This document shows, piece after piece, positions 1-51,534 of a DNA stretch of 51,534 nt. Where the stretch lies: the NCBI GenBank assembly GCA_905479565.1, contig CAJQMY010000053.1, positions 1-51,534 on the forward strand. Direction: 5' to 3'. Under the pieces are notes generated by a model. That model saw only the letters and a program-made list of their open reading frames with translations. It was not told the origin of the DNA and ran no database searches. This DNA comes from an uncultured Candidatus Nitrosopumilus sp. (GTDB lineage Archaea > Thermoproteota > Nitrososphaeria > Nitrososphaerales > Nitrosopumilaceae). Within the stretch, counting starts at the first letter, position 1. Every line of letters starts with the position of its first letter. A program made the translations under genes and the position numbers.

Positions 1-1
1 C

Positions 2-1015
2 GGCATTGGTCCTGAAGAGGAAGATGCATATCTAAGACCTGAGACTTGTCAATCAATTTTTGTAGATTTTCCCAGATTGTACAAAACTATGAGAGGCAAG
101 CTTCCTTTAGGAATAGCACAAGTCGGAAAAAGTTTTAGAAATGAAATTGCCCCAAGACAGAGTCTACTACGTCTAAGAGAGTTTTATCAAGCAGAAATTG
201 AAGTATTTTGTAATCCAAACAAACTATCAGAAATAGAAAAGTTTTCAGAAATTCAAAATGTCATAATAAGAATACAGACAGATGGAGATCTCATGCCTAT
301 GACATGTAAAGAAGCAGTAGAAACAGGGATAGTTCCTAACAAGCTTGTAGCATACTATTTAGGAATTTTAACTGAATTTTATGAAAAAACAGGAATTGAT
401 ATTACAAAAAGCAGATTCAGGAAATTAGGAGATAAAGAAAAGGCGTTCTATGCGGAAGTTGCATTTGATTTTGAAGTAGAGACTACAATTGGATGGTTAG
501 AACTAGTTGCATGTAACTATAGATCTGACTATGACTTGACCAGTCACGCAACAAAAAGCAAGCAGAAATTTGAGATAATGGATGGTGATGACAAAGTTTT
601 GCCTCACATATTTGAAATTTCCATGGGAATTGACAGAAGTCTGTACACAATACTAGAGCATAGTTTGAAAGATGACAAAGAGCATAAAAGAATAATTTTA
701 GCCTTAAAACCATACTTGTCTCCTGTTCATATTGGAATTCTGTCTCTAGTCAAAAAAGATGGATTGAAAGAAAAAACAGACGAGATTTATCTTCAACTAA
801 AAAGGAAATGTGATGCATTTTTAGATCATTCTGGAGCAATTGGAAGACGATATAGAAGATTAGACGAAATTGGATCACCCTTTGCAATTACAGTTGATCA
901 TCAAACACTAGAGGATGAAACTGTAACAATTCGTATGAGAGATAGTATGGAACAAAAAAGAATTAGCATTTCAGAACTTGATTCTGAAGTTATTCAATCA
1001 ATATCTTACCCGTGA
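2..1015 (+). CDS. glyS: Glycyl-tRNA synthetase, C-terminal part (5' end outside window)
   Basis: Class II glycyl-tRNA synthetase, which charges tRNA-Gly in the cytoplasm. The frame is open from base 2, so the N-terminus lies before the window. The first residues carry the class II motif YLRPETCQSIF, followed by FRNEIAPRQ and the FYQAEIEVF segment typical of the archaeal/eukaryotic alpha2 enzyme. A motif-3-like GIDRSLYTILEH follows, and then the anticodon-binding domain with GAIGRRYRRLDEIGSPFAIT. In the family the first motif usually reads RPETAQG; Cys-Gln-Ser here is a mild variant. It ends at a TGA and converges with the next gene. Identification is very secure; only the start is missing. 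Confidence 0.95.
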   Translation, partial: GIGPEEEDAYLRPETCQSIFVDFPRLYKTMRGKLPLGIAQVGKSFRNEIAPRQSLLRLREFYQAEIEVFCNPNKLSEIEKFSEIQNVIIRIQTDGDLMPMTCKEAVETGIVPNKLVAYYLGILTEFYEKTGIDITKSRFRKLGDKEKAFYAEVAFDFEVETTIGWLELVACNYRSDYDLTSHATKSKQKFEIMDGDDKVLPHIFEISMGIDRSLYTILEHSLKDDKEHKRIILALKPYLSPVHIGILSLVKKDGLKEKTDEIYLQLKRKCDAFLDHSGAIGRRYRRLDEIGSPFAITVDHQTLEDETVTIRMRDSMEQKRISISELDSEVIQSISYP

Positions 1016-1073
1016 ACTCAGATTTTAAAAAATGTTACAATGTGTAATTGGGTTATCAAAAAATATATGATAT

Positions 1074-3002
1074 TTACAGAGGAAGTGCAGTTGCATCGCC
1101 ATACTCAACTTTGATGATTTTACTTTTTCCAGCCGGTAATGCACGTACATAATCATCTATAGAAATGTTTTTTACAATTTGTTCTTCTAATTTAGAAAAT
1201 TCAATTCTAATTTTTTTTGCAGTTTCGGCCATTTCTGAACCATGTGGTTCGATAATTGCATACAATGTAGAATATTTTTTAATTGATTCAGGAGGACCGC
1301 ATGTTAGAACATAATCGTCATCTTGTTTAATGATACCCACAGCTAGTCTAAGAGTTTCAGATTTGATAAAATTCCTTTGTCCTTCAATAGTAAATGATCC
1401 TTTAGGCAAAAATTCCCCACTTGGTGCAGATTTTTTTACTTGATCAGGATGAATCCAATAGGCACTTACACCATACAATCCTTCCCTCCAAGCTCTGCTA
1501 AAGCATACAGTCGCATGTGCGATTTCATTCATACTTGTATCAGGTGCATGTTCAGCATCTTTCAAAATAAAAAATGGTGAACCAAAAATATCACCATGAA
1601 ATATTTTATCATTTTTTACTAAATGTTTTCTCACTACAGCCGAGTTTGATGCAGCATCTCTTCCACCTACGGTAAGATAACCATCAGTGGTAAAGAACCA
1701 TCTGTATCTTTCATACCAACTTTTCTTTCTGATTTCTGTAACTACAAAAAGATCTTTTTCGGATTCTGTTTTACTTTGGAATTTCTCTAATTTTTTTTCT
1801 GTTTTTTCTTTTATTGATTGTATAGAAGAGATTGCACCTGATTGTTTTTTTGCTTCATTGAATAGTACTGAGGCAGTTGATTGAAGTGGAGATTTGGTGT
1901 TTATCTTTATTTTTTCATCTTGAACTACAATTAAAGAAATTCCTTTTTCGCTGATTAATTTTGCGTTGTTATTTGCTAAAATTTCTTGTGCTAAACTATC
2001 TTCAATTGATATTATTCCTTTTGACACCATTTCAAAAAGAGAATTCGCAACATTTGTTATGTTTTTTGATCTTTCTTTTACAGTTTCAATAGCTTTTTCT
2101 TGTTCAGAGATTTGTGTTTGTAATTCTTTAATTTTCTTATCTGAACTACTTGATTGTACTGATTTTCCTTTTTCTATAATACTTTCGGTAAAAACAGTAT
2201 CTAGTCCTTCAATGAAACTATTAGCTTGCGTTATCTCTCCTTTTAACTGACCTAATTTAAGAGGAAGGACTTCTGTTTTTTCATTTCTAACTATTACGGC
2301 ATCATGATTTCCAGATACCACGTCTGAAACAATTTTCTTGACTGTTTCAAAAATTTTCTTTATTTCATCATCAGATAACAAATTTCCAATTCTTTTTCCA
2401 TCAATTTCTGCAATTTCAAAAACAGCTTCAACGTATTTTTTTGGTAAACCCAAAGTTCTTCCAAACCATTTTGCAGCAACTAAATCTGTTATTTTGAGTT
2501 CATCAAAGTCTGACTCTTTCAAATTAAAAATATCTAACCCGCTAACAGGAGGTTGAGCATATTTCAAACCTACGCTTAGTTTTCTATGTCTAACATCTAT
2601 TGAATGCTGTAATGCAAGAATTTTCATTTCGTTGTTACAAAGTAAGATGTTTCCATCTCCAAAAAATTCTCCTACTAAAATTAATTCTTTTCCAAATCCT
2701 TCAAAAGTAAAATATGCTATTCTCTCTGCACCAATTTGTTCAATTTTTTTTAATTTTAATCTGAGTAGATCACTTCGTAATCGTTTAAGTAGCCTGTTTG
2801 GTTCCATTTGATCAATTTTTACCGCGGTTAACCATACACCCGACGTCGAAATCATCATAAAAAGATCACTTTTTTCTGTATGGTGAAGTTTGAAAAGAAT
2901 ACTATCTTTAGTAATTCCATAAATGTTGCTGATATAGTATCCTTGAACTTGTTCTGTAATTGTATCAACTAAATATCGTAATTCTATCCCTGATAGTGCC
3001 AT
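1074..3002 (-). CDS. rqcH: RqcH/NEMF-family NFACT protein (ribosome quality control)
   Basis: 642-residue homologue of Rqc2/NEMF/RqcH. In this family the protein binds stalled large ribosomal subunits with peptidyl-tRNA and adds a C-terminal tail to the nascent chain. An NFACT-N domain fills about residues 1-170 and ends in the usual R..G..Y..P stretch. A helical middle follows, with Lys/Glu-rich coiled coil around 290-320 and 390-425. The NFACT-R domain begins near residue 430 with KSWYERYRWFFTTDG and GGRDAASNS. Length and domain order match full-length archaeal members. It starts at ATG with MALSGIELRYLV, the typical family N-terminus. Transcribed towards glyS and away from the membrane protein at 3106. 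Confidence 0.93.
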   Translation of the reverse strand: MALSGIELRYLVDTITEQVQGYYISNIYGITKDSILFKLHHTEKSDLFMMISTSGVWLTAVKIDQMEPNRLLKRLRSDLLRLKLKKIEQIGAERIAYFTFEGFGKELILVGEFFGDGNILLCNNEMKILALQHSIDVRHRKLSVGLKYAQPPVSGLDIFNLKESDFDELKITDLVAAKWFGRTLGLPKKYVEAVFEIAEIDGKRIGNLLSDDEIKKIFETVKKIVSDVVSGNHDAVIVRNEKTEVLPLKLGQLKGEITQANSFIEGLDTVFTESIIEKGKSVQSSSSDKKIKELQTQISEQEKAIETVKERSKNITNVANSLFEMVSKGIISIEDSLAQEILANNNAKLISEKGISLIVVQDEKIKINTKSPLQSTASVLFNEAKKQSGAISSIQSIKEKTEKKLEKFQSKTESEKDLFVVTEIRKKSWYERYRWFFTTDGYLTVGGRDAASNSAVVRKHLVKNDKIFHGDIFGSPFFILKDAEHAPDTSMNEIAHATVCFSRAWREGLYGVSAYWIHPDQVKKSAPSGEFLPKGSFTIEGQRNFIKSETLRLAVGIIKQDDDYVLTCGPPESIKKYSTLYAIIEPHGSEMAETAKKIRIEFSKLEEQIVKNISIDDYVRALPAGKSKIIKVEYGDATALPL

Positions 3003-3105
3003 AACTAACCTGTTTCTAGTCTAAAATTATACTCTTGCTTTGAGAAACTCAAGATTTGACCAAAGATATTAAACATGGTTTGCTTGAGACACGCTAGAAA
3101 ATTAC

Positions 3106-3585
3106 TTGGCAAAATTCAAAAAGAAAAAATCTGAACCCATAGTAGACTCTAATGAATCTAAAAATGAAAAAGTAGAAAATGTTCCTATCGATACACCAGA
3201 AACAGAAAAGTCTGAATCTGTCCCAGATACCCCATCAGGAGAACCACCAGTCAGTATTGCTGAGAAAAGTGAAAAAGATAGGAAATTAAACAAGTTATTT
3301 TGGATGCGTGTTGCTTTAGCTGTAATAGCAGGAACGACAGCAACTTTCATCTTTGAAGGTATAGAGGGTGAAGAAAGAAGATGGGCATCAATAGGATTTA
3401 TGATGATAATATTTTTTGGAACCGTTATAGTTGCTAAAGGAATGAAAATGCAATTGCCATCATCAGATAGGAAGAAAATTGTCACACAAGCTATTGGAAG
3501 TTATGTTTTCTTATACTTGTTTTCATGGATTGTAAGTTATACATTGACTCATTTAGGTAGCACCACCAATGGAATTAATATCTAG
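3106..3585 (+). CDS. Small membrane protein with charged N-terminal tail
   Basis: 159 residues from a TTG start. Residues 1-60 are a hydrophilic Lys/Glu/Ser/Pro-rich tail. About 65-155 hold three hydrophobic helices separated by short charged loops (near 66-82, 96-112 and 130-148). The helical hairpin pattern is compatible with small archaeal EMC6-like or other Oxa-associated membrane proteins, but no diagnostic motif is visible, so no function is assigned. It is divergent from rqcH and lies 25 bases upstream of cbiT on the same strand, so co-transcription with the cobalamin genes is possible. Confidence 0.75.
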   Translation: MAKFKKKKSEPIVDSNESKNEKVENVPIDTPETEKSESVPDTPSGEPPVSIAEKSEKDRKLNKLFWMRVALAVIAGTTATFIFEGIEGEERRWASIGFMMIIFFGTVIVAKGMKMQLPSSDRKKIVTQAIGSYVFLYLFSWIVSYTLTHLGSTTNGINI

Positions 3586-3610
3586 TCTAAAAATTAAATG
3601 GTAATAGTAA

Positions 3611-4201
3611 ATGTGGAAATTTAAAACACCCGGTATTCCTGATAATCAATTTGAGAGGGCAGAAAAAGTTCCCATTACTAAAGAGGAAGTTAGAGTTGTT
3701 CAAGTAAGTAAAGCCAGACTAAAACCTGGACAAATTGTTTATGATATTGGATGTGGTAGTGGATCCATCTCTATCGAAGTTGCATTTCAAATAGAATCAT
3801 CTGGAAAAGTTTTAGCAGTTGATTACGATGAAAACGCTATAGAATTGACTAAAAAAAATATTGAAAAATTTAGTTTAACTAACATTTCAGTAATTTATGG
3901 AAATGCCAAAGAAAAAATTCATGAGCTTGAAAGAGCTGATACCATATTCATTGGCGGCACAGGAGAAGATACCAAGGAAATAGTTGAACTCTGTGAAAAC
4001 AAACTAAAATCGGGTGGCAGAATTGTAGTTGGCATCATATTGATTGAAACACTGTATTCCGTGTTACAAGTATTAGAAAAATTACAGTTCGAATCTGTAG
4101 ATATTACTCAAGTTACCATATCGAAGAGTAGAAAAACCAGTACTGGGACCATGATGCTTGCTAGAAATCCTGTAACCATCATTTCTGCAACCAAGATTTA
4201 A
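3611..4201 (+). CDS. cbiT: CbiT, precorrin-8w/cobalt-precorrin-7 decarboxylating methyltransferase
   Basis: 196-residue SAM-dependent methyltransferase of the class I Rossmann type. It carries the glycine-rich SAM loop YDIGCGSGSISIEVA near residues 43-57 and the acidic AVDYDEN segment that binds the ribose. CbiT methylates C15 and decarboxylates the C12 acetate side chain in corrin synthesis. The N-terminal PGIPDNQFERAEKVPITKEEVR is the characteristic CbiT entry sequence. It is followed by cbiL and cbiF on the same strand. Its usual partner CbiE, often fused to it in other organisms, is a separate gene at 43772. Confidence 0.93.
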   Translation: MWKFKTPGIPDNQFERAEKVPITKEEVRVVQVSKARLKPGQIVYDIGCGSGSISIEVAFQIESSGKVLAVDYDENAIELTKKNIEKFSLTNISVIYGNAKEKIHELERADTIFIGGTGEDTKEIVELCENKLKSGGRIVVGIILIETLYSVLQVLEKLQFESVDITQVTISKSRKTSTGTMMLARNPVTIISATKI

Positions 4202-4237
4202 TCTAGATTTTTAATTAGGAAGAAAATCATACATTTT

Positions 4238-4960
4238 ATGCCAGGATTAGTTGGAATAGGGGTCGGTCCTGGAGATGTTGATCTACTTACAATCAAGGCT
4301 GTAAAAGCAATTCAAAATGCAGATATCATAATGTGTCCCGCTTCTAACGAATCTAGACCTAGTATTGCATTTACAATAGTCTCGCCAATAATTGACAAAT
4401 CAAAAAATCAAGAAATTATAAAACTAATTTTTCCAATGACTAAAGACAAAGACATTCTTAAAGCGTCATGGAAGAAAAACTCCAAAATAATGGCTGAAAC
4501 AGTATTAACTGGAAAAAACGTGGTTTACCTTACTGTAGGTGATCCTTTCTTGTATAGTACTTGGATCTACATGCACAAAGATCTTAAAGAAAATTATCCT
4601 GATATGAACATCAATGTAATTCCTGGAATCGTTTCTATGTTTACATTTGCAGCTAAAGTTGGTGTAAGTGTAGCTGAAGGTGCAGAAAAAGTTGCCATCA
4701 TTCCATCTTGTTATGATTTATCAAGTGTAAAAGAAATCGCAAAACATTCTGAATCAATGATTTTTTTAAAAGATGGGAGATATTTTGACAAGGTTATTGA
4801 GGTTCTCAAAGAATCTGGATTTCCAGATAATTCTATCTTTGCAATTGGACAAGATCTTGGAACAGAAAATGAAATCATTAGAAAAATGACATTAGGTGAA
4901 GTAAATAATTCATCATTAACAACAAAATATTTTTCAATCCTGGTGGTAAAACGTGTCTGA
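4238..4960 (+). CDS. cbiL: CbiL, precorrin-2 C20-methyltransferase
   Basis: 240-residue tetrapyrrole methylase that adds the C20 methyl group to (cobalt-)precorrin-2. It opens with GVGPGDVDLLTIKAVKAIQNAD, the N-terminal SAM-binding glycine motif of the family. The central VYLTVGDPFLYSTW carries the GDP signature, and VIPGIVSMFTFAA marks the substrate-pocket loop. Length is normal. The gene ends 8 bases inside cbiF, so the two are translationally coupled. ATG start chosen at the first Met before the glycine motif. Confidence 0.93.
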   Translation: MPGLVGIGVGPGDVDLLTIKAVKAIQNADIIMCPASNESRPSIAFTIVSPIIDKSKNQEIIKLIFPMTKDKDILKASWKKNSKIMAETVLTGKNVVYLTVGDPFLYSTWIYMHKDLKENYPDMNINVIPGIVSMFTFAAKVGVSVAEGAEKVAIIPSCYDLSSVKEIAKHSESMIFLKDGRYFDKVIEVLKESGFPDNSIFAIGQDLGTENEIIRKMTLGEVNNSSLTTKYFSILVVKRV

Positions 4961-5723
4961 AGTATTTTTTGTCGGCTGCGGTCCGGGTGATCCTGAATTA
5001 ATTACTGTTAAAGCTAAAAAACTGATTCAAAAAGCAGATGTTGTCGTATATTCTGGATCCTTAATTCCTGATCCTATTTTAAAACTATGTAAAAAAGGGA
5101 AGCTACATGATGCTGCTAAATTAGTTAGAGAAGAAATTTTTGAATTGTTGTATAAAAATGCAAAAAAAGACAAACTAGTTGTCAGATTACATGACGGAGA
5201 TCCATCAATTTATGGTGCAATCAAAGAACAAATTGATAATCTTAAAAAAAAAGGAATTAAATCTACTGTAATTCCTGGAGTTACTGCATTTTTAGCCTCA
5301 GCAGCTGCACTCGGGATGCAATTAACACTTCCTGGAGTGACTCAAACAATTATTATTACAAGAGGTGAATCAAGAACCAAAGTCCCAAAACGTGAGAAAA
5401 TTTCAGAGCTTGCGAAACACAAAGCAACATTAATTTTCTATCTTAGCATACAATTAATTTCCAAATTAGTTACAGAAGCGATAGAAGGAGGGTACAAAAA
5501 ATCCACACCAGTTGCGGTTGTTTATAAGGCAAGCTGGCCTGATCAAAAAATTATCAAAGGCACATTAGAAAACATTGCTGAAAAGATTAAAGAGAAAAAA
5601 ATTACTCGTACTGCAATTATAATAATTAGTGATGTGATAGATCCTAAAACATATGAATATTCAAAACTATATGATAAAAAATTTAGTCATGGTTATAGAA
5701 AAGCTAAAAAAGAAAAAAACTAA
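4953..5723 (+). CDS. cbiF: CbiF, (cobalt-)precorrin-4 C11-methyltransferase
   Basis: 256-residue tetrapyrrole methylase for C11 methylation. The N-terminus VFFVGCGPGDPELITVKAKK and the YSGSLIPDPIL stretch are hallmarks of CbiF/CobM. RLHDGDPSIYGA is the GDP motif and VIPGVTAFLASAAALG lines the active site. It starts at GTG inside the last codons of cbiL. Its 3' end overlaps the convergent racemase-like gene by 20 bases, so the two transcripts share antisense ends. The product is expected to feed CbiE/CbiT steps. Confidence 0.93.
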   Translation: MSEVFFVGCGPGDPELITVKAKKLIQKADVVVYSGSLIPDPILKLCKKGKLHDAAKLVREEIFELLYKNAKKDKLVVRLHDGDPSIYGAIKEQIDNLKKKGIKSTVIPGVTAFLASAAALGMQLTLPGVTQTIIITRGESRTKVPKREKISELAKHKATLIFYLSIQLISKLVTEAIEGGYKKSTPVAVVYKASWPDQKIIKGTLENIAEKIKEKKITRTAIIIISDVIDPKTYEYSKLYDKKFSHGYRKAKKEKN

Positions 5724-6486
5724 CTTTGTTTTTAATTCCTATTTTATTTAATTTTAATTTAAATTTTTGGGAATCTCCTGTAGCAAAAATCTTTAATGAA
5801 TTTTTTTTAGATTGATTATTTTGTGTCATTAATAAAATCTTTTTTGCAACTAGATCTGATGGATCAATGAAATCAATTTTTGGAAATTGTTTTTTTAATA
5901 ATGATTTCAAAAAGGGCAAATGTGTACTAGATAAGGTAATCGTATCAATATTATGTTGAGTCAGTATTTGTTTTAATGTTTTTTTAATAATTTTATTGCA
6001 ATATTTTTTATTTGAAATAAATTTGCCAGATTCAACTAAATCAACTAAATCTGACCCATTAATTTTAAAAATTTGAAACTTTTTTGGAAAGCTATTTTCT
6101 TTGATATATTGAACTAAACCCTTACTGTTAATTGCACTCTTAGTTGCCAATATTCCAACTTGTTTTGTTTTGGATTTTTTTAGAGCTTCTTTTAGTGGGG
6201 GTTTTACATCAATTATTTTTTTTGATGTCAAATTTAGCATTAGACTAGGTGTATTTGATGCAATGACTATGAGATTAGGAGAAAATTCTTTGTCGAGAAT
6301 TTTTATAGAATTTTTAATTACTCTAGAAAGTTGAGCCTGAGACTTTTGTCCATAGGGGAAATTCTCCTGGTCTGCAAAGTAAATTATTTCTGACTTCGAG
6401 ATTTTTTGAATAGCCTTAATTATTGATAATGAGCCTAGACCTGAATCAAAAACTACAATTTTAGCCACAAATGATACAAAAGACAA
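5704..6486 (-). CDS. Glutamate-racemase-like protein with both catalytic Cys replaced by Ser
   Basis: 260-residue member of the Asp/Glu racemase fold, with the MurI signature VVFDSGLGSLSI at residues 11-22 and YFADQENFPYG at 36-46. MurI uses two cysteines, in motifs like ACNTAS and GCTHYP. Here they read ASNTPS (Ser77) and SSTHLP (Ser187); the codons are TCA and AGT on the coding strand. The neighbouring Asp14 and His189 are kept. Thaumarchaea lack peptidoglycan, so a cell-wall role is unlikely and racemase activity is doubtful. A GTG at 6468 could be the true start, removing six residues. It overlaps cbiF by 20 bases, convergently. Family assignment is firm, function unknown. Confidence 0.85.
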   Translation of the reverse strand: MSFVSFVAKIVVFDSGLGSLSIIKAIQKISKSEIIYFADQENFPYGQKSQAQLSRVIKNSIKILDKEFSPNLIVIASNTPSLMLNLTSKKIIDVKPPLKEALKKSKTKQVGILATKSAINSKGLVQYIKENSFPKKFQIFKINGSDLVDLVESGKFISNKKYCNKIIKKTLKQILTQHNIDTITLSSTHLPFLKSLLKKQFPKIDFIDPSDLVAKKILLMTQNNQSKKNSLKIFATGDSQKFKLKLNKIGIKNKVSFFLF

Positions 6487-6571
6487 AAGGTAATGTTTGT
6501 TAGCTAAATTTAGTCGAAAGCTGATCTAAATTTACACCGTCGATTAAGACTGAATTTCTAAATTCCTTGTC

Positions 6572-7222
6572 ATGCCAAACTTCGATAGCACTTGGGCTCG
6601 ACAAGAGACCCAAAGCGTAACTGGTAAACTACGTGATGCAGTAAAGCCTCAAGGTGCATTAAAACCACGAATTCAAACTGCAGTAAATAAACTACAAGTC
6701 CAAATCTCAAAAATGGACTCTATGTTAGGTAAACTGCACGAAAGAGATGCGCAACTCTTTCAACGAGTGGTAACCGCAATGCAACAACATGATACTAGCA
6801 CAAGTAGAGTTTTGTCCAACGAATTAGCTGAAATTCGTAAAGTTACAAAGATGCTCGGCAACGCAAGAATGTCATTAGAGCAAGTCCAATTAAGACTGAC
6901 AACTATTCATGATCTTGGTGATGCTATGGTAGCAATCGGACCAGCAATGTCTACAATGAAGGGATTGAAGTCATCGTTAGGAAGATTCATGCCAGAAGCT
7001 GATTCAGAATTGAACAGTATGACTCAGACACTTAATGGATTGATGATGGATTCACTTGCAGGAGACTCATTTAGTATGGAGTCTGATGTTTCAAGCGAAG
7101 AAACCGAAAAGATTCTTCAAGAAGCATCCGCAGTAGCTGAGCAGCAGATAGGAGATAAATTCCCATCTGTACCATCTTCAACAGGACTTTCGTCACAATC
7201 CTCTACTTCTACCTTTGAGTAG
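6572..7222 (+). CDS. cdvB: CdvB-like ESCRT-III/Snf7 protein (paralogue 1)
   Basis: 216 residues, almost entirely helical, matching the thaumarchaeal CdvB family. ESCRT-III homologues polymerise at the membrane during cell division with CdvA and the CdvC ATPase. The basic helical core runs from about residue 20 to 150, with motifs such as KPQGALKPRIQTAVNKLQ and ERDAQLFQRVV. An acidic Ser/Glu-rich tail follows, with SSEETEKILQEASAVAEQQ, probably a MIM-like helix, ending in a Ser/Thr-rich extremity. A second, closely similar copy lies at 27678-28319 on the other strand. It starts at ATG (MPNFDSTW), aligned with MPGLSDKW of the paralogue. Confidence 0.9.
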   Translation: MPNFDSTWARQETQSVTGKLRDAVKPQGALKPRIQTAVNKLQVQISKMDSMLGKLHERDAQLFQRVVTAMQQHDTSTSRVLSNELAEIRKVTKMLGNARMSLEQVQLRLTTIHDLGDAMVAIGPAMSTMKGLKSSLGRFMPEADSELNSMTQTLNGLMMDSLAGDSFSMESDVSSEETEKILQEASAVAEQQIGDKFPSVPSSTGLSSQSSTSTFE

Positions 7223-7304
7223 ACTGATTAGGACGAATAGTTCTTCTTTTTGTTTTAATTTTTTAAAAATAAACATAAAACCATAAATTTAAAAATTTGA
7301 AAAA

Positions 7305-7465
7305 TTATCCGCCGCCAGTTGATTATACAATAAACGTAGGAATACAAACTATTTTATCTTCAGGACTAGTGATAAATTGAGATCCTTGAGAAATACTATC
7401 AATCAGACAATTGCATAAGTTACTGTATCAGGAATTACTGAAACTAAACCAAATAACGTTCTAGT
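7305..7465 (-). pseudogene. Decayed coding fragment downstream of the glycosyltransferase
   Basis: The apparently empty 268-base gap holds protein-like reading frames on the minus strand. From 7465 one frame reads TRTLFGLVSVIPDTVTYAIV and then stops. A shifted frame continues DSISQGSQFITSPEDKIV, then a stop and STGGG before a TAA at 7305. Amino-acid composition is that of a secreted beta-rich protein rather than random translation of A+T-rich DNA. It may belong with the larger relic at 8727-9563 on the other side of the intact glycosyltransferase gene. Both the link and the original family are inference. Confidence 0.4.
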
Positions 7466-7490
7466 GGTGATAGATTGTATATGATAGACG

Positions 7491-8645
7491 TTAATTCCAA
7501 AGTTTTTCTTTAAACGTTAGTCTTTTGTTTAAAATGAAATTGCTAAATGCTGCTGTAGAAATTGCCAGTATCAAAGCAACTGGATATGCCACATTATGAG
7601 AATCAACTAACCAAAATACCATTCCAAGCTGAACTAACGCGCCTAAAGAACTGAACAAACTGAATTTTCCATATTGTGTCAGTGTTCTCTTACGCGAAAA
7701 ATCTTTATCCTCAAAGGTCCATATTTTATTTAACATAAAATTCGTCGAAATTGATGCTATTATTCCAAAAATATTTGCATGGATGTACCAAAAATCAGTT
7801 AATCCAAACGTGAAGAGCATAGATATGATATAGTTTACGCCGAATCCAGAGAGACCTACCGTAAAAAATCTAGCAGCTTTTGAAAGAAAGTGTACAGAAT
7901 TACGTTTCTCAGTTATTATTTTTGTTTTTCCATTTTTGTACAATTTCCACACAGATTTGAAATAATTAATTATAGTATAACCGTCCAATTTACTTGAACC
8001 GAATTTTCTATTTTCAAAAGTATACGGGATTTCTTTAACATTAATTTCTTTAGTTTTTACAAGAAGTTCTAATAAAAATTTGTATCCTAACGCATCAAAA
8101 TGTAATTCTTTGATAATGTTTTTTTTAAATGCAAAGAATCCAGACATTGGATCTTTAATTTTTACGTTTAAACCTTTTTTAGCAATTAGAGTTGCAACTT
8201 TACTCATAAGTTTTCTTTTTGTCGTCCAACCTTGAATATTACCACCAGAAATGTATCTTGATGCAATAACCAGATCACATTGATACTGTTTGAAAGCTTC
8301 AATCATTTTTGGAATTATATGTGGCGGATGTGAAAAATCTGAATCCATTACAATTATTGTATCACCTTTTGCATTTTGAATTCCATTAAGTATTGCAGAA
8401 GAAAGACCATTCTTTGCTTTTCTGTGAATAATGTTGATAGTATTTTCTGCGATTTTTAAGAAATTTGAAATATATTCTTCAACAATTTTTCCAGTGCCAT
8501 CTGGAGAATTGTCATCGACAACAATTGTTTCAGTATAGATTCCTTTTGGGATATTTTCATGAATGGATTTTAAAATTTCAACAATATTTTGAGATTCATT
8601 ATAGGTAGGAACAATAATTGATACTTGTGGATTTTTTTGGCCCAT
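7491..8645 (-). CDS. Dolichol-phosphate mannosyltransferase-like GT2 fused to a GtrA membrane domain
   Basis: Two-domain protein of 384 residues. Residues about 5-230 are a GT2 polyprenyl-phosphate glycosyltransferase with VPTYNESQNI, the VVDDNSPDGT nucleotide-sugar site, VMDSDFSHPP and SRYISGG. Residues 255-380 form a GtrA-like domain with four hydrophobic helices and NFMLNKIWTF. In this family the GT2 part loads a sugar onto dolichyl phosphate at the cytoplasmic face and GtrA helps translocation or anchoring, probably for protein N-glycosylation. ATG at 8645 was chosen; a TTG at 8657 would add four residues. It is flanked on both sides by decayed coding sequence. Confidence 0.88.
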   Translation of the reverse strand: MGQKNPQVSIIVPTYNESQNIVEILKSIHENIPKGIYTETIVVDDNSPDGTGKIVEEYISNFLKIAENTINIIHRKAKNGLSSAILNGIQNAKGDTIIVMDSDFSHPPHIIPKMIEAFKQYQCDLVIASRYISGGNIQGWTTKRKLMSKVATLIAKKGLNVKIKDPMSGFFAFKKNIIKELHFDALGYKFLLELLVKTKEINVKEIPYTFENRKFGSSKLDGYTIINYFKSVWKLYKNGKTKIITEKRNSVHFLSKAARFFTVGLSGFGVNYIISMLFTFGLTDFWYIHANIFGIIASISTNFMLNKIWTFEDKDFSRKRTLTQYGKFSLFSSLGALVQLGMVFWLVDSHNVAYPVALILAISTAAFSNFILNKRLTFKEKLWN

Positions 8646-8726
8646 GTTATACTTCAACCATATCCATAAACAAATGAATATTAATTTATGAATAATTTTA
8701 TGCCTAGGTTATGTTTTCAAATTAAT

Positions 8727-9563
8727 TTATTTGTAGTAATTTGAACAAATTATTGGTGTAAAATTACAGTTTCTCCCTTTATCTGAATTATTATTGTGAA
8801 TATCAGCATAGATAAATTTAGTTCAGGCAAGTCATTGCCTGGAAATATGATATATCCCATATAGAGAGATTTGGAAAATCATAAGTTATTATTCTCGTAT
8901 AGTTTTTAGGTCATGAATAGTATTCATTGGAACTTACACCAAATACAAAAAGATAAAATCAACAGTTATCTGAACAGTTTAACATGGTAATTAGAATTCT
9001 AAATTCATAATTTGGGTGTGAAATATCTGCATAACGATCATTTTCATTAAATATAGTGCTAGTAGCAATAAAATTCCCAAGATTAAAAAATTTCGTGACA
9101 ATTTTTGAATTTTCAATTAAAGTTACTTGAAAAATATTTCCTTAATTAGTTTCTAACAAAATAGGAAAATAAAGAGTGTTATTTTCAAAAATTCATTATT
9201 ATTTTAATCAAAACAAATCATAGTTTCATCCGTATTGTTAAATCACCAATTGAATCAACAAATACATTAGATGTAGTCTCCATAGTGATCTAGTTTAACA
9301 CACAATATTTTTTTCCATTATCAAATGAAAAAATGTTATGACTTGGTTATTTCCATTCTAAATAATTCATCCATGTTGATGTAAACAATGTAACTTCAGT
9401 TTTTAATTCAAATATATTTAGCAATGACTATTTCAATAATACTTGATCATGTTTGTTTAAGTGATGATACAGACAGAAATGGAAGATCAACTGATATGTT
9501 TACAAGATAATTGTTAAATGCAAACCAAGGAGTCACCGTCGGTAGTGTAGATAGTCCCTCTGT
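8727..9563 (-). pseudogene. Decayed gene for a probable secreted/surface protein
   Basis: The 988-base gap between the glycosyltransferase and endonuclease III has no intact gene, but minus-strand frames hold long protein-like runs broken by stops and frameshifts. Examples are TEGLSTLPTVTPWFAF with NNYLVNISVDLPFLSV from 9563, then FELKTEVTLFTSTWMNYLEW. After an in-frame stop come PSHNIFSFDNGKKYCVLN and, past another stop in the same frame, ITMETTSNVFVDSIGDL. A further frame gives VTLIENSKIVTKFF and FNENDRYADISHPNYEF, ending TGA at 8959. A last piece, GRNCNFTPIICSNYYK, ends TAA at 8727. The composition suggests an extracellular beta-rich protein; its family is not recognised. Confidence 0.5.
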
Positions 9564-9633
9564 TAAATGGAAATTATTGTAGGATAAGATTAATTTTTTT
9601 AACGTAATCTTGTTTCTTTGTTTTTACATTTCT

Positions 9634-10284
9634 CTAAGATTTTAGCAGCTTGTAATATTTACAATTTCTTTTAATTTTACATACATCACACATTGGAGAA
9701 ATTGGTTTACAGATGTTTTGGCCATACATCACAAACGTATCATTAATATCAATCCAAAATTTCTTTGGGATTTTTTTCATTAATTCTTGTTCTGTATCTT
9801 CAGGGTTTTTTGTTTCAACTAACCCCAATCTATTTGATATTCTATGAACATGAATATCTACAGGAATGGCAGGTTTTTCAAAAGCATATACCAATACGCA
9901 ATTTGCAGTTTTTCTCCCAACACCGGGTAATTTTATCAATGTTTCCAAGTCATCAGGCACAATTCCCTTATATTTTGAGTCAATAATTTTGGCTACCTCT
10001 ATGATTCTTTTTGATTTCACGTGATAGAATCCAATTGATTTGATGATTTTTTCAATATCTTTTACTTTAGCATTGGCCAATGATTTTGCATTTTTGTATT
10101 TTGAAAATAATACTTTGCAAACTTTGGTTGTGCTCTCATCTTTAGTTCTAGCAGAAAGAATAGTTCCTATCAGTATACTAAATGGACCCCCTGTTTCAAC
10201 CTCATGAAGTTCACGTAAAGCAGTCATCCTAGGCGGTTTTACAGAATTCATAGTATCTGTCATTCCTTTGAGAATTTTCTCCAT
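9634..10284 (-). CDS. nth: Endonuclease III (base-excision DNA glycosylase/AP lyase)
   Basis: 216-residue HhH-GPD glycosylase that removes oxidised pyrimidines and nicks at abasic sites. The helix-hairpin-helix LPGVGRKTANCVL contains the catalytic Lys, and the following PVDIHVHRI has the catalytic Asp. The C-terminus carries the 4Fe-4S loop C-x6-C-x2-C-x5-C (CKPISPMCDVCKIKRNC). All hallmarks and the length fit an active Nth. It is divergent from the aconitase X genes with a 54-base shared promoter gap. ATG start. Confidence 0.95.
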   Translation of the reverse strand: MEKILKGMTDTMNSVKPPRMTALRELHEVETGGPFSILIGTILSARTKDESTTKVCKVLFSKYKNAKSLANAKVKDIEKIIKSIGFYHVKSKRIIEVAKIIDSKYKGIVPDDLETLIKLPGVGRKTANCVLVYAFEKPAIPVDIHVHRISNRLGLVETKNPEDTEQELMKKIPKKFWIDINDTFVMYGQNICKPISPMCDVCKIKRNCKYYKLLKS

Positions 10285-10338
10285 GATTAATTAGAACAGA
10301 CGTACAAGTATTATATCTGTAGTAGATTACTCACTTCG

Positions 10339-11493
10339 TTGCAATTAACTAGAGATGAAGAATCTGCATTAAAAGGTGAACAAGGGGAAATTATGCAAAT
10401 GGCGTATAGAATTTTAGTTGCAACAGGTGAAGCAACAGATGCTGACAAATTAATCTCAATAGAGTGGGCTCATCTATCAGGAGTTAATTATAATACAATT
10501 GGTGATGCGGGTGAAGAATTTCTATCAAGCATTAGTAAAGATGCAAGAGTTAAAGTAAAGACAACTTTGAATCCAATGGGATTTGACATTGATAATGTTT
10601 CAAATTATAATTTAGATAAAAATTTTGTTTTAAAACAACTTTCAATTAAAAATTCTTATGAAGCAATTGGTGTAACTCCATCATTCTCATGCATACCTTA
10701 TGAAATATTTAACATACCAAAAAAAAATACTCAGGTTGCATTTGCAGAAAGCAATGCCGCAATCCATGCAAATTCATATGACAATCTAAAAACAAACAAA
10801 GAAAGTGCATTTAGTGCACTTGCGAGTGCGATTACGGGTAAAAGCCCATATTCATCATTGCGTAAAGATGATTCTCCTAACCTATCAATTAGAATGAAAA
10901 TTAATGATCCAACGGAATTAACGTATGGAATGTTAGGATTTTTTGCAGGAAAAATGGGTGATACGTCTGTTAACATATCAGGATTGGAAGAAATGGACAA
11001 ACGCCAATGCAAAGCAATGTGCGGAGGCATGGGAACATCTGGAACTTGTGCCAAATTCCTATTTGATAAAGACGAGCCTGGAATAGAAAAGATAGATTTT
11101 GACGAAAAAGAAGTTCAAAATGTATATGATGAGCTAAATACGGCAGAGAAAGGCGACATTATTACTTTAGGAAGTCCCCAATTAGGCTTAGATGAAATTT
11201 CAGATCTTGCAAACAAGCTCAAAGGACGTTCCTTTAAAAAAAGGTGTATGGTATTTACTCCAAGAACTGTAAAGGAACAAGCAAGAAAAATTGGATATAC
11301 AAATGAATTAGAACGTGCAGGATGTGAGATACTATCAGATTGTTGTACGTGTTTAACACCACTGATCAACAAAGACAGTGTTGATGTAGTCACTACAAAT
11401 AGTATCAAGGGTGCATTTTATTTAAAAAATTCTAATGGTGTAGATATTAATTTGAAATCATTATCAAGAATAATCGAAGAGGAAACAGGATGA
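10339..11493 (+). CDS. Aconitase X large subunit (probable phosphomevalonate dehydratase)
   Basis: 384-residue catalytic subunit of the aconitase X family (formerly DUF521). In archaea the AcnX pair dehydrates mevalonate 5-phosphate in the modified archaeal mevalonate pathway that supplies membrane isoprenoids. Visible family features are the N-terminal LTRDEESALKGEQGE, SAHL-like EWAHLSG, and cysteine-bearing CGGMGTSGTCAKF and CCTCLTPL, expected to bind the Fe-S cluster. It starts at TTG. Its TGA overlaps the small-subunit ATG as ATGA, so the two chains are translationally coupled. Enzyme family is secure; the precise substrate is taken from archaeal precedent. Confidence 0.88.
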   Translation: MQLTRDEESALKGEQGEIMQMAYRILVATGEATDADKLISIEWAHLSGVNYNTIGDAGEEFLSSISKDARVKVKTTLNPMGFDIDNVSNYNLDKNFVLKQLSIKNSYEAIGVTPSFSCIPYEIFNIPKKNTQVAFAESNAAIHANSYDNLKTNKESAFSALASAITGKSPYSSLRKDDSPNLSIRMKINDPTELTYGMLGFFAGKMGDTSVNISGLEEMDKRQCKAMCGGMGTSGTCAKFLFDKDEPGIEKIDFDEKEVQNVYDELNTAEKGDIITLGSPQLGLDEISDLANKLKGRSFKKRCMVFTPRTVKEQARKIGYTNELERAGCEILSDCCTCLTPLINKDSVDVVTTNSIKGAFYLKNSNGVDINLKSLSRIIEEETG

Positions 11494-11882
11494 TGAAAAT
11501 TCTTGTTCATGGAAAAATAAACGGAATTGTACAAAAATCAAATGATCCAATTAATTTTTTAGGTACTGTAGATAAAAAAACAGGAATAATAAGCGACAAG
11601 AATCATGACTTGTTTAAAAAATCAATTGCAAATACCATCCTAGTTTTTCCGTCAGGTATAGGAAGTAGTGTTGGAGCATATACAATTTATTCAATAAAAT
11701 CAAATGATTCTGCACCACTTGCAATGGTTTGTAAAAAAGCTGATCTTACTGTTGCAACAGGTTGTGCTTTAGCAAATATTCCTGTTTTAATTATATCAGA
11801 GAATGAGTTTGATTCTCTAAAAAATGGAATGAAAGTTAAAATCAATACTGAATCAAATATTCCACTATCAATTTATGAGTAA
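11490..11882 (+). CDS. Aconitase X small (swivel) subunit
   Basis: 130-residue DUF126-type swivel domain that pairs with the preceding large subunit to form the active enzyme. The glycine-rich FPSGIGSSVGAY matches the family signature (P.g.GSS.g.y), with SNDSAPLAMVCKKAD following. The start codon is inside the stop of the large subunit (ATGA); a second ATG three bases on would drop one residue. Its separate-subunit arrangement is the usual one in archaea, unlike the fused bacterial form. Confidence 0.88.
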   Translation: MMKILVHGKINGIVQKSNDPINFLGTVDKKTGIISDKNHDLFKKSIANTILVFPSGIGSSVGAYTIYSIKSNDSAPLAMVCKKADLTVATGCALANIPVLIISENEFDSLKNGMKVKINTESNIPLSIYE

Positions 11883-11898
11883 TTTACTAGAAATATTT

Positions 11899-12579
11899 TC
11901 AAGAACGCTTCTTAGTTAGAAACAATATTCCAACAATTGCTCCCACACCTGCTGCCATAGCAAATGGATATAATGCGAACACATTCTTGGCCGGATCACC
12001 TGACAAAAATTCTATTATCATGCTACCAGAACTTACTGCAGGTGGATCCGTAGAGCCTGCCATTCCATGAACAGAATATGAGTGAACTGCAAATTGACCA
12101 ATATCCAGATTTGTAACTACAATTCTTGCGCCATTATTCACAGTTAGTCCTGCTCTGTCAGTATAAGATACGATAGATTTTGCTTGTGGATACCATCCTC
12201 TGTCTAAATCGCTATGAACGACAATATATCCTTCTTTTGGAGTTTGAACAGCTACCCAAAATTTATTGTCAGGTTCTGGTCCCATCCCAACTTCAATAAA
12301 TTCATCACGTGTCTCTTGATCATATAATCTAAGAACTGCATTTCCATCTGGATTTGCATAAAGTAGATTGTTATCGATAGTTACTTGCCAACTAACAGCA
12401 TGAACGTCATCTAAAACTCTTATTGGTGATTCTCGTAATACTGTGTTAAATTCACCTGAAGGGATTTCTAACGTGTCAATGATTAGTGACGGATTTTTTT
12501 GCTCTTGAGCAAACGCTGGCGATACAAAAAATACTAAGAATAAAACTATAACAAAGAAATATTTCACAAGATAGGACAA
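11899..12579 (-). CDS. Secreted protein with C-terminal membrane anchor
   Basis: 226 residues, family not recognised. There is a signal peptide (KYFFVIVLFLVFFVSPAFA, cleavage after AFA) and a beta-rich ectodomain of about 170 residues. One hydrophobic helix near 200-221 precedes the basic end LTKKRS. That topology puts the ectodomain outside the cell, tethered by the C-terminus. Ectodomain phrases such as LEIPSGEF and HSDLDRGWYPQA show no cysteines or known metal motif. It starts at TTG; a GTG at 12567 gives an equally good signal peptide. Downstream of sat on the same strand, 18 bases apart. Confidence 0.8.
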   Translation of the reverse strand: MSYLVKYFFVIVLFLVFFVSPAFAQEQKNPSLIIDTLEIPSGEFNTVLRESPIRVLDDVHAVSWQVTIDNNLLYANPDGNAVLRLYDQETRDEFIEVGMGPEPDNKFWVAVQTPKEGYIVVHSDLDRGWYPQAKSIVSYTDRAGLTVNNGARIVVTNLDIGQFAVHSYSVHGMAGSTDPPAVSSGSMIIEFLSGDPAKNVFALYPFAMAAGVGAIVGILFLTKKRS

Positions 12580-12597
12580 ATTTGATTAAATAAAAAT

Positions 12598-13740
12598 CTA
12601 ATCAACAAATGGTTTTGGATGATCCAAAATTACTTTTGCAACTTCTGATCTTAGAATAAATTCTGATGGCGCCTGACCATTTTGAATCATTTCTCTTAAT
12701 GCTGTTCCACTAATTTGCTCTTTAACATCATTATCATGTGGACATGCCTTTGGAGTAGTGTATGTAAGACATTTTCTACAATAGAAGAATGGGGGGAAGA
12801 ATACTGGAGAGATTTCTAACTCCGGATAATCATCAAAGATTTTTTGTGCTGCCATTGGATCATAAAATTTTCCAACACCTGCATGATCACGTCCAATTAT
12901 GATATGGGTACAGCCATAGTTTTGTCTCATAATTGCATGATGTATTGCTTCTTTTGGACCTGCATACTTCATTTGAGTATGTAATGTTCCTAGTTGGCAC
13001 CTATTTTCAGGATAGTATAATTTTATCATGGTTTCATAGCATTTTACAATGACTTCGTCTACAAAATCGCCAGATTTTTTCTTTCCAATTACTGGATTTA
13101 CAAATACGCCGTCACGGGTTGTAATTGATGTTTTTTGTAACATTTCATGTGCTACATGAGGCGGGTTTCTGGTTTGAAATGCACAAATGATTTTCCATCC
13201 TGCTTTTGTAAACGCTTCGCGTGTTTGAATTGGGGTTAATCTGTTTTTTCTAATTTCCGTAGCATTTGGTCTTTGGATATAATCAATTTTTCCGCTAACC
13301 AAGAGATCTTTCATTGACATTGTATATGCAACTCCTGGATGTGTTAAATCATTAGTTCCATAGATTCCTTGAGCTACTTTTTCTTTGTCAAAAGAATATG
13401 TCTCATCTACGTGTAACACTGCAACTCCAATGCCATCTGGATTTTTTAATAGAACATCTTTTGCCTCTTTCATTTTGGTTGCAGTTTCTTCGTCAACATC
13501 AAGTACAATTGGAATAGTCCAAGCTAAATCATTGGACAACCTTCCACGAGAAACGACACTTTCAAAGTCTTCTTTACCTAGAAATCCTTCCAAAGGACTA
13601 AAAATTCCATCTGCAATATTTTCAACATCATTTGCGACGTCTTCACTAATTGTAATTGAGAATAATCCTGAAGGATCAATTTTTGTAATTCTGTTTACCA
13701 ATACTCCACCATGTGGTTTGATTGAATTGTTTTCTGACAT
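12598..13740 (-). CDS. sat: Sulfate adenylyltransferase (ATP sulfurylase)
   Basis: 380-residue homo-oligomeric ATP sulfurylase that makes APS from sulfate and ATP, the entry step of sulfate assimilation. Seen are the PUA-like N-terminal domain (SPLEGFLG), the catalytic [12 protein letters not shown] loop and [13 protein letters not shown] zinc-type [15 protein letters not shown] follows, as in archaeal/bacterial Sat, and then the SGTALREM end. All catalytic motifs are kept. It lies 13 bases downstream of cysH in the same orientation, so one transcript probably gives both enzymes. ATG start. Confidence 0.95.
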
Positions 13741-13753
13741 GATAAATCCACCA

Positions 13754-14467
13754 TCAGGGGTCTATATGAAGGCCACACTCTTTATTTTCTTCTTGTTCCC
13801 ACCACCATCTTCCTGCCCGAATATCTTCTCCAGGTTTAATTGCTCTAGTACATGGCTCACAGCCAATACTTGGAAATCCTTTGTCAAGTAGACTGTTGTA
13901 CGGTAAATTATTTTTTTTAATATATTCCTGAATCTGATCCCAAGTCCAATTAATTATAGGATTTATTTTTAAAATTCCCCCATGCCCATGATCTAATTGG
14001 AACATTGTCACGTTCGTTCTGTTTGTGGTTTGATCGCGTCTTAAACCAGTAATCCAACCATCTAAAGTACTCAACATTTTGTTCATTGGATGCACCTTAC
14101 GAATTTCACAGCAGAGTTTTCTATTTTCAATATTTTCATAGAATAGGTTCACTCCTTTATCGCGAACCATATATTCGACTTCCTTTGTATCTGGAAATAA
14201 CACTTCAATAGAAATATTATATTTTTTACTAACAATGTCTATAATGTCATAGGTTTCTTGTGGTAATCGTCCTGTATCAAGAGTAAAAAATCGAAATTTT
14301 GGATTAATTTTTAGCATGATATCCATAACTACTGTATCTTCAGCTCCAAAACTTGATGCCTTTGCCACTTTTGGATGAATATTTTCTGAGACCCATTCTA
14401 ATGCCTCTTGTGTAGTTTTAATTTTTGAATTTAATTCATCTATTTGTTCCTGTATGAATTTTGTCAC
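13754..14467 (-). CDS. cysH: Adenylylsulfate (APS) reductase, assimilatory, Fe-S type
   Basis: 237-residue CysH-family reductase producing sulfite. The PP-loop-like [12 protein letters not shown] and [14 protein letters not shown] lie in the N-terminal half. Two cysteine pairs, LCCEIRKV and GCEPCTRA, mark the 4Fe-4S form that normally prefers APS over PAPS. The catalytic C-terminal Cys is in KECGLHID. The Arg-rich GLRRDQT binds the phosphosulfate. It starts at GTG and is the first gene of the cysH-sat unit. APS specificity is inferred from the cysteine pattern; the genome also has an APS kinase at 31373. Confidence 0.93.
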
Positions 14468-14551
14468 ATTTTCACCTAGATTATTTGTTTTATATTGATT
14501 ACCTGAATTATTATCCTAGATTATAAACAAGTAGAATTTAAAATAGAAAAT

Positions 14552-15664
14552 ATGGATGAAATATCATATGTTGTAGTTTTCCCAACTGTATTTTCAAAAA
14601 ATAAAATTCCACAACTGATTTCAAATATTAAAAAAATTCTTAAGATAAAAAATCAGAAATTCAAGTCTGTTAAACGCGATGGAGACATAATTCTTGTTCA
14701 TGCGAATGATCCTGTGTTTGCATCATCTGCAATAAATTTACTTTTTGGAATTGAAAAAATAGCTATAGTAAAAAAAATTAAAAATGATTTTCAAAACATT
14801 ATTTCTGAAATCACATCTATTGGCGGTAATTTACTCTTAAAAGGAGAAAAATTTCTTGTAAAAGTAGAAGGGATTTCAAAAGGATTTGTAGTTAAGGATG
14901 TTGAAATTGCAGCAACATCAAACATAATTGAAAAAAAAGTAAAATTGGGAGCCTATCCAGGAACAGATGAAAATTATGACAAATTATTGTATACGTATCT
15001 TACAAAAAATAATGCATACATCTGCATATTTTCAGACGATGGTAAAGGTGGCATACCATATCAATCACAAAATCAAAAAACCATATGTGCAGTATATGAT
15101 GAAATTTCAGCTGTCTCTTGTTTTGAAACAATTAAGCAGGGTTACGATGTAAAGATAATAGTTTGTTATAGACAAAAATCTGAATTAATGAATCTTGCAA
15201 AAATTATTAATCAAATTATTCCACGATTAGTACAAGACAAAATTAAACTTGAATTTTTGCAACTCAAAATCAGTCCAAATGGAATTAAAAATTATTTGAT
15301 TTATGTAAATTCAATATTAGAAATATTATTACAATATTCTAACAACCGTGTGTCATTGGCATTATCTCCAGTGATTCATTCTTCAGATTTTATTGATAAT
15401 TCATTAAAGATGATATTTGGAAAAAAGAAAATTCCAATTTTACCACTTACTGGAGTTGATTCTAACTTGTTTATTGAAGCTAAAGAGATAGGCCTTGAAA
15501 GAAATATCAAGAAATTAGAAAAAATGGTCACAATCTCTACTAGTGAAATTCCTTCTTTTTCAAAAAAAGAAGTTGAATCTGCACTAAAATCAAAAAAAAA
15601 TATCAATATTCAGATAGGCCCCAACAATGTTCATGATATTTTAGATTCATTTGAAAATCATTGA
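14552..15664 (+). CDS. ThiI-like THUMP protein with degenerate PP-loop
   Basis: 370 residues with the layout of archaeal ThiI (tRNA s4U synthetase). It has an N-terminal ferredoxin-like domain, a THUMP-like region near 60-135 and a Rossmann-like part from about 165. The glycine stretch before the ATP site is recognisable (GKGGIPYQSQNQKTICAVY), but the PP-loop that should read SGGxDSPVA is YDEISAVSC near residues 182-190. ATP-pyrophosphatase activity is therefore probably lost. The THUMP region may still bind tRNA. It is divergent from cysH across 84 bases. Family link is moderate-to-good, based on order and spacing; function open. Confidence 0.65.
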   Translation: MDEISYVVVFPTVFSKNKIPQLISNIKKILKIKNQKFKSVKRDGDIILVHANDPVFASSAINLLFGIEKIAIVKKIKNDFQNIISEITSIGGNLLLKGEKFLVKVEGISKGFVVKDVEIAATSNIIEKKVKLGAYPGTDENYDKLLYTYLTKNNAYICIFSDDGKGGIPYQSQNQKTICAVYDEISAVSCFETIKQGYDVKIIVCYRQKSELMNLAKIINQIIPRLVQDKIKLEFLQLKISPNGIKNYLIYVNSILEILLQYSNNRVSLALSPVIHSSDFIDNSLKMIFGKKKIPILPLTGVDSNLFIEAKEIGLERNIKKLEKMVTISTSEIPSFSKKEVESALKSKKNINIQIGPNNVHDILDSFENH

Positions 15665-15694
15665 GAATTTAAACAGCATATTTGGTTTGATATT

Positions 15695-16930
15695 GTGCTC
15701 AAAATAGGAGAATTCATCTATCCATGGGGCAGCGGTCATTATTCTCGAATGATGAAACTAAACGACATTCTAGGAGAACACATCAAAGAAAAATTTGAAG
15801 TTCATTTTTCTAGCAAGGATCATGTTTATGAAAAATTATTAAAAAAATTCCCTGACCAAAAAGAAAAAATTCATGAAATTTTAATGCCAACTCCAATTGA
15901 TGGAAAGTTTGGTCCTAGTATTTCAAAATCATTAATGAACATATTATTGCCAATCTCGAAAAACCCGTCACTAGTTAGACAAATTATAAATTATTTGAAA
16001 GAAGAAAGAAAACTCTACAATAAAGAAAAATTTGATCTTGTAATTAACGACGGTGATATGGGTTCAAATATCCTAGCAAAAAATAGAAACATACCTAGTT
16101 TGTTCGTAACAAATCAGTTTAGACCAAAACTATACAATACAAGATCATATCTTTATCCATCATTAATTTTTATTGCAAAACAAATTGCCAAAGCATCAAA
16201 AATTCTTGTGGCAGATTCACCACCTCCATATACAATGTGTGAATATAATCTAAATTTTATCAAAGAAGTAAAAGAAAAAATTGTCTATGTAGGACATTTC
16301 ACAAATAGTAAACAAATCAAAAAAGAAAATACTTCAGATCTTGAGGAACTGGTACAAAACAATGAGTTTGGTTATTGGATGAGAACAGGAAACAAATCAA
16401 CTAATGATGGAACCGGTCAAAGGTATGAAGAAGTATTTCATCAAGATGAAATGAAAAATGAAAAAAGAATAATCTCACATGCAAGAAATGACTCCAACAT
16501 AGATACAGTATTAGGAAAAGATAAAAAAAAATATTCTGTAAAAGAAGCTTTAGATAAAAAAATTGATTGGATACAGATTGATATTGGTTTTCTTTCCGAA
16601 CAAGAAAAAGACACAATTCTAAATTTGTGTAAATATGTCGTTGTAAATGGTTCTCATACTACAATGGGTGAAATTATGGGAGGAAAGTCAAAACCAATAG
16701 TCGGAATTCCAGTTTATGACGAACATACAAACAACATCAGATGGGCCGTAGAAAAAAACCTAGGCGTGTTAGCGATTAAAACAAACCAAGTGACCAAAGG
16801 CATATCCAAAATAAAAGAAAATTATGAAGAATTTCAAGATAATTTAAAGGAGTTTTCAAAGAATTTTGTTCCTAATGGAGCAGAAAATTCGGCAAAAATT
16901 GCTGCCCAAACATTAGAAGAAAAGAGATAA
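15695..16930 (+). CDS. Glycosyltransferase, MurG/GT28-like GT-B fold
   Basis: 411 residues that read as a GT-B glycosyltransferase. The N-terminus has the glycine/His acceptor loop YPWGSGHYSRM, and DLVINDGDMGSNILA and FVTNQFRP follow in the acceptor domain. The donor domain has VVNGSHTTMGEIMGG, the typical GT28-like GG.ST..E loop, and a PVYDEHTNNI region. Such enzymes transfer a nucleotide sugar to a lipid or protein glycan. No membrane helix is seen, so action at the cytoplasmic face is expected. It starts at GTG, 30 bases after the ThiI-like gene. Exact substrate unknown. Confidence 0.75.
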   Translation: MLKIGEFIYPWGSGHYSRMMKLNDILGEHIKEKFEVHFSSKDHVYEKLLKKFPDQKEKIHEILMPTPIDGKFGPSISKSLMNILLPISKNPSLVRQIINYLKEERKLYNKEKFDLVINDGDMGSNILAKNRNIPSLFVTNQFRPKLYNTRSYLYPSLIFIAKQIAKASKILVADSPPPYTMCEYNLNFIKEVKEKIVYVGHFTNSKQIKKENTSDLEELVQNNEFGYWMRTGNKSTNDGTGQRYEEVFHQDEMKNEKRIISHARNDSNIDTVLGKDKKKYSVKEALDKKIDWIQIDIGFLSEQEKDTILNLCKYVVVNGSHTTMGEIMGGKSKPIVGIPVYDEHTNNIRWAVEKNLGVLAIKTNQVTKGISKIKENYEEFQDNLKEFSKNFVPNGAENSAKIAAQTLEEKR

Positions 16931-16953
16931 TAGATTATTTTGATGATTTTGCT

Positions 16954-17023
16954 CATCTGGCACGCGGGATTTCGATGGGCGAACGGACCGCAAGGGATGA
17001 TGAAAAAATCCGCGTGTCAGATG
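16954..17023. ncRNA. Candidate structured RNA: long G+C-rich hairpin
   Basis: Between two genes lies a stretch clearly richer in G+C than its surroundings. Bases 16954-16967 (CATCTGGCACGCGG) pair with 17010-17023 (CCGCGTGTCAGATG), with one G-T pair. ATTT at 16969-16972 pairs with AAAT at 17006-17009 after a bulged G, giving about 18 base pairs closed by a 33-base loop. The loop contains ATGATGA at 16997-17003, identical to the box C consensus RUGAUGA, but no box D is evident. It does not resemble a tRNA. The strand is not settled. It could alternatively be a processed 3' end of the glycosyltransferase transcript. Confidence 0.45.
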
Positions 17024-17051
17024 TATCGATCAACAGAGATTGTGGGAACGC

Positions 17052-17059
17052 TTTTATGG
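17052..17059 (+). promoter_or_regulatory. TATA-like box for the zinc-ribbon gene at 17082
   Basis: TTTTATGG lies about 26 bases before the GTG at 17082, the spacing expected between a TATA box and the transcription start in archaea. That supports a leaderless message and the GTG start. Inferred from spacing only. Confidence 0.35.
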
Positions 17060-17081
17060 AAAAAATTAAGCCAAATCAGCA

Positions 17082-17396
17082 GTGCCTAATTGTCCTGAAT
17101 GTACATCACGAGAGAGAAAGAAAATAGAAACAAAGTATATAGAAGATTTCCCGGAAGAGGAAGACAGAAGCAGGGACGCATTATTCAAATTATTTGATGA
17201 AATTGACATCCCAATGAAAATGGATGAGAAAAACAAAAGACATTTTGTTTGTAAGCGATGTGGATTATACGCAACAAGAGAACAAGTTTCAGATATTAAA
17301 TTCAAGTTAAACCAAAGAGAAAGAACACGTGATGACAAACATGATGACTATCTAGAGTGGTGGTCAAAGAGTAAAAAAGAAAAAGCAGAAAATTAG
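17082..17396 (+). CDS. Small zinc-ribbon protein
   Basis: 104 residues from a GTG start. CPEC at residues 4-7 and CKRC near 57-60 make a C-x2-C...C-x2-C zinc ribbon, separated by an acidic helix (EDFPEEEDRSRD). The C-terminal third is highly charged with EYLEWW-like aromatic content (DYLEWWSKSKK). This resembles conserved archaeal small zinc proteins that may bind nucleic acid, but no family is named. Eleven bases before the next gene on the same strand, so the pair is probably co-expressed. Confidence 0.75.
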   Translation: MPNCPECTSRERKKIETKYIEDFPEEEDRSRDALFKLFDEIDIPMKMDEKNKRHFVCKRCGLYATREQVSDIKFKLNQRERTRDDKHDDYLEWWSKSKKEKAEN

Positions 17397-17407
17397 AGGG
17401 GTTTACC

Positions 17408-17809
17408 ATGGTAAAAAAGAAAGAAGATGAAATTCCGGAATGGGTTACTGATGAAATTCAAAATGCAAAATTTAAGAAACCTGAAGAGATAAAGTCAACA
17501 GGATACATTCTAGAATTTTATTATGAGGACAATAAAGTAGACATTCAATTGTATAATGCAGTAGAAGATGGACGACATATTGTAACTATGGATGTTGTAA
17601 AAGATATCAAAATGGATGACTTGCTAAAAGGTGAAGTTTATGAATTTGTTTTTGATCAACATAAAGCGCCATTAAGCAAAAAAGTGTCAGAATTCCTAGA
17701 AAAAGAAAAAGAAATAGAAATGAAAGCAATTTACCAATTCGATTTAAAATCTCTAGAACTCTTAGAAGTAGGCTCAAGTGAATCTGCAGAAGAAGATTTA
17801 GAAGAATAA
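17408..17809 (+). CDS. Conserved acidic small protein, unknown function
   Basis: 133 residues with a Lys/Glu-rich N-terminus, a beta-rich centre (YILEFYYEDNKVDIQLYN, then DGRHIVTMDVV) and an acidic Ser/Glu tail. No cysteine, membrane helix or known motif is seen. Codon use is like its neighbours. It follows the zinc-ribbon gene closely and converges on the SDR gene with only two bases between stops. Reality is supported by length, ATG start and operon spacing. Confidence 0.7.
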   Translation: MVKKKEDEIPEWVTDEIQNAKFKKPEEIKSTGYILEFYYEDNKVDIQLYNAVEDGRHIVTMDVVKDIKMDDLLKGEVYEFVFDQHKAPLSKKVSEFLEKEKEIEMKAIYQFDLKSLELLEVGSSESAEEDLEE

Positions 17810-17811
17810 AG

Positions 17812-18612
17812 TCAACCCTTTTTCATAGAATCTAATTGCTTTTTGAAAGCCTTTCCTAGGATTGGATTAATAAAATAGGGAAATATATTTTTCAAACATA
17901 CCGCACCTCGTACTACAGAGGGTACAATGATTTCCAATCTAGTGGAATTTGCTGCTTTGAGGATTATTTTTGCCACAGTTTTAGAACTAAGCGAGGTGGG
18001 AGAAAATTTTAGCATCTTTTCAAACGAAGGATGATCAAAGAAATTAGTTCTAACCATAATAGGACTGACAACAGTAATTCCAACCCCGGTACTTTTTAAT
18101 TCATGTTTAAGGCCTTCTGAGAATCCCAGCATCGCAAATTTTGATGCACAGTATGACGCAATTCCAGGTAAACCAAAACTTGCAGCAACAGATGCAACAT
18201 TGACAATGTGTCCTGATTTTTTATCCATCATTGACGGAAGAAAATTTTTGATACAGTAAATCATTCCAAAATAATTTGTCTCCATCTGTGATTCTATGTC
18301 ATCAATACTAAGATCAGTCACAGAACCATAAATTGCAAAACCTGCATTGTTTACTAGAATATCAACTGAATCAAATTTTTCTAAGACTATTTTAGACATT
18401 TCTTTTACTTGATCTTTTTTAGATACATCACATTGGCAAATCAGAACAGTTACATCAAATTGTTTTAATTCACCTGCAACTTGTTCAAGTTTTTCTTTTG
18501 TCCTTGAAACTAGAACAATGTTTGCACCTTTCTTTGCAAATTCTATTGCAGTATCTCTACCAATTCCCGATGATGCGCCAGTGATAAGTACAACTTTATT
18601 TTTAAAATCCAC
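17812..18612 (-). CDS. Short-chain dehydrogenase/reductase (SDR)
   Basis: 266-residue classical SDR, an NAD(P)-dependent oxidoreductase. The cofactor loop TGASSGIG is at residues 11-18, with NNAG near 90. The catalytic Ser lies in NVASVAASFG and the YCASK motif is intact. The basic VSRTKEK after beta-2 suggests NADP(H). The C-terminal extension with FINPILGKAFKKQLD is amphipathic and may touch the membrane, as in SDRs of lipid metabolism. Starts at GTG. Lies 34 bases downstream of the flippase-like gene on the same strand. Substrate unknown. Confidence 0.9.
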   Translation of the reverse strand: MDFKNKVVLITGASSGIGRDTAIEFAKKGANIVLVSRTKEKLEQVAGELKQFDVTVLICQCDVSKKDQVKEMSKIVLEKFDSVDILVNNAGFAIYGSVTDLSIDDIESQMETNYFGMIYCIKNFLPSMMDKKSGHIVNVASVAASFGLPGIASYCASKFAMLGFSEGLKHELKSTGVGITVVSPIMVRTNFFDHPSFEKMLKFSPTSLSSKTVAKIILKAANSTRLEIIVPSVVRGAVCLKNIFPYFINPILGKAFKKQLDSMKKG

Positions 18613-18646
18613 AAATCAGGAAAATCGATTAAAGATAAAGTGGTTT

Positions 18647-19663
18647 CTATGAAGACTGTGATTTTGGTATTTTACTCAAGGCCAATTTTACTAAAAGTAG
18701 CCATGTAATGGCGATTGGAACGTAATATGTTGCAATTCTCCATCCAATTACAGCATCCCAAGCCACTACTTCCTCTGAAATTTCAAATGCAAAAGGATCT
18801 AAATTGTTGATATAGGCTATAATTCCAAATTCTGCCAAACCAGAACCACCTATGGTAATAGGTAAATTTCCAATCGCGTTTGCACCCATTACTGCCATAA
18901 TAGAATCAAATGCATTGATAACGAAACCTGTGCCCATTGCAATAATCATAAATGAAATTCCGTAAAATGCCCATGAAGCTAGTGAAAAGAAAAATGAAAT
19001 GGTAAAGATTTTTTTATATTCTGGGGTTTGTATATTTTCTCTGATCATAGTACACGTTTCTTCCATCCAAGAGTTAGTTTGATTGATGATTTTGGTTCCT
19101 TTTTCTTTTCCTAATTTTTTGATAAGAGTTTGTAAGATATTTGGAACTTGAAATGTGCGTTTAGAAGACAAGAAAAACATAACCATCCATAAAGACGTTA
19201 TAGAAATGCTAGTGGCTAAAATAACTATTCCAACCATATATGCCCCATTTAATAATGCAATTATTCCTGCCAACATAGATAGCAGTCCTGCTGTAAGAAC
19301 TTCAGTCACAATATCAACTAGTGCGATCCATGTAGCTTTTGAAAGCTCTATTCCTTTTTTCTTTAAATAATAAATTACAATAAATTCTGCTCCAATAAAC
19401 ATTGGAGTTGTAAATTTGATAAATTCACTACCAATTCTAACACCGACTAATTTAGAAAATGAATCAAAATTTCCAAGATACTTTCTTGAAATGTATGCAA
19501 ATTTGATTCCCTGAAACCCTAATTTTATCATCATGGCAACAATTGCACCAATAAACGGAAGCAATCCAATCGCCAGAATATCTTCTATTTGAATATCAAA
19601 TTGGATTGCGATAATAAAAATAGGAATTAGAGTGATGGGAATAGCAATTATTCTCCAGTTCAT
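18647..19663 (-). CDS. Flippase-like membrane protein, LPG-synthase/AglD TM family (UPF0104)
   Basis: About 338 residues with seven or eight hydrophobic helices and few polar loops, matching the lysylphosphatidylglycerol-synthase transmembrane family (UPF0104). The diagnostic loop NLPITIGGSGLAEFGI near residue 265 is present, as is LGFQGIKFAYISRKYLG early on. Archaeal members are linked to dolichol-glycan or lipid handling. ATG at 19663 is used; a TTG at 19687 would add eight residues. It may pair with the downstream SDR. A perfect inverted repeat sits 64 bases upstream. Confidence 0.8.
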   Translation of the reverse strand: MNWRIIAIPITLIPIFIIAIQFDIQIEDILAIGLLPFIGAIVAMMIKLGFQGIKFAYISRKYLGNFDSFSKLVGVRIGSEFIKFTTPMFIGAEFIVIYYLKKKGIELSKATWIALVDIVTEVLTAGLLSMLAGIIALLNGAYMVGIVILATSISITSLWMVMFFLSSKRTFQVPNILQTLIKKLGKEKGTKIINQTNSWMEETCTMIRENIQTPEYKKIFTISFFFSLASWAFYGISFMIIAMGTGFVINAFDSIMAVMGANAIGNLPITIGGSGLAEFGIIAYINNLDPFAFEISEEVVAWDAVIGWRIATYYVPIAITWLLLVKLALSKIPKSQSS

Positions 19664-19726
19664 TTGATGATTTTTTTGAGGAATCAAATATGAAAGTTGA
19701 GTACATTTCCAGTCGGGAAAAATTGC

Positions 19727-19742
19727 TGCCTAGGGCTAGGCA
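19727..19742. promoter_or_regulatory. Perfect inverted repeat TGCCTAG-GG-CTAGGCA
   Basis: Seven-base arms flank a GG centre, upstream of the flippase-like gene and at the 3' edge of a relic gene. It could be an operator for the flippase-SDR unit or a small hairpin ending the relic's transcript. Seen directly; role inferred. Confidence 0.4.
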
Positions 19743-19748
19743 CAGAAA

Positions 19749-20000
19749 TTATTTAGAATTAGATGGTTTTACATGATTATGAAATTCGTGTTTAATTTCT
19801 TCAAACAACGAATTCAACATATCATAATCTGAAAGATTCCTATCTTTGGGTAATTTGACAACTAAATCTTTGAAACAAGTCTCCTTTTCAAAAATGGTTT
19901 AGTTCACAAATTAGATGAAATTCAAACAGATAAAAATTAGGTGAGATTTTTTCATCTTTTTGAATATTAATTTAGTATTTTCAATGATAACAATATCCAA
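19749..20000 (-). pseudogene. Frameshifted relic gene
   Basis: This 252-base piece of the gap reads as one protein on the minus strand if two frameshifts are bridged. LGLDIVIIENTKLIFKK from TTG at 20000 passes to DEKISPNFYLFEFHLICEL, ending NHF at a TGA. Removing one T from the TTTTT run there continues as EKETCFKDLVVKLPKDRN and then LSDYDMLNSLFEEIKHEFH, ending NHVKPSNSK and TAA at 19749. The acidic C-terminal helix and codon choice look genuinely coding. Family not recognised; roughly 83 codons remain. A sequencing indel in the T run could explain part of it. Confidence 0.5.
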
Positions 20001-20045
20001 ACCAAGCTAGTTTGAAATATAAGCAAATAAAGAAAATTAGACGGA

Positions 20046-20804
20046 TTGAAAACAATTTTTGTTTCAGGTACTGCTGGTTCTGGAAAATCTTTACTCACAT
20101 CAAAGTTACAAGATTACTACTCAAAAAATGGAGCATTTGCCGCAATTTTGAATTTAGATCCAGGTGTAGATAACATGCCATACGCTTGTGATATCGATGT
20201 CAGAGACTATGTTGATTACGTATCAATTATGCAACAGTATGAACTTGGTCCAAATGGCGCTATGATTATGGCAAATGATTTGATTGCATCAAAGATTGAT
20301 GATATTCAAAATGATGTAGACAAAGTAAATCCAGATTACTTAATTGTAGATACACCAGGTCAGATTGAATTATTTGCGTATCGTTCTAGTGGACGTTTCA
20401 TAGTAGATAATATTTCAAATGAAGAAAAAACAAATATTTTTCTTTTTGATGGATCTCTTATTACATCGCCAGTTAATTTTGTTTCAATTGCATTACTTGC
20501 GACATCAATTAGATTACGTTTGAATTTGCCAACAGTTAATGTTCTAACCAAGACAGATCTTATTGGAGATAAATTAAAAAATATTTTACAATGGTCCACA
20601 AATTTAAAAACATTAGAAAATGCAATTGGAAAAGAAGCTAATGGTGATACATATACATTGACTACAAACATTCTACGAGGATTAAACTTAGGAGGATTTG
20701 CCCAAGGCCTAATTCCAATATCCAATGTTACAGATGATGGTTTTTTAAATCTTGAAAGTGCATTAAGCAGAATTCTTAATTTGGGTGAGGAGGTAGAGGA
20801 TTAA
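20046..20804 (+). CDS. GPN-loop GTPase
   Basis: 252-residue GPN-loop GTPase, the archaeal counterpart of eukaryotic GPN1-3 proteins involved in RNA polymerase assembly. It has the P-loop VSGTAGSGKS at residues 6-15, switch-like NLDPGVDNMPY, and the diagnostic GPNGA loop near 72. DTPGQIELF is the G3 motif and TKTDLI the G4 base-specificity motif. These dimeric enzymes use the GPN loop in catalysis. It starts at TTG and its stop abuts the thrB start, so it heads a gpn-thrB-queC unit. Confidence 0.92.
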   Translation: MKTIFVSGTAGSGKSLLTSKLQDYYSKNGAFAAILNLDPGVDNMPYACDIDVRDYVDYVSIMQQYELGPNGAMIMANDLIASKIDDIQNDVDKVNPDYLIVDTPGQIELFAYRSSGRFIVDNISNEEKTNIFLFDGSLITSPVNFVSIALLATSIRLRLNLPTVNVLTKTDLIGDKLKNILQWSTNLKTLENAIGKEANGDTYTLTTNILRGLNLGGFAQGLIPISNVTDDGFLNLESALSRILNLGEEVED

Positions 20805-21728
20805 TTGATATCAAAAATCACAGTCAAAGCACCTTCATCGACTGCAAATTTAGGTCCAGGATTTGATGTATTTGGATTAGCTTTGGATGCATTTTACGAT
20901 ACAGTCACGTTAACCAAAACAAAAAATGGAATTAAAATAATTACAGATAATGATATCCCTACAAATCCTGAAAAAAATACTGCAGGATTAGTGGCAAAAA
21001 ACATGATGAAAGAATTCAAAATTAAAGGAGGCGTTGAAATTAAAATCAAGAAAGGAATCCCTGCAGGATACGGAATGGGAAGTAGTGCCGCATCGGCAGC
21101 TGCAACGGCAGTTGCATTTGATAAATTATTTAGATTAAAATTGGATGGAAATTCTTTGGTAGAATTTGCAGGATCTGGAGAAAAAGCAAGTGCAGGTGCA
21201 GTTCATTATGATAATGTTGCAGCCTCTGTGTTGGGCGGATTTGTAATTGTTAAAACAAATCCTTTGGATATAATCAGAATTGATCCTCCAGCCAATCTAA
21301 GAATGTGTGTAGCAGTTCCAACAATTAGTGTTCCAAAAAAGAAAACAAAGGTATCAAGAGGAGTTATCCCGAAAAAAATCAAATTGTCTGACAGTATTTT
21401 AAATTTATCAAATGCTGCAGCAATTGTTGCAGGGTTTATGAAAAAAGATTCAGAAATTATTGGAAATTCAATCAAGGATGTGATAGTTGAGCCAGCAAGA
21501 CAACATATGATTCCAGGATTTGCCAAAGTAAAAGAAAATGCCATCAAGGCAGGAGCATTGGGTGTCACTATTAGTGGGGCGGGGCCTTCAGTGATTGCTT
21601 TTTCAAAAAGTTCAGCAGATTTAAAAAAAATTAGCTTATACATGGCAAAAGGGTTTACATCCGTAAATACAAAATCTCAGACTGTAATTTGTAAATCAAG
21701 TAAAGGTGCCGTAGATAAAAGAAAATAG
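20805..21728 (+). CDS. thrB: Homoserine kinase
   Basis: 307-residue GHMP-family kinase that phosphorylates homoserine for threonine synthesis. The N-terminal APSSTANLGPGFDVFGLAL is the ThrB signature. The ATP-binding GHMP motif PAGYGMGSSAASAAA is near residues 85-99, and the C-terminal GVTISGAGPSVIAF closes the active site. It begins at TTG directly after the stop of the GPN GTPase, with no gap, indicating coupled translation. Threonine synthase is not in the window. Confidence 0.94.
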   Translation: MISKITVKAPSSTANLGPGFDVFGLALDAFYDTVTLTKTKNGIKIITDNDIPTNPEKNTAGLVAKNMMKEFKIKGGVEIKIKKGIPAGYGMGSSAASAAATAVAFDKLFRLKLDGNSLVEFAGSGEKASAGAVHYDNVAASVLGGFVIVKTNPLDIIRIDPPANLRMCVAVPTISVPKKKTKVSRGVIPKKIKLSDSILNLSNAAAIVAGFMKKDSEIIGNSIKDVIVEPARQHMIPGFAKVKENAIKAGALGVTISGAGPSVIAFSKSSADLKKISLYMAKGFTSVNTKSQTVICKSSKGAVDKRK

Positions 21729-21739
21729 CTGAATGGATT

Positions 21740-22414
21740 ATGAAAAAGGCAGTTATTGTTTTTAGCGGAGGAGTGGATTCCGTTTGTGCTGTTTCATATT
21801 TAAAATCAAAATATGAATTATACGGTATTACATTTTCTTACGGACAAAAAGCTAATAGCGAAATTACTGCAGCTAAATCCTTTGCAAAAAAATTGGGCTT
21901 AAAACAACATAAAATAATCGATATTGGATTTATGAAAGACTTGTACGGAAACTCTAATGTTTTAACAAGTTCTAAAAGAAAAATTCCTAGTAAATTTGAG
22001 TATTCAATTGTAGTACCAATCAGAAATGCAGTCTTTCTATCAATTGCTTCAGCATGGGCTTTTACACTAAACGCATCTCTAGTAGTATATGGCGCTCACA
22101 CTGGAGATAAACACTATCCAGATTGTAGACCAAATTTTGCAAAAAAACTAGAAAGTGCATTTAATCAAGGTGAAATTGATGGAATCAAATCAAAACTGCG
22201 AAAAAATATTAAAATTTGGTCACCGTATAGAATGGGATTATCAAAAAGTGATTTACTAAAATCAGGAATGAAAGTTTTGGGAAATTCTATTTTTAAGACA
22301 TGGAGTTGTTATTCAAATAAAAAATATCATTGTGGAGTCTGTGAATCTTGCAATAATAGAAAAATTGCATTCAAAAAAGCTGGAATTGCAGATAAGACAA
22401 AATATCTTAAATAA
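21740..22414 (+). CDS. queC: QueC, 7-cyano-7-deazaguanine (preQ0) synthase
   Basis: 224-residue ATP-dependent enzyme converting 7-carboxy-7-deazaguanine to preQ0, precursor of archaeosine in tRNA. The PP-loop FSGGVDSVCAVS is at residues 8-19. YGAHTGDKHYPDCRP is the substrate loop. The zinc site is C-x7-C-x2-C-x2-C in SCYSNKKYHCGVCESC near the C-terminus. Length and motifs are complete. It lies 11 bases after thrB and faces folE and queE, which act earlier in the same pathway. Confidence 0.94.
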   Translation: MKKAVIVFSGGVDSVCAVSYLKSKYELYGITFSYGQKANSEITAAKSFAKKLGLKQHKIIDIGFMKDLYGNSNVLTSSKRKIPSKFEYSIVVPIRNAVFLSIASAWAFTLNASLVVYGAHTGDKHYPDCRPNFAKKLESAFNQGEIDGIKSKLRKNIKIWSPYRMGLSKSDLLKSGMKVLGNSIFKTWSCYSNKKYHCGVCESCNNRKIAFKKAGIADKTKYLK

Positions 22415-22416
22415 AT

Positions 22417-22668
22417 CTAATAACTATTTCTAAGAATTTTCTTTTTTAGAACTAGGCCTCTAATTCCAACATACCAAATCAAAAAGAATGCGCCAACAAT
22501 TCCCATAAACACATAGTTTTGTACTTCTGGAGTTAATCCCTCAATTGAGTTAGTGATTTTACTTGAAGTTAGCATTGAGATTGCAATTACGATAATACAT
22601 TCAATTGCATACCATGTCCAATTTGGCCATGACTCTTTTGGAATGTGAATGTAAGGATTTGCTCCCAT
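22417..22668 (-). CDS. Small two-helix membrane protein
   Basis: 83 residues with an amphipathic aromatic start (YIHIPKESWPNWTWYAIE) and two hydrophobic helices joined by a polar loop (KITNSIEGLTPEVQN), ending with basic VLKKKILRNSY. The arrangement predicts two membrane passes. ATG at 22668 was chosen; an upstream TTG at 22680 would add four residues. No function can be given. It converges with queC, with two bases between stops, and lies just downstream of folE. Confidence 0.65.
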   Translation of the reverse strand: MGANPYIHIPKESWPNWTWYAIECIIVIAISMLTSSKITNSIEGLTPEVQNYVFMGIVGAFFLIWYVGIRGLVLKKKILRNSY

Positions 22669-22711
22669 GTTTCTAATCAAAAATATTGATTATTTAATTT
22701 TTCAGTATTCT

Positions 22712-23269
22712 CTAAAAGGAAAGATCTGAGGCACGGTTTCGAAGTAGCGACATTATGCCTGCTTTTTCATCTTTATTTTCATAAATTCCTCTAAACGCAG
22801 AGGACGAAAGCGTTGCATCATTTTTTACGCCACGCATCTTCATACAAAGATGCTCAGCATCTGCTAAAACAACAATGCCCTTTACTCCTTGAGAATGTAG
22901 TTCATCAGCAATATTTTTTGTAAGACGCTCCTGAATTTGAAGTCTTTTTGAATACTTTTCCACCAATCTAACCAGTTTTGAAATTCCAAAAACTCTACCA
23001 TTTGGAGAATATGCAATGTGAATTTTTCCGTAAAAAGGCAACATGTGGTGTTCACACATCGAATAAAATTGAATATTTCGTGCAATTACTACATCAGAAT
23101 CTTCCGAGAATTGAACAGATAATTCCGAATCCGAATCATATCCGCCAAATATTTCTTTGTACATATTTGCAATTCTTTCAGGGGTCTCACGTAATCCTTC
23201 GCGTGTAGGATCTTCTCCGACTTCAATAATTAATTCCCTTACAAGTTTTTTTACGCGTTCTTGATCCAT
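22712..23269 (-). CDS. folE: GTP cyclohydrolase I
   Basis: 185-residue type I GTP cyclohydrolase producing 7,8-dihydroneopterin triphosphate, the first step of preQ0/archaeosine synthesis. Zinc ligands are seen in MCEHHMLPF and LCMKMRGVKN. The substrate sequence PYGKIHIAYSPNGRVFGISKLVRLVE and EDPTREGLRETPERIA are both canonical. ATG start. In this neighbourhood with queC and queE it most likely serves tRNA modification rather than folate synthesis. Confidence 0.95.
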   Translation of the reverse strand: MDQERVKKLVRELIIEVGEDPTREGLRETPERIANMYKEIFGGYDSDSELSVQFSEDSDVVIARNIQFYSMCEHHMLPFYGKIHIAYSPNGRVFGISKLVRLVEKYSKRLQIQERLTKNIADELHSQGVKGIVVLADAEHLCMKMRGVKNDATLSSSAFRGIYENKDEKAGIMSLLRNRASDLSF

Positions 23270-23331
23270 TGATATTCACACAGAATTTTTCTAGTATTTG
23301 AACCTAATCAGATTTTTAATAGGTGGTAATG

Positions 23332-24045
23332 TTACGGAGCACCAATAAATTTGTGTAATTGTGGAACTACCTTAACATCGATGTAATGAGGATAGACCAA
23401 ATCATACAATTCCAATAAAAGTTCTAGCGAAGGCTCAGAAATTCCATATGTAGGTTGAATGATGAAACCATCTATATTTTCTTTAGATATTTTATCAAAA
23501 ACTTCTTGTACTAGTTTTGCAAATTCATTTGGTTGAGTTTTTGAGCTAACTACAACTTTGATGTATGTTGTTTTATTTGATCTAACAGATGATTGAAGAC
23601 ATTTCATTGTATGACTAATTAACTTTTCATAATGTTTTGTATCGACAAAATCAGAATCTTTTGTTTTAAATTCAATTTTAACAATATCAATAAATGGCAA
23701 TACATGATTAAATCTATCAATATCAAAACAAGATGATTCTAGATATGTGGGAATTTTTTTATTTTGAATATGTTTTGCAAGTAATGCAACTGCTTCATGT
23801 TGGATTAGAGGATCACCGCCTGTAAAATTTACTTTGTAAGTTTGATTCTTTAAGTTAGAATCAATCAAACTATTTGCATCTTCAATAGAATATTCCGTTC
23901 CAGAATCAAGAGGAAGTGATTCTTTCGTATCACAGTAAAAGCAAGTGAAAGGACATCCTGCTAATCTTACAAAGAGAGTTTTGGTTCCATAGAGAATACC
24001 CTCACCTTCTACTGAAGTAAATATTTCAAATAATCTAACTTTCAA
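23332..24045 (-). CDS. queE: QueE, 7-carboxy-7-deazaguanine synthase (radical SAM)
   Basis: 237-residue radical SAM enzyme contracting 6-carboxytetrahydropterin to 7-carboxy-7-deazaguanine. The N-terminus FEIFTSVEGEGILYGTKT is the substrate/Mg2+ entry motif. The cluster motif CPFTCFYC is C-x3-C-x2-C. VNFTGGDPLIQ is the SAM-binding GGEP-type motif, with Asp in place of Glu. Starts at TTG. It is upstream of folE by 62 bases on the same strand. QueD, which makes its substrate, is not within the window. Confidence 0.93.
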   Translation of the reverse strand: MKVRLFEIFTSVEGEGILYGTKTLFVRLAGCPFTCFYCDTKESLPLDSGTEYSIEDANSLIDSNLKNQTYKVNFTGGDPLIQHEAVALLAKHIQNKKIPTYLESSCFDIDRFNHVLPFIDIVKIEFKTKDSDFVDTKHYEKLISHTMKCLQSSVRSNKTTYIKVVVSSKTQPNEFAKLVQEVFDKISKENIDGFIIQPTYGISEPSLELLLELYDLVYPHYIDVKVVPQLHKFIGAP

Positions 24046-24086
24046 CTAATAACCGTAATTTTTTTCATTATTTATTCAATGAGTTT

Positions 24087-24281
24087 CTAATGCATTACCG
24101 GTTCTTTTGTATAAAACAAACCAGAAATAAAAAATATCACTCCCAAGATTCCAATTGTGCTTCCTACGAGTTCTACCTGATTTTGAAGATCTCCTTCAAT
24201 TGGAGCCCATAGCCATGCCATCAAAGCACCAACAATAATCATTGGAATCCCTACCCCAACTATGATTGCTTTGGAGGCCAT
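24087..24281 (-). CDS. Small two-helix membrane protein
   Basis: 64 residues: a first helix with GVGIPMIIVGALMAWLW, a short polar loop (APIEGDLQNQVE), and a second helix GILGVIFFISGLFY ending KEPVMH. This is a compact hairpin membrane protein with no known motif. ATG start, codon use normal, and placed between queE and the secreted coiled-coil gene on the same strand. Similar in size to the 2-TM proteins at 22417 and 30346. Confidence 0.65.
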   Translation of the reverse strand: MASKAIIVGVGIPMIIVGALMAWLWAPIEGDLQNQVELVGSTIGILGVIFFISGLFYTKEPVMH

Positions 24282-24323
24282 GCTAAATGCTGATTAGAAA
24301 ATGTATATGAATTTTATGATAAT

Positions 24324-25337
24324 TTATTGCAATGAATTTTTAATTTCTACCAGTTGTTTTGCTAGATTTCTTAATTGTTCATTAGCGGTTTCAAATTCAC
24401 CATCATTCAAATTCTGTTTAATACTTTGAAGAATATCTCTTGCATCTGACAAATCTTCCTCATCTACTCCATCAACTTGAGAAATTTTAGAAAGAGTTTT
24501 TTCAACTTGTAATATTCTGGATTCAAATGAATCATTTTTTGTTAGTTTAAACTGATCTTTTAGAGATATGATTTTTCTTATTTCTTCAATAATTTGACGT
24601 GGATCATCCGTTGAGGATAAATTTTCCTTGGCAGATTTTAATTTTTGAACAATCTCATCAGAAACGCCTTGCTTTTTGGCATTTTCTATTAATCTATCAA
24701 GTTGTTCCAAATATTTTTGGGCATATACTTTGGCACGTTGTGACTCTTGTTTTGATGTTTTTTCACGTAGTTCTTTGTTAACATCTACGATTGTTTCTTT
24801 GATTTTATGAATCGTGTCCAATGCCTGAATAAATTGATGATCACTGATTTGTTGTCTGGCTTTTACAAACAATTCATCTAATTCAGAAAAATCAATAAAA
24901 GCATCATGTTTTTTGGCAATCGTTTTTAGATTATCTAGATAAAATTGTAATCTTTGAAGATCATTGGATGGATTCCTTGCAGTGTCTCCCGGAGATGACA
25001 TTTTATCTTGAGATGAAACATCAGATGCCGAAGTTGTCAGATGTCTAGAAATCTCTTTAAAGATTTTCATGGCTGAAAGGAAATACTCTTTTGCAGCACT
25101 TGCATCATCGCTTTGTAATGATTTTTCTAGAGATTGAACTTGCTGCGTTCCCTCTTCAAATAATCTCTTAATTTTATCTGAGGAATCATCTGAAATTTGG
25201 TTACTGATTTGTTCTTGTGCACGTTGTGCAATTTTTAAAATTACAGGATCATCTGCAGCATAGGCATTGCTAGTTATGCCTCCAAAAGCCATACTTGCAA
25301 CTAAAATTAGTAAAGCAAAAGATATTACAAATTTCAT
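24324..25337 (-). CDS. Secreted coiled-coil protein
   Basis: 337 residues from an ATG inside the stop of the upstream regulator gene (ATGA overlap), which decides the start against a longer frame beginning at 25439. It has a signal peptide (FVISFALLILVASMAFGG, cleavage probably after AYA). Then come about 300 residues of charged helix with repeated motifs of the type LEKSL, RLIENAKKQG and QIIEEIRKIISLKD, predicting extended coiled coils. No membrane anchor is seen at the C-terminus. Translational coupling to a membrane-bound winged-helix protein suggests a shared envelope function. Not recognised further. Confidence 0.8.
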   Translation of the reverse strand: MKFVISFALLILVASMAFGGITSNAYAADDPVILKIAQRAQEQISNQISDDSSDKIKRLFEEGTQQVQSLEKSLQSDDASAAKEYFLSAMKIFKEISRHLTTSASDVSSQDKMSSPGDTARNPSNDLQRLQFYLDNLKTIAKKHDAFIDFSELDELFVKARQQISDHQFIQALDTIHKIKETIVDVNKELREKTSKQESQRAKVYAQKYLEQLDRLIENAKKQGVSDEIVQKLKSAKENLSSTDDPRQIIEEIRKIISLKDQFKLTKNDSFESRILQVEKTLSKISQVDGVDEEDLSDARDILQSIKQNLNDGEFETANEQLRNLAKQLVEIKNSLQ

Positions 25338-26368
25338 TCTTCTTCCTCCAAATCTGTCTTTAATTTGACTAGATTTTGCAAGTCTTTTTTGGAAATTTCT
25401 ATTACTCCTTGTCTTTCTAATCGTTTTACTGCTCTCCACATTGTAGTTCTAGGTTGTAAGAATTTTTTTCTTAAGTCACTTTCTAAAGCTTCTCCTCCAT
25501 TTGCAGAAATAAATTTGATGATTTCTTTGTCATCTTCACGCATATCAGGTCTTAAATTGAAAATATTTTCAATATCAGTTGTATTAGTTTTAATTTGTGA
25601 ATCAGAAATAACTTCGGTTTGTATAACTGAAGAAGAGTTTGTTTGTTTTCTTTTAATCATAATAATTGCTCCAACAATGGCTGCTGCAACAGGAACACCA
25701 ACTAGTACCATTATACTAATATCATTACTTGGCTGTTCAGGTGTTGTAACTGGTGGTTGAGTAACTGGTGGTTGAGTATTTCCAAAAATATAATTAATTT
25801 CAGACAAGCCTGAACTCAAGTCTAATTTTGTTTGATCATTTATCAAATCCATGTTTGATGGTAATGCATCCATTCCAACAATAATTGAATTTAATGGCAT
25901 CAATAATGAATAATCAGTTGGAGAATCTAAAGTAAAAGTCCAAACCCTTCCTTCTTTAGAAATTAAATCGTGAATATCATAATCGATTGTAATAGAAGAT
26001 GAGCCAAAAGTATCAATTATTGCTTTATCATCAATAATTTCACTAGATAACAAAAAGCCATTTTCATCTACAACAACAAAGTTATCAACAAATGAACCAA
26101 ACAAACTAACTTCATAATCAGGATCTAGAGGATTTACTTCTAGTTGAGATGAAATATGTGCTGAGCCATCTGAATAAAGGGTTAGATCAAGCATACGAGT
26201 AGAACCGAATGAAGTCTGAATTGGCATCATCAGCGCGACAACCATTAAGCCAGCAATTATCAAAGGTGCCTTAACCATTGTTTCGAAGATGCCATCAGTC
26301 CTTACAAAAAGCATTCCATCTTCTTGAAGAGACTCTTTCCTATGGATTGGTACGATTTCCGGATACAT
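25334..26368 (-). CDS. Membrane-anchored winged-helix regulator with extracytoplasmic sensor
   Basis: 344 residues. A hydrophobic helix near 33-50 is followed by a beta-rich ectodomain (about 55-195). A Thr/Pro linker with TQPPV repeated follows, then a second helix (IMVLVGVPVAAAIVGAIIMI, about 218-237) and a cytoplasmic part. The last 70 residues form a winged helix, with EIIKFISANGGEALESDLRK and TTMWRAVKRLERQGVIEI. The layout recalls archaeal one-component regulators with an N-terminal outer domain and C-terminal HTH. It starts 4 bases after the soluble winged-helix gene and overlaps the secreted coiled-coil gene, so the three form an operon. Signal sensed unknown. Confidence 0.82.
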   Translation of the reverse strand: MYPEIVPIHRKESLQEDGMLFVRTDGIFETMVKAPLIIAGLMVVALMMPIQTSFGSTRMLDLTLYSDGSAHISSQLEVNPLDPDYEVSLFGSFVDNFVVVDENGFLLSSEIIDDKAIIDTFGSSSITIDYDIHDLISKEGRVWTFTLDSPTDYSLLMPLNSIIVGMDALPSNMDLINDQTKLDLSSGLSEINYIFGNTQPPVTQPPVTTPEQPSNDISIMVLVGVPVAAAIVGAIIMIKRKQTNSSSVIQTEVISDSQIKTNTTDIENIFNLRPDMREDDKEIIKFISANGGEALESDLRKKFLQPRTTMWRAVKRLERQGVIEISKKDLQNLVKLKTDLEEEE

Positions 26369-26372
26369 ATGC

Positions 26373-26660
26373 TCAATACCTTAGATTCATGCTTTCGACG
26401 AGTCCCTGAAATCTCTTGAATTCCTGAAAAAACTGAAGTCCTTTTTCAGTTATCAAAAAGATTCTATTTCTGTCGCTTTTGACGGATTCGACTAAGCCTG
26501 CTTCTACCAGTTTCTCACATTTGTCTAGTACTGCATAATGAGATAGGTTGGCTTTGCGAGAGATTGCAGATACAATGACTCCACTATGACCACCATCAGT
26601 GGTTACGTCTAAGATATCACCCATAATGCCCATTTCGGACCTGTATTGTTGTTTTGACAT
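26373..26660 (-). CDS. Winged-helix DNA-binding protein
   Basis: 95 residues of the archaeal winged-helix type. It has a helix-turn-helix around residues 28-55 (SGVIVSAISRKANLSHYAVLDKCEKL) and a wing SDRNRIFLITEKGLQF, then a short helix. These proteins act as dimeric transcription regulators. It heads the operon with the membrane-anchored regulator, four bases downstream. Its promoter lies in the A+T-rich stretch 26661-26830, opposite the interrupted secreted-protein gene, so it may regulate both directions. ATG start. Confidence 0.82.
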   Translation of the reverse strand: MSKQQYRSEMGIMGDILDVTTDGGHSGVIVSAISRKANLSHYAVLDKCEKLVEAGLVESVKSDRNRIFLITEKGLQFFQEFKRFQGLVESMNLRY

Positions 26661-26966
26661 GCTCTAGTATACAATAATGTAGTTTATGAGGAACATTTTG
26701 AAACTTCATAGCGGAACACAAAGCGAAACGGTAGTTTCATCAGAAAAATTACCCAATTTTTGATGATTTTAGGAATATATTTAAAAATTTGAAAATAGGT
26801 TATGCCTACAAAAAATTTTTAAAAATATCTATTTTTCTAAAAAAATTCTCTTTTGAAATTTTTTAGACAAAAATAAACAATTTGCCCCAATTTGGTAAAA
26901 TTTAGTATATAAGGAACAGGATGATTCATCGCCGTTCCTAATCTATCATATTGATAGTGTCTTTTC
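26661..26966. other. Divergent promoter region with inverted repeats
   Basis: 306 bases without a coding frame I trust. The left half is very A+T-rich and should hold the minus-strand promoter of the winged-helix operon. The right half has a TATA box (TTTAGTATATAAG, 26901-26913) for the plus-strand secreted-protein gene. After the box come two inverted repeats, AGGAAC/GTTCCT (26912-26939) and CTATCA-TAT-TGATAG (26943-26957), both at the likely start of transcription. Confidence 0.5.
26943..26957 (+). promoter_or_regulatory. Operator-like inverted repeat CTATCA-TAT-TGATAG
   Basis: Six-base perfect arms with a TAT centre lie ten bases before the ATG at 26967 and about 35 bases after the TATA box. 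A repressor bound here would block initiation. A plausible binder is the winged-helix protein encoded opposite, but that is inference. Confidence 0.4.
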
Positions 26967-27512
26967 ATGGTAAGATACCAAAGTGAAAATTTCAGAGCAA
27001 TAGCCATTCTCTTGATGCTTGCTACCTCACCCCTATCTGTTACCAATACATTTGGTGAAAATGATAGTAATCCAGAAGAACTTAGAGCAATTCTTACAGA
27101 AAAAGTGGTCGATGGGAAGCTATAAGTCAGTCATTATACTTTGCCTGATAGATTATCTGAGATTGATTTGCAAAGAACTCTATTAATTGATGACCAAATG
27201 TCTTGGGCTTATGTGAATTACGAGTCATATAATAAAGGAATAGTCCTTTTTGACGGAAAAACTTCAAAGTTGGGAGAAAATCTATTGGAGATTTCAATAG
27301 ATAAAGATGTCCTAGATGATAATGTAAGATTCCAAGTCATATTTTCTGGAAAAACAACAGAATCAGATAAAGAAAATATGTTTACAATTTCATTGATGAG
27401 TTTGGCAATTAAAAATCCCGAAACCTCTCAAAATCTCAAATTATTACAGATAGGAGAATCAAGCATCAATTCAATTGATTTCAACCACGAATATAGAAAC
27501 TCAATTCAATGA
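26967..27512 (+). pseudogene. Secreted-protein gene interrupted by an in-frame TAA
   Basis: An ATG at 26967 opens a frame with a signal peptide (FRAIAILLMLATSPLS) and ENDSNPEELRAILTEKVVDG, and stops at TAA 27123-27125. The same frame then continues without a shift as VSHYTLPDRLSEIDLQRTLL and a beta-rich domain with LLEISIDKDVLDDNVRFQVI, ending at 27512. Together they are 182 codons of one secreted protein with one nonsense codon. The second part alone (from TTG 27141) lacks any signal peptide. Either a recent pseudogene, a sequencing error, or stop readthrough. Family not recognised. Confidence 0.6.
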
Positions 27513-27677
27513 AATGTCACTAGTTTTTTTAATTGACTAAAAATCATTTATAAAATTAGATTTGAGATCAATGTAACTTTTTATTCTTATTTTGAAAAAC
27601 AAATCATAAAATATTTAATAAATTCAAAAATAAAGATGAAGAATCTAGAGATTCATTTAATGGGCAAATTTTAAAAA

Positions 27678-28319
27678 TTAAATATATTTGCTAGTAGTAG
27701 CTTCTTGAGTATCTGTTGGAACTGAAGGGAACATTTGTCCTGTTGAACTTTCAGCAACAGCAGCGGCTTCTTTTAAGATACTTTCAGATTCTGCATTGGT
27801 TGTTTCATCCATCCCAAACGCTGCATCACCTGAGAAACTTTCTGTCATAAATCCGCCAAGCATTTCTGCCATTTGACCAATTTCTTGCTCAGCTCCTGGC
27901 ATAACTTTTCCAAGCGAAGATTTTAGGTTTTTCATTAATCCCATTGTTGGCATTATAGCTACTACAGTATCTCCAAGATCACTGAACGTAGTTAATCTTA
28001 ATTCTATTTGTTCTAATGCTATTCTAGCACTACTCAAAATTTTTGTCACTTTTCTTACTTCAGCTAATTCATTTCCTAGAACTTTGCTTGCCTGAGTATC
28101 ATGATTTTGTGTTGCAATTACAATTCGTTGGAATAATTTTGCATCACGTTCTTGTAAACTGGATAACATAGTGTCTAATTTTTTAATTTGTAATTGTAAT
28201 TTTTTAATTCCCTCCTGAACTCTTGGTTTTAAAGCTCCTTTAGGCTTGACAGTATCAGTAATTTTTTCACTAATTCCAGGCTTTGCTTGTTTTGACCATT
28301 TGTCAGATAATCCAGGCAT
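27678..28319 (-). CDS. cdvB: CdvB-like ESCRT-III/Snf7 protein (paralogue 2)
   Basis: 213 residues from ATG 28319; an upstream TTG/ATG extension to 28370 has no counterpart in the paralogue. MPGLSDKW aligns with MPNFDSTW of the copy at 6572. Shared core phrases are KPKGALKPRVQEGIKKLQ against KPQGALKPRIQ, and ERDAKLFQRIV. The acidic C-terminal part with SESILKEAAAVAES and MFPSVPT again matches. It should polymerise at division or remodelling sites with CdvA/CdvC partners. Two paralogues only about 20 kb apart on opposite strands suggest specialised subunits. Confidence 0.9.
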   Translation of the reverse strand: MPGLSDKWSKQAKPGISEKITDTVKPKGALKPRVQEGIKKLQLQIKKLDTMLSSLQERDAKLFQRIVIATQNHDTQASKVLGNELAEVRKVTKILSSARIALEQIELRLTTFSDLGDTVVAIMPTMGLMKNLKSSLGKVMPGAEQEIGQMAEMLGGFMTESFSGDAAFGMDETTNAESESILKEAAAVAESSTGQMFPSVPTDTQEATTSKYI

Positions 28320-28497
28320 GAGTTTGATTTTAAAATATGTACTTAATTTCCTGTGTAAAGAATGGTTCACCGATTATAAAAAATTACTAGCTAAAATTGA
28401 GAATTTTGAATATTAGTTCGTGATAAATCAAATTTCATAAATGATATAAAAAGAAGTTTCTAATCAAAAAGCGTGATTTCAAATTAAAATAAAAAAT

Positions 28498-28788
28498 TTA
28501 GAAGGTATCTTTAAAATTCATTAATTTTATAATTCCATCATGTTTTTTATACTCTAACTGTAAATTGTGTTCCAATCGTTTCATAGTTTCTAAATGAATT
28601 TTCTGGTTTTTTGATTTAGGATTTTCTAATTCATATTTTTTATGCTCTTCAAGTCTATTGATTCTTTTTTCATTGATTTTTAACTGCTGATCTAGTAAGT
28701 CTAACTGAATTTTACAATTTTTACATAATAATGATCCATCTGTTTCAATATCAAATACAGAACCACATATTTTACAAATAAAATCCAT
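28498..28788 (-). CDS. Zinc-ribbon coiled-coil protein
   Basis: 96 residues. CKIC at 5-8 and CKNC at 23-26 form a compact zinc ribbon. It is followed by a charged helix (LDQQLKINEKRINRLEEHKKYE) that should form a coiled coil. Possibly a small nucleic-acid or protein adaptor; no family named. ATG start. It sits alone between the CdvB paralogue (same strand, 178 bases downstream) and a secreted protein gene on the other strand. Confidence 0.65.
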   Translation of the reverse strand: MDFICKICGSVFDIETDGSLLCKNCKIQLDLLDQQLKINEKRINRLEEHKKYELENPKSKNQKIHLETMKRLEHNLQLEYKKHDGIIKLMNFKDTF

Positions 28789-28865
28789 TTACATAAAACG
28801 TATAATAATTCTAAAATTAAGCGTATTGATAGAGTTTATTCTTATAATAGAATTTAATACATATT

Positions 28866-29300
28866 TTGTTGAGTAAAAAAATTATTGCAATTCCCATAAT
28901 TGCCATATTAGCAATTATTTTAATAAGTTTTTCATCAAATGAAACAAGTGAAAAGAAAAACATTTTATTTCACGTAACCCTTGCAGATCCTGATCTTTAC
29001 ATTAACGGTGTCTATACTGAAGAATTTATTCTTGAAAAAAATGAATATTTTTTTAGATTTGTTCCAAATGGTAGCAGTCCAAAAATATTATCAATTACAT
29101 TAAATGGAGATACATTTGATTATTCTGAAGACTTTGAGCTGATAGGTACACCACATCAAACCGAAATCTCGGAATACTTCACATGGGATTATGATGGACA
29201 GAAAAAAATTATCAATTCGGAAACGCAAAAAGTTTCAATTGCAATCAATCCAAACGGTCAAACTCTTGGTTCTGTATCTGTAGATATCTTGGAAAATTAA
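28866..29300 (+). CDS. Membrane-anchored extracellular protein
   Basis: 144 residues beginning at tandem TTG codons. An N-terminal hydrophobic helix (IIAIPIIAILAIILISF) acts as anchor or uncleaved signal. A beta-rich domain follows, with LFHVTLADPDLYINGVYTEE and FFRFVPNGSSPK, resembling a carbohydrate- or Ig-like fold. There are no cysteines and no motif I can name. Its 3' end abuts the T-run that ends the candidate RNA on the opposite strand. Confidence 0.7.
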   Translation: MLSKKIIAIPIIAILAIILISFSSNETSEKKNILFHVTLADPDLYINGVYTEEFILEKNEYFFRFVPNGSSPKILSITLNGDTFDYSEDFELIGTPHQTEISEYFTWDYDGQKKIINSETQKVSIAINPNGQTLGSVSVDILEN

Positions 29301-29302
29301 AA

Positions 29303-29430
29303 AGGCGTGAACCCCTTAGTTACAGAACAATGAGAGATTTCCTCTCTTAGTCAGTTGTTCAACAACTGATGACCTTTTCCGTTCTGCGGGGTTACGCAGG
29401 TTTAGTCGATAGAAATTATACCTTTCGACA
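29303..29430 (-). ncRNA. Candidate stand-alone structured RNA (about 130 nt)
   Basis: The minus strand here has promoter, structure and end signal in the right order. TATA box TTTAAATA (29454-29461) is about 27 bases before the first helix. A 5' hairpin pairs 29405-29412 with 29422-29429. Then comes a three-way junction: closing stem 29305-29315 with 29388-29397, inner stem 29323-29328 (CAGAAC) with 29381-29386 (GTTCTG), and hairpins GAGAG/CTCTC (29332-29346) and TCAGTTG/CAACTGA (29351-29369). Transcription would end on the TTTTT opposite 29299-29303. It is richer in G+C than the flanks and has no coding frame. Not tRNA, 5S or an RNA family I recognise. Confidence 0.6.
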
Positions 29431-29453
29431 TTAATTACAATAGGAACTTTAAG

Positions 29454-29461
29454 TATTTAAA
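29454..29461 (-). promoter_or_regulatory. TATA box of the candidate RNA
   Basis: TTTAAATA on the minus strand, inside an A+T-rich stretch, about 25-27 bases before the first paired base of the RNA at 29429. Spacing fits archaeal TBP/TFB initiation. Its role is inferred from position. Confidence 0.4.
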
Positions 29462-29558
29462 ATTTAATATGAAATTTTATAAAAAATTATTAATTTTTAT
29501 ATAATTTTTCATGACTATTTTTGATTCATGGATCTATAAATTACGAAATTTAGTTTGA

Positions 29559-30308
29559 ATGTTATTGAGATTATCTGGTAAAATTGCTCTAATAACTGGT
29601 GGAAGTCGTGGAATAGGGTTAGCAACTGCAAAAATTCTATCAGAAAATGGTGCAACAATAGCAATTACTGCAAAAGATGAAAATAGATTAGAAAATGCAG
29701 TAAAAGAGATTCCTAATGCAATAGGTATTGCAGCTAATATTAGAAATTCAAAAGATGTAAAAAATGTCATAAGTAAAATAATTGAAAAGTTTGGTAAATT
29801 AGATATTCTTGTAAACAATGCTGGAATATTTCCCAAAATAAAACAATTACATGAAATTGATGAGGATGAATGGAATGAAGTACTGGACGTGAATCTTACG
29901 GGACAGTATAGGTTTACTAAGGAAGCCATTCCTTATTTACAAAAAACATCCGGTTCAATAATTAATATTTCATCAGATGCTGGAATAAAGGCATATCAAG
30001 GATTTAATGCAGATGCATATTCTGCATCAAAAGCCGCATTGATTTTATTAACAAAATGTTGGGCTCTTGAATATTCTAAAGATAAAATCAGAGTAAATTG
30101 TATTTGCCCAGGAGTAGTGGATACGGATATGACAAAACCGTTTTTGAAGACTGAAAAAGACAAAGAATTCATGAATAGTGAGCATCCCATTGGTAGGATT
30201 GGGCAACCAGATGAAGTTGGAAAAGCAGTTTTGTATTTTGCCTCAGATGATGCGTCATGGACAACAGGTGCAATATTGACTGTAGATGGAGGAGAATCAA
30301 TTAAATGA
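29559..30308 (+). CDS. SDR oxidoreductase, 3-oxoacyl-ACP-reductase/glucose-dehydrogenase type
   Basis: 249-residue classical SDR. It has TGGSRGIGLATA cofactor loop near 13-24, NNAG, catalytic Ser in INISSDAG, YSASKAAL and the C-terminal TTGAILTVDGG. This C-terminal signature is typical of FabG-like and related sugar/alcohol dehydrogenases. It probably uses NADP(H) or NAD(H); the residues after beta-2 (AKDENR) do not decide. ATG start. It is followed by a two-helix membrane protein and cysQ on the same strand. Substrate unknown. Confidence 0.9.
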   Translation: MLLRLSGKIALITGGSRGIGLATAKILSENGATIAITAKDENRLENAVKEIPNAIGIAANIRNSKDVKNVISKIIEKFGKLDILVNNAGIFPKIKQLHEIDEDEWNEVLDVNLTGQYRFTKEAIPYLQKTSGSIINISSDAGIKAYQGFNADAYSASKAALILLTKCWALEYSKDKIRVNCICPGVVDTDMTKPFLKTEKDKEFMNSEHPIGRIGQPDEVGKAVLYFASDDASWTTGAILTVDGGESIK

Positions 30309-30345
30309 ATTCACATGGATTTAATACAACACCAAAGGAGAAAAC

Positions 30346-30555
30346 ATGATGAAAGATAGAAAAGCAAAAGCAAAATTGATTATACTTTTAGGAGTTATTT
30401 GGGTAGTTATCACGTTACCTCTACCATGGATAGTTAATAATCCAGAGGTGTCAACAGCACAATTCAATACTATACTTGCCATTATTGGAGTAATGTCAAT
30501 TCCATTCATTGTTCTTGGAGTAGTTTGGACTTTAAAGCCAGAACTCACGACTTAG
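30346..30555 (+). CDS. Small two-helix membrane protein
   Basis: 69 residues. It has a basic start (MMKDRKAKAK), a first helix (LIILLGVIWVVITLPLPWIV), a short loop NNPEVSTAQFN, then a second helix (ILAIIGVMSIPFIVLGVVW). Both ends are expected to face the cytoplasm. It lies 37 bases after the SDR and 10 bases before cysQ, so it is probably co-transcribed. No function assigned. Confidence 0.65.
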   Translation: MMKDRKAKAKLIILLGVIWVVITLPLPWIVNNPEVSTAQFNTILAIIGVMSIPFIVLGVVWTLKPELTT

Positions 30556-30565
30556 GTAATTTTAA

Positions 30566-31378
30566 TTGCAAGGTATTCCCATTTCTGACAAGATTCCTGA
30601 GTTAGATATTGCTATTGAGGCCGCAATTGAAGCAGGTAACGCAATTTTAGAAATTTATCAAAAAGATTACAAAACATCTACAAAAAATGATGATTCTCCA
30701 ATTACAGATGCTGATTTGAAAAGTAATGAAGTCATTAAAAATATTCTATCACAAACAAAACATTGGATTTTGTCTGAAGAAGATGAAGATAATTCACAGA
30801 GAATATCACAAAAAACAATTTGGATAATAGATCCTCTTGATGGAACCTCTGACTTTATTGACAAGACAGGCGAGTTTACAGTAATGATTTCCTTAGTTAA
30901 AAATAAAAAACCAATTCTTGGTGTAATTGGATGGCCTACAGAGAAAACGTTGTTTGCTGCTCAGAAAGATAGTGGGGCATTTAAATTTTCAAATGGAAAA
31001 TGGGAAAAAATTTCTGTTACCAGAATTTCAGAAGTCTCAAAATGTAGAACTGTAGGTTCTAGACATCATTTATCAGACAAAGAAAAATCATTCATTAAAA
31101 AGTTAGGTATTGAAGACTTTACAAGTGTTGGCAGTTCATTGAAAGTTGGAAAGATCAGTTCTGGTGAAGCTGAAGCTTACATTACAACTACAAATAAAAT
31201 GAAAGAGTGGGATTCAGCTGCTTCTTATTGTATAATTTCAGAAGCTGGAGGTAAAATAACAGATATGTTAGGAAACGATCTTACATACAATAACAAAGAT
31301 GTGTATCATCAAAATGGGATTCTTGCTACAAACGGTTTAGTTCATAATAAAATAATTGAAGAATTTAAAAAATTATAG
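30566..31378 (+). CDS. cysQ: 3'(2'),5'-bisphosphate nucleotidase / inositol monophosphatase family
   Basis: 270-residue metal-dependent phosphatase. It shows the family metal sites: SPITDADLKSNEVI, SEEDEDN, IDPLDGTSDF and EWDSAASYC. CysQ removes the 3'-phosphate from PAP, the by-product of PAPS use. The adjacent convergent cysC makes PAPS, which favours CysQ over inositol phosphatase. It starts at TTG. Its 3' end overlaps cysC by six bases. Phosphatase fold certain; PAP specificity inferred from context and motif style. Confidence 0.88.
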   Translation: MQGIPISDKIPELDIAIEAAIEAGNAILEIYQKDYKTSTKNDDSPITDADLKSNEVIKNILSQTKHWILSEEDEDNSQRISQKTIWIIDPLDGTSDFIDKTGEFTVMISLVKNKKPILGVIGWPTEKTLFAAQKDSGAFKFSNGKWEKISVTRISEVSKCRTVGSRHHLSDKEKSFIKKLGIEDFTSVGSSLKVGKISSGEAEAYITTTNKMKEWDSAASYCIISEAGGKITDMLGNDLTYNNKDVYHQNGILATNGLVHNKIIEEFKKL

Positions 31379-31888
31379 TAGATTTCTTTCTTTGAGAAAG
31401 TCCTTTACTTTTTGTGCGCTATCTGAAAGTGAATCATGTTCTGTATCAACTATCAAATCTGCTTTTTCTGGAGCTTCGTAAGGATCATCAATTCCGGTAA
31501 ATCCTTTGATTTCTCCTTTTCTAGCCTTAGCATACATGCCTTTGACGTCTCTTTCTTCACATTTTTCTAGTGAACATTTTACATAACATTCTGCAAATTG
31601 ATCACCTGCATTGATAATTTCTTTAGCATTTTCTCTGTTCTCAAGATATGGAGATACAAGGGATACTGCACTTGGAACGCCGTGTTTTAACAAAAGCTTA
31701 GCTAAATGAGCAACTTTTTTGTTATGCTCATCACGTCCCGTTTTTGAAAAGTCTTTGGGAGAGAACCATTCTCTTAGTTCATCACCGTCAAGCATTGCCA
31801 AATTTGGAATATCTTTTTGCAAATCTTTTACAATCGTAGTCTTTCCTGAACAAGGAAGACCAGTCATCCAAAGAATGAAAGGTTTCAT
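31373..31888 (-). CDS. cysC: Adenylylsulfate (APS) kinase
   Basis: About 171 residues making PAPS from APS. The P-loop GLPCSGKTT is near the N-terminus, followed by MLDGDELREWFS and the FSKTGRDEHN loop that binds APS. The lid VSPYLENRENAKEI and the PYEAPEKADLIVDT end follow. ATG at 31888 is chosen because it starts eight residues before the P-loop strand, as is usual; a longer frame starts at 31912. Downstream of the hemerythrin-like gene, 36 bases apart. Confidence 0.93.
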   Translation of the reverse strand: MKPFILWMTGLPCSGKTTIVKDLQKDIPNLAMLDGDELREWFSPKDFSKTGRDEHNKKVAHLAKLLLKHGVPSAVSLVSPYLENRENAKEIINAGDQFAECYVKCSLEKCEERDVKGMYAKARKGEIKGFTGIDDPYEAPEKADLIVDTEHDSLSDSAQKVKDFLKERNLL

Positions 31889-31924
31889 GAATGAAATTTC
31901 TAAATAACCCATAAAGAGCTTACG

Positions 31925-32467
31925 TTAATTTTTAGCCCAGGGTTGATTTTCTAAATAACCAATGTCTGCAATTAGTTCCTCGACCTTTTTTACAATTGCA
32001 AAAACTGATCTATATTGTTCATACATTTCAATTTCTTCTTCTTTTGATAAAATCTCAGCCTCTGCAGTATCAAAGAATTTGTTTTCTTTGTTAAGATGAT
32101 CATTTAGAAAAATTGCATATGTTCTCAGATATCTTGATACAGGTTCTTTTGCATCTTCTCCATTTTTCCATCTTTTTAAATGATCTGATATTTGTCTAGC
32201 AATATTCCTTCCAAACTCATGCTCAATCATAAATTTTCGAATTTCTTCTTTTAAAGAATCATAACTTGCAACACATGGAAAATACGAGTCTTCTTCTCTT
32301 GAATGATGAATTGTGTCAACAAATTCTGAAATTACTATGGTAATTTTTGTTAAATCTGAGAATGGAATTATTGTGCCTTTGTATAGCTCTGTAGCACATT
32401 TTGATACTATTTTCTCTAATCGACGAACCTGATCATGATCTGCACGAAGTTGATTTGTAGCGCTCAC
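31925..32467 (-). CDS. Hemerythrin-like (HHE) protein
   Basis: 180-residue four-helix protein of the HHE cation-binding type. Probable di-iron ligands are seen in RADHDQVRRLE, TIHHSREEDSYF, IEHEFGRNIA and NDHLNKENKFF, the spacing of the repeated H...HxxxE pattern. Such proteins bind oxygen, nitric oxide or act in redox/iron sensing. The C-terminal acidic helix may be regulatory. It starts at GTG, divergent from the antiporter gene by about 100 bases. Possible co-expression with cysC. Ligand chemistry is inferred. Confidence 0.85.
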   Translation of the reverse strand: MSATNQLRADHDQVRRLEKIVSKCATELYKGTIIPFSDLTKITIVISEFVDTIHHSREEDSYFPCVASYDSLKEEIRKFMIEHEFGRNIARQISDHLKRWKNGEDAKEPVSRYLRTYAIFLNDHLNKENKFFDTAEAEILSKEEEIEMYEQYRSVFAIVKKVEELIADIGYLENQPWAKN

Positions 32468-32568
32468 AATATTTGTCTACAATATGTTATTTAAAAATCA
32501 AATAAAGCCTAAAAGTACTAAATTTTCGAGTTTAACTTTTATCCAGATATGAATACATTCAGACATTA

Positions 32569-34038
32569 ATGAATCTCATGATTTTATCTATTTTGAATTT
32601 GTTCAGAGGCCAAACAGAAAATGCAGTATCAAATTTTGATACAAGCATGATTTTTGACAAAATTACAGAGTTACAAAATTCTATTGGGACATTATCAATT
32701 CAGAATGGACCGATTGCCGAAGCTCATGTAATATTACTTGCAGCAGGCGTAGTAATTTTTCTAGGAGTAGCAGGAGAAGCATTCTTCAAAAAAACTGGCA
32801 TACCGGATGTAGCATTTTTGATGATTCTTGGAGTGATCATCGGACCAGTATTGGGATTAATTCAACCAGAAGCTGTAATTCAAGTTGTTCCGTATTTTGC
32901 AGCTCTTGCATTGATCATCATCATGTTTGATGGAGGTCTAAATCTAGATATCAAACATGTTATCAAAACTGCTCATTTTTCAGTAACATTAGCTGTTCTT
33001 GGTTTTGTTCTATCTGTAGTAATGATTTCTATTGCTGCTCATTTTGCTTTAGGATGGGCATGGTTAGACAGCATACTATTAGCTTCCATTGTAGGTGGAA
33101 GTAGTTCTGCAATAGTTTTTGGACTAGTTAGAAACATCAAAATTTCAGAAGAAATTAAGTCAATGCTTAGTTTTGAATCTGCACTTACTGATATTTTAGC
33201 CACCATTGTTGCATTCATTTTGTTTGAGGCAGTTCTAGCAGGACACTTTGATCTTCAAACGTTACAAGAGACTATTGGACGTGCAGTTATAGTTGGTCTG
33301 GTACTCGGGTTTGGAGTTGGAATTCCTTGGATGTACATTTCAACTAAATTTAGTAATGCACAACATGCCTACATGCTTACGTTAGGCGTTTTGTTTGTTT
33401 TATTCTTCTTGGCAAATTTGTTTGGAGAATCAGGGGCACTAACTGCACTAGTATTTGGTTTAATGATTGGAAACAAAAGTCATCTTGCAAAAATTCTCAG
33501 ATTCAAATTACCACGAATTGAGTTGGATGATCCTACACATAATCAACTAACATTTTTGGTACGATCGTTTTTCTTTGTGTTTGTAGGATTGATGGCAAGT
33601 TTTGGACAAATAGAATATCTGATATTTGGAGTTTTGATGACAATTGCTGTGTACTTTGGAAGAATATTAGTTGGAAAGATTACATTGACAAAACGATTTT
33701 CACTTTTGGATAAAGCTGTGACAAACTCTATGATTCCAAGGGGTTTGGCTGCCGCAGTACTTGCAACTTATCCAATTACCATGGGATTACCAAATGCAGA
33801 TGCATATCCACAACTGATATTCTTTATTATTTTATCATCAGTAGTGATTACAACAATTGGTTTAGGAAAATCAAAGAAAATCCCTCCACCAGAATCTGTC
33901 GAAGGCGGATTTGTTAAACCTCCAGAAGAACCTGAAGATGACGATTCCATAGTTGAAAAAATATTCGATGCTGTCATAGATGATAAAATTGAAGGCGGAT
34001 TTATCAAAGAAAAAACTGAAAAACCTGAAGAAAAATAG
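32569..34038 (+). CDS. Monovalent cation/proton antiporter, CPA1 (NhaP-like)
   Basis: 489 residues with about twelve hydrophobic helices, expected to exchange Na+ or K+ for H+. Motifs include FKKTGIPDVAFLMILGVIIGP (loop plus helix) and IIMFDGGLNLD. GGSSSAIVFGLV and the acidic helix FESALTDILATIVAF, with the catalytic-type Asp, are conserved, as is MIPRGLAAAVLA. The cytoplasmic tail of about 50 residues is Pro/Glu/Asp-rich with a repeated EGGF(V/I)K unit (near 446 and 474). An unusual N-terminal hydrophilic stretch precedes helix 1. ATG start. Confidence 0.9.
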   Translation: MNLMILSILNLFRGQTENAVSNFDTSMIFDKITELQNSIGTLSIQNGPIAEAHVILLAAGVVIFLGVAGEAFFKKTGIPDVAFLMILGVIIGPVLGLIQPEAVIQVVPYFAALALIIIMFDGGLNLDIKHVIKTAHFSVTLAVLGFVLSVVMISIAAHFALGWAWLDSILLASIVGGSSSAIVFGLVRNIKISEEIKSMLSFESALTDILATIVAFILFEAVLAGHFDLQTLQETIGRAVIVGLVLGFGVGIPWMYISTKFSNAQHAYMLTLGVLFVLFFLANLFGESGALTALVFGLMIGNKSHLAKILRFKLPRIELDDPTHNQLTFLVRSFFFVFVGLMASFGQIEYLIFGVLMTIAVYFGRILVGKITLTKRFSLLDKAVTNSMIPRGLAAAVLATYPITMGLPNADAYPQLIFFIILSSVVITTIGLGKSKKIPPPESVEGGFVKPPEEPEDDDSIVEKIFDAVIDDKIEGGFIKEKTEKPEEK

Positions 34039-34050
34039 AATTAGAGAATT

Positions 34051-34350
34051 TTAAGATTGTAATTTTTGTGTTATTGATTGAAGATATTTTTCATTATATT
34101 CATTGAATAGCTGAATTTTGTTCTGAGCTAGAGCCATTGCACCAGGTCGGCTGTTGATATGATTTTCAGCTATTTTCTGTTTTTCTAAAAGTTTCTCAAG
34201 GTTCATTTTTGGCATTAATTCTAATTCTGTAAGCAATGTTACGAGTTCTTTCTTAAGATTTTCTCTAGTATCAGGTATAGCGGGTGGATCAGCACCTATA
34301 ATTTCTTTAGTTGTAATATTTCCAAATATTTTTTTGTCTAAGTCAAGCAA
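34051..34350 (-). CDS. Small helical protein, unknown function
   Basis: 99 residues from TTG. A short N-terminal segment with ADPPAIPDTR is followed by charged helices (LKKELVTLLTELEL and NLEKLLEKQKIAEN), likely a helical hairpin. No cysteines or membrane helix. It converges with the antiporter gene, 12 bases between stops. Codon use matches neighbours; recognition of family is not possible. Confidence 0.6.
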   Translation of the reverse strand: MLDLDKKIFGNITTKEIIGADPPAIPDTRENLKKELVTLLTELELMPKMNLEKLLEKQKIAENHINSRPGAMALAQNKIQLFNEYNEKYLQSITQKLQS

Positions 34351-34461
34351 TAATGAAAAATGAAATTAGGAGTATAAATTTAATTTCATTTTAATCAGAT
34401 TTGAAAATATGAGTGCACTGCAATCAAACATTTTATCTTTAGATAATTTGTAACTGTTTTT

Positions 34462-34671
34462 ATGACTTATTGTATAGGAGAATGTAAAAAATACAAGGCT
34501 CTCAAGCCAACAGAAATTGGCAGGTATGCCGCCGGACAAAAAAGATGTAACTATTGCGAAGTGTTTGTAGAGTATGAGGGGTTAGTTTGTCCATGTTGCA
34601 ATAGGCAGCTCAGATGTCTCCCAAGAAGTAGAAAGGGGAAGGAAAAGTATATGGAACAAATTGTAAGATAA
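34462..34671 (+). CDS. Small cysteine-rich zinc protein
   Basis: 69 residues, seven or more cysteines: CIGEC at the start, CNYC near 29-32 and CPCCNRQLRC near 43-52. The two C-x2-C-type knuckles plus basic tail (PRSRKGKEKY) suggest a zinc ribbon that contacts nucleic acid or protein. ATG start. A tiny open frame (MSALQSNILSLDNL, 34408-34452) just upstream may be chance or a leader. No family named. Confidence 0.7.
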   Translation: MTYCIGECKKYKALKPTEIGRYAAGQKRCNYCEVFVEYEGLVCPCCNRQLRCLPRSRKGKEKYMEQIVR

Positions 34672-34725
34672 ACCATGCCTAATAATTAAAGTTCTACTTA
34701 TAAGAAATCAAATGGTAATATAGCT

Positions 34726-34998
34726 ATGGCAATTCCTGCAGACGTAGAAGAATTTGTTGAAAAACATATCAAATTAATGATTTCTCAAACCGAAACATAT
34801 CTTCCATTCATCAGAGTAGCGTTTCCATACTCAAATAATGTTGCAGATGGGGTGTACAATCTAATAATTGGAAGTGCATTATCGATATTTATCAATCAAT
34901 TCGCAATGAAGATGAAATATCCAACTGCAGATGATTTTACAGAATTCGGAAAAATTGCTTTAAAATTTAGAGATCAAGTTGATCAGTTTTTTAAATAA
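34726..34998 (+). CDS. Small conserved protein, unknown function
   Basis: 90 residues, mostly helical, with a mildly hydrophobic centre (DGVYNLIIGSALSIFINQFA) that is short for a confident membrane pass. The start (AIPADVEEFVEKHIKLM) and end (KFRDQVDQFFK) are amphipathic helices. No known motif. ATG start. It ends exactly where the convergent small gene ends. Confidence 0.65.
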   Translation: MAIPADVEEFVEKHIKLMISQTETYLPFIRVAFPYSNNVADGVYNLIIGSALSIFINQFAMKMKYPTADDFTEFGKIALKFRDQVDQFFK

Positions 34999-35229
34999 TT
35001 AAGCAATTTCGCCTAGGAAATGTATAGTATCATTTGTTACAACAACAGTCCTATCTTTTGGAACATGGTATAATTTTTTTGAGCCATTTGAAGATTGAAC
35101 AATGAGTTTTGAAAATGGGCCATTAAGTGATTTGTAAAGAATTCCTTTGTCCCCTACTGATTGCGACCAATGGGTTCCTTGAACAAAAGAGATTGTTTGA
35201 AATTTTACAACTTGATATGAATAGACCAT
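34999..35229 (-). CDS. Small beta-rich protein, unknown function
   Basis: 76 residues from ATG. Alternating hydrophobic pattern (YSYQVVKFQTISFV, then KDRTVVVTNDTIHFLGE) predicts a small beta barrel. No cysteines or transmembrane helix. Its start lies only six bases after the crcB stop on the same strand, so it is probably co-transcribed with crcB. Whether it relates to fluoride handling is unknown. Confidence 0.6.
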   Translation of the reverse strand: MVYSYQVVKFQTISFVQGTHWSQSVGDKGILYKSLNGPFSKLIVQSSNGSKKLYHVPKDRTVVVTNDTIHFLGEIA

Positions 35230-35235
35230 TTCTAA

Positions 35236-35616
35236 TTAATTGTTAATTATTGCACTCATTAATGACTTTCCACCGATTAGAGCTGCGATTGAAAGGCCGA
35301 TGTTAGATATCAAATTTATTGCAAAAGTTCCATAGTTACTCTGTTCAAGAAACGTATTGGATTCAAGTGCAAGTCCAGACATTGTGGTAAGTGAACCACA
35401 GAATCCTATAGCAGCAAATAAAGAATATTTTCCATCAAGATGCCATTGTTGAGACATTACAATAAAAGCACCAAGGACAAATGCTCCAAGTACATTAACT
35501 GCCAAAACGTTGACAGGTATTGCATTGAAAAGTAAAGGAGATTCAATGACCTTGAATCTTAAATATGCTCCAAGTACAGAACCCATTGCAAGAAAAACAA
35601 ACTCTAGACCTTTCAT
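35236..35616 (-). CDS. crcB: CrcB/Fluc fluoride channel
   Basis: 126 residues with four hydrophobic helices, as expected for the dual-topology fluoride exporter. Diagnostic motifs are GSVLGAYLRF in helix 1, VNVLGAFVLGAF in helix 2 and GFCGSLTTMSGLALE at the helix-3 break that binds Na+/F-. ATG at 35616 is chosen; GTG at 35622 would add two residues. A single-copy gene, so a homodimer is expected. No fluoride riboswitch-like fold was noticed in the upstream 130 bases. Confidence 0.93.
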   Translation of the reverse strand: MKGLEFVFLAMGSVLGAYLRFKVIESPLLFNAIPVNVLAVNVLGAFVLGAFIVMSQQWHLDGKYSLFAAIGFCGSLTTMSGLALESNTFLEQSNYGTFAINLISNIGLSIAALIGGKSLMSAIINN

Positions 35617-35748
35617 ATACACAATGAAAACTAATTGACATTATTAGTGCTATTTCGACGGAATTTAAGCTAAATTTATGCCTAAATAGTTTTGATTTAG
35701 AAACATGTATTCACAGTTTTTATAGGTTTAATATTTTTTCCAAACTGG

Positions 35749-35940
35749 ATGACGTTAAAGTTGAGATGTAAAGACTATGGTTTTGAATGTGAATACATTA
35801 TTGATGATGATAAAACATTAAGTCTTATTGAAAAACTTAGAAATCATTTTGAAGAAGAGCACGGGATTGATTATACTATTGAGGTAGTTAGTCAAATGAT
35901 CACTAATCGTGGACATTCTTTAGAATCAATTAAGAAATAA
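35749..35940 (+). CDS. DUF1059-like small protein
   Basis: 63 residues with LRCKDYGFECEYIIDDD, a C-x6-C pair typical of DUF1059 proteins, and HFEEEHGIDYT, which supplies a His. These small domains have no established role; the Cys/His set could bind zinc. ATG start. Divergent from crcB. Confidence 0.75.
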   Translation: MTLKLRCKDYGFECEYIIDDDKTLSLIEKLRNHFEEEHGIDYTIEVVSQMITNRGHSLESIKK

Positions 35941-35976
35941 ACCTTTTAAAAAAATTATTTTCATTTTTAATATTTA

Positions 35977-36414
35977 TTACAATTGTATTGTAGGAGAGAA
36001 TATCTTTTCATATATTATTTCTTTAAGTTGATTTGCTAAGTCCATTATTACTCTAACTTGTTCTAATGTAATTTCCTTAAGATTTTGTATTGAATTGTTT
36101 AGTTCCAATATTTCTGCTTGTAATTTAGATTTTTCATTATTAAGCGAAAATATTTGATTTTGTAGATTTTTATTTTGTTGTTTTAGATTATCATTTTCTT
36201 CAGTTAATTTTTTTATTTTTTCTGAATCAGATTTCTCTGGAAAAGGATCTGGTGCAGGTGCAGGATCTGGTGTTTTGATGGGTTCTGGTGCAGGACTAGG
36301 TTCAGGTATTTGTGGTGGCCCCGGTTCTTGTTCTGTTTCAATAGCAAAGATAGTTTGCGTAAAACTAACAAATACAAACAGAGCAATCATGCCAAAAATA
36401 AGACCAATTTTCAT
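35977..36414 (-). CDS. Secreted proline-rich coiled-coil protein
   Basis: 145 residues. A signal peptide (GLIFGMIALFVFVSFTQTIFA) leads to a Pro/Glu-rich low-complexity stretch (PSPAPEPIKTPDPAPAPDP, about 33-58). A long charged coiled coil follows (KKLTEENDNLKQQNKNLQNQ and onward to about 125), with a short hydrophobic end. It looks like an extended spacer or cell-surface stalk. No anchor is evident. Function unknown. Confidence 0.72.
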   Translation of the reverse strand: MKIGLIFGMIALFVFVSFTQTIFAIETEQEPGPPQIPEPSPAPEPIKTPDPAPAPDPFPEKSDSEKIKKLTEENDNLKQQNKNLQNQIFSLNNEKSKLQAEILELNNSIQNLKEITLEQVRVIMDLANQLKEIIYEKIFSPTIQL

Positions 36415-36487
36415 ATTATAATTTCACAAAAACGTTACAGCAATTTTGTATATGAATATGGTTATTGATTTCTAAGAATGAAAAAGA

Positions 36488-36718
36488 TTATTTGTAGAAA
36501 TCAGGTTCTTGATCTCTTTTTTGTTTCGGAAGATCTTCCATGACAGCTTGAACCACCTCATTATGATTATACGTAAGATGTCTAAGAAATTTTGCAGATT
36601 CATCTGCCCTAGTTTTTTCATCGGCAAATAACATTTCAGGACTACTCAATCCAGTCATCATTTCATTACATTCTTTGCACGGTTCAAAATCAAGATAGAG
36701 TTTCATATTTCTCGTCAT
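36488..36718 (-). CDS. Small CxxC protein downstream of cdc48
   Basis: 76 residues with one CKEC pair near 14-17 and HLTYNHNE near 47-54, a possible Cys2His2 metal site. The rest is acidic and helical. ATG at 36718; ATG at 36706 is an alternative. It follows the cdc48 stop by 17 bases on the same strand and may be an accessory factor of the ATPase, by position only. Confidence 0.65.
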   Translation of the reverse strand: MTRNMKLYLDFEPCKECNEMMTGLSSPEMLFADEKTRADESAKFLRHLTYNHNEVVQAVMEDLPKQKRDQEPDFYK

Positions 36719-36735
36719 TTTTCTTAGTATTTAGA

Positions 36736-38877
36736 CTATTTTATGGATTGAGGTATAGGCATCTCTTTCTTTTGAGGCCTAACCTTATCCACAGCATCAA
36801 TTAGATCTTGTTGTATAATCTTGATCTCCTTGACATTCTTTGACTTGTCAGAGACATATCTCTTCAAAGCTGCAATAGCTGCTCTGTTTGCGACTGCTGC
36901 AATTTCAGCTCCACTAAAGTCATCAGTGATTTTTATAATTTCTGAGATTTTTACATCACTGCCAAGTGGCTTTTTCTTTGTGTGAATCTCAAAGATATGC
37001 TGTCTTCCTTTTTCGTCGGGATTTGGAACTTTGATAATTCTATCAAATCTGCCTGGTCTGAGAAGTGCTTCATCAACAATATCTAACCGATTTGTTGCAC
37101 CGATTATTAACACGTTGTTTAGTTCTTCTAGTCCATCAATTTCTGTTAGAATTTGAGACACTACATTTTCTGTAACATGTGAACCAGAACCTCCACTTCC
37201 TCTTCTTGGAACAAGTGCATCGACTTCGTCTAAGAAAATTATGCATGGTGCTGCTTGTCGTGCTTTTCTGAATATTTCTCTGACACCTTTTTCAGATTCT
37301 CCTACCCATTTTGAAAGTAATTCAGGACCCTTGATGCTGATAAAATTAGACTCTGTCATTTTTGCAAGAGCTTTTGCTATCATTGTCTTGCCAGTTCCTG
37401 GAGGACCGTGAAGTAGAATTCCTTTTGGTGCTTCTACATCAACATAATCATACGCATCTTTGTATTTGATTGGCCACTCAACAGCTTCTTTAAGTTCTTC
37501 TTTTAGTGCATCCAAACCTCCAACATCATCCCAACTAATATTTGGAACTTGGACTTGGACCTCTCTTAGTGCACTAGGACTGACTTCTCTTAGTGCATCT
37601 CTAAAGTCACTACTTGTGATTTGGATTTTTTCAAGTATTTCCGATGAAATTTTTTCTTCGTCATAATCAATCTCAGGAAGAATTCTGCGAAGTGATTTCA
37701 TTGCAGCTTCTTTGGCCAAAACTTCCAAATCAGCTCCTACAAATCCATGTGTAATTTTTGAGATTTGTTTCAGATCTACTTTTTCATCAATTGGCATCCC
37801 ACGTGTATGAATCGAGAGAATATCGAATCTTCCTTCATCATCAGGAATTCCAATTTCAATTTCTCTATCAAATCTGCCTGGTCTTCTAAGTGCAGGATCA
37901 ATTGAATCTGGTCTGTTGGTAGCTGCAATTACAACAACTTTGCCTCTAGACTTCATTCCATCCATCAGAGTTAGTAATTGTGAAACAATTCTTTTCTCTA
38001 GTTCGCCAGAAACTTCATCTCTTTTTGGAGCAATAGAATCAATCTCGTCGATGAAAATTATGCTAGGAGCATTTTCTTCAGCTTGAGTAAAGATTTCTCT
38101 AATTCGTTCTTCACTTTCTCCATAATGTTTTCCCATTATTTCAGGACCGCTCAGGGAGATAAAGTGAGCATTTGTTTCTCCGGCTACGGCCTTTGCCAAT
38201 AACGTCTTACCAGTGCCAGGAGGACCATACAAGAGTACGCCTTTTGGCGCTTCCACGCCTATTTTGTCAAATAATTCTGGATGTCTCATTGGTAATTCGA
38301 CCATTTCACGAATTTTTTGGACTTCTTTTTTTAGACCTCCAAGTTCGTCATATGTAATTCGTGGCACAGATGAATCGACTGCTTTAGTCATTGCTCCAAG
38401 TTTGAATACAGTATTTTCTGTGACTAGAACAGGTTTTGATGGTTTTGTACTTGTTACAACAAATTGAACTCTTCCACCCATTTGCGTATTAAGAGATACT
38501 GAATCTCCAGTTGTAAATACATGGTTGAGGTAATTGTAAATCATGTATTCTTGTAATCCTTCTGCAGCAATCTTTTCAGTTGGAGACAAAACAATTTGTT
38601 CAGCATTTACAGCTTCGACTGTTTTTAACGAAATTTTATCGCCAATTCCTGCTCCAATATTTTGTCTTGTCATTCCATCTATTTTGATAATACCTGAACC
38701 ATATTCTTCAGGAGATCCTGGCCAAAGTTTTACATGTGTTTTTTTGTTGTATGTTAATTCTAGTATTTGTCCAGAATTCCATTTTTGATCCTCAATAATT
38801 TTAGGATCGATTATAGCTCTGCCTCTTCCAACATGTTGTTGTGGACTTTCTTCAATTTTTAAAATTATTTCGCTCAT
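36736..38877 (-). CDS. cdc48: Cdc48/VAT-type AAA+ ATPase
   Basis: 713-residue double-ring AAA+ unfoldase that extracts and unfolds proteins, often feeding the proteasome. An N-domain (residues 1-185) is followed by D1 with GPPGTGKT, Walker [11 protein letters not shown] and arginine-rich [13 protein letters not shown]2 carries a second [21 protein letters not shown] and [11 protein letters not shown]. Motifs are intact in both rings. This is not CdvC, which has a MIT domain and one ring. It lies 28 bases downstream of hsp20 on the same strand, implying joint stress control. ATG start. Confidence 0.96.
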
Positions 38878-38905
38878 ACTTATACCTCAAAAATTAAAGA
38901 GAGGT

Positions 38906-39406
38906 TTATTCAACCTCCACCGTTTTACCTTTTGGTTTTTCTTCTTCAATTAACTTGAAGATAATTTGCAAAACTCCGTTTTTATAAGATGCCTTTGCAG
39001 AGTTTTCATCAACTTTGTGTTGTAAAGGAACTTTTACATGATACTTTTTTTCGTTGTGTTCTGCTGAAAGATCAACTAGTTTGTTTTCAACAACAATTTT
39101 GACGTCAGATTTTTCAACTCCTGGCATCTCAGCTATGAGTTTTACTATTTTTTCTTTCTCGTCGACTATTGTGTCGACAAGTGGTTCTTGCGTATTAGAA
39201 GTTGGAAGTAAGCCTGGTTTGACATTTCCATATTCCTTTATCACAGGTTTTCCATCAGGACCAACAGTCATTGTATAACCATAATAATATGGACCAGATT
39301 CAGAACCATTTCCCTTGAATTCCTCAAAAATGTCATTTATATGAAAAAAAGAGTTTGACATTCTCGTGAAAATTCTATCAAATTCACTATCAAAGAAGTT
39401 TGTCAT
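38906..39406 (-). CDS. hsp20: Small heat-shock protein, Hsp20/alpha-crystallin family
   Basis: 166 residues. An N-terminal Phe-rich arm (FFDSEFDRIFTRMSNSFF) precedes a Gly/Tyr stretch. The alpha-crystallin core begins near residue 80 (TIVDEKEKIVKLIAEMPGVEK) and includes NGVLQIIFKL, the usual conserved end; the tail is charged. It holds unfolded proteins for refolding or for Cdc48, encoded just downstream. Its promoter carries a palindrome and TATA box at 39421-39446, consistent with heat-shock repression. Confidence 0.93.
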   Translation of the reverse strand: MTNFFDSEFDRIFTRMSNSFFHINDIFEEFKGNGSESGPYYYGYTMTVGPDGKPVIKEYGNVKPGLLPTSNTQEPLVDTIVDEKEKIVKLIAEMPGVEKSDVKIVVENKLVDLSAEHNEKKYHVKVPLQHKVDENSAKASYKNGVLQIIFKLIEEEKPKGKTVEVE

Positions 39407-39420
39407 ATTAATCTAATGTA

Positions 39421-39446
39421 TGTAATATTTATTACATTATATAAAG
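39421..39446 (-). promoter_or_regulatory. hsp20-cdc48 promoter: TATA box and palindromic operator
   Basis: Bases 39421-39436 are TGTAATATTTATTACA, with seven-base inverted arms around TT. Immediately upstream in the minus sense is TTTATATAATG (39436-39446), a strong archaeal TATA box, 30-40 bases before the hsp20 ATG at 39406. The palindrome lies between TATA and start, the usual place for a repressor operator. The binder is unknown. Confidence 0.6.
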
Positions 39447-39510
39447 ATTATTGATATTTCTTTGATTTCTTACATAATCCTATTATAATTGACATAATAT
39501 AATAATTTTA

Positions 39511-40176
39511 ATGAGAACTTCAAGTGTATCTGTTCCTGAAGTTGTAAGGGAGATTATCAATAGAAATCGTTCAATTTCTGATTGTATGAGGATGGATTTG
39601 ATAAATTATACAGCATTGGCAGTAAAGATTCAACCAGATATAGAAAAAATTCTAGGGAATTCTGTAAATCTCAATACAATAGTTGTTGCCATTAAGAGAT
39701 TTGCCGATTCGTTTGAAATTAAAGAAGATGTCAAAGAAGAATCAGTATTAAAAAATGCAAGACTGGCATTAACTGATGGAATAATGGATGTCAAGTTTTC
39801 AATAAAGGATTCAAACGAAATGGATCCCATGGTAATTTTGGATAAATTCTCCAAGATCACTAACAACTATGATTTTTTCAGAATGTCTGATTCATTTAGA
39901 TTTTTGGCAGAAGATTTGGAGGATATTAGACAAATTTTCAGAAATGTGCCAGAAAATGATGATATGTTTAGTACTGGACTTGCAAAAATCAGAATTTCAA
40001 TACCAAACTCTCAAAATCAGTCAGACGTAGTATCTTATGTTGCTGAGGTATTACATGCAAATGGAATCGAATTGGTAAATGCATTTTTCAGTCAAGATAA
40101 CATTACAATAATCCTCAATGAGAGGGATTCATCAAGAGCCTATGATATCTTACACTCAGATATTATGAGAACTTGA
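39511..40176 (+). CDS. ACT-domain-like regulatory protein
   Basis: 221 residues. The N-terminal two thirds are helical, with a helix-turn-helix-like start (SVPEVVREIINRNRSISDCM). The last 70 residues have a beta-alpha-beta-beta pattern (LAKIRISIPNSQ, then IELVNAFFSQDNITIILNE) typical of ACT ligand-binding domains. Related archaeal proteins are thought to sense small molecules such as amino acids. ATG start. It precedes the NDH-2 gene by 54 bases. Assignment is by pattern only. Confidence 0.65.
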   Translation: MRTSSVSVPEVVREIINRNRSISDCMRMDLINYTALAVKIQPDIEKILGNSVNLNTIVVAIKRFADSFEIKEDVKEESVLKNARLALTDGIMDVKFSIKDSNEMDPMVILDKFSKITNNYDFFRMSDSFRFLAEDLEDIRQIFRNVPENDDMFSTGLAKIRISIPNSQNQSDVVSYVAEVLHANGIELVNAFFSQDNITIILNERDSSRAYDILHSDIMRT

Positions 40177-40230
40177 ATGCAGTAGCAAATTTAGTAAAAA
40201 TTATTCTTATAGCATATATTCACCCAATTT

Positions 40231-41604
40231 ATGAAAAAGACACAATTGGCAAGAAATAAGAAGAAAATTGTAATTTTAGGTGGCGGATTTGCCGGGGTGG
40301 AATGTGCCAAACAGCTAGAAAAAGAATTTGGAAACAATCCTGAAATAGAACTGGTAATGGTAAGTGAAGATAATTTTCTATTATTTACACCAATGTTGCC
40401 ACAAGTAGCATCTGGGATGATTGAAACTAGGCATATTGTTTTACCAATTAGAACTATATGTAAAAAAACAAAATTCTACGAAAGTCGAATCAAAAATATT
40501 GATCCATACGGAAAAATCGTAACATTATGGGGAACTGGAGATAAAAGAAGCATATCATTACATTATGATTTTCTAATTGTCGCATTAGGTAGTGAAACCA
40601 ACTTTTTTGGAATGGCTGATGTTGAAAAAAATGCATACACAATGAAGACGCTCAATGATGCTGTAATGTTAAGAAATAGAGTTATTGATATGCTAGAACA
40701 AGCAGAAAATGAAACCAATCCAATTCTTCGAAAAAGTTTTTTAAATTTTGTAGTAGTAGGTGGCGGATTTGCAGGAATTGAAACCGCAGGAGAACTGATG
40801 GATCTTTTGTTGGATGCAAGAAAATATTATCCAACAATTCACAAAGACGATATCAAAGTAATTGTGTTAGAGGCCTTAGGAATGATCCTGCCTGGATTTA
40901 ACATAAAACTGGCAAATTTTGCAAAAGACAAGATGGTGGAAAGAGGAATTGATATTAGATTAAAAACAGCAGTCATCAGTTTTGATGGAAATGAAGTTAC
41001 TACGAAATCATTAGATGAGAATCTAAAAGATTCAATCGATACATCTGAAATTAATTCAGTGATTACAAAGACATTGATTTGGACTGCAGGAGTAACTCCG
41101 GTTAACACGATTAAGAGATCAATGTTCAAAACAGAAAAAGGGAAAGTTTTGGTAAATGATTTTCTAGAAGTTGCTGATTTTCCCGGAGTGTTTGCCATAG
41201 GTGATTGCGCATTACATATTGATCCTGAAACACAACGACCATTACCTCCAACCGCTCAAATTGCAGAAGCTCAAGCAAAAATTGCTGTCAAAAATCTAAT
41301 CTCTCTAATTAAAAATTCTACAAAAGAAAAATTTGTTTATCATTCCAAAGGACAAATGGCAATTATTGGAAAAAGATCAGGTATTGCCACATTTTTGGGA
41401 ATGAATATTTCAGGATTTTGGGCTTGGTTAATTTGGAGAAACGTTTACCTCTCAAAAATTACAACATTTGACAAAAAAACTCGTGTATTTCTTGATTGGG
41501 TAATAGACTTGTTCTTTGATAGAGATATTTCAAGATTAAAGCTAATGAAACGTGAAACCAAAAAAGAGTACAAGTTACTAGATGAAGTAGATGATGTTTG
41601 GTAG
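40231..41604 (+). CDS. ndh: Type II NADH dehydrogenase (NDH-2)-like FAD oxidoreductase
   Basis: 457 residues. FAD-binding GGGFAGVECA is near residue 15 and the NAD(P)H-binding GGGFAGIETAGEL near 170. TWTAGV-type LIWTAGVTPV and FAIGDCALHID close the FAD site. The C-terminal amphipathic region (FWAWLIWRNVYLSKI) should bind the membrane surface. It transfers electrons from NADH to quinone without pumping protons. Neither pair of cysteines for sulfide:quinone reductase is seen, so NDH-2 is preferred. ATG start. Confidence 0.9.
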   Translation: MKKTQLARNKKKIVILGGGFAGVECAKQLEKEFGNNPEIELVMVSEDNFLLFTPMLPQVASGMIETRHIVLPIRTICKKTKFYESRIKNIDPYGKIVTLWGTGDKRSISLHYDFLIVALGSETNFFGMADVEKNAYTMKTLNDAVMLRNRVIDMLEQAENETNPILRKSFLNFVVVGGGFAGIETAGELMDLLLDARKYYPTIHKDDIKVIVLEALGMILPGFNIKLANFAKDKMVERGIDIRLKTAVISFDGNEVTTKSLDENLKDSIDTSEINSVITKTLIWTAGVTPVNTIKRSMFKTEKGKVLVNDFLEVADFPGVFAIGDCALHIDPETQRPLPPTAQIAEAQAKIAVKNLISLIKNSTKEKFVYHSKGQMAIIGKRSGIATFLGMNISGFWAWLIWRNVYLSKITTFDKKTRVFLDWVIDLFFDRDISRLKLMKRETKKEYKLLDEVDDVW

Positions 41605-41663
41605 AAAAAGCCTCTCTTTTAGGCTTAAAAATAGATGCAACCAGAAAGAATTTGTTTGATCAG

Positions 41664-43205
41664 TTATTTTTTAATTTTATAGATGATCAATGCAGGTGCT
41701 GCAAAATACATTCCAACATTCATTAAAATTATTCCAATTCCATATGATAACATTTCCTCTTCAGAATCAATTTCAACATAATTTAGAATTGATAGTGTGG
41801 ATAACATTGGTGTAATGGAAAGCTTTACAAATTTTTTGAAAAGAGGATTTTCACGCTCCATATCAGCAATTACAGGTGAAAATGAGTAATAGAATTGGTT
41901 AAAACCACTCATAAAAGCAATTCCAGATTTTGTTGATAAAATAGTATTGTCTCTAAATTCTCTAAGTTGTTGAACTTGTGGTGCAAGTTCAGATCCAAAC
42001 GTAGCAGTTGCAATTAAACATCCACCATTTTCTTCAATAGAAATTTCTTCTGAATCAGATTCTGGAGATATTATTACAAATGATTCAATTGTTTCATCAA
42101 ATCTTGGAAGTTGAGAATCAAAATCATCTACACCGTTACTATATGCGAGAGTATAGAATTTTTCATTATCATAAAACATAATTTCTTTAAATTGGACATT
42201 ATATTTTTCTCCATTTAATGAAAATAATCCTTCTGCTTCAGTCACATATGCATCATATTCATTTATAGTCATCTTTTTCTGTGAATTTATTTTTAATTCA
42301 CCTGTTTCTATTACAGATTTAATTGATTCAAGTTTTTCAGAAATAAGTTCATCAAATGTTCTTTGATTAGATTCTTGTATTGTTAATGAAATTACGGGGT
42401 TTATTACGCCTATTTTTGGACCAACAGCAACTACATCAGGAGAATCTGGTTGTGTCTTATCTTGTTCTTGTAATAACCAGCCCTCAGGTACACTTAATTT
42501 TATTTCATGTTCTGCACTTTGATATTGTTGATTGCCTGTAGATGGAATTACAGATGATTGAGTACGTTCAGGATCTTCTAAGTCAAGATAATTTAAAATA
42601 TCAGAAATACTAACTACTTTAGTTTTTATGATTCTTACTTGATCCGGATCTATAGGCCTATCACTAGTTCCTGTTTCAACAGCTGCAATTTTATCTAATG
42701 TTTCAAAACTTTCTTCAGTTACAATTCTACCAAATACGGTATATTCTTCATCAAGAAAGTTAGAATCTTGATGAATTATAAAAAATTGAGAGCCTCCACT
42801 GTTCGGATCAGCTGATCTTGCCATTGAAACAATTCCTCGATTATGTTTGATTGTATTAAACTCTGCATCTACACTTGTAGATGGACCACCTGTACCCCAA
42901 GTATTTGGATCACCATCAACAGTATTTGGATCACCACCTTGAATCATAAATCCAGGAATGATTCGATGAAATAATACACCATCATAAAATCCTGATTGAG
43001 ACAATTTTATAAAGTTCTCAACATGTTTTGGAGCATCATTTGGGAAAAATTCTATAACAATTTCTCCAAGATTAGTTTCTAAGATGACTACAGGATCTAT
43101 AATGTTAATTATATTTACATCTAATTCTGCACTTTGTGCAAAGGCAGAACTTCCAGAACTAACTACAAGTAATAAAAATATTAAAACAAGTGAAATTCTA
43201 TTCAA
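41664..43205 (-). CDS. Secreted cyclophilin with PsbP-like domain and CFI-box membrane tail
   Basis: 513 residues: signal peptide (LVLIFLLLVVSSGSSAFA), cyclophilin peptidyl-prolyl isomerase domain (about 33-195; FHRIIPGFMIQGGDP, GGSQFFIIHQ) and a PsbP-like middle (about 222-375; LSVPEGWLL). A CFI-box follows, reading GGCLIATATFGSELAPQVQQL near 395, then helices and a final hydrophobic helix ending YKIKK. The CFI-box-CTERM module is a known C-terminal sorting/anchoring module. The enzyme would fold proteins outside the cell while tethered to the membrane. Fusion of all three is unusual. Confidence 0.85.
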   Translation of the reverse strand: MNRISLVLIFLLLVVSSGSSAFAQSAELDVNIINIIDPVVILETNLGEIVIEFFPNDAPKHVENFIKLSQSGFYDGVLFHRIIPGFMIQGGDPNTVDGDPNTWGTGGPSTSVDAEFNTIKHNRGIVSMARSADPNSGGSQFFIIHQDSNFLDEEYTVFGRIVTEESFETLDKIAAVETGTSDRPIDPDQVRIIKTKVVSISDILNYLDLEDPERTQSSVIPSTGNQQYQSAEHEIKLSVPEGWLLQEQDKTQPDSPDVVAVGPKIGVINPVISLTIQESNQRTFDELISEKLESIKSVIETGELKINSQKKMTINEYDAYVTEAEGLFSLNGEKYNVQFKEIMFYDNEKFYTLAYSNGVDDFDSQLPRFDETIESFVIISPESDSEEISIEENGGCLIATATFGSELAPQVQQLREFRDNTILSTKSGIAFMSGFNQFYYSFSPVIADMERENPLFKKFVKLSITPMLSTLSILNYVEIDSEEEMLSYGIGIILMNVGMYFAAPALIIYKIKK

Positions 43206-43277
43206 TAAATTTTTTAATTAAGACTTACTTAAAAGCTAATTGTGTTAGTTTTTAATAAAGTTCAATAATCAACCCAT

Positions 43278-43769
43278 ATGCAATCTGATGAAAAAATTCA
43301 AGCACATATAGTTTCAATTTGGCGAGAATCCAAAAAATTCTTTTCAATTGGTGGAAAAGAAGGCATGTTGGTACTAACTGACAAACATTTGGTATTTATA
43401 CACAAAACAAAATCTAAAATGAATTGGTGGAAAGCCATTACTCAAAGACAAGTAATTAATTTTATCAAATCAAAAAATACTATGATTCGTCATGATGGCT
43501 ATAATGAAGAAGATTTGATGAATGATTGTGAAGATGAACGAAATACCGAATTAAGTTTTAATGATATTTCTAGTATTAGTTTTACAGAAAAAAATTGGGG
43601 AAGTTCATTACAATTAGAGTTTCAAAAAAATGGGAAAGATGAGAAATTTCAGTACTCAGTTGCCCAAGATTGGGTAAAATATCCTGCAAAAGAGCCTACA
43701 AAATATGTGAAAGTAGATTGGAAGCCTTTTGTGCAATATATTAAAGACAGACAGAAATTTACCAAGTAA
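43278..43769 (+). CDS. PH/GRAM-like small protein, unknown function
   Basis: 163 residues. The opening resembles a bacterial/archaeal PH-like fold (GKEGMLVLTDKHLVFIHKTK), followed by a charged region and SSISFTEKNWGSSLQLEFQK, again beta-rich. The end is basic and aromatic (WKPFVQYIKDRQKF). Such folds may bind lipid or protein. No catalytic motif. ATG start; cbiE follows after two bases, so they are co-transcribed. Confidence 0.65.
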   Translation: MQSDEKIQAHIVSIWRESKKFFSIGGKEGMLVLTDKHLVFIHKTKSKMNWWKAITQRQVINFIKSKNTMIRHDGYNEEDLMNDCEDERNTELSFNDISSISFTEKNWGSSLQLEFQKNGKDEKFQYSVAQDWVKYPAKEPTKYVKVDWKPFVQYIKDRQKFTK

Positions 43770-43771
43770 AA

Positions 43772-44488
43772 TTGAATAAAATTTACGCTTTAGGTGTTGG
43801 ACCTGGTTCTCCAAAATATGTTACAGAAATTGTAAAGGAAATAATTCAGAATTGTGATGTAATCATCGGTTACAAATACACACTAAAAACAATAGAAGAT
43901 CTGATTATAGGAAAAGAAGTTTACGAAATCACTATGAATGATCAAGAAGATTCTTATCAAAAAATTCTTACAGAGTTAGGGGATAGAACTTTGGTCATAC
44001 CATTTACTGGTGATGTCAACTTTTCAGAGTCTGAAGTTGTCGATAGATTAATCGAAATTTTTGACGATGTTGAAATTATTCCAGGAATTAGTTCAATACA
44101 AGTTGCTGCATCAAGAGCAAAAGTTCCTCTTGATAAATCCAAGGTAATTACAATGCATGTTACAACTCCAATTGAAGACAAAAAATTAGAATTGCAAAAG
44201 GCATTGATTGATGGTTTTAGTGTGATTTTAGTACCAAGACCTTGGCCAAAACAACCAGACAAACATTTCATGCCTTCAGAAATTGCAATTTATCTTAGAG
44301 AAAATAATTTTGAGACTGACAAGATGAAAGTTCACGTTTATGAAGCATTAACTACTGAAAATGAAAAAAATTTTGAGGGAACAATAAAAGAATTGGAAGG
44401 AAAAAAATTTTCTGATTTATCTGTAATGGTGTTTAATCAAGTGAGTCTTGATTCATACATGAATTACAGATGGCAATGGGAAAATTAA
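43772..44488 (+). CDS. cbiE: CbiE, cobalt-precorrin-7 C5-methyltransferase
   Basis: 238-residue tetrapyrrole methylase. The N-terminus KIYALGVGPGSPKYVTE is the SAM-binding motif of CbiE/CobL-N. IPFTGDVNFSESEVV occupies the GD(P/V) position and IIPGISSIQVAASRA follows. CbiE methylates C5 before CbiT acts on C15. It is detached from the cbiT-cbiL-cbiF cluster nearly 40 kb away and follows a small protein gene. Starts at TTG. Overlaps the convergent next gene by four bases. Confidence 0.9.
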   Translation: MNKIYALGVGPGSPKYVTEIVKEIIQNCDVIIGYKYTLKTIEDLIIGKEVYEITMNDQEDSYQKILTELGDRTLVIPFTGDVNFSESEVVDRLIEIFDDVEIIPGISSIQVAASRAKVPLDKSKVITMHVTTPIEDKKLELQKALIDGFSVILVPRPWPKQPDKHFMPSEIAIYLRENNFETDKMKVHVYEALTTENEKNFEGTIKELEGKKFSDLSVMVFNQVSLDSYMNYRWQWEN

Positions 44489-45381
44489 TTACCTAAATTT
44501 TGACCTGTACCTAAAACTAAATTATCTGAGCTTGGAAACACATAAGCCACAATTTTCATCCATGGATAATCTGGATCATATAATCTATAAAATCCTACAT
44601 CATCAAACGTAATAGTAACAGATTCGTTTGGAGTAATTATGCCAGTGGAAATTCTTCCGTCTGGCGTAAATGGAACATAACGATCGCTGTTTTCTTTACC
44701 ACTGATAATATTATGTGAGACCAGATCGTCATTTACTATTGTAATGGTAGCACCTGGTTCAACTGAAATTCTATCATGAGAGAAAAATCCTAATCTTGCG
44801 ATACTATTTTTTTGCCCAGGAACTGTGCCATCAGGAATTCCTTGAGTTGAGGAATATTTGAGAATGTGAATTACAGTCTCATCAGATGGCACAGATTCTG
44901 AAGAAATAGAATCAATCTTGGTTAAATTAGATAATTTTGTAGTGTAAATTATTTTGTAGGTATCATCAGATGTTGTAAGTCTGCCAGTAAATCCATAAAC
45001 TGACGCATCTTTACTTTCACTAACTAGTCTTCCAAAAAAGCTAATTGATGTATCAAATCCACTTGAACTTTCAATTTCCCCATTAATTCGAATGTATTTT
45101 CCTTCACGCAAAAATTTACCTTCTAAATTAGAAATTATAAATTCTTTATCATCTAATGAAATAAAACCATCTTCTGTTAGAAAGTTAATTGTACTTCCAC
45201 GTTGATCTTGTGAAGACAGACCTAAATCAATTTCAGATACTCGTATAATCTCTTCAGTTACTGCAAAGCCAGAACCCTCTAAAAGAAACGCTTGATTTTC
45301 AGAAACTTCTGCAAATGATTCATTTACAAAATATCCTGATGAAACTGCAAGTAAAAATAGTAGTGTAAGGACTGCCCTCAT
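44485..45381 (-). CDS. Secreted cupredoxin-like protein lacking type-1 copper ligands
   Basis: 298 residues with a signal peptide (AVLTLLFLLAVSSGYFVNESFA). The N-terminal 180 residues are a beta-rich domain of unknown type. The C-terminal hundred residues follow a cupredoxin fold, with ISVEPGATITIVNDDLVSHNIISG and a closing GFYRLYDPDYPWMKI. Copper proteins normally end with C..HPWM; here Cys and His are replaced by Tyr/Asp and Tyr, while the first His and Met remain. Electron transfer is therefore doubtful. ATG at 45381 is chosen; TTG at 45387 is an alternative. Confidence 0.75.
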   Translation of the reverse strand: MRAVLTLLFLLAVSSGYFVNESFAEVSENQAFLLEGSGFAVTEEIIRVSEIDLGLSSQDQRGSTINFLTEDGFISLDDKEFIISNLEGKFLREGKYIRINGEIESSSGFDTSISFFGRLVSESKDASVYGFTGRLTTSDDTYKIIYTTKLSNLTKIDSISSESVPSDETVIHILKYSSTQGIPDGTVPGQKNSIARLGFFSHDRISVEPGATITIVNDDLVSHNIISGKENSDRYVPFTPDGRISTGIITPNESVTITFDDVGFYRLYDPDYPWMKIVAYVFPSSDNLVLGTGQNLGN

Positions 45382-45643
45382 GATCAATTTTAGTCTAATT
45401 TAGTTTATAATTTACTACTAAATTATTTTAGATTAATCTCGTAGTTAGTATAAACACCATTTGAGCACGTTTCCCCATAATTTATTAATTTATTCTAAAA
45501 ATTCTACAAATCCTTTAACAGAAACCACAAGTACATGGATCTTTGATCCTTAAACTTTTCAGTCAAACCATTTTGAATAGACAGACTGCATGAATAAAAA
45601 TACTTGTAACGAACAAACTTCTTCTACAGGTTAGCAAAAAATA

Positions 45644-46060
45644 ATGCCGGATATATTTACTCCTAAGAAGCGTTCCTGGGTCATGTCCAGAATCAGGGGA
45701 ACAAACACCAAGATAGATCTGAAAATGAACGAGATGCTTGAAAATATGAGATACAAACATGAAATGTATCCTAAAATGTTCGGCAATCCTGATTTTGTCC
45801 TTCCTGGAAAAAGAATTGTAATTTTTTGTGATGGGGATTTTTGGCATGGTTATAGATATCATGAGAAAAAACGCCTTCCGAAAAAATTCTGGAGAGATAA
45901 GATTGAGAGAAACATGCGAAGGGATGTAAAAGTTTCCAGAAAGCTCAGACGCGAGGGATGGTCAGTCTTGAGATTCTGGGAGCATGATATTGAGAAGAAT
46001 CCTGAGAAATGTACGAGGAGAATAATCAAAAAGGCTAAGAATAGAAATTTAAAAAATTAA
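45644..46060 (+). CDS. vsr: Vsr-like very-short-patch repair endonuclease
   Basis: 138 residues of the Vsr fold. Conserved features are KRSWVMSRIRGTNTKID, the catalytic-type PDFVLPGKRIVIFCDGDFWHG, then PKKFWRDKIERNMRRD and GWSVLRFWEHDIE. In family members the last motif is WEC, with a zinc-binding Cys; here His. Vsr nicks next to T:G mismatches made by deamination at methylated cytosines and is usually next to a Dcm-type methyltransferase, which is absent here. Base composition is visibly richer in G+C than neighbouring genes, suggesting transfer. ATG start. Confidence 0.85.
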   Translation: MPDIFTPKKRSWVMSRIRGTNTKIDLKMNEMLENMRYKHEMYPKMFGNPDFVLPGKRIVIFCDGDFWHGYRYHEKKRLPKKFWRDKIERNMRRDVKVSRKLRREGWSVLRFWEHDIEKNPEKCTRRIIKKAKNRNLKN

Positions 46061-46617
46061 AAACCAGGCACATCTATTAGCCCTTGTTGCTGGGCTAATT
46101 CTATCATATAAAATTCGAGATATCCTCCAGATAAAAGAAGACCTACCACGATTCCAATCTCAATAAGTGTTGGTTTGATAAATGAAACTAAGTCAATTTT
46201 TTTAATTACTGCTCTAATCAAAATAAAACTTCTAGAAATTCCAAAAGAGTATGCAACTAATTCCATCAATCCAAAGGGTGTCAGAAAAAGAATTGAAAGT
46301 GGAGGAATTTCAGCAACTTGCGGAGTAGTTAGTGCTATTGAAGCAAAAGCAAATCCCGTAGACCAAGCAGAAAAAAGCCCCCATCCCACACCAAATCCTG
46401 GTATGAACATTGGTAATGCAATGGTCAAATTATGAGTAAAGATTCCAAAAGCATCAATATCTAATACAAGATCTTCAAATTCTACCATGAAAGCTTTGGC
46501 CTCTTCTTCACTAACAGTAGACATTGAACCAATTTGATATGCAGCAGCAAAGAACCCCAAAAATATAAAAAATATAATTATTCTGATTTTATTCACATAG
46601 CCATACCTGATGAACAA
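46057..46617 (-). CDS. SpoIIM/DUF95-like membrane protein
   Basis: 186 residues with about five hydrophobic helices. The pattern of an early helix, a loop with EEEAKAFMVEFEDL, then FTHNLTIALPMFIPGFGVGWGLFSAWSTG and a Pro-Phe-Gly helix (LTPFGLMELVAYSFGI) matches the archaeal stage-II-sporulation-M family. Bacterial SpoIIM helps engulfment; archaeal relatives are generic membrane proteins of unknown role. ATG start. Overlaps the vsr 3' end by four bases, convergently. Confidence 0.8.
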   Translation of the reverse strand: MFIRYGYVNKIRIIIFFIFLGFFAAAYQIGSMSTVSEEEAKAFMVEFEDLVLDIDAFGIFTHNLTIALPMFIPGFGVGWGLFSAWSTGFAFASIALTTPQVAEIPPLSILFLTPFGLMELVAYSFGISRSFILIRAVIKKIDLVSFIKPTLIEIGIVVGLLLSGGYLEFYMIELAQQQGLIDVPGF

Positions 46618-46643
46618 TATTTGAGGGTTGATGTAAGCACAGA

Positions 46644-46653
46644 TTTAATTAAA
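46644..46653 (+). promoter_or_regulatory. TATA-like box of the PolD small-subunit gene
   Basis: TTTAATTAAA is centred about 25 bases before the ATG at 46673. This spacing supports a leaderless transcript starting at that ATG and favours it over the in-frame ATG at 46658. Confidence 0.4.
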
Positions 46654-46672
46654 CCAGATGATATTTTTTGAT

Positions 46673-48118
46673 ATGAAAAAGGAGCTATCCTTTGCGTTAA
46701 ACTATGCGTTAAACAAGGGATTTCAGATTCATCCAGATGCTTTTAAAATATTAGAAAATGTAGACGTTAAAAAATTAGAGAAAATAATTAAAGAAATTGT
46801 AAGAGAGAAGACAAGGCAAAAATTATTTCAGATTAATCAAAATGATTTAGAAACTTATCTTGGAATTAAAGAAGACTTGTCATTACAAAATGAAGTCAAA
46901 ATAATATCAGACCCAACTGGTAAAATTACGTCTGGAGAAGGCGTCAAAGGATACAATGCTTTGTTTTCTAGTCGTTTTAACAAGCTTAAACGAATTATCT
47001 CAGACAGACCAGAATCAAAATTACTCAAATCTGCAGCATCTTTAAAAAATGCAAAAATTGATGATGACCTGTATGTGTGTGGACTAGTCACCATCAGAAA
47101 TTCTGAGAGAAACATCACAAAAATAACTCTGGAGGATCCTTCAGGCTCGTTTGAGGGGATAATTTTTGATGAAGAATTGCAAAAAACCGCAGGAACTTTG
47201 CTAATGGATCAATTTGTCATGGCAAGAATAGGCTCTACTAAAAATTCAGGATATATCATCAAAGATTTAATTTTGCCAGATATTCCAGAACAGGCTAAAA
47301 ACAAGTCAGAAAGTGACGTATACGCAGTATTTCTATCTGACTTGCATATAGGAAGTAAATATTTCATGGAAGAGGAGTTTTCAGATTTTGTAACATGGAT
47401 ATCTAGTTCGGATCCTGTTGCAAAAAAAATTCGATTCGTCCTAATTGGAGGTGATATAGTGGATGGTGTTGGAATTTATCCTAATCAGAATAAAGAATTA
47501 GTCTGTCAGACAATCCAAGAACAGTTAAAAAAAGCAGAAGATTTGATTGATAAAATTTCTAAAAATATTAAAATCATAATTATGCCAGGAAACCACGATC
47601 CGGGCAGAAGAGCATTGCCACAACCGGCCATCCCTAAAAAATACAATTCAGGTTTATGGGGTAAAGAAAATGTGGTGATGGTCGGTAATCCGGCAGTAGT
47701 TTCATTAAATGGAGTTATTGTCTCTATGTTTCATGGACAAAGCATAGATGATATTGTAAAAACCACGCCTGGTCTTAGTTATGACAGACCTACCAATGTA
47801 ATGAAACATCTACTTAGAGCAAGACATCTCAGCCCAATTTATGGCAGTCAAACACCAATTGCTCCTGAAATGGAAGATTTGATGGTAATTCAAGACATTC
47901 CAGATATTTTTCATGTAGGTCATGTTCATCGAGCCCAATTAGACATGTACAAAGGAATTTTATTGATAAATTCCGGTTCTTGGCAAAAACAAACCCCTTT
48001 TCAAGCAAGTGTAGGAATGACTCCAAATCCAGGCATTGCAATAATTGTTAATCTAAAAACCTTCCAAGTATTTCATGAAAATTATAGTTCTAATTTAGAC
48101 AATATCTTGCAAACTTAG
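46673..48118 (+). CDS. polB: DNA polymerase D small subunit (DP1, proofreading exonuclease)
   Basis: 481 residues. An N-terminal helical part is followed by an OB-fold near 115-190 (LYVCGLVTIRNSE, ITLEDPSGSFEG). The calcineurin-like Mre11-type nuclease domain from about 210 shows SDLHIGSKYF, GGDIVDGVG, MPGNHDPGRR, MFHGQSID and HVGHVHRAQ. This subunit proofreads for the replicative PolD; the large subunit is elsewhere. All phosphoesterase motifs are intact. ATG 46673 is chosen from TATA spacing; ATG 46658 would add five residues. Its end overlaps orc1 by 24 bases, convergently. Confidence 0.94.
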   Translation: MKKELSFALNYALNKGFQIHPDAFKILENVDVKKLEKIIKEIVREKTRQKLFQINQNDLETYLGIKEDLSLQNEVKIISDPTGKITSGEGVKGYNALFSSRFNKLKRIISDRPESKLLKSAASLKNAKIDDDLYVCGLVTIRNSERNITKITLEDPSGSFEGIIFDEELQKTAGTLLMDQFVMARIGSTKNSGYIIKDLILPDIPEQAKNKSESDVYAVFLSDLHIGSKYFMEEEFSDFVTWISSSDPVAKKIRFVLIGGDIVDGVGIYPNQNKELVCQTIQEQLKKAEDLIDKISKNIKIIIMPGNHDPGRRALPQPAIPKKYNSGLWGKENVVMVGNPAVVSLNGVIVSMFHGQSIDDIVKTTPGLSYDRPTNVMKHLLRARHLSPIYGSQTPIAPEMEDLMVIQDIPDIFHVGHVHRAQLDMYKGILLINSGSWQKQTPFQASVGMTPNPGIAIIVNLKTFQVFHENYSSNLDNILQT

Positions 48119-49297
48119 ATCGTCTTTAAATGATTTTTTTATCATTTCAGATGATATTGCAAGTTTGTATTTTTTTGTTCTTCCATGAATACCTTGATGA
48201 ACAAGTCTTCCAGAAATAATTCCAGACAATTCAATTTCGCTAAGCATTTGTGTTATTCTTCTTTGTGTAAGTTCGTCTTTTCCTAGTGCCTTACAGAGAT
48301 TTTTGTAAGAAGAGTAAATCTCACCAGTAGAAGAGCCATTAACCTTCATTATGGCTATAATCACTAGTTTTTCATGAAGTGGGTATGATTTTAGAGAAGC
48401 TTCCTCCTTGTTTTCTTCGATTTTTAAAGAAGCTTCCCTGACATGTTCGATTGTAACTTTGTCAGATTGTTGCCTTTCTGCAAGTTCGCCAGATACACGA
48501 AGTAGATCAATAGCTCTTCTGGCATCACCATGTTCTCCTCCGGCGAGGGCTGCACAGAGATTTAAAGCCGGTTCTTCTATGGAATTTTCAATAAAAGATT
48601 CATTAATTCTCTCTTCAAGAATTTTTTTGATTTGTTCAACGTTATAATTCGTAAAAACAATCTCTTCTTCTCCCAGACTACTAATTACTCTAGGATCTAG
48701 TTTCTCTTTGAATGTTAAATCGTTTGAAATTCCCACCATGGTTAAAGAACCTTGTTTTAATTGCTCATTTGCCCTTGTTAATTGATATAAAATATCCTTG
48801 CCTGTTTTTACCACTAGTTGGGCAAGATAATCAATCTCGTCGATTACAAAAATTGCGTTAAGTTTTCCCCCTTCAATTTTGCTCAACAGTCTTTTGAAAA
48901 CTTCGCTAATAGCAAGTCCATTTGAGGGTAATTCGTCTTGTTCTAGACCCAATTGTCTGCCTAGGCTGACCAATAATCCGTATAACGTAGTCTCATTTTT
49001 TGAATTGGAATATACAAGTTTAATTGGAAAGTTTGATCTTTCAACCCTTTCTTGAATCTTAGATAATACTTTTTTCACAACCAGTGTTTTACCAGTTCCA
49101 GGTTTTCCATAGACCAAAAGATTTGAGGGTCTTGATTGTTTTAGAATTGGTAATAGAGATTGAGTAACCTGTTCTTGTTCATTCTTTCTATGCAAGATGG
49201 TATCTGGAATATATGTAAAATGAAGTATGTCGCGATTTTTAATGATTGATTTTCCAGATTCAGCCGCATCAAGCAAGTCATCTATCGGATCAGACAT
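48095..49297 (-). CDS. orc1: Orc1/Cdc6 replication initiator
   Basis: 400-residue AAA+ initiator that marks the origin and loads MCM. It has Walker A VYGKPGTGKT near 63-72, Walker B FVIDEIDYLAQL near 150, sensor-1 VGISNDLTFKEK, and sensor-2 region GEHGDARRAIDLLR. A C-terminal winged helix (about 320-390; LTQRRITQMLSEIEL, then RTKKYKL) binds ORB sequences. ATG 49297 is used; GTG 49303 adds two residues. The gene is next to a repeat-bearing gap that looks like its own origin and converges on the PolD subunit gene. Confidence 0.95.
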   Translation of the reverse strand: MSDPIDDLLDAAESGKSIIKNRDILHFTYIPDTILHRKNEQEQVTQSLLPILKQSRPSNLLVYGKPGTGKTLVVKKVLSKIQERVERSNFPIKLVYSNSKNETTLYGLLVSLGRQLGLEQDELPSNGLAISEVFKRLLSKIEGGKLNAIFVIDEIDYLAQLVVKTGKDILYQLTRANEQLKQGSLTMVGISNDLTFKEKLDPRVISSLGEEEIVFTNYNVEQIKKILEERINESFIENSIEEPALNLCAALAGGEHGDARRAIDLLRVSGELAERQQSDKVTIEHVREASLKIEENKEEASLKSYPLHEKLVIIAIMKVNGSSTGEIYSSYKNLCKALGKDELTQRRITQMLSEIELSGIISGRLVHQGIHGRTKKYKLAISSEMIKKSFKDDLSLQDIV

Positions 49298-49540
49298 ACT
49301 CACACACCTTCATTTCTTTTCAATACTAACACAACTACATCTGAATTAAGAGAGTATAGTATAGAATAGTAGTAGTAGTTTAGTTTATAATTAATTATTT
49401 TTGGTTAGTTTTAGATTTTCTATTAAAAAAAATTAAAAAAATATAGAGTGGAAATATTGGTGTGTGGGTTTGTCCTAAATTAGGAGTGAGTTAACAAAAT
49501 TGTTAAATTAATGTTAAGAAATATCTAAAAAAGCATATTT

Positions 49541-49565
49541 TGACCCCTTTATTTCCATTCCAGGC
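49541..49565 (-). repeat. ORB-like repeat, copy 1
   Basis: 25 bases identical to copy 2 at 49603-49627, 62 bases apart. On the minus strand it reads TGGAAATAAAGGGGTCA at its end, like the ORB core plus G string bound by Orc1/Cdc6. Identity of the copies is seen; the ORB role is by resemblance to established archaeal consensus. Confidence 0.65.
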
Positions 49566-49602
49566 GTTAAGATAGATGTTAACACTATGAATAACTACAA
49601 TC

Positions 49603-49627
49603 TGACCCCTTTATTTCCATTCCAGGC
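49603..49627 (-). repeat. ORB-like repeat, copy 2
   Basis: Second exact copy, same orientation as copy 1. Spacing of 62 bases is about six turns of the helix, so two bound initiators would sit on the same face. Confidence 0.65.
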
Positions 49628-49786
49628 ATGAAATTATCTTAATTTTGGGGGTTAATTATGAATTGGTTGTTAATAATAAAATATATCCTAGGCATGGCTC
49701 AGGCAGTCAATGTTAACAAACCACTTAGTTAACAAATATTCTGAGATCATTTCAACTGTTAACATTTGATCAATTAGATCTCAAAC

Positions 49787-50170
49787 ATGACAAAAAAACG
49801 TATTCGAATTGATATGGAAGATTCTGATGGTGCACGATATGACATCAAATTAGAAGGCAATGTAACCAAAGATAAAATTCTTAAAATTTTTGAGATGATG
49901 GATTTGATGAATATCGAAGAAGAACAAGAAGCAACAAACATGGATTCGGTAGGTTCTAAAATTTGGAATATAATTGATAAGTTTTTCCCAATGGGCAAAT
50001 TCACTTCTACGAATATTCTTGAAAAATATGAGGATGAATATAACGAACCTGTAAAACTTAGTATCATTTCTACATACCTGTCAAGATTTGCTACAAAAGG
50101 CAGGGTAAATAGAACCAGAACTGGTCGAGAATGGACATATCAAATCATCAAAATAGTTCAAAAACAATAA
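49787..50170 (+). CDS. Origin-adjacent winged-helix-like small protein
   Basis: 127 residues from ATG. The first 45 are charged (KRIRIDMEDSDGARYDIKLEG), followed by an acidic linker. About 75-120 form a likely winged helix (FTSTNILEKYEDEYNEPVKL, then STYLSRFATKGRVNRTRTGR with a basic wing). DNA binding is probable. It lies directly beside the putative origin and may be autoregulated through it or help in replication; either is inference. Confidence 0.68.
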   Translation: MTKKRIRIDMEDSDGARYDIKLEGNVTKDKILKIFEMMDLMNIEEEQEATNMDSVGSKIWNIIDKFFPMGKFTSTNILEKYEDEYNEPVKLSIISTYLSRFATKGRVNRTRTGREWTYQIIKIVQKQ

Positions 50171-50177
50171 TAATTAA

Positions 50178-50339
50178 TTAAGAAATTATTACCTTTCTAA
50201 CCAATAATCTATCTTTTCCAAGAATAACTTTAACATATTCACCTTTTTGAATGTCCATATACTTTCTAAACTGTTTTGGAATTGATATTGTACCTGCAGA
50301 AGTAATTTTTACTAAAACTTCATTATCATTTACTGACAT
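50178..50339 (-). CDS. AbrB/SpoVT-type DNA-binding protein
   Basis: 53 residues. The frame from ATG 50339 reads SVNDNEVLVKITSAGTISIP, KQFRKYMDIQKGEYVKVIL and KDRLLVRKVIIS, ending TAA. It is a complete swapped-hairpin AbrB domain (the G-x-I-x-I-P core is diagnostic). Such proteins dimerise and regulate transcription or act as antitoxins. No toxin gene is adjacent. It sits between two helix-turn-helix-type genes near the origin. Confidence 0.8.
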   Translation of the reverse strand: MSVNDNEVLVKITSAGTISIPKQFRKYMDIQKGEYVKVILGKDRLLVRKVIIS

Positions 50340-50451
50340 ATTAATATTATAATTTAATAATATATATAATTTAATAAATTATCTAAATATAATTTTATTA
50401 TAAAATATGGGTAATTTCCCTAAATTTACTACTAAAAAATCTAAAAATAAC

Positions 50452-51066
50452 TTATTGTACTAAGAGATTACCGTCTGTTTGCTCTACTTTTACAATTCCC
50501 TTTTCAGTAATTGAGTAAGTATACGGTTTAGATTCGGTATTTCTTTGAACATATCCTTTTTCAAATAATTTTTTCATTAGGCGTGAAGTATGTTCTCTAC
50601 TTTTCTTTAATGTGATTTGTATATCACGTGATGTCATAGCTTTGTTTGTGATTAACTGTAACACATAATTAGTTGGATTTGAAGATATGATATTTTGAAT
50701 ATTAGGCGTAGAATCTGTTTTTTTAGATATAACTTCAGCCTTAGTAACAACTTCAATTGGTTTTTCTTGGACTTCATTCTTTACTAATTTTTCTAAAAAT
50801 TGTTTTAATTCTAAATTAGGATCTTTTACTTTTTGTTCAATTCCTTGAATTTCTATGGCATCTAGGCGTATTTTCATATCAATTAACTGTTTTTCATAAT
50901 ATTCTAAACGTTCGGCTTGTGAAGCATTAGAAACATCATTTCTGATTTTTACAAATGGATTCACTTTGAAATAGGCATATAATCCAACAATACCTATAAT
51001 GAATGCTAAAATCACACTTAAAATCACTTCCGGCTCAGGGATTTCTATTAACATCACAACTTTCAT
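50452..51066 (-). CDS. Membrane-anchored MarR-like winged-helix protein
   Basis: 204 residues. One membrane helix (VILSVILAFIIGIVGLYAYF, about 14-33) leads to a coiled coil (ERLEYYEKQLIDMKIRLDAIE). A Pro/Lys linker follows, then a C-terminal winged helix (about 135-195; MTSRDIQITLKKSREHTSRL, VEK-type wing SKPYTYSITEKG). DNA binding from the membrane is implied. The promoter region 51067-51181 holds direct repeats that could be its own operator. ATG start. Confidence 0.78.
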   Translation of the reverse strand: MKVVMLIEIPEPEVILSVILAFIIGIVGLYAYFKVNPFVKIRNDVSNASQAERLEYYEKQLIDMKIRLDAIEIQGIEQKVKDPNLELKQFLEKLVKNEVQEKPIEVVTKAEVISKKTDSTPNIQNIISSNPTNYVLQLITNKAMTSRDIQITLKKSREHTSRLMKKLFEKGYVQRNTESKPYTYSITEKGIVKVEQTDGNLLVQ

Positions 51067-51106
51067 GCCTGTAACGTGATTTATCGTGATTGAACAATTT
51101 TATTTC

Positions 51107-51162
51107 ACACTTTAGATTAACAATCTCACATATGTTATCACATATGCTTTAGATTAACATTA
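51107..51162. repeat. Direct repeats in the promoter of the membrane winged-helix gene
   Basis: CTTTAGATTAACA occurs at 51110-51122 and again at 51147-51159. Between them TCACATATG occurs at 51126-51134 and 51138-51146. Paired motifs of this kind suit cooperative regulator binding. They lie between two minus-strand genes, 41-93 bases upstream of the 51066 start. Confidence 0.5.
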
Positions 51163-51181
51163 ACTCAGGTAATACCACACA

Positions 51182-51534
51182 TCACATATTACATGCCTGA
51201 CGAATGAGCCTGTCTATCACACTCATCACTTCATCTTCTCTTTCAGGAAAAATATCACTCTCATTAATCACACTAATCTGTTCAGATAGCTTTGATATCA
51301 CATCTATATCATCAGGCAAAAGTATGCCTAGACTACGAAAAAGCGCAATAGAATAGAATAATCCAATTAATCTGTCTCTAGACTGCCCAACTTGCCTGTA
51401 ATACGCACCTTTACTTATAGTAAAATTAGATTCTAGAAGATCCTTCTGATTTAAAATAATTTCAACTTGTCGTTCTGTAAACAGTGATTTTTTGATAATT
51501 TTACGTATAATATTGTTAAAATTAGATCCTTCTA
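51182..51534 (-). CDS. Partial unknown protein, N-terminus beyond the window
   Basis: An open minus-strand frame runs from the window edge to TGA at 51182, about 117 codons. It has SLFTERQVEIILNQKDLLES, then KGAYYRQVGQSRDRLIGLF, LGILLPDDIDVISKLSEQI, and an acidic end with MSVIDRLIRQACNM. The N-terminal piece resembles a helix-turn-helix or tRNA-like arginine-rich helix, but no family is recognised. Codon use is that of a real gene. It may be co-transcribed with the winged-helix gene downstream, 115 bases on. Confidence 0.7.
   Translation of the reverse strand, partial: EGSNFNNIIRKIIKKSLFTERQVEIILNQKDLLESNFTISKGAYYRQVGQSRDRLIGLFYSIALFRSLGILLPDDIDVISKLSEQISVINESDIFPEREDEVMSVIDRLIRQACNM

Follow-up and report, generated by a model that had tools for sequence, protein, structure and literature searches.

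Does a G+C-richer island in a gap of an archaeal contig encode an RNA with its own promoter and end, and if so, how widespread is that RNA and what might it do? The question concerns a contig of an uncultured Candidatus Nitrosopumilus sp. (GenBank CAJQMY010000053.1, from a genome of 1.42 Mb); the window, as the term is used here, is the whole stretch of 51,534 nucleotides that was analysed. Nitrosopumilaceae are among the most abundant archaea of the sea and are central to nitrification, and their RNA regulators are, to our knowledge, poorly known.

Here, we report that the island is part of a previously unreported, real RNA gene, near-universal among the searched genomes of its family. A first-pass annotation had proposed an undescribed structured RNA with a promoter and an end of its own. 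That proposal holds, but it was incomplete, as it overlooked that the 5' hairpin is at the same time a leaderless open reading frame (mini-ORF), mostly of nine codons.

Promoter and fold of the RNA gene in the window

G+C content is 0.45 over positions 29300-29399 and 0.12-0.25 directly upstream of the RNA, in agreement with the description of the locus as a G+C-richer island. The 5' hairpin and three-way junction that had been drawn for it could be located helix by helix on the minus strand, where the predicted TATA box (TTAAATA, 29460-29454) and run of five T (29303-29299) are also found. The elements are the following:

29460-29299, minus strand: RNA gene with all its elements, from TATA box to T-run
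about 29431 to 29299, minus strand: predicted transcript of ~130 nt, transcription being inferred from sequence only
29454..29460, minus strand: TATA box TTAAATA, inside TTTTAAATA, 29 nt upstream of the mini-ORF start codon
29402..29431, minus strand: mini-ORF of nine codons, leaderless, ATG TCG AAA GGT ATA ATT TCT ATC GAC TAA, encoding MSKGIISID and a stop
29405..29429, minus strand: 5' hairpin, stem GUCGA/UCGAC, between the start and stop codons of the mini-ORF
29305..29397, minus strand: three-way junction domain, closed by helix P1
29397-29388 with 29315-29305, minus strand: closing helix P1, ~10 bp
29387-29381 with 29328-29322 (element 29322..29387), minus strand: helix P2, GCAGAAC/GUUCUGU, leading into the junction
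29369-29362 with 29358-29351 (element 29351..29369), minus strand: hairpin P4, UCAGUUGU/ACAACUGA
29346-29342 with 29336-29332 (element 29332..29346), minus strand: hairpin P3, GAGAG-GAAAU-CUCUC, its loop resembling a GNRA tetraloop plus U
29299..29303, minus strand: T-run of five T after the last helix, probable 3' end

The minus-strand segment 29298-29431 folds at -43.7 kcal/mol (z -5.06), a value that no shuffled sequence equalled. Folding of a 151-nt stretch gave z of -3.9 and -4.0, with the plus strand almost as good; since both strands fold, the strand cannot be chosen by folding alone, and it is the promoter, the mini-ORF and the T-run that choose it.

Distribution and copies

In blastn searches, 35 of 61 relatives carried the stretch, all of them of the same genus and often with two copies per genome. 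A covariance model built from 49 copies was positive in 125 of 300 members of the order, these spanning 17 genera of a single family, and in 0 of 168 other genomes. A second model, which included divergent members, found the RNA in 202 of 400 members of the class; with family and non-family genomes counted from its match list, these correspond to 202 of the 221 sampled family members and 0 of the 179 genomes outside. Searches of over 40 genomes had stricter filters, so that the large searches may have overlooked remote homologs in other families. Named records with the same RNA belong to Nitrosopumilus, Nitrosarchaeum, Nitrosomaritimum and other Nitrosopumilaceae, from which we infer that the family in question is the Nitrosopumilaceae. 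Among the few sampled members of four of its genera (g34, g35, g37 and g65), the second model detected no copy; this may reflect either loss or strong divergence, and genomes of g35 are only 0.8 Mb in size.

Genomes carrying the RNA usually have 2-3 copies. The second copy in the genome of the window (class B; L002, L009) lies at C8:18222-18359 (minus strand), is 71% identical by blastn and encodes the peptide MSLVIKSGD, and a third paralog was detected by the second model in many complete genomes. This third class (L229-L232, L225, L240-L247) differs in its inner helices and has a P1 of 11 bp; MEKRANFTA is an example of its mini-ORF peptides. In several of its copies, pairing is possible between the 3' half of the ORF and the nucleotides directly downstream of the stop, as far as the beginning of P1. 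One locus (L191; G276:C184:10090-10522) holds a tandem pair of RNA copies ~300 nt apart. The RNA also turned up on metagenome-assembled contigs labelled Hyphomicrobiales (L157), Chitinophagaceae (L161) and Nitrososphaeraceae (L085), with scores near 122-128 bits, like those of Nitrosarchaeum copies; these are probably misbinned contigs or wrong labels.

Covariation and structural conservation

Covariation was assessed on 49 copies aligned by sequence alone and not fitted to the structure. Under the proposed structure 93.2% of cells hold standard pairs, both sides have changed in 13 of 34 pairs, and the covariation score of 0.179 exceeds that of all 500 shuffles (mean 0.100, sd 0.005); sliding the partners by 1-3 columns brings pairing down to 35-46%. 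The compensatory changes on which the first-pass annotation had staked its structure are thus present, and its argument that promoter, fold and end in register exceed chance is borne out by homologous copies across the family, whose promoters keep the register and whose helices covary.

In the 5' hairpin, pairs 10-30, 11-29 and 12-28 vary compatibly, the last with 25 cells changed on both sides, and z for this hairpin is below -1.5 in all class A and class B copies and in 81% of the rest, class C excluded. P1 is the closing helix in 107 of 107 copies if only the sequence downstream of the mini-ORF is folded. P2 is mostly invariant (99.7% of cells paired) and P3 is 100% paired, with A-U in place of G-C in 11 copies; covariation is strongest in P4, where both sides have changed in all seven pairs counted. 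The P3 loop is GNRA-like plus U in most copies across genera (GAAAU, GUAAU, GCAAU, GGAAU), from which a tertiary contact may be inferred, and most copies end in CGCC followed by a T-rich tail.

A mini-ORF of conserved start, stop and length

The mini-ORF was followed through 107 distinct copies that had been selected with the covariance models and without regard to the ORF; 105 were scored by script, and two (L200 and L212) were read by eye. All 107 have an in-frame start 28-32 nt downstream of the TATA box (28-29 nt in 102) and an in-frame stop 0-5 nt ahead of P1, with a gap of 3-4 nt in 97 of the 105 that the script scored. The ORF is nine codons long in 100 copies, eight in 6 and ten in 1. 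Starts are ATG (100), GTG (4) or TTG (3), and stops are TAA (66), TAG (24) or TGA (17).

The TATA box of the scripted copies matches TTAAATA at 7/7 positions in 93 and at 6/7 in 12, and its distance to the start codon is 28-29 nt in 100 of these 105. TATA-like motifs of 591 protein genes from the same loci peak 26-30 nt before ATG. Because the mini-ORF has the spacing of a protein gene, the transcript should start at or just before the AUG. Leaderless mRNAs are bound by archaeal small ribosomal subunits (PMC11698992).

Several comparisons bear on how strictly the two ends of the ORF are kept. The first base of the stop is T in 107 of 107 copies and the other two are only ever A or G, with TGG, expected about four times if both sites were independent, absent; each adjacent in-frame triplet occurs in 12 to 34 forms. 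When the ORF was left out and a tree made from the core alone (~105 nt), 25 changes of stop codon and 6 of start codon all lead to other stops or starts and none to sense; these parsimony counts are tied to that short tree, and overcounting is possible. A stop at codon 8-10 occurs in the other two frames in only 0/97 and 3/97 copies. Shuffled 5' regions satisfy this start-stop grammar in 5.3 of 121 cases on average (maximum 13), a control that is only indicative because the sequences are related. The grammar persists in L211 (ATGGCGGAAAAGTCAAGACAGATGACTTGA), a region that shares little with other copies, and in L227 and L235, which have GTG starts and 5' sequence unlike the rest. One clade (L038, L058, L059, L060) has lost the first ATG (to ACA or GCT) and carries TTG or GTG as its second codon, which looks like a shift of the start by one codon. 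A pattern independent of any model (TTAAATA, 20-22 bases, ATG, 24 bases, TRR, 3-5 bases, GCGYG) was found in 57 of 250 members of the order, all within the family, and in 0 of 168 others, and the reversed control pattern had no match anywhere in the same genomes. As judged by comparison of the copies, what is kept is the start, the stop, the frame, the length and the distance to P1.

The encoded peptide varies. Across 98 nine-codon ORFs dN/dS is about 1.2, every position after the first takes 7-11 different residues, and the peptides of L211, L212, L227 and L235 are unrelated. No purifying selection on the peptide is apparent in these data, with the reservation that dN/dS rests on about eight codons only and is not a clean test of neutrality, because the hairpin constrains the same bases. 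Since start, stop and length are conserved though the peptide is not, we propose that passage of a ribosome over the mini-ORF is part of the working of the RNA, which the pattern suggests and does not prove.

Genomic context

Gene order was examined for 137 distinct copies. In 74 of them, those of class A, the RNA abuts a convergent gene that belongs to the same family throughout; its representative in the window is a 144-residue ORF at 28866-29300 on the plus strand, without a Pfam match, whose stop codon is overlapped by the T-run. A divergent member of the short-chain dehydrogenase family stands next upstream in 58 class A copies, class B copies have other neighbours that are again mostly convergent, and a same-strand gene follows next downstream in a cluster of only 6 copies. 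Because most copies face convergent neighbours, and these are not the same from one paralog to another, the RNA is, by the evidence of gene order, a stand-alone gene and not a cis leader. Two further ORFs of the window lie beside it on the minus strand, each with a sub-threshold Pfam match: 27678-28370 to Snf7 (ESCRT-III, perhaps a Cdv protein) and 28498-28788 to a TFIIB-type zinc ribbon.

A putative translation-gated RNA

The gene, its structure, its conservation across the family, the start-stop grammar and the lack of a cis target are well supported, as far as sequence comparison can establish them; transcription, translation, gating and action in trans are inferred. Our preferred reading is a trans-acting structured RNA gated by translation of its mini-ORF, to which we assign a probability of about 0.5. 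The ~130-nt transcript would begin at or within a few bases of the AUG; a ribosome would initiate on this leaderless codon, read the nine codons while unfolding the 5' hairpin, and terminate at the stop codon 3-4 nt ahead of P1. The leading edge of a ribosome with a stop codon in its A site lies roughly 9 nt beyond the stop, and given the 3-4 nt to the start of P1, the terminating ribosome would cover several bases of the P1 5' strand. An open, ribosome-bound state and a free, closed three-way junction would be mutually exclusive, which would amount to a simple translation-gated switch, although the opening of P1 by the ribosome is inferred from geometry and no data attest to it. The RNA may then act in trans on a target as yet unidentified, as a regulator or as an RNA associated with the ribosome, its shape either reporting on translation or modulating it while the peptide is irrelevant; ribosome sequestration is a further role that such a switch could have.

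The most specific form of this proposal remains tentative, at somewhat less than even odds: translating a leaderless, peptide-indifferent nine-codon ORF of fixed length would be the input, the terminating ribosome would open P1 and switch the trans-acting junction, and the RNA would be a new class of stand-alone RNA, serving these ammonia-oxidising archaea as a sensor or governor of translation. Against the gated reading in general stand the absence of expression and ribosome data, the lack of a known target or partner, and the different inner helices of class C.

Alternative explanations

The RNA could also be a non-coding housekeeping or regulatory RNA in which the fold alone acts, its start and stop codons being translated incidentally or protecting the 5' end. 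The strong conserved structure with its near-invariant core, the conservation of the hairpin within the ORF in classes A and B and the lack of conservation of the peptide would all be expected of such a molecule; however, fold constraints alone do not predict a start-stop grammar kept through 31 changes on the tree, nor a length divisible by three in all 107 copies, and we consider this explanation unlikely while keeping it in serious view. A conserved leaderless ORF could instead mark a small mRNA for a functional nine-residue peptide, stabilised by a structured 3' untranslated region, and translated small ORFs are known in archaeal sRNAs (PMC11456600, PMC12482152). Such a peptide would nevertheless have to tolerate a dN/dS of about 1.2, 7-11 residues per position after the first, unrelated sequences in the four divergent copies and less conservation than the RNA structure around it, which makes this role improbable.

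In a cis attenuator, translation of the mini-ORF would decide whether transcription stops at the T-run or continues into a gene downstream. Leader ORF, structure and T-run do recall bacterial attenuators, and a ribosome at the stop codon would, by inference, block P1 near the T-run, but the downstream genes are mostly convergent and differ by paralog (one family in the 74 class A copies, others in class B), and the few copies with a same-strand gene downstream leave this option more doubtful still. Virtually no credence remains for the view that there is no RNA gene and that the island is a G+C-rich fold arisen by chance, a mobile element or the relic of a transcription terminator: the folding of both strands is what can be said for it, whereas syntenic family-wide presence, promoter register and the lack of a match in the viral collection scanned all speak against it, and covariation and distribution already contradict it.

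Implications

The family has, in nearly every sampled member and in 2-3 copies, an RNA gene missing from the RNA library searched, in which a covarying three-way junction is combined with a mini-ORF constrained in start, stop and length and free in peptide. If translation of the ORF does control the fold, this would be a new kind of RNA switch, trans-acting and gated by a leaderless ribosome, for which we know of no precedent. In cultured Nitrosopumilus, ribosome profiling and probing of the structure could be aimed precisely at this RNA.

Relation to known RNA classes and closest systems

The RNA had been said to resemble no recognised family, and indeed neither the window nor any of 12 further copies reached the gathering score of an Rfam 15 family; a permissive Rfam search gave nothing credible, its best hit (GlsR10, 13.9 bits where 75 are needed) being a chance match. 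RNase P RNA (RF00373) and SRP RNA (RF01857) each have their single match in this genome elsewhere (C13 and C18), and ARAGORN found 0 tmRNA genes in the window. Inspection of the alignments revealed neither the conserved C and D boxes of a box C/D guide RNA nor the ACA box that an H/ACA guide RNA has 3 nt from its 3' end. A K-turn at P4 was discarded, as class B copies have the three-base bulge and lack the tandem G-A pairs, and so was a Shine-Dalgarno-like GAGG in P3 as ribosome anchor, which L203 and L205 do not retain. A pattern scan of viral contigs, made with a viral origin in mind, gave no match. A leader-peptide attenuator lacks a regulated same-strand gene immediately downstream in most copies, and a dual-function sRNA would call for a conserved peptide, which the dN/dS of about 1.2 and the varied residues do not provide, though the hairpin confounds this somewhat. 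No report of the RNA was found in the open literature, subscription papers being outside the scope of the search.

Among the closest systems, the trp, his and erm leader-peptide attenuators place a short ORF beside alternative structures, with the position of the ribosome setting the fold and a T-run at the end, and they are cis leaders of the genes that they control. The present RNA shares the short ORF beside an RNA structure and the terminal T-run, translation of the ORF being inferred from its conserved start-stop grammar only, but stands alone and faces convergent genes. tmRNA is a structured RNA with a stop-terminated ORF of roughly ten codons and with a tRNA-like domain; the likeness lies in the structured RNA carrying an ORF of that size, whereas here there is no tRNA-like domain or CCA end, and the ORF sits at the 5' end with an AUG start. 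Methanosarcina mazei sRNA154, a regulator of nitrogen metabolism, comes near, since it too is an archaeal sRNA that stands alone and has a leaderless small ORF close to the 5' end, but its 20-residue protein is reported to be highly conserved in Methanosarcina (PMC11456600), while here only the nine-codon length, the start and the stop are kept. In Haloferax volcanii, ribosome profiling found small archaeal RNAs on ribosomes, which resembles what is inferred here, most of them without evidence of coding potential, and the abstract of that report describes no fixed nine-codon ORF (PMC12482152). None of the systems compared fits, and unless the mini-ORF is incidental, which would leave a new family of ordinary structured RNA, we regard the architecture as categorically new.
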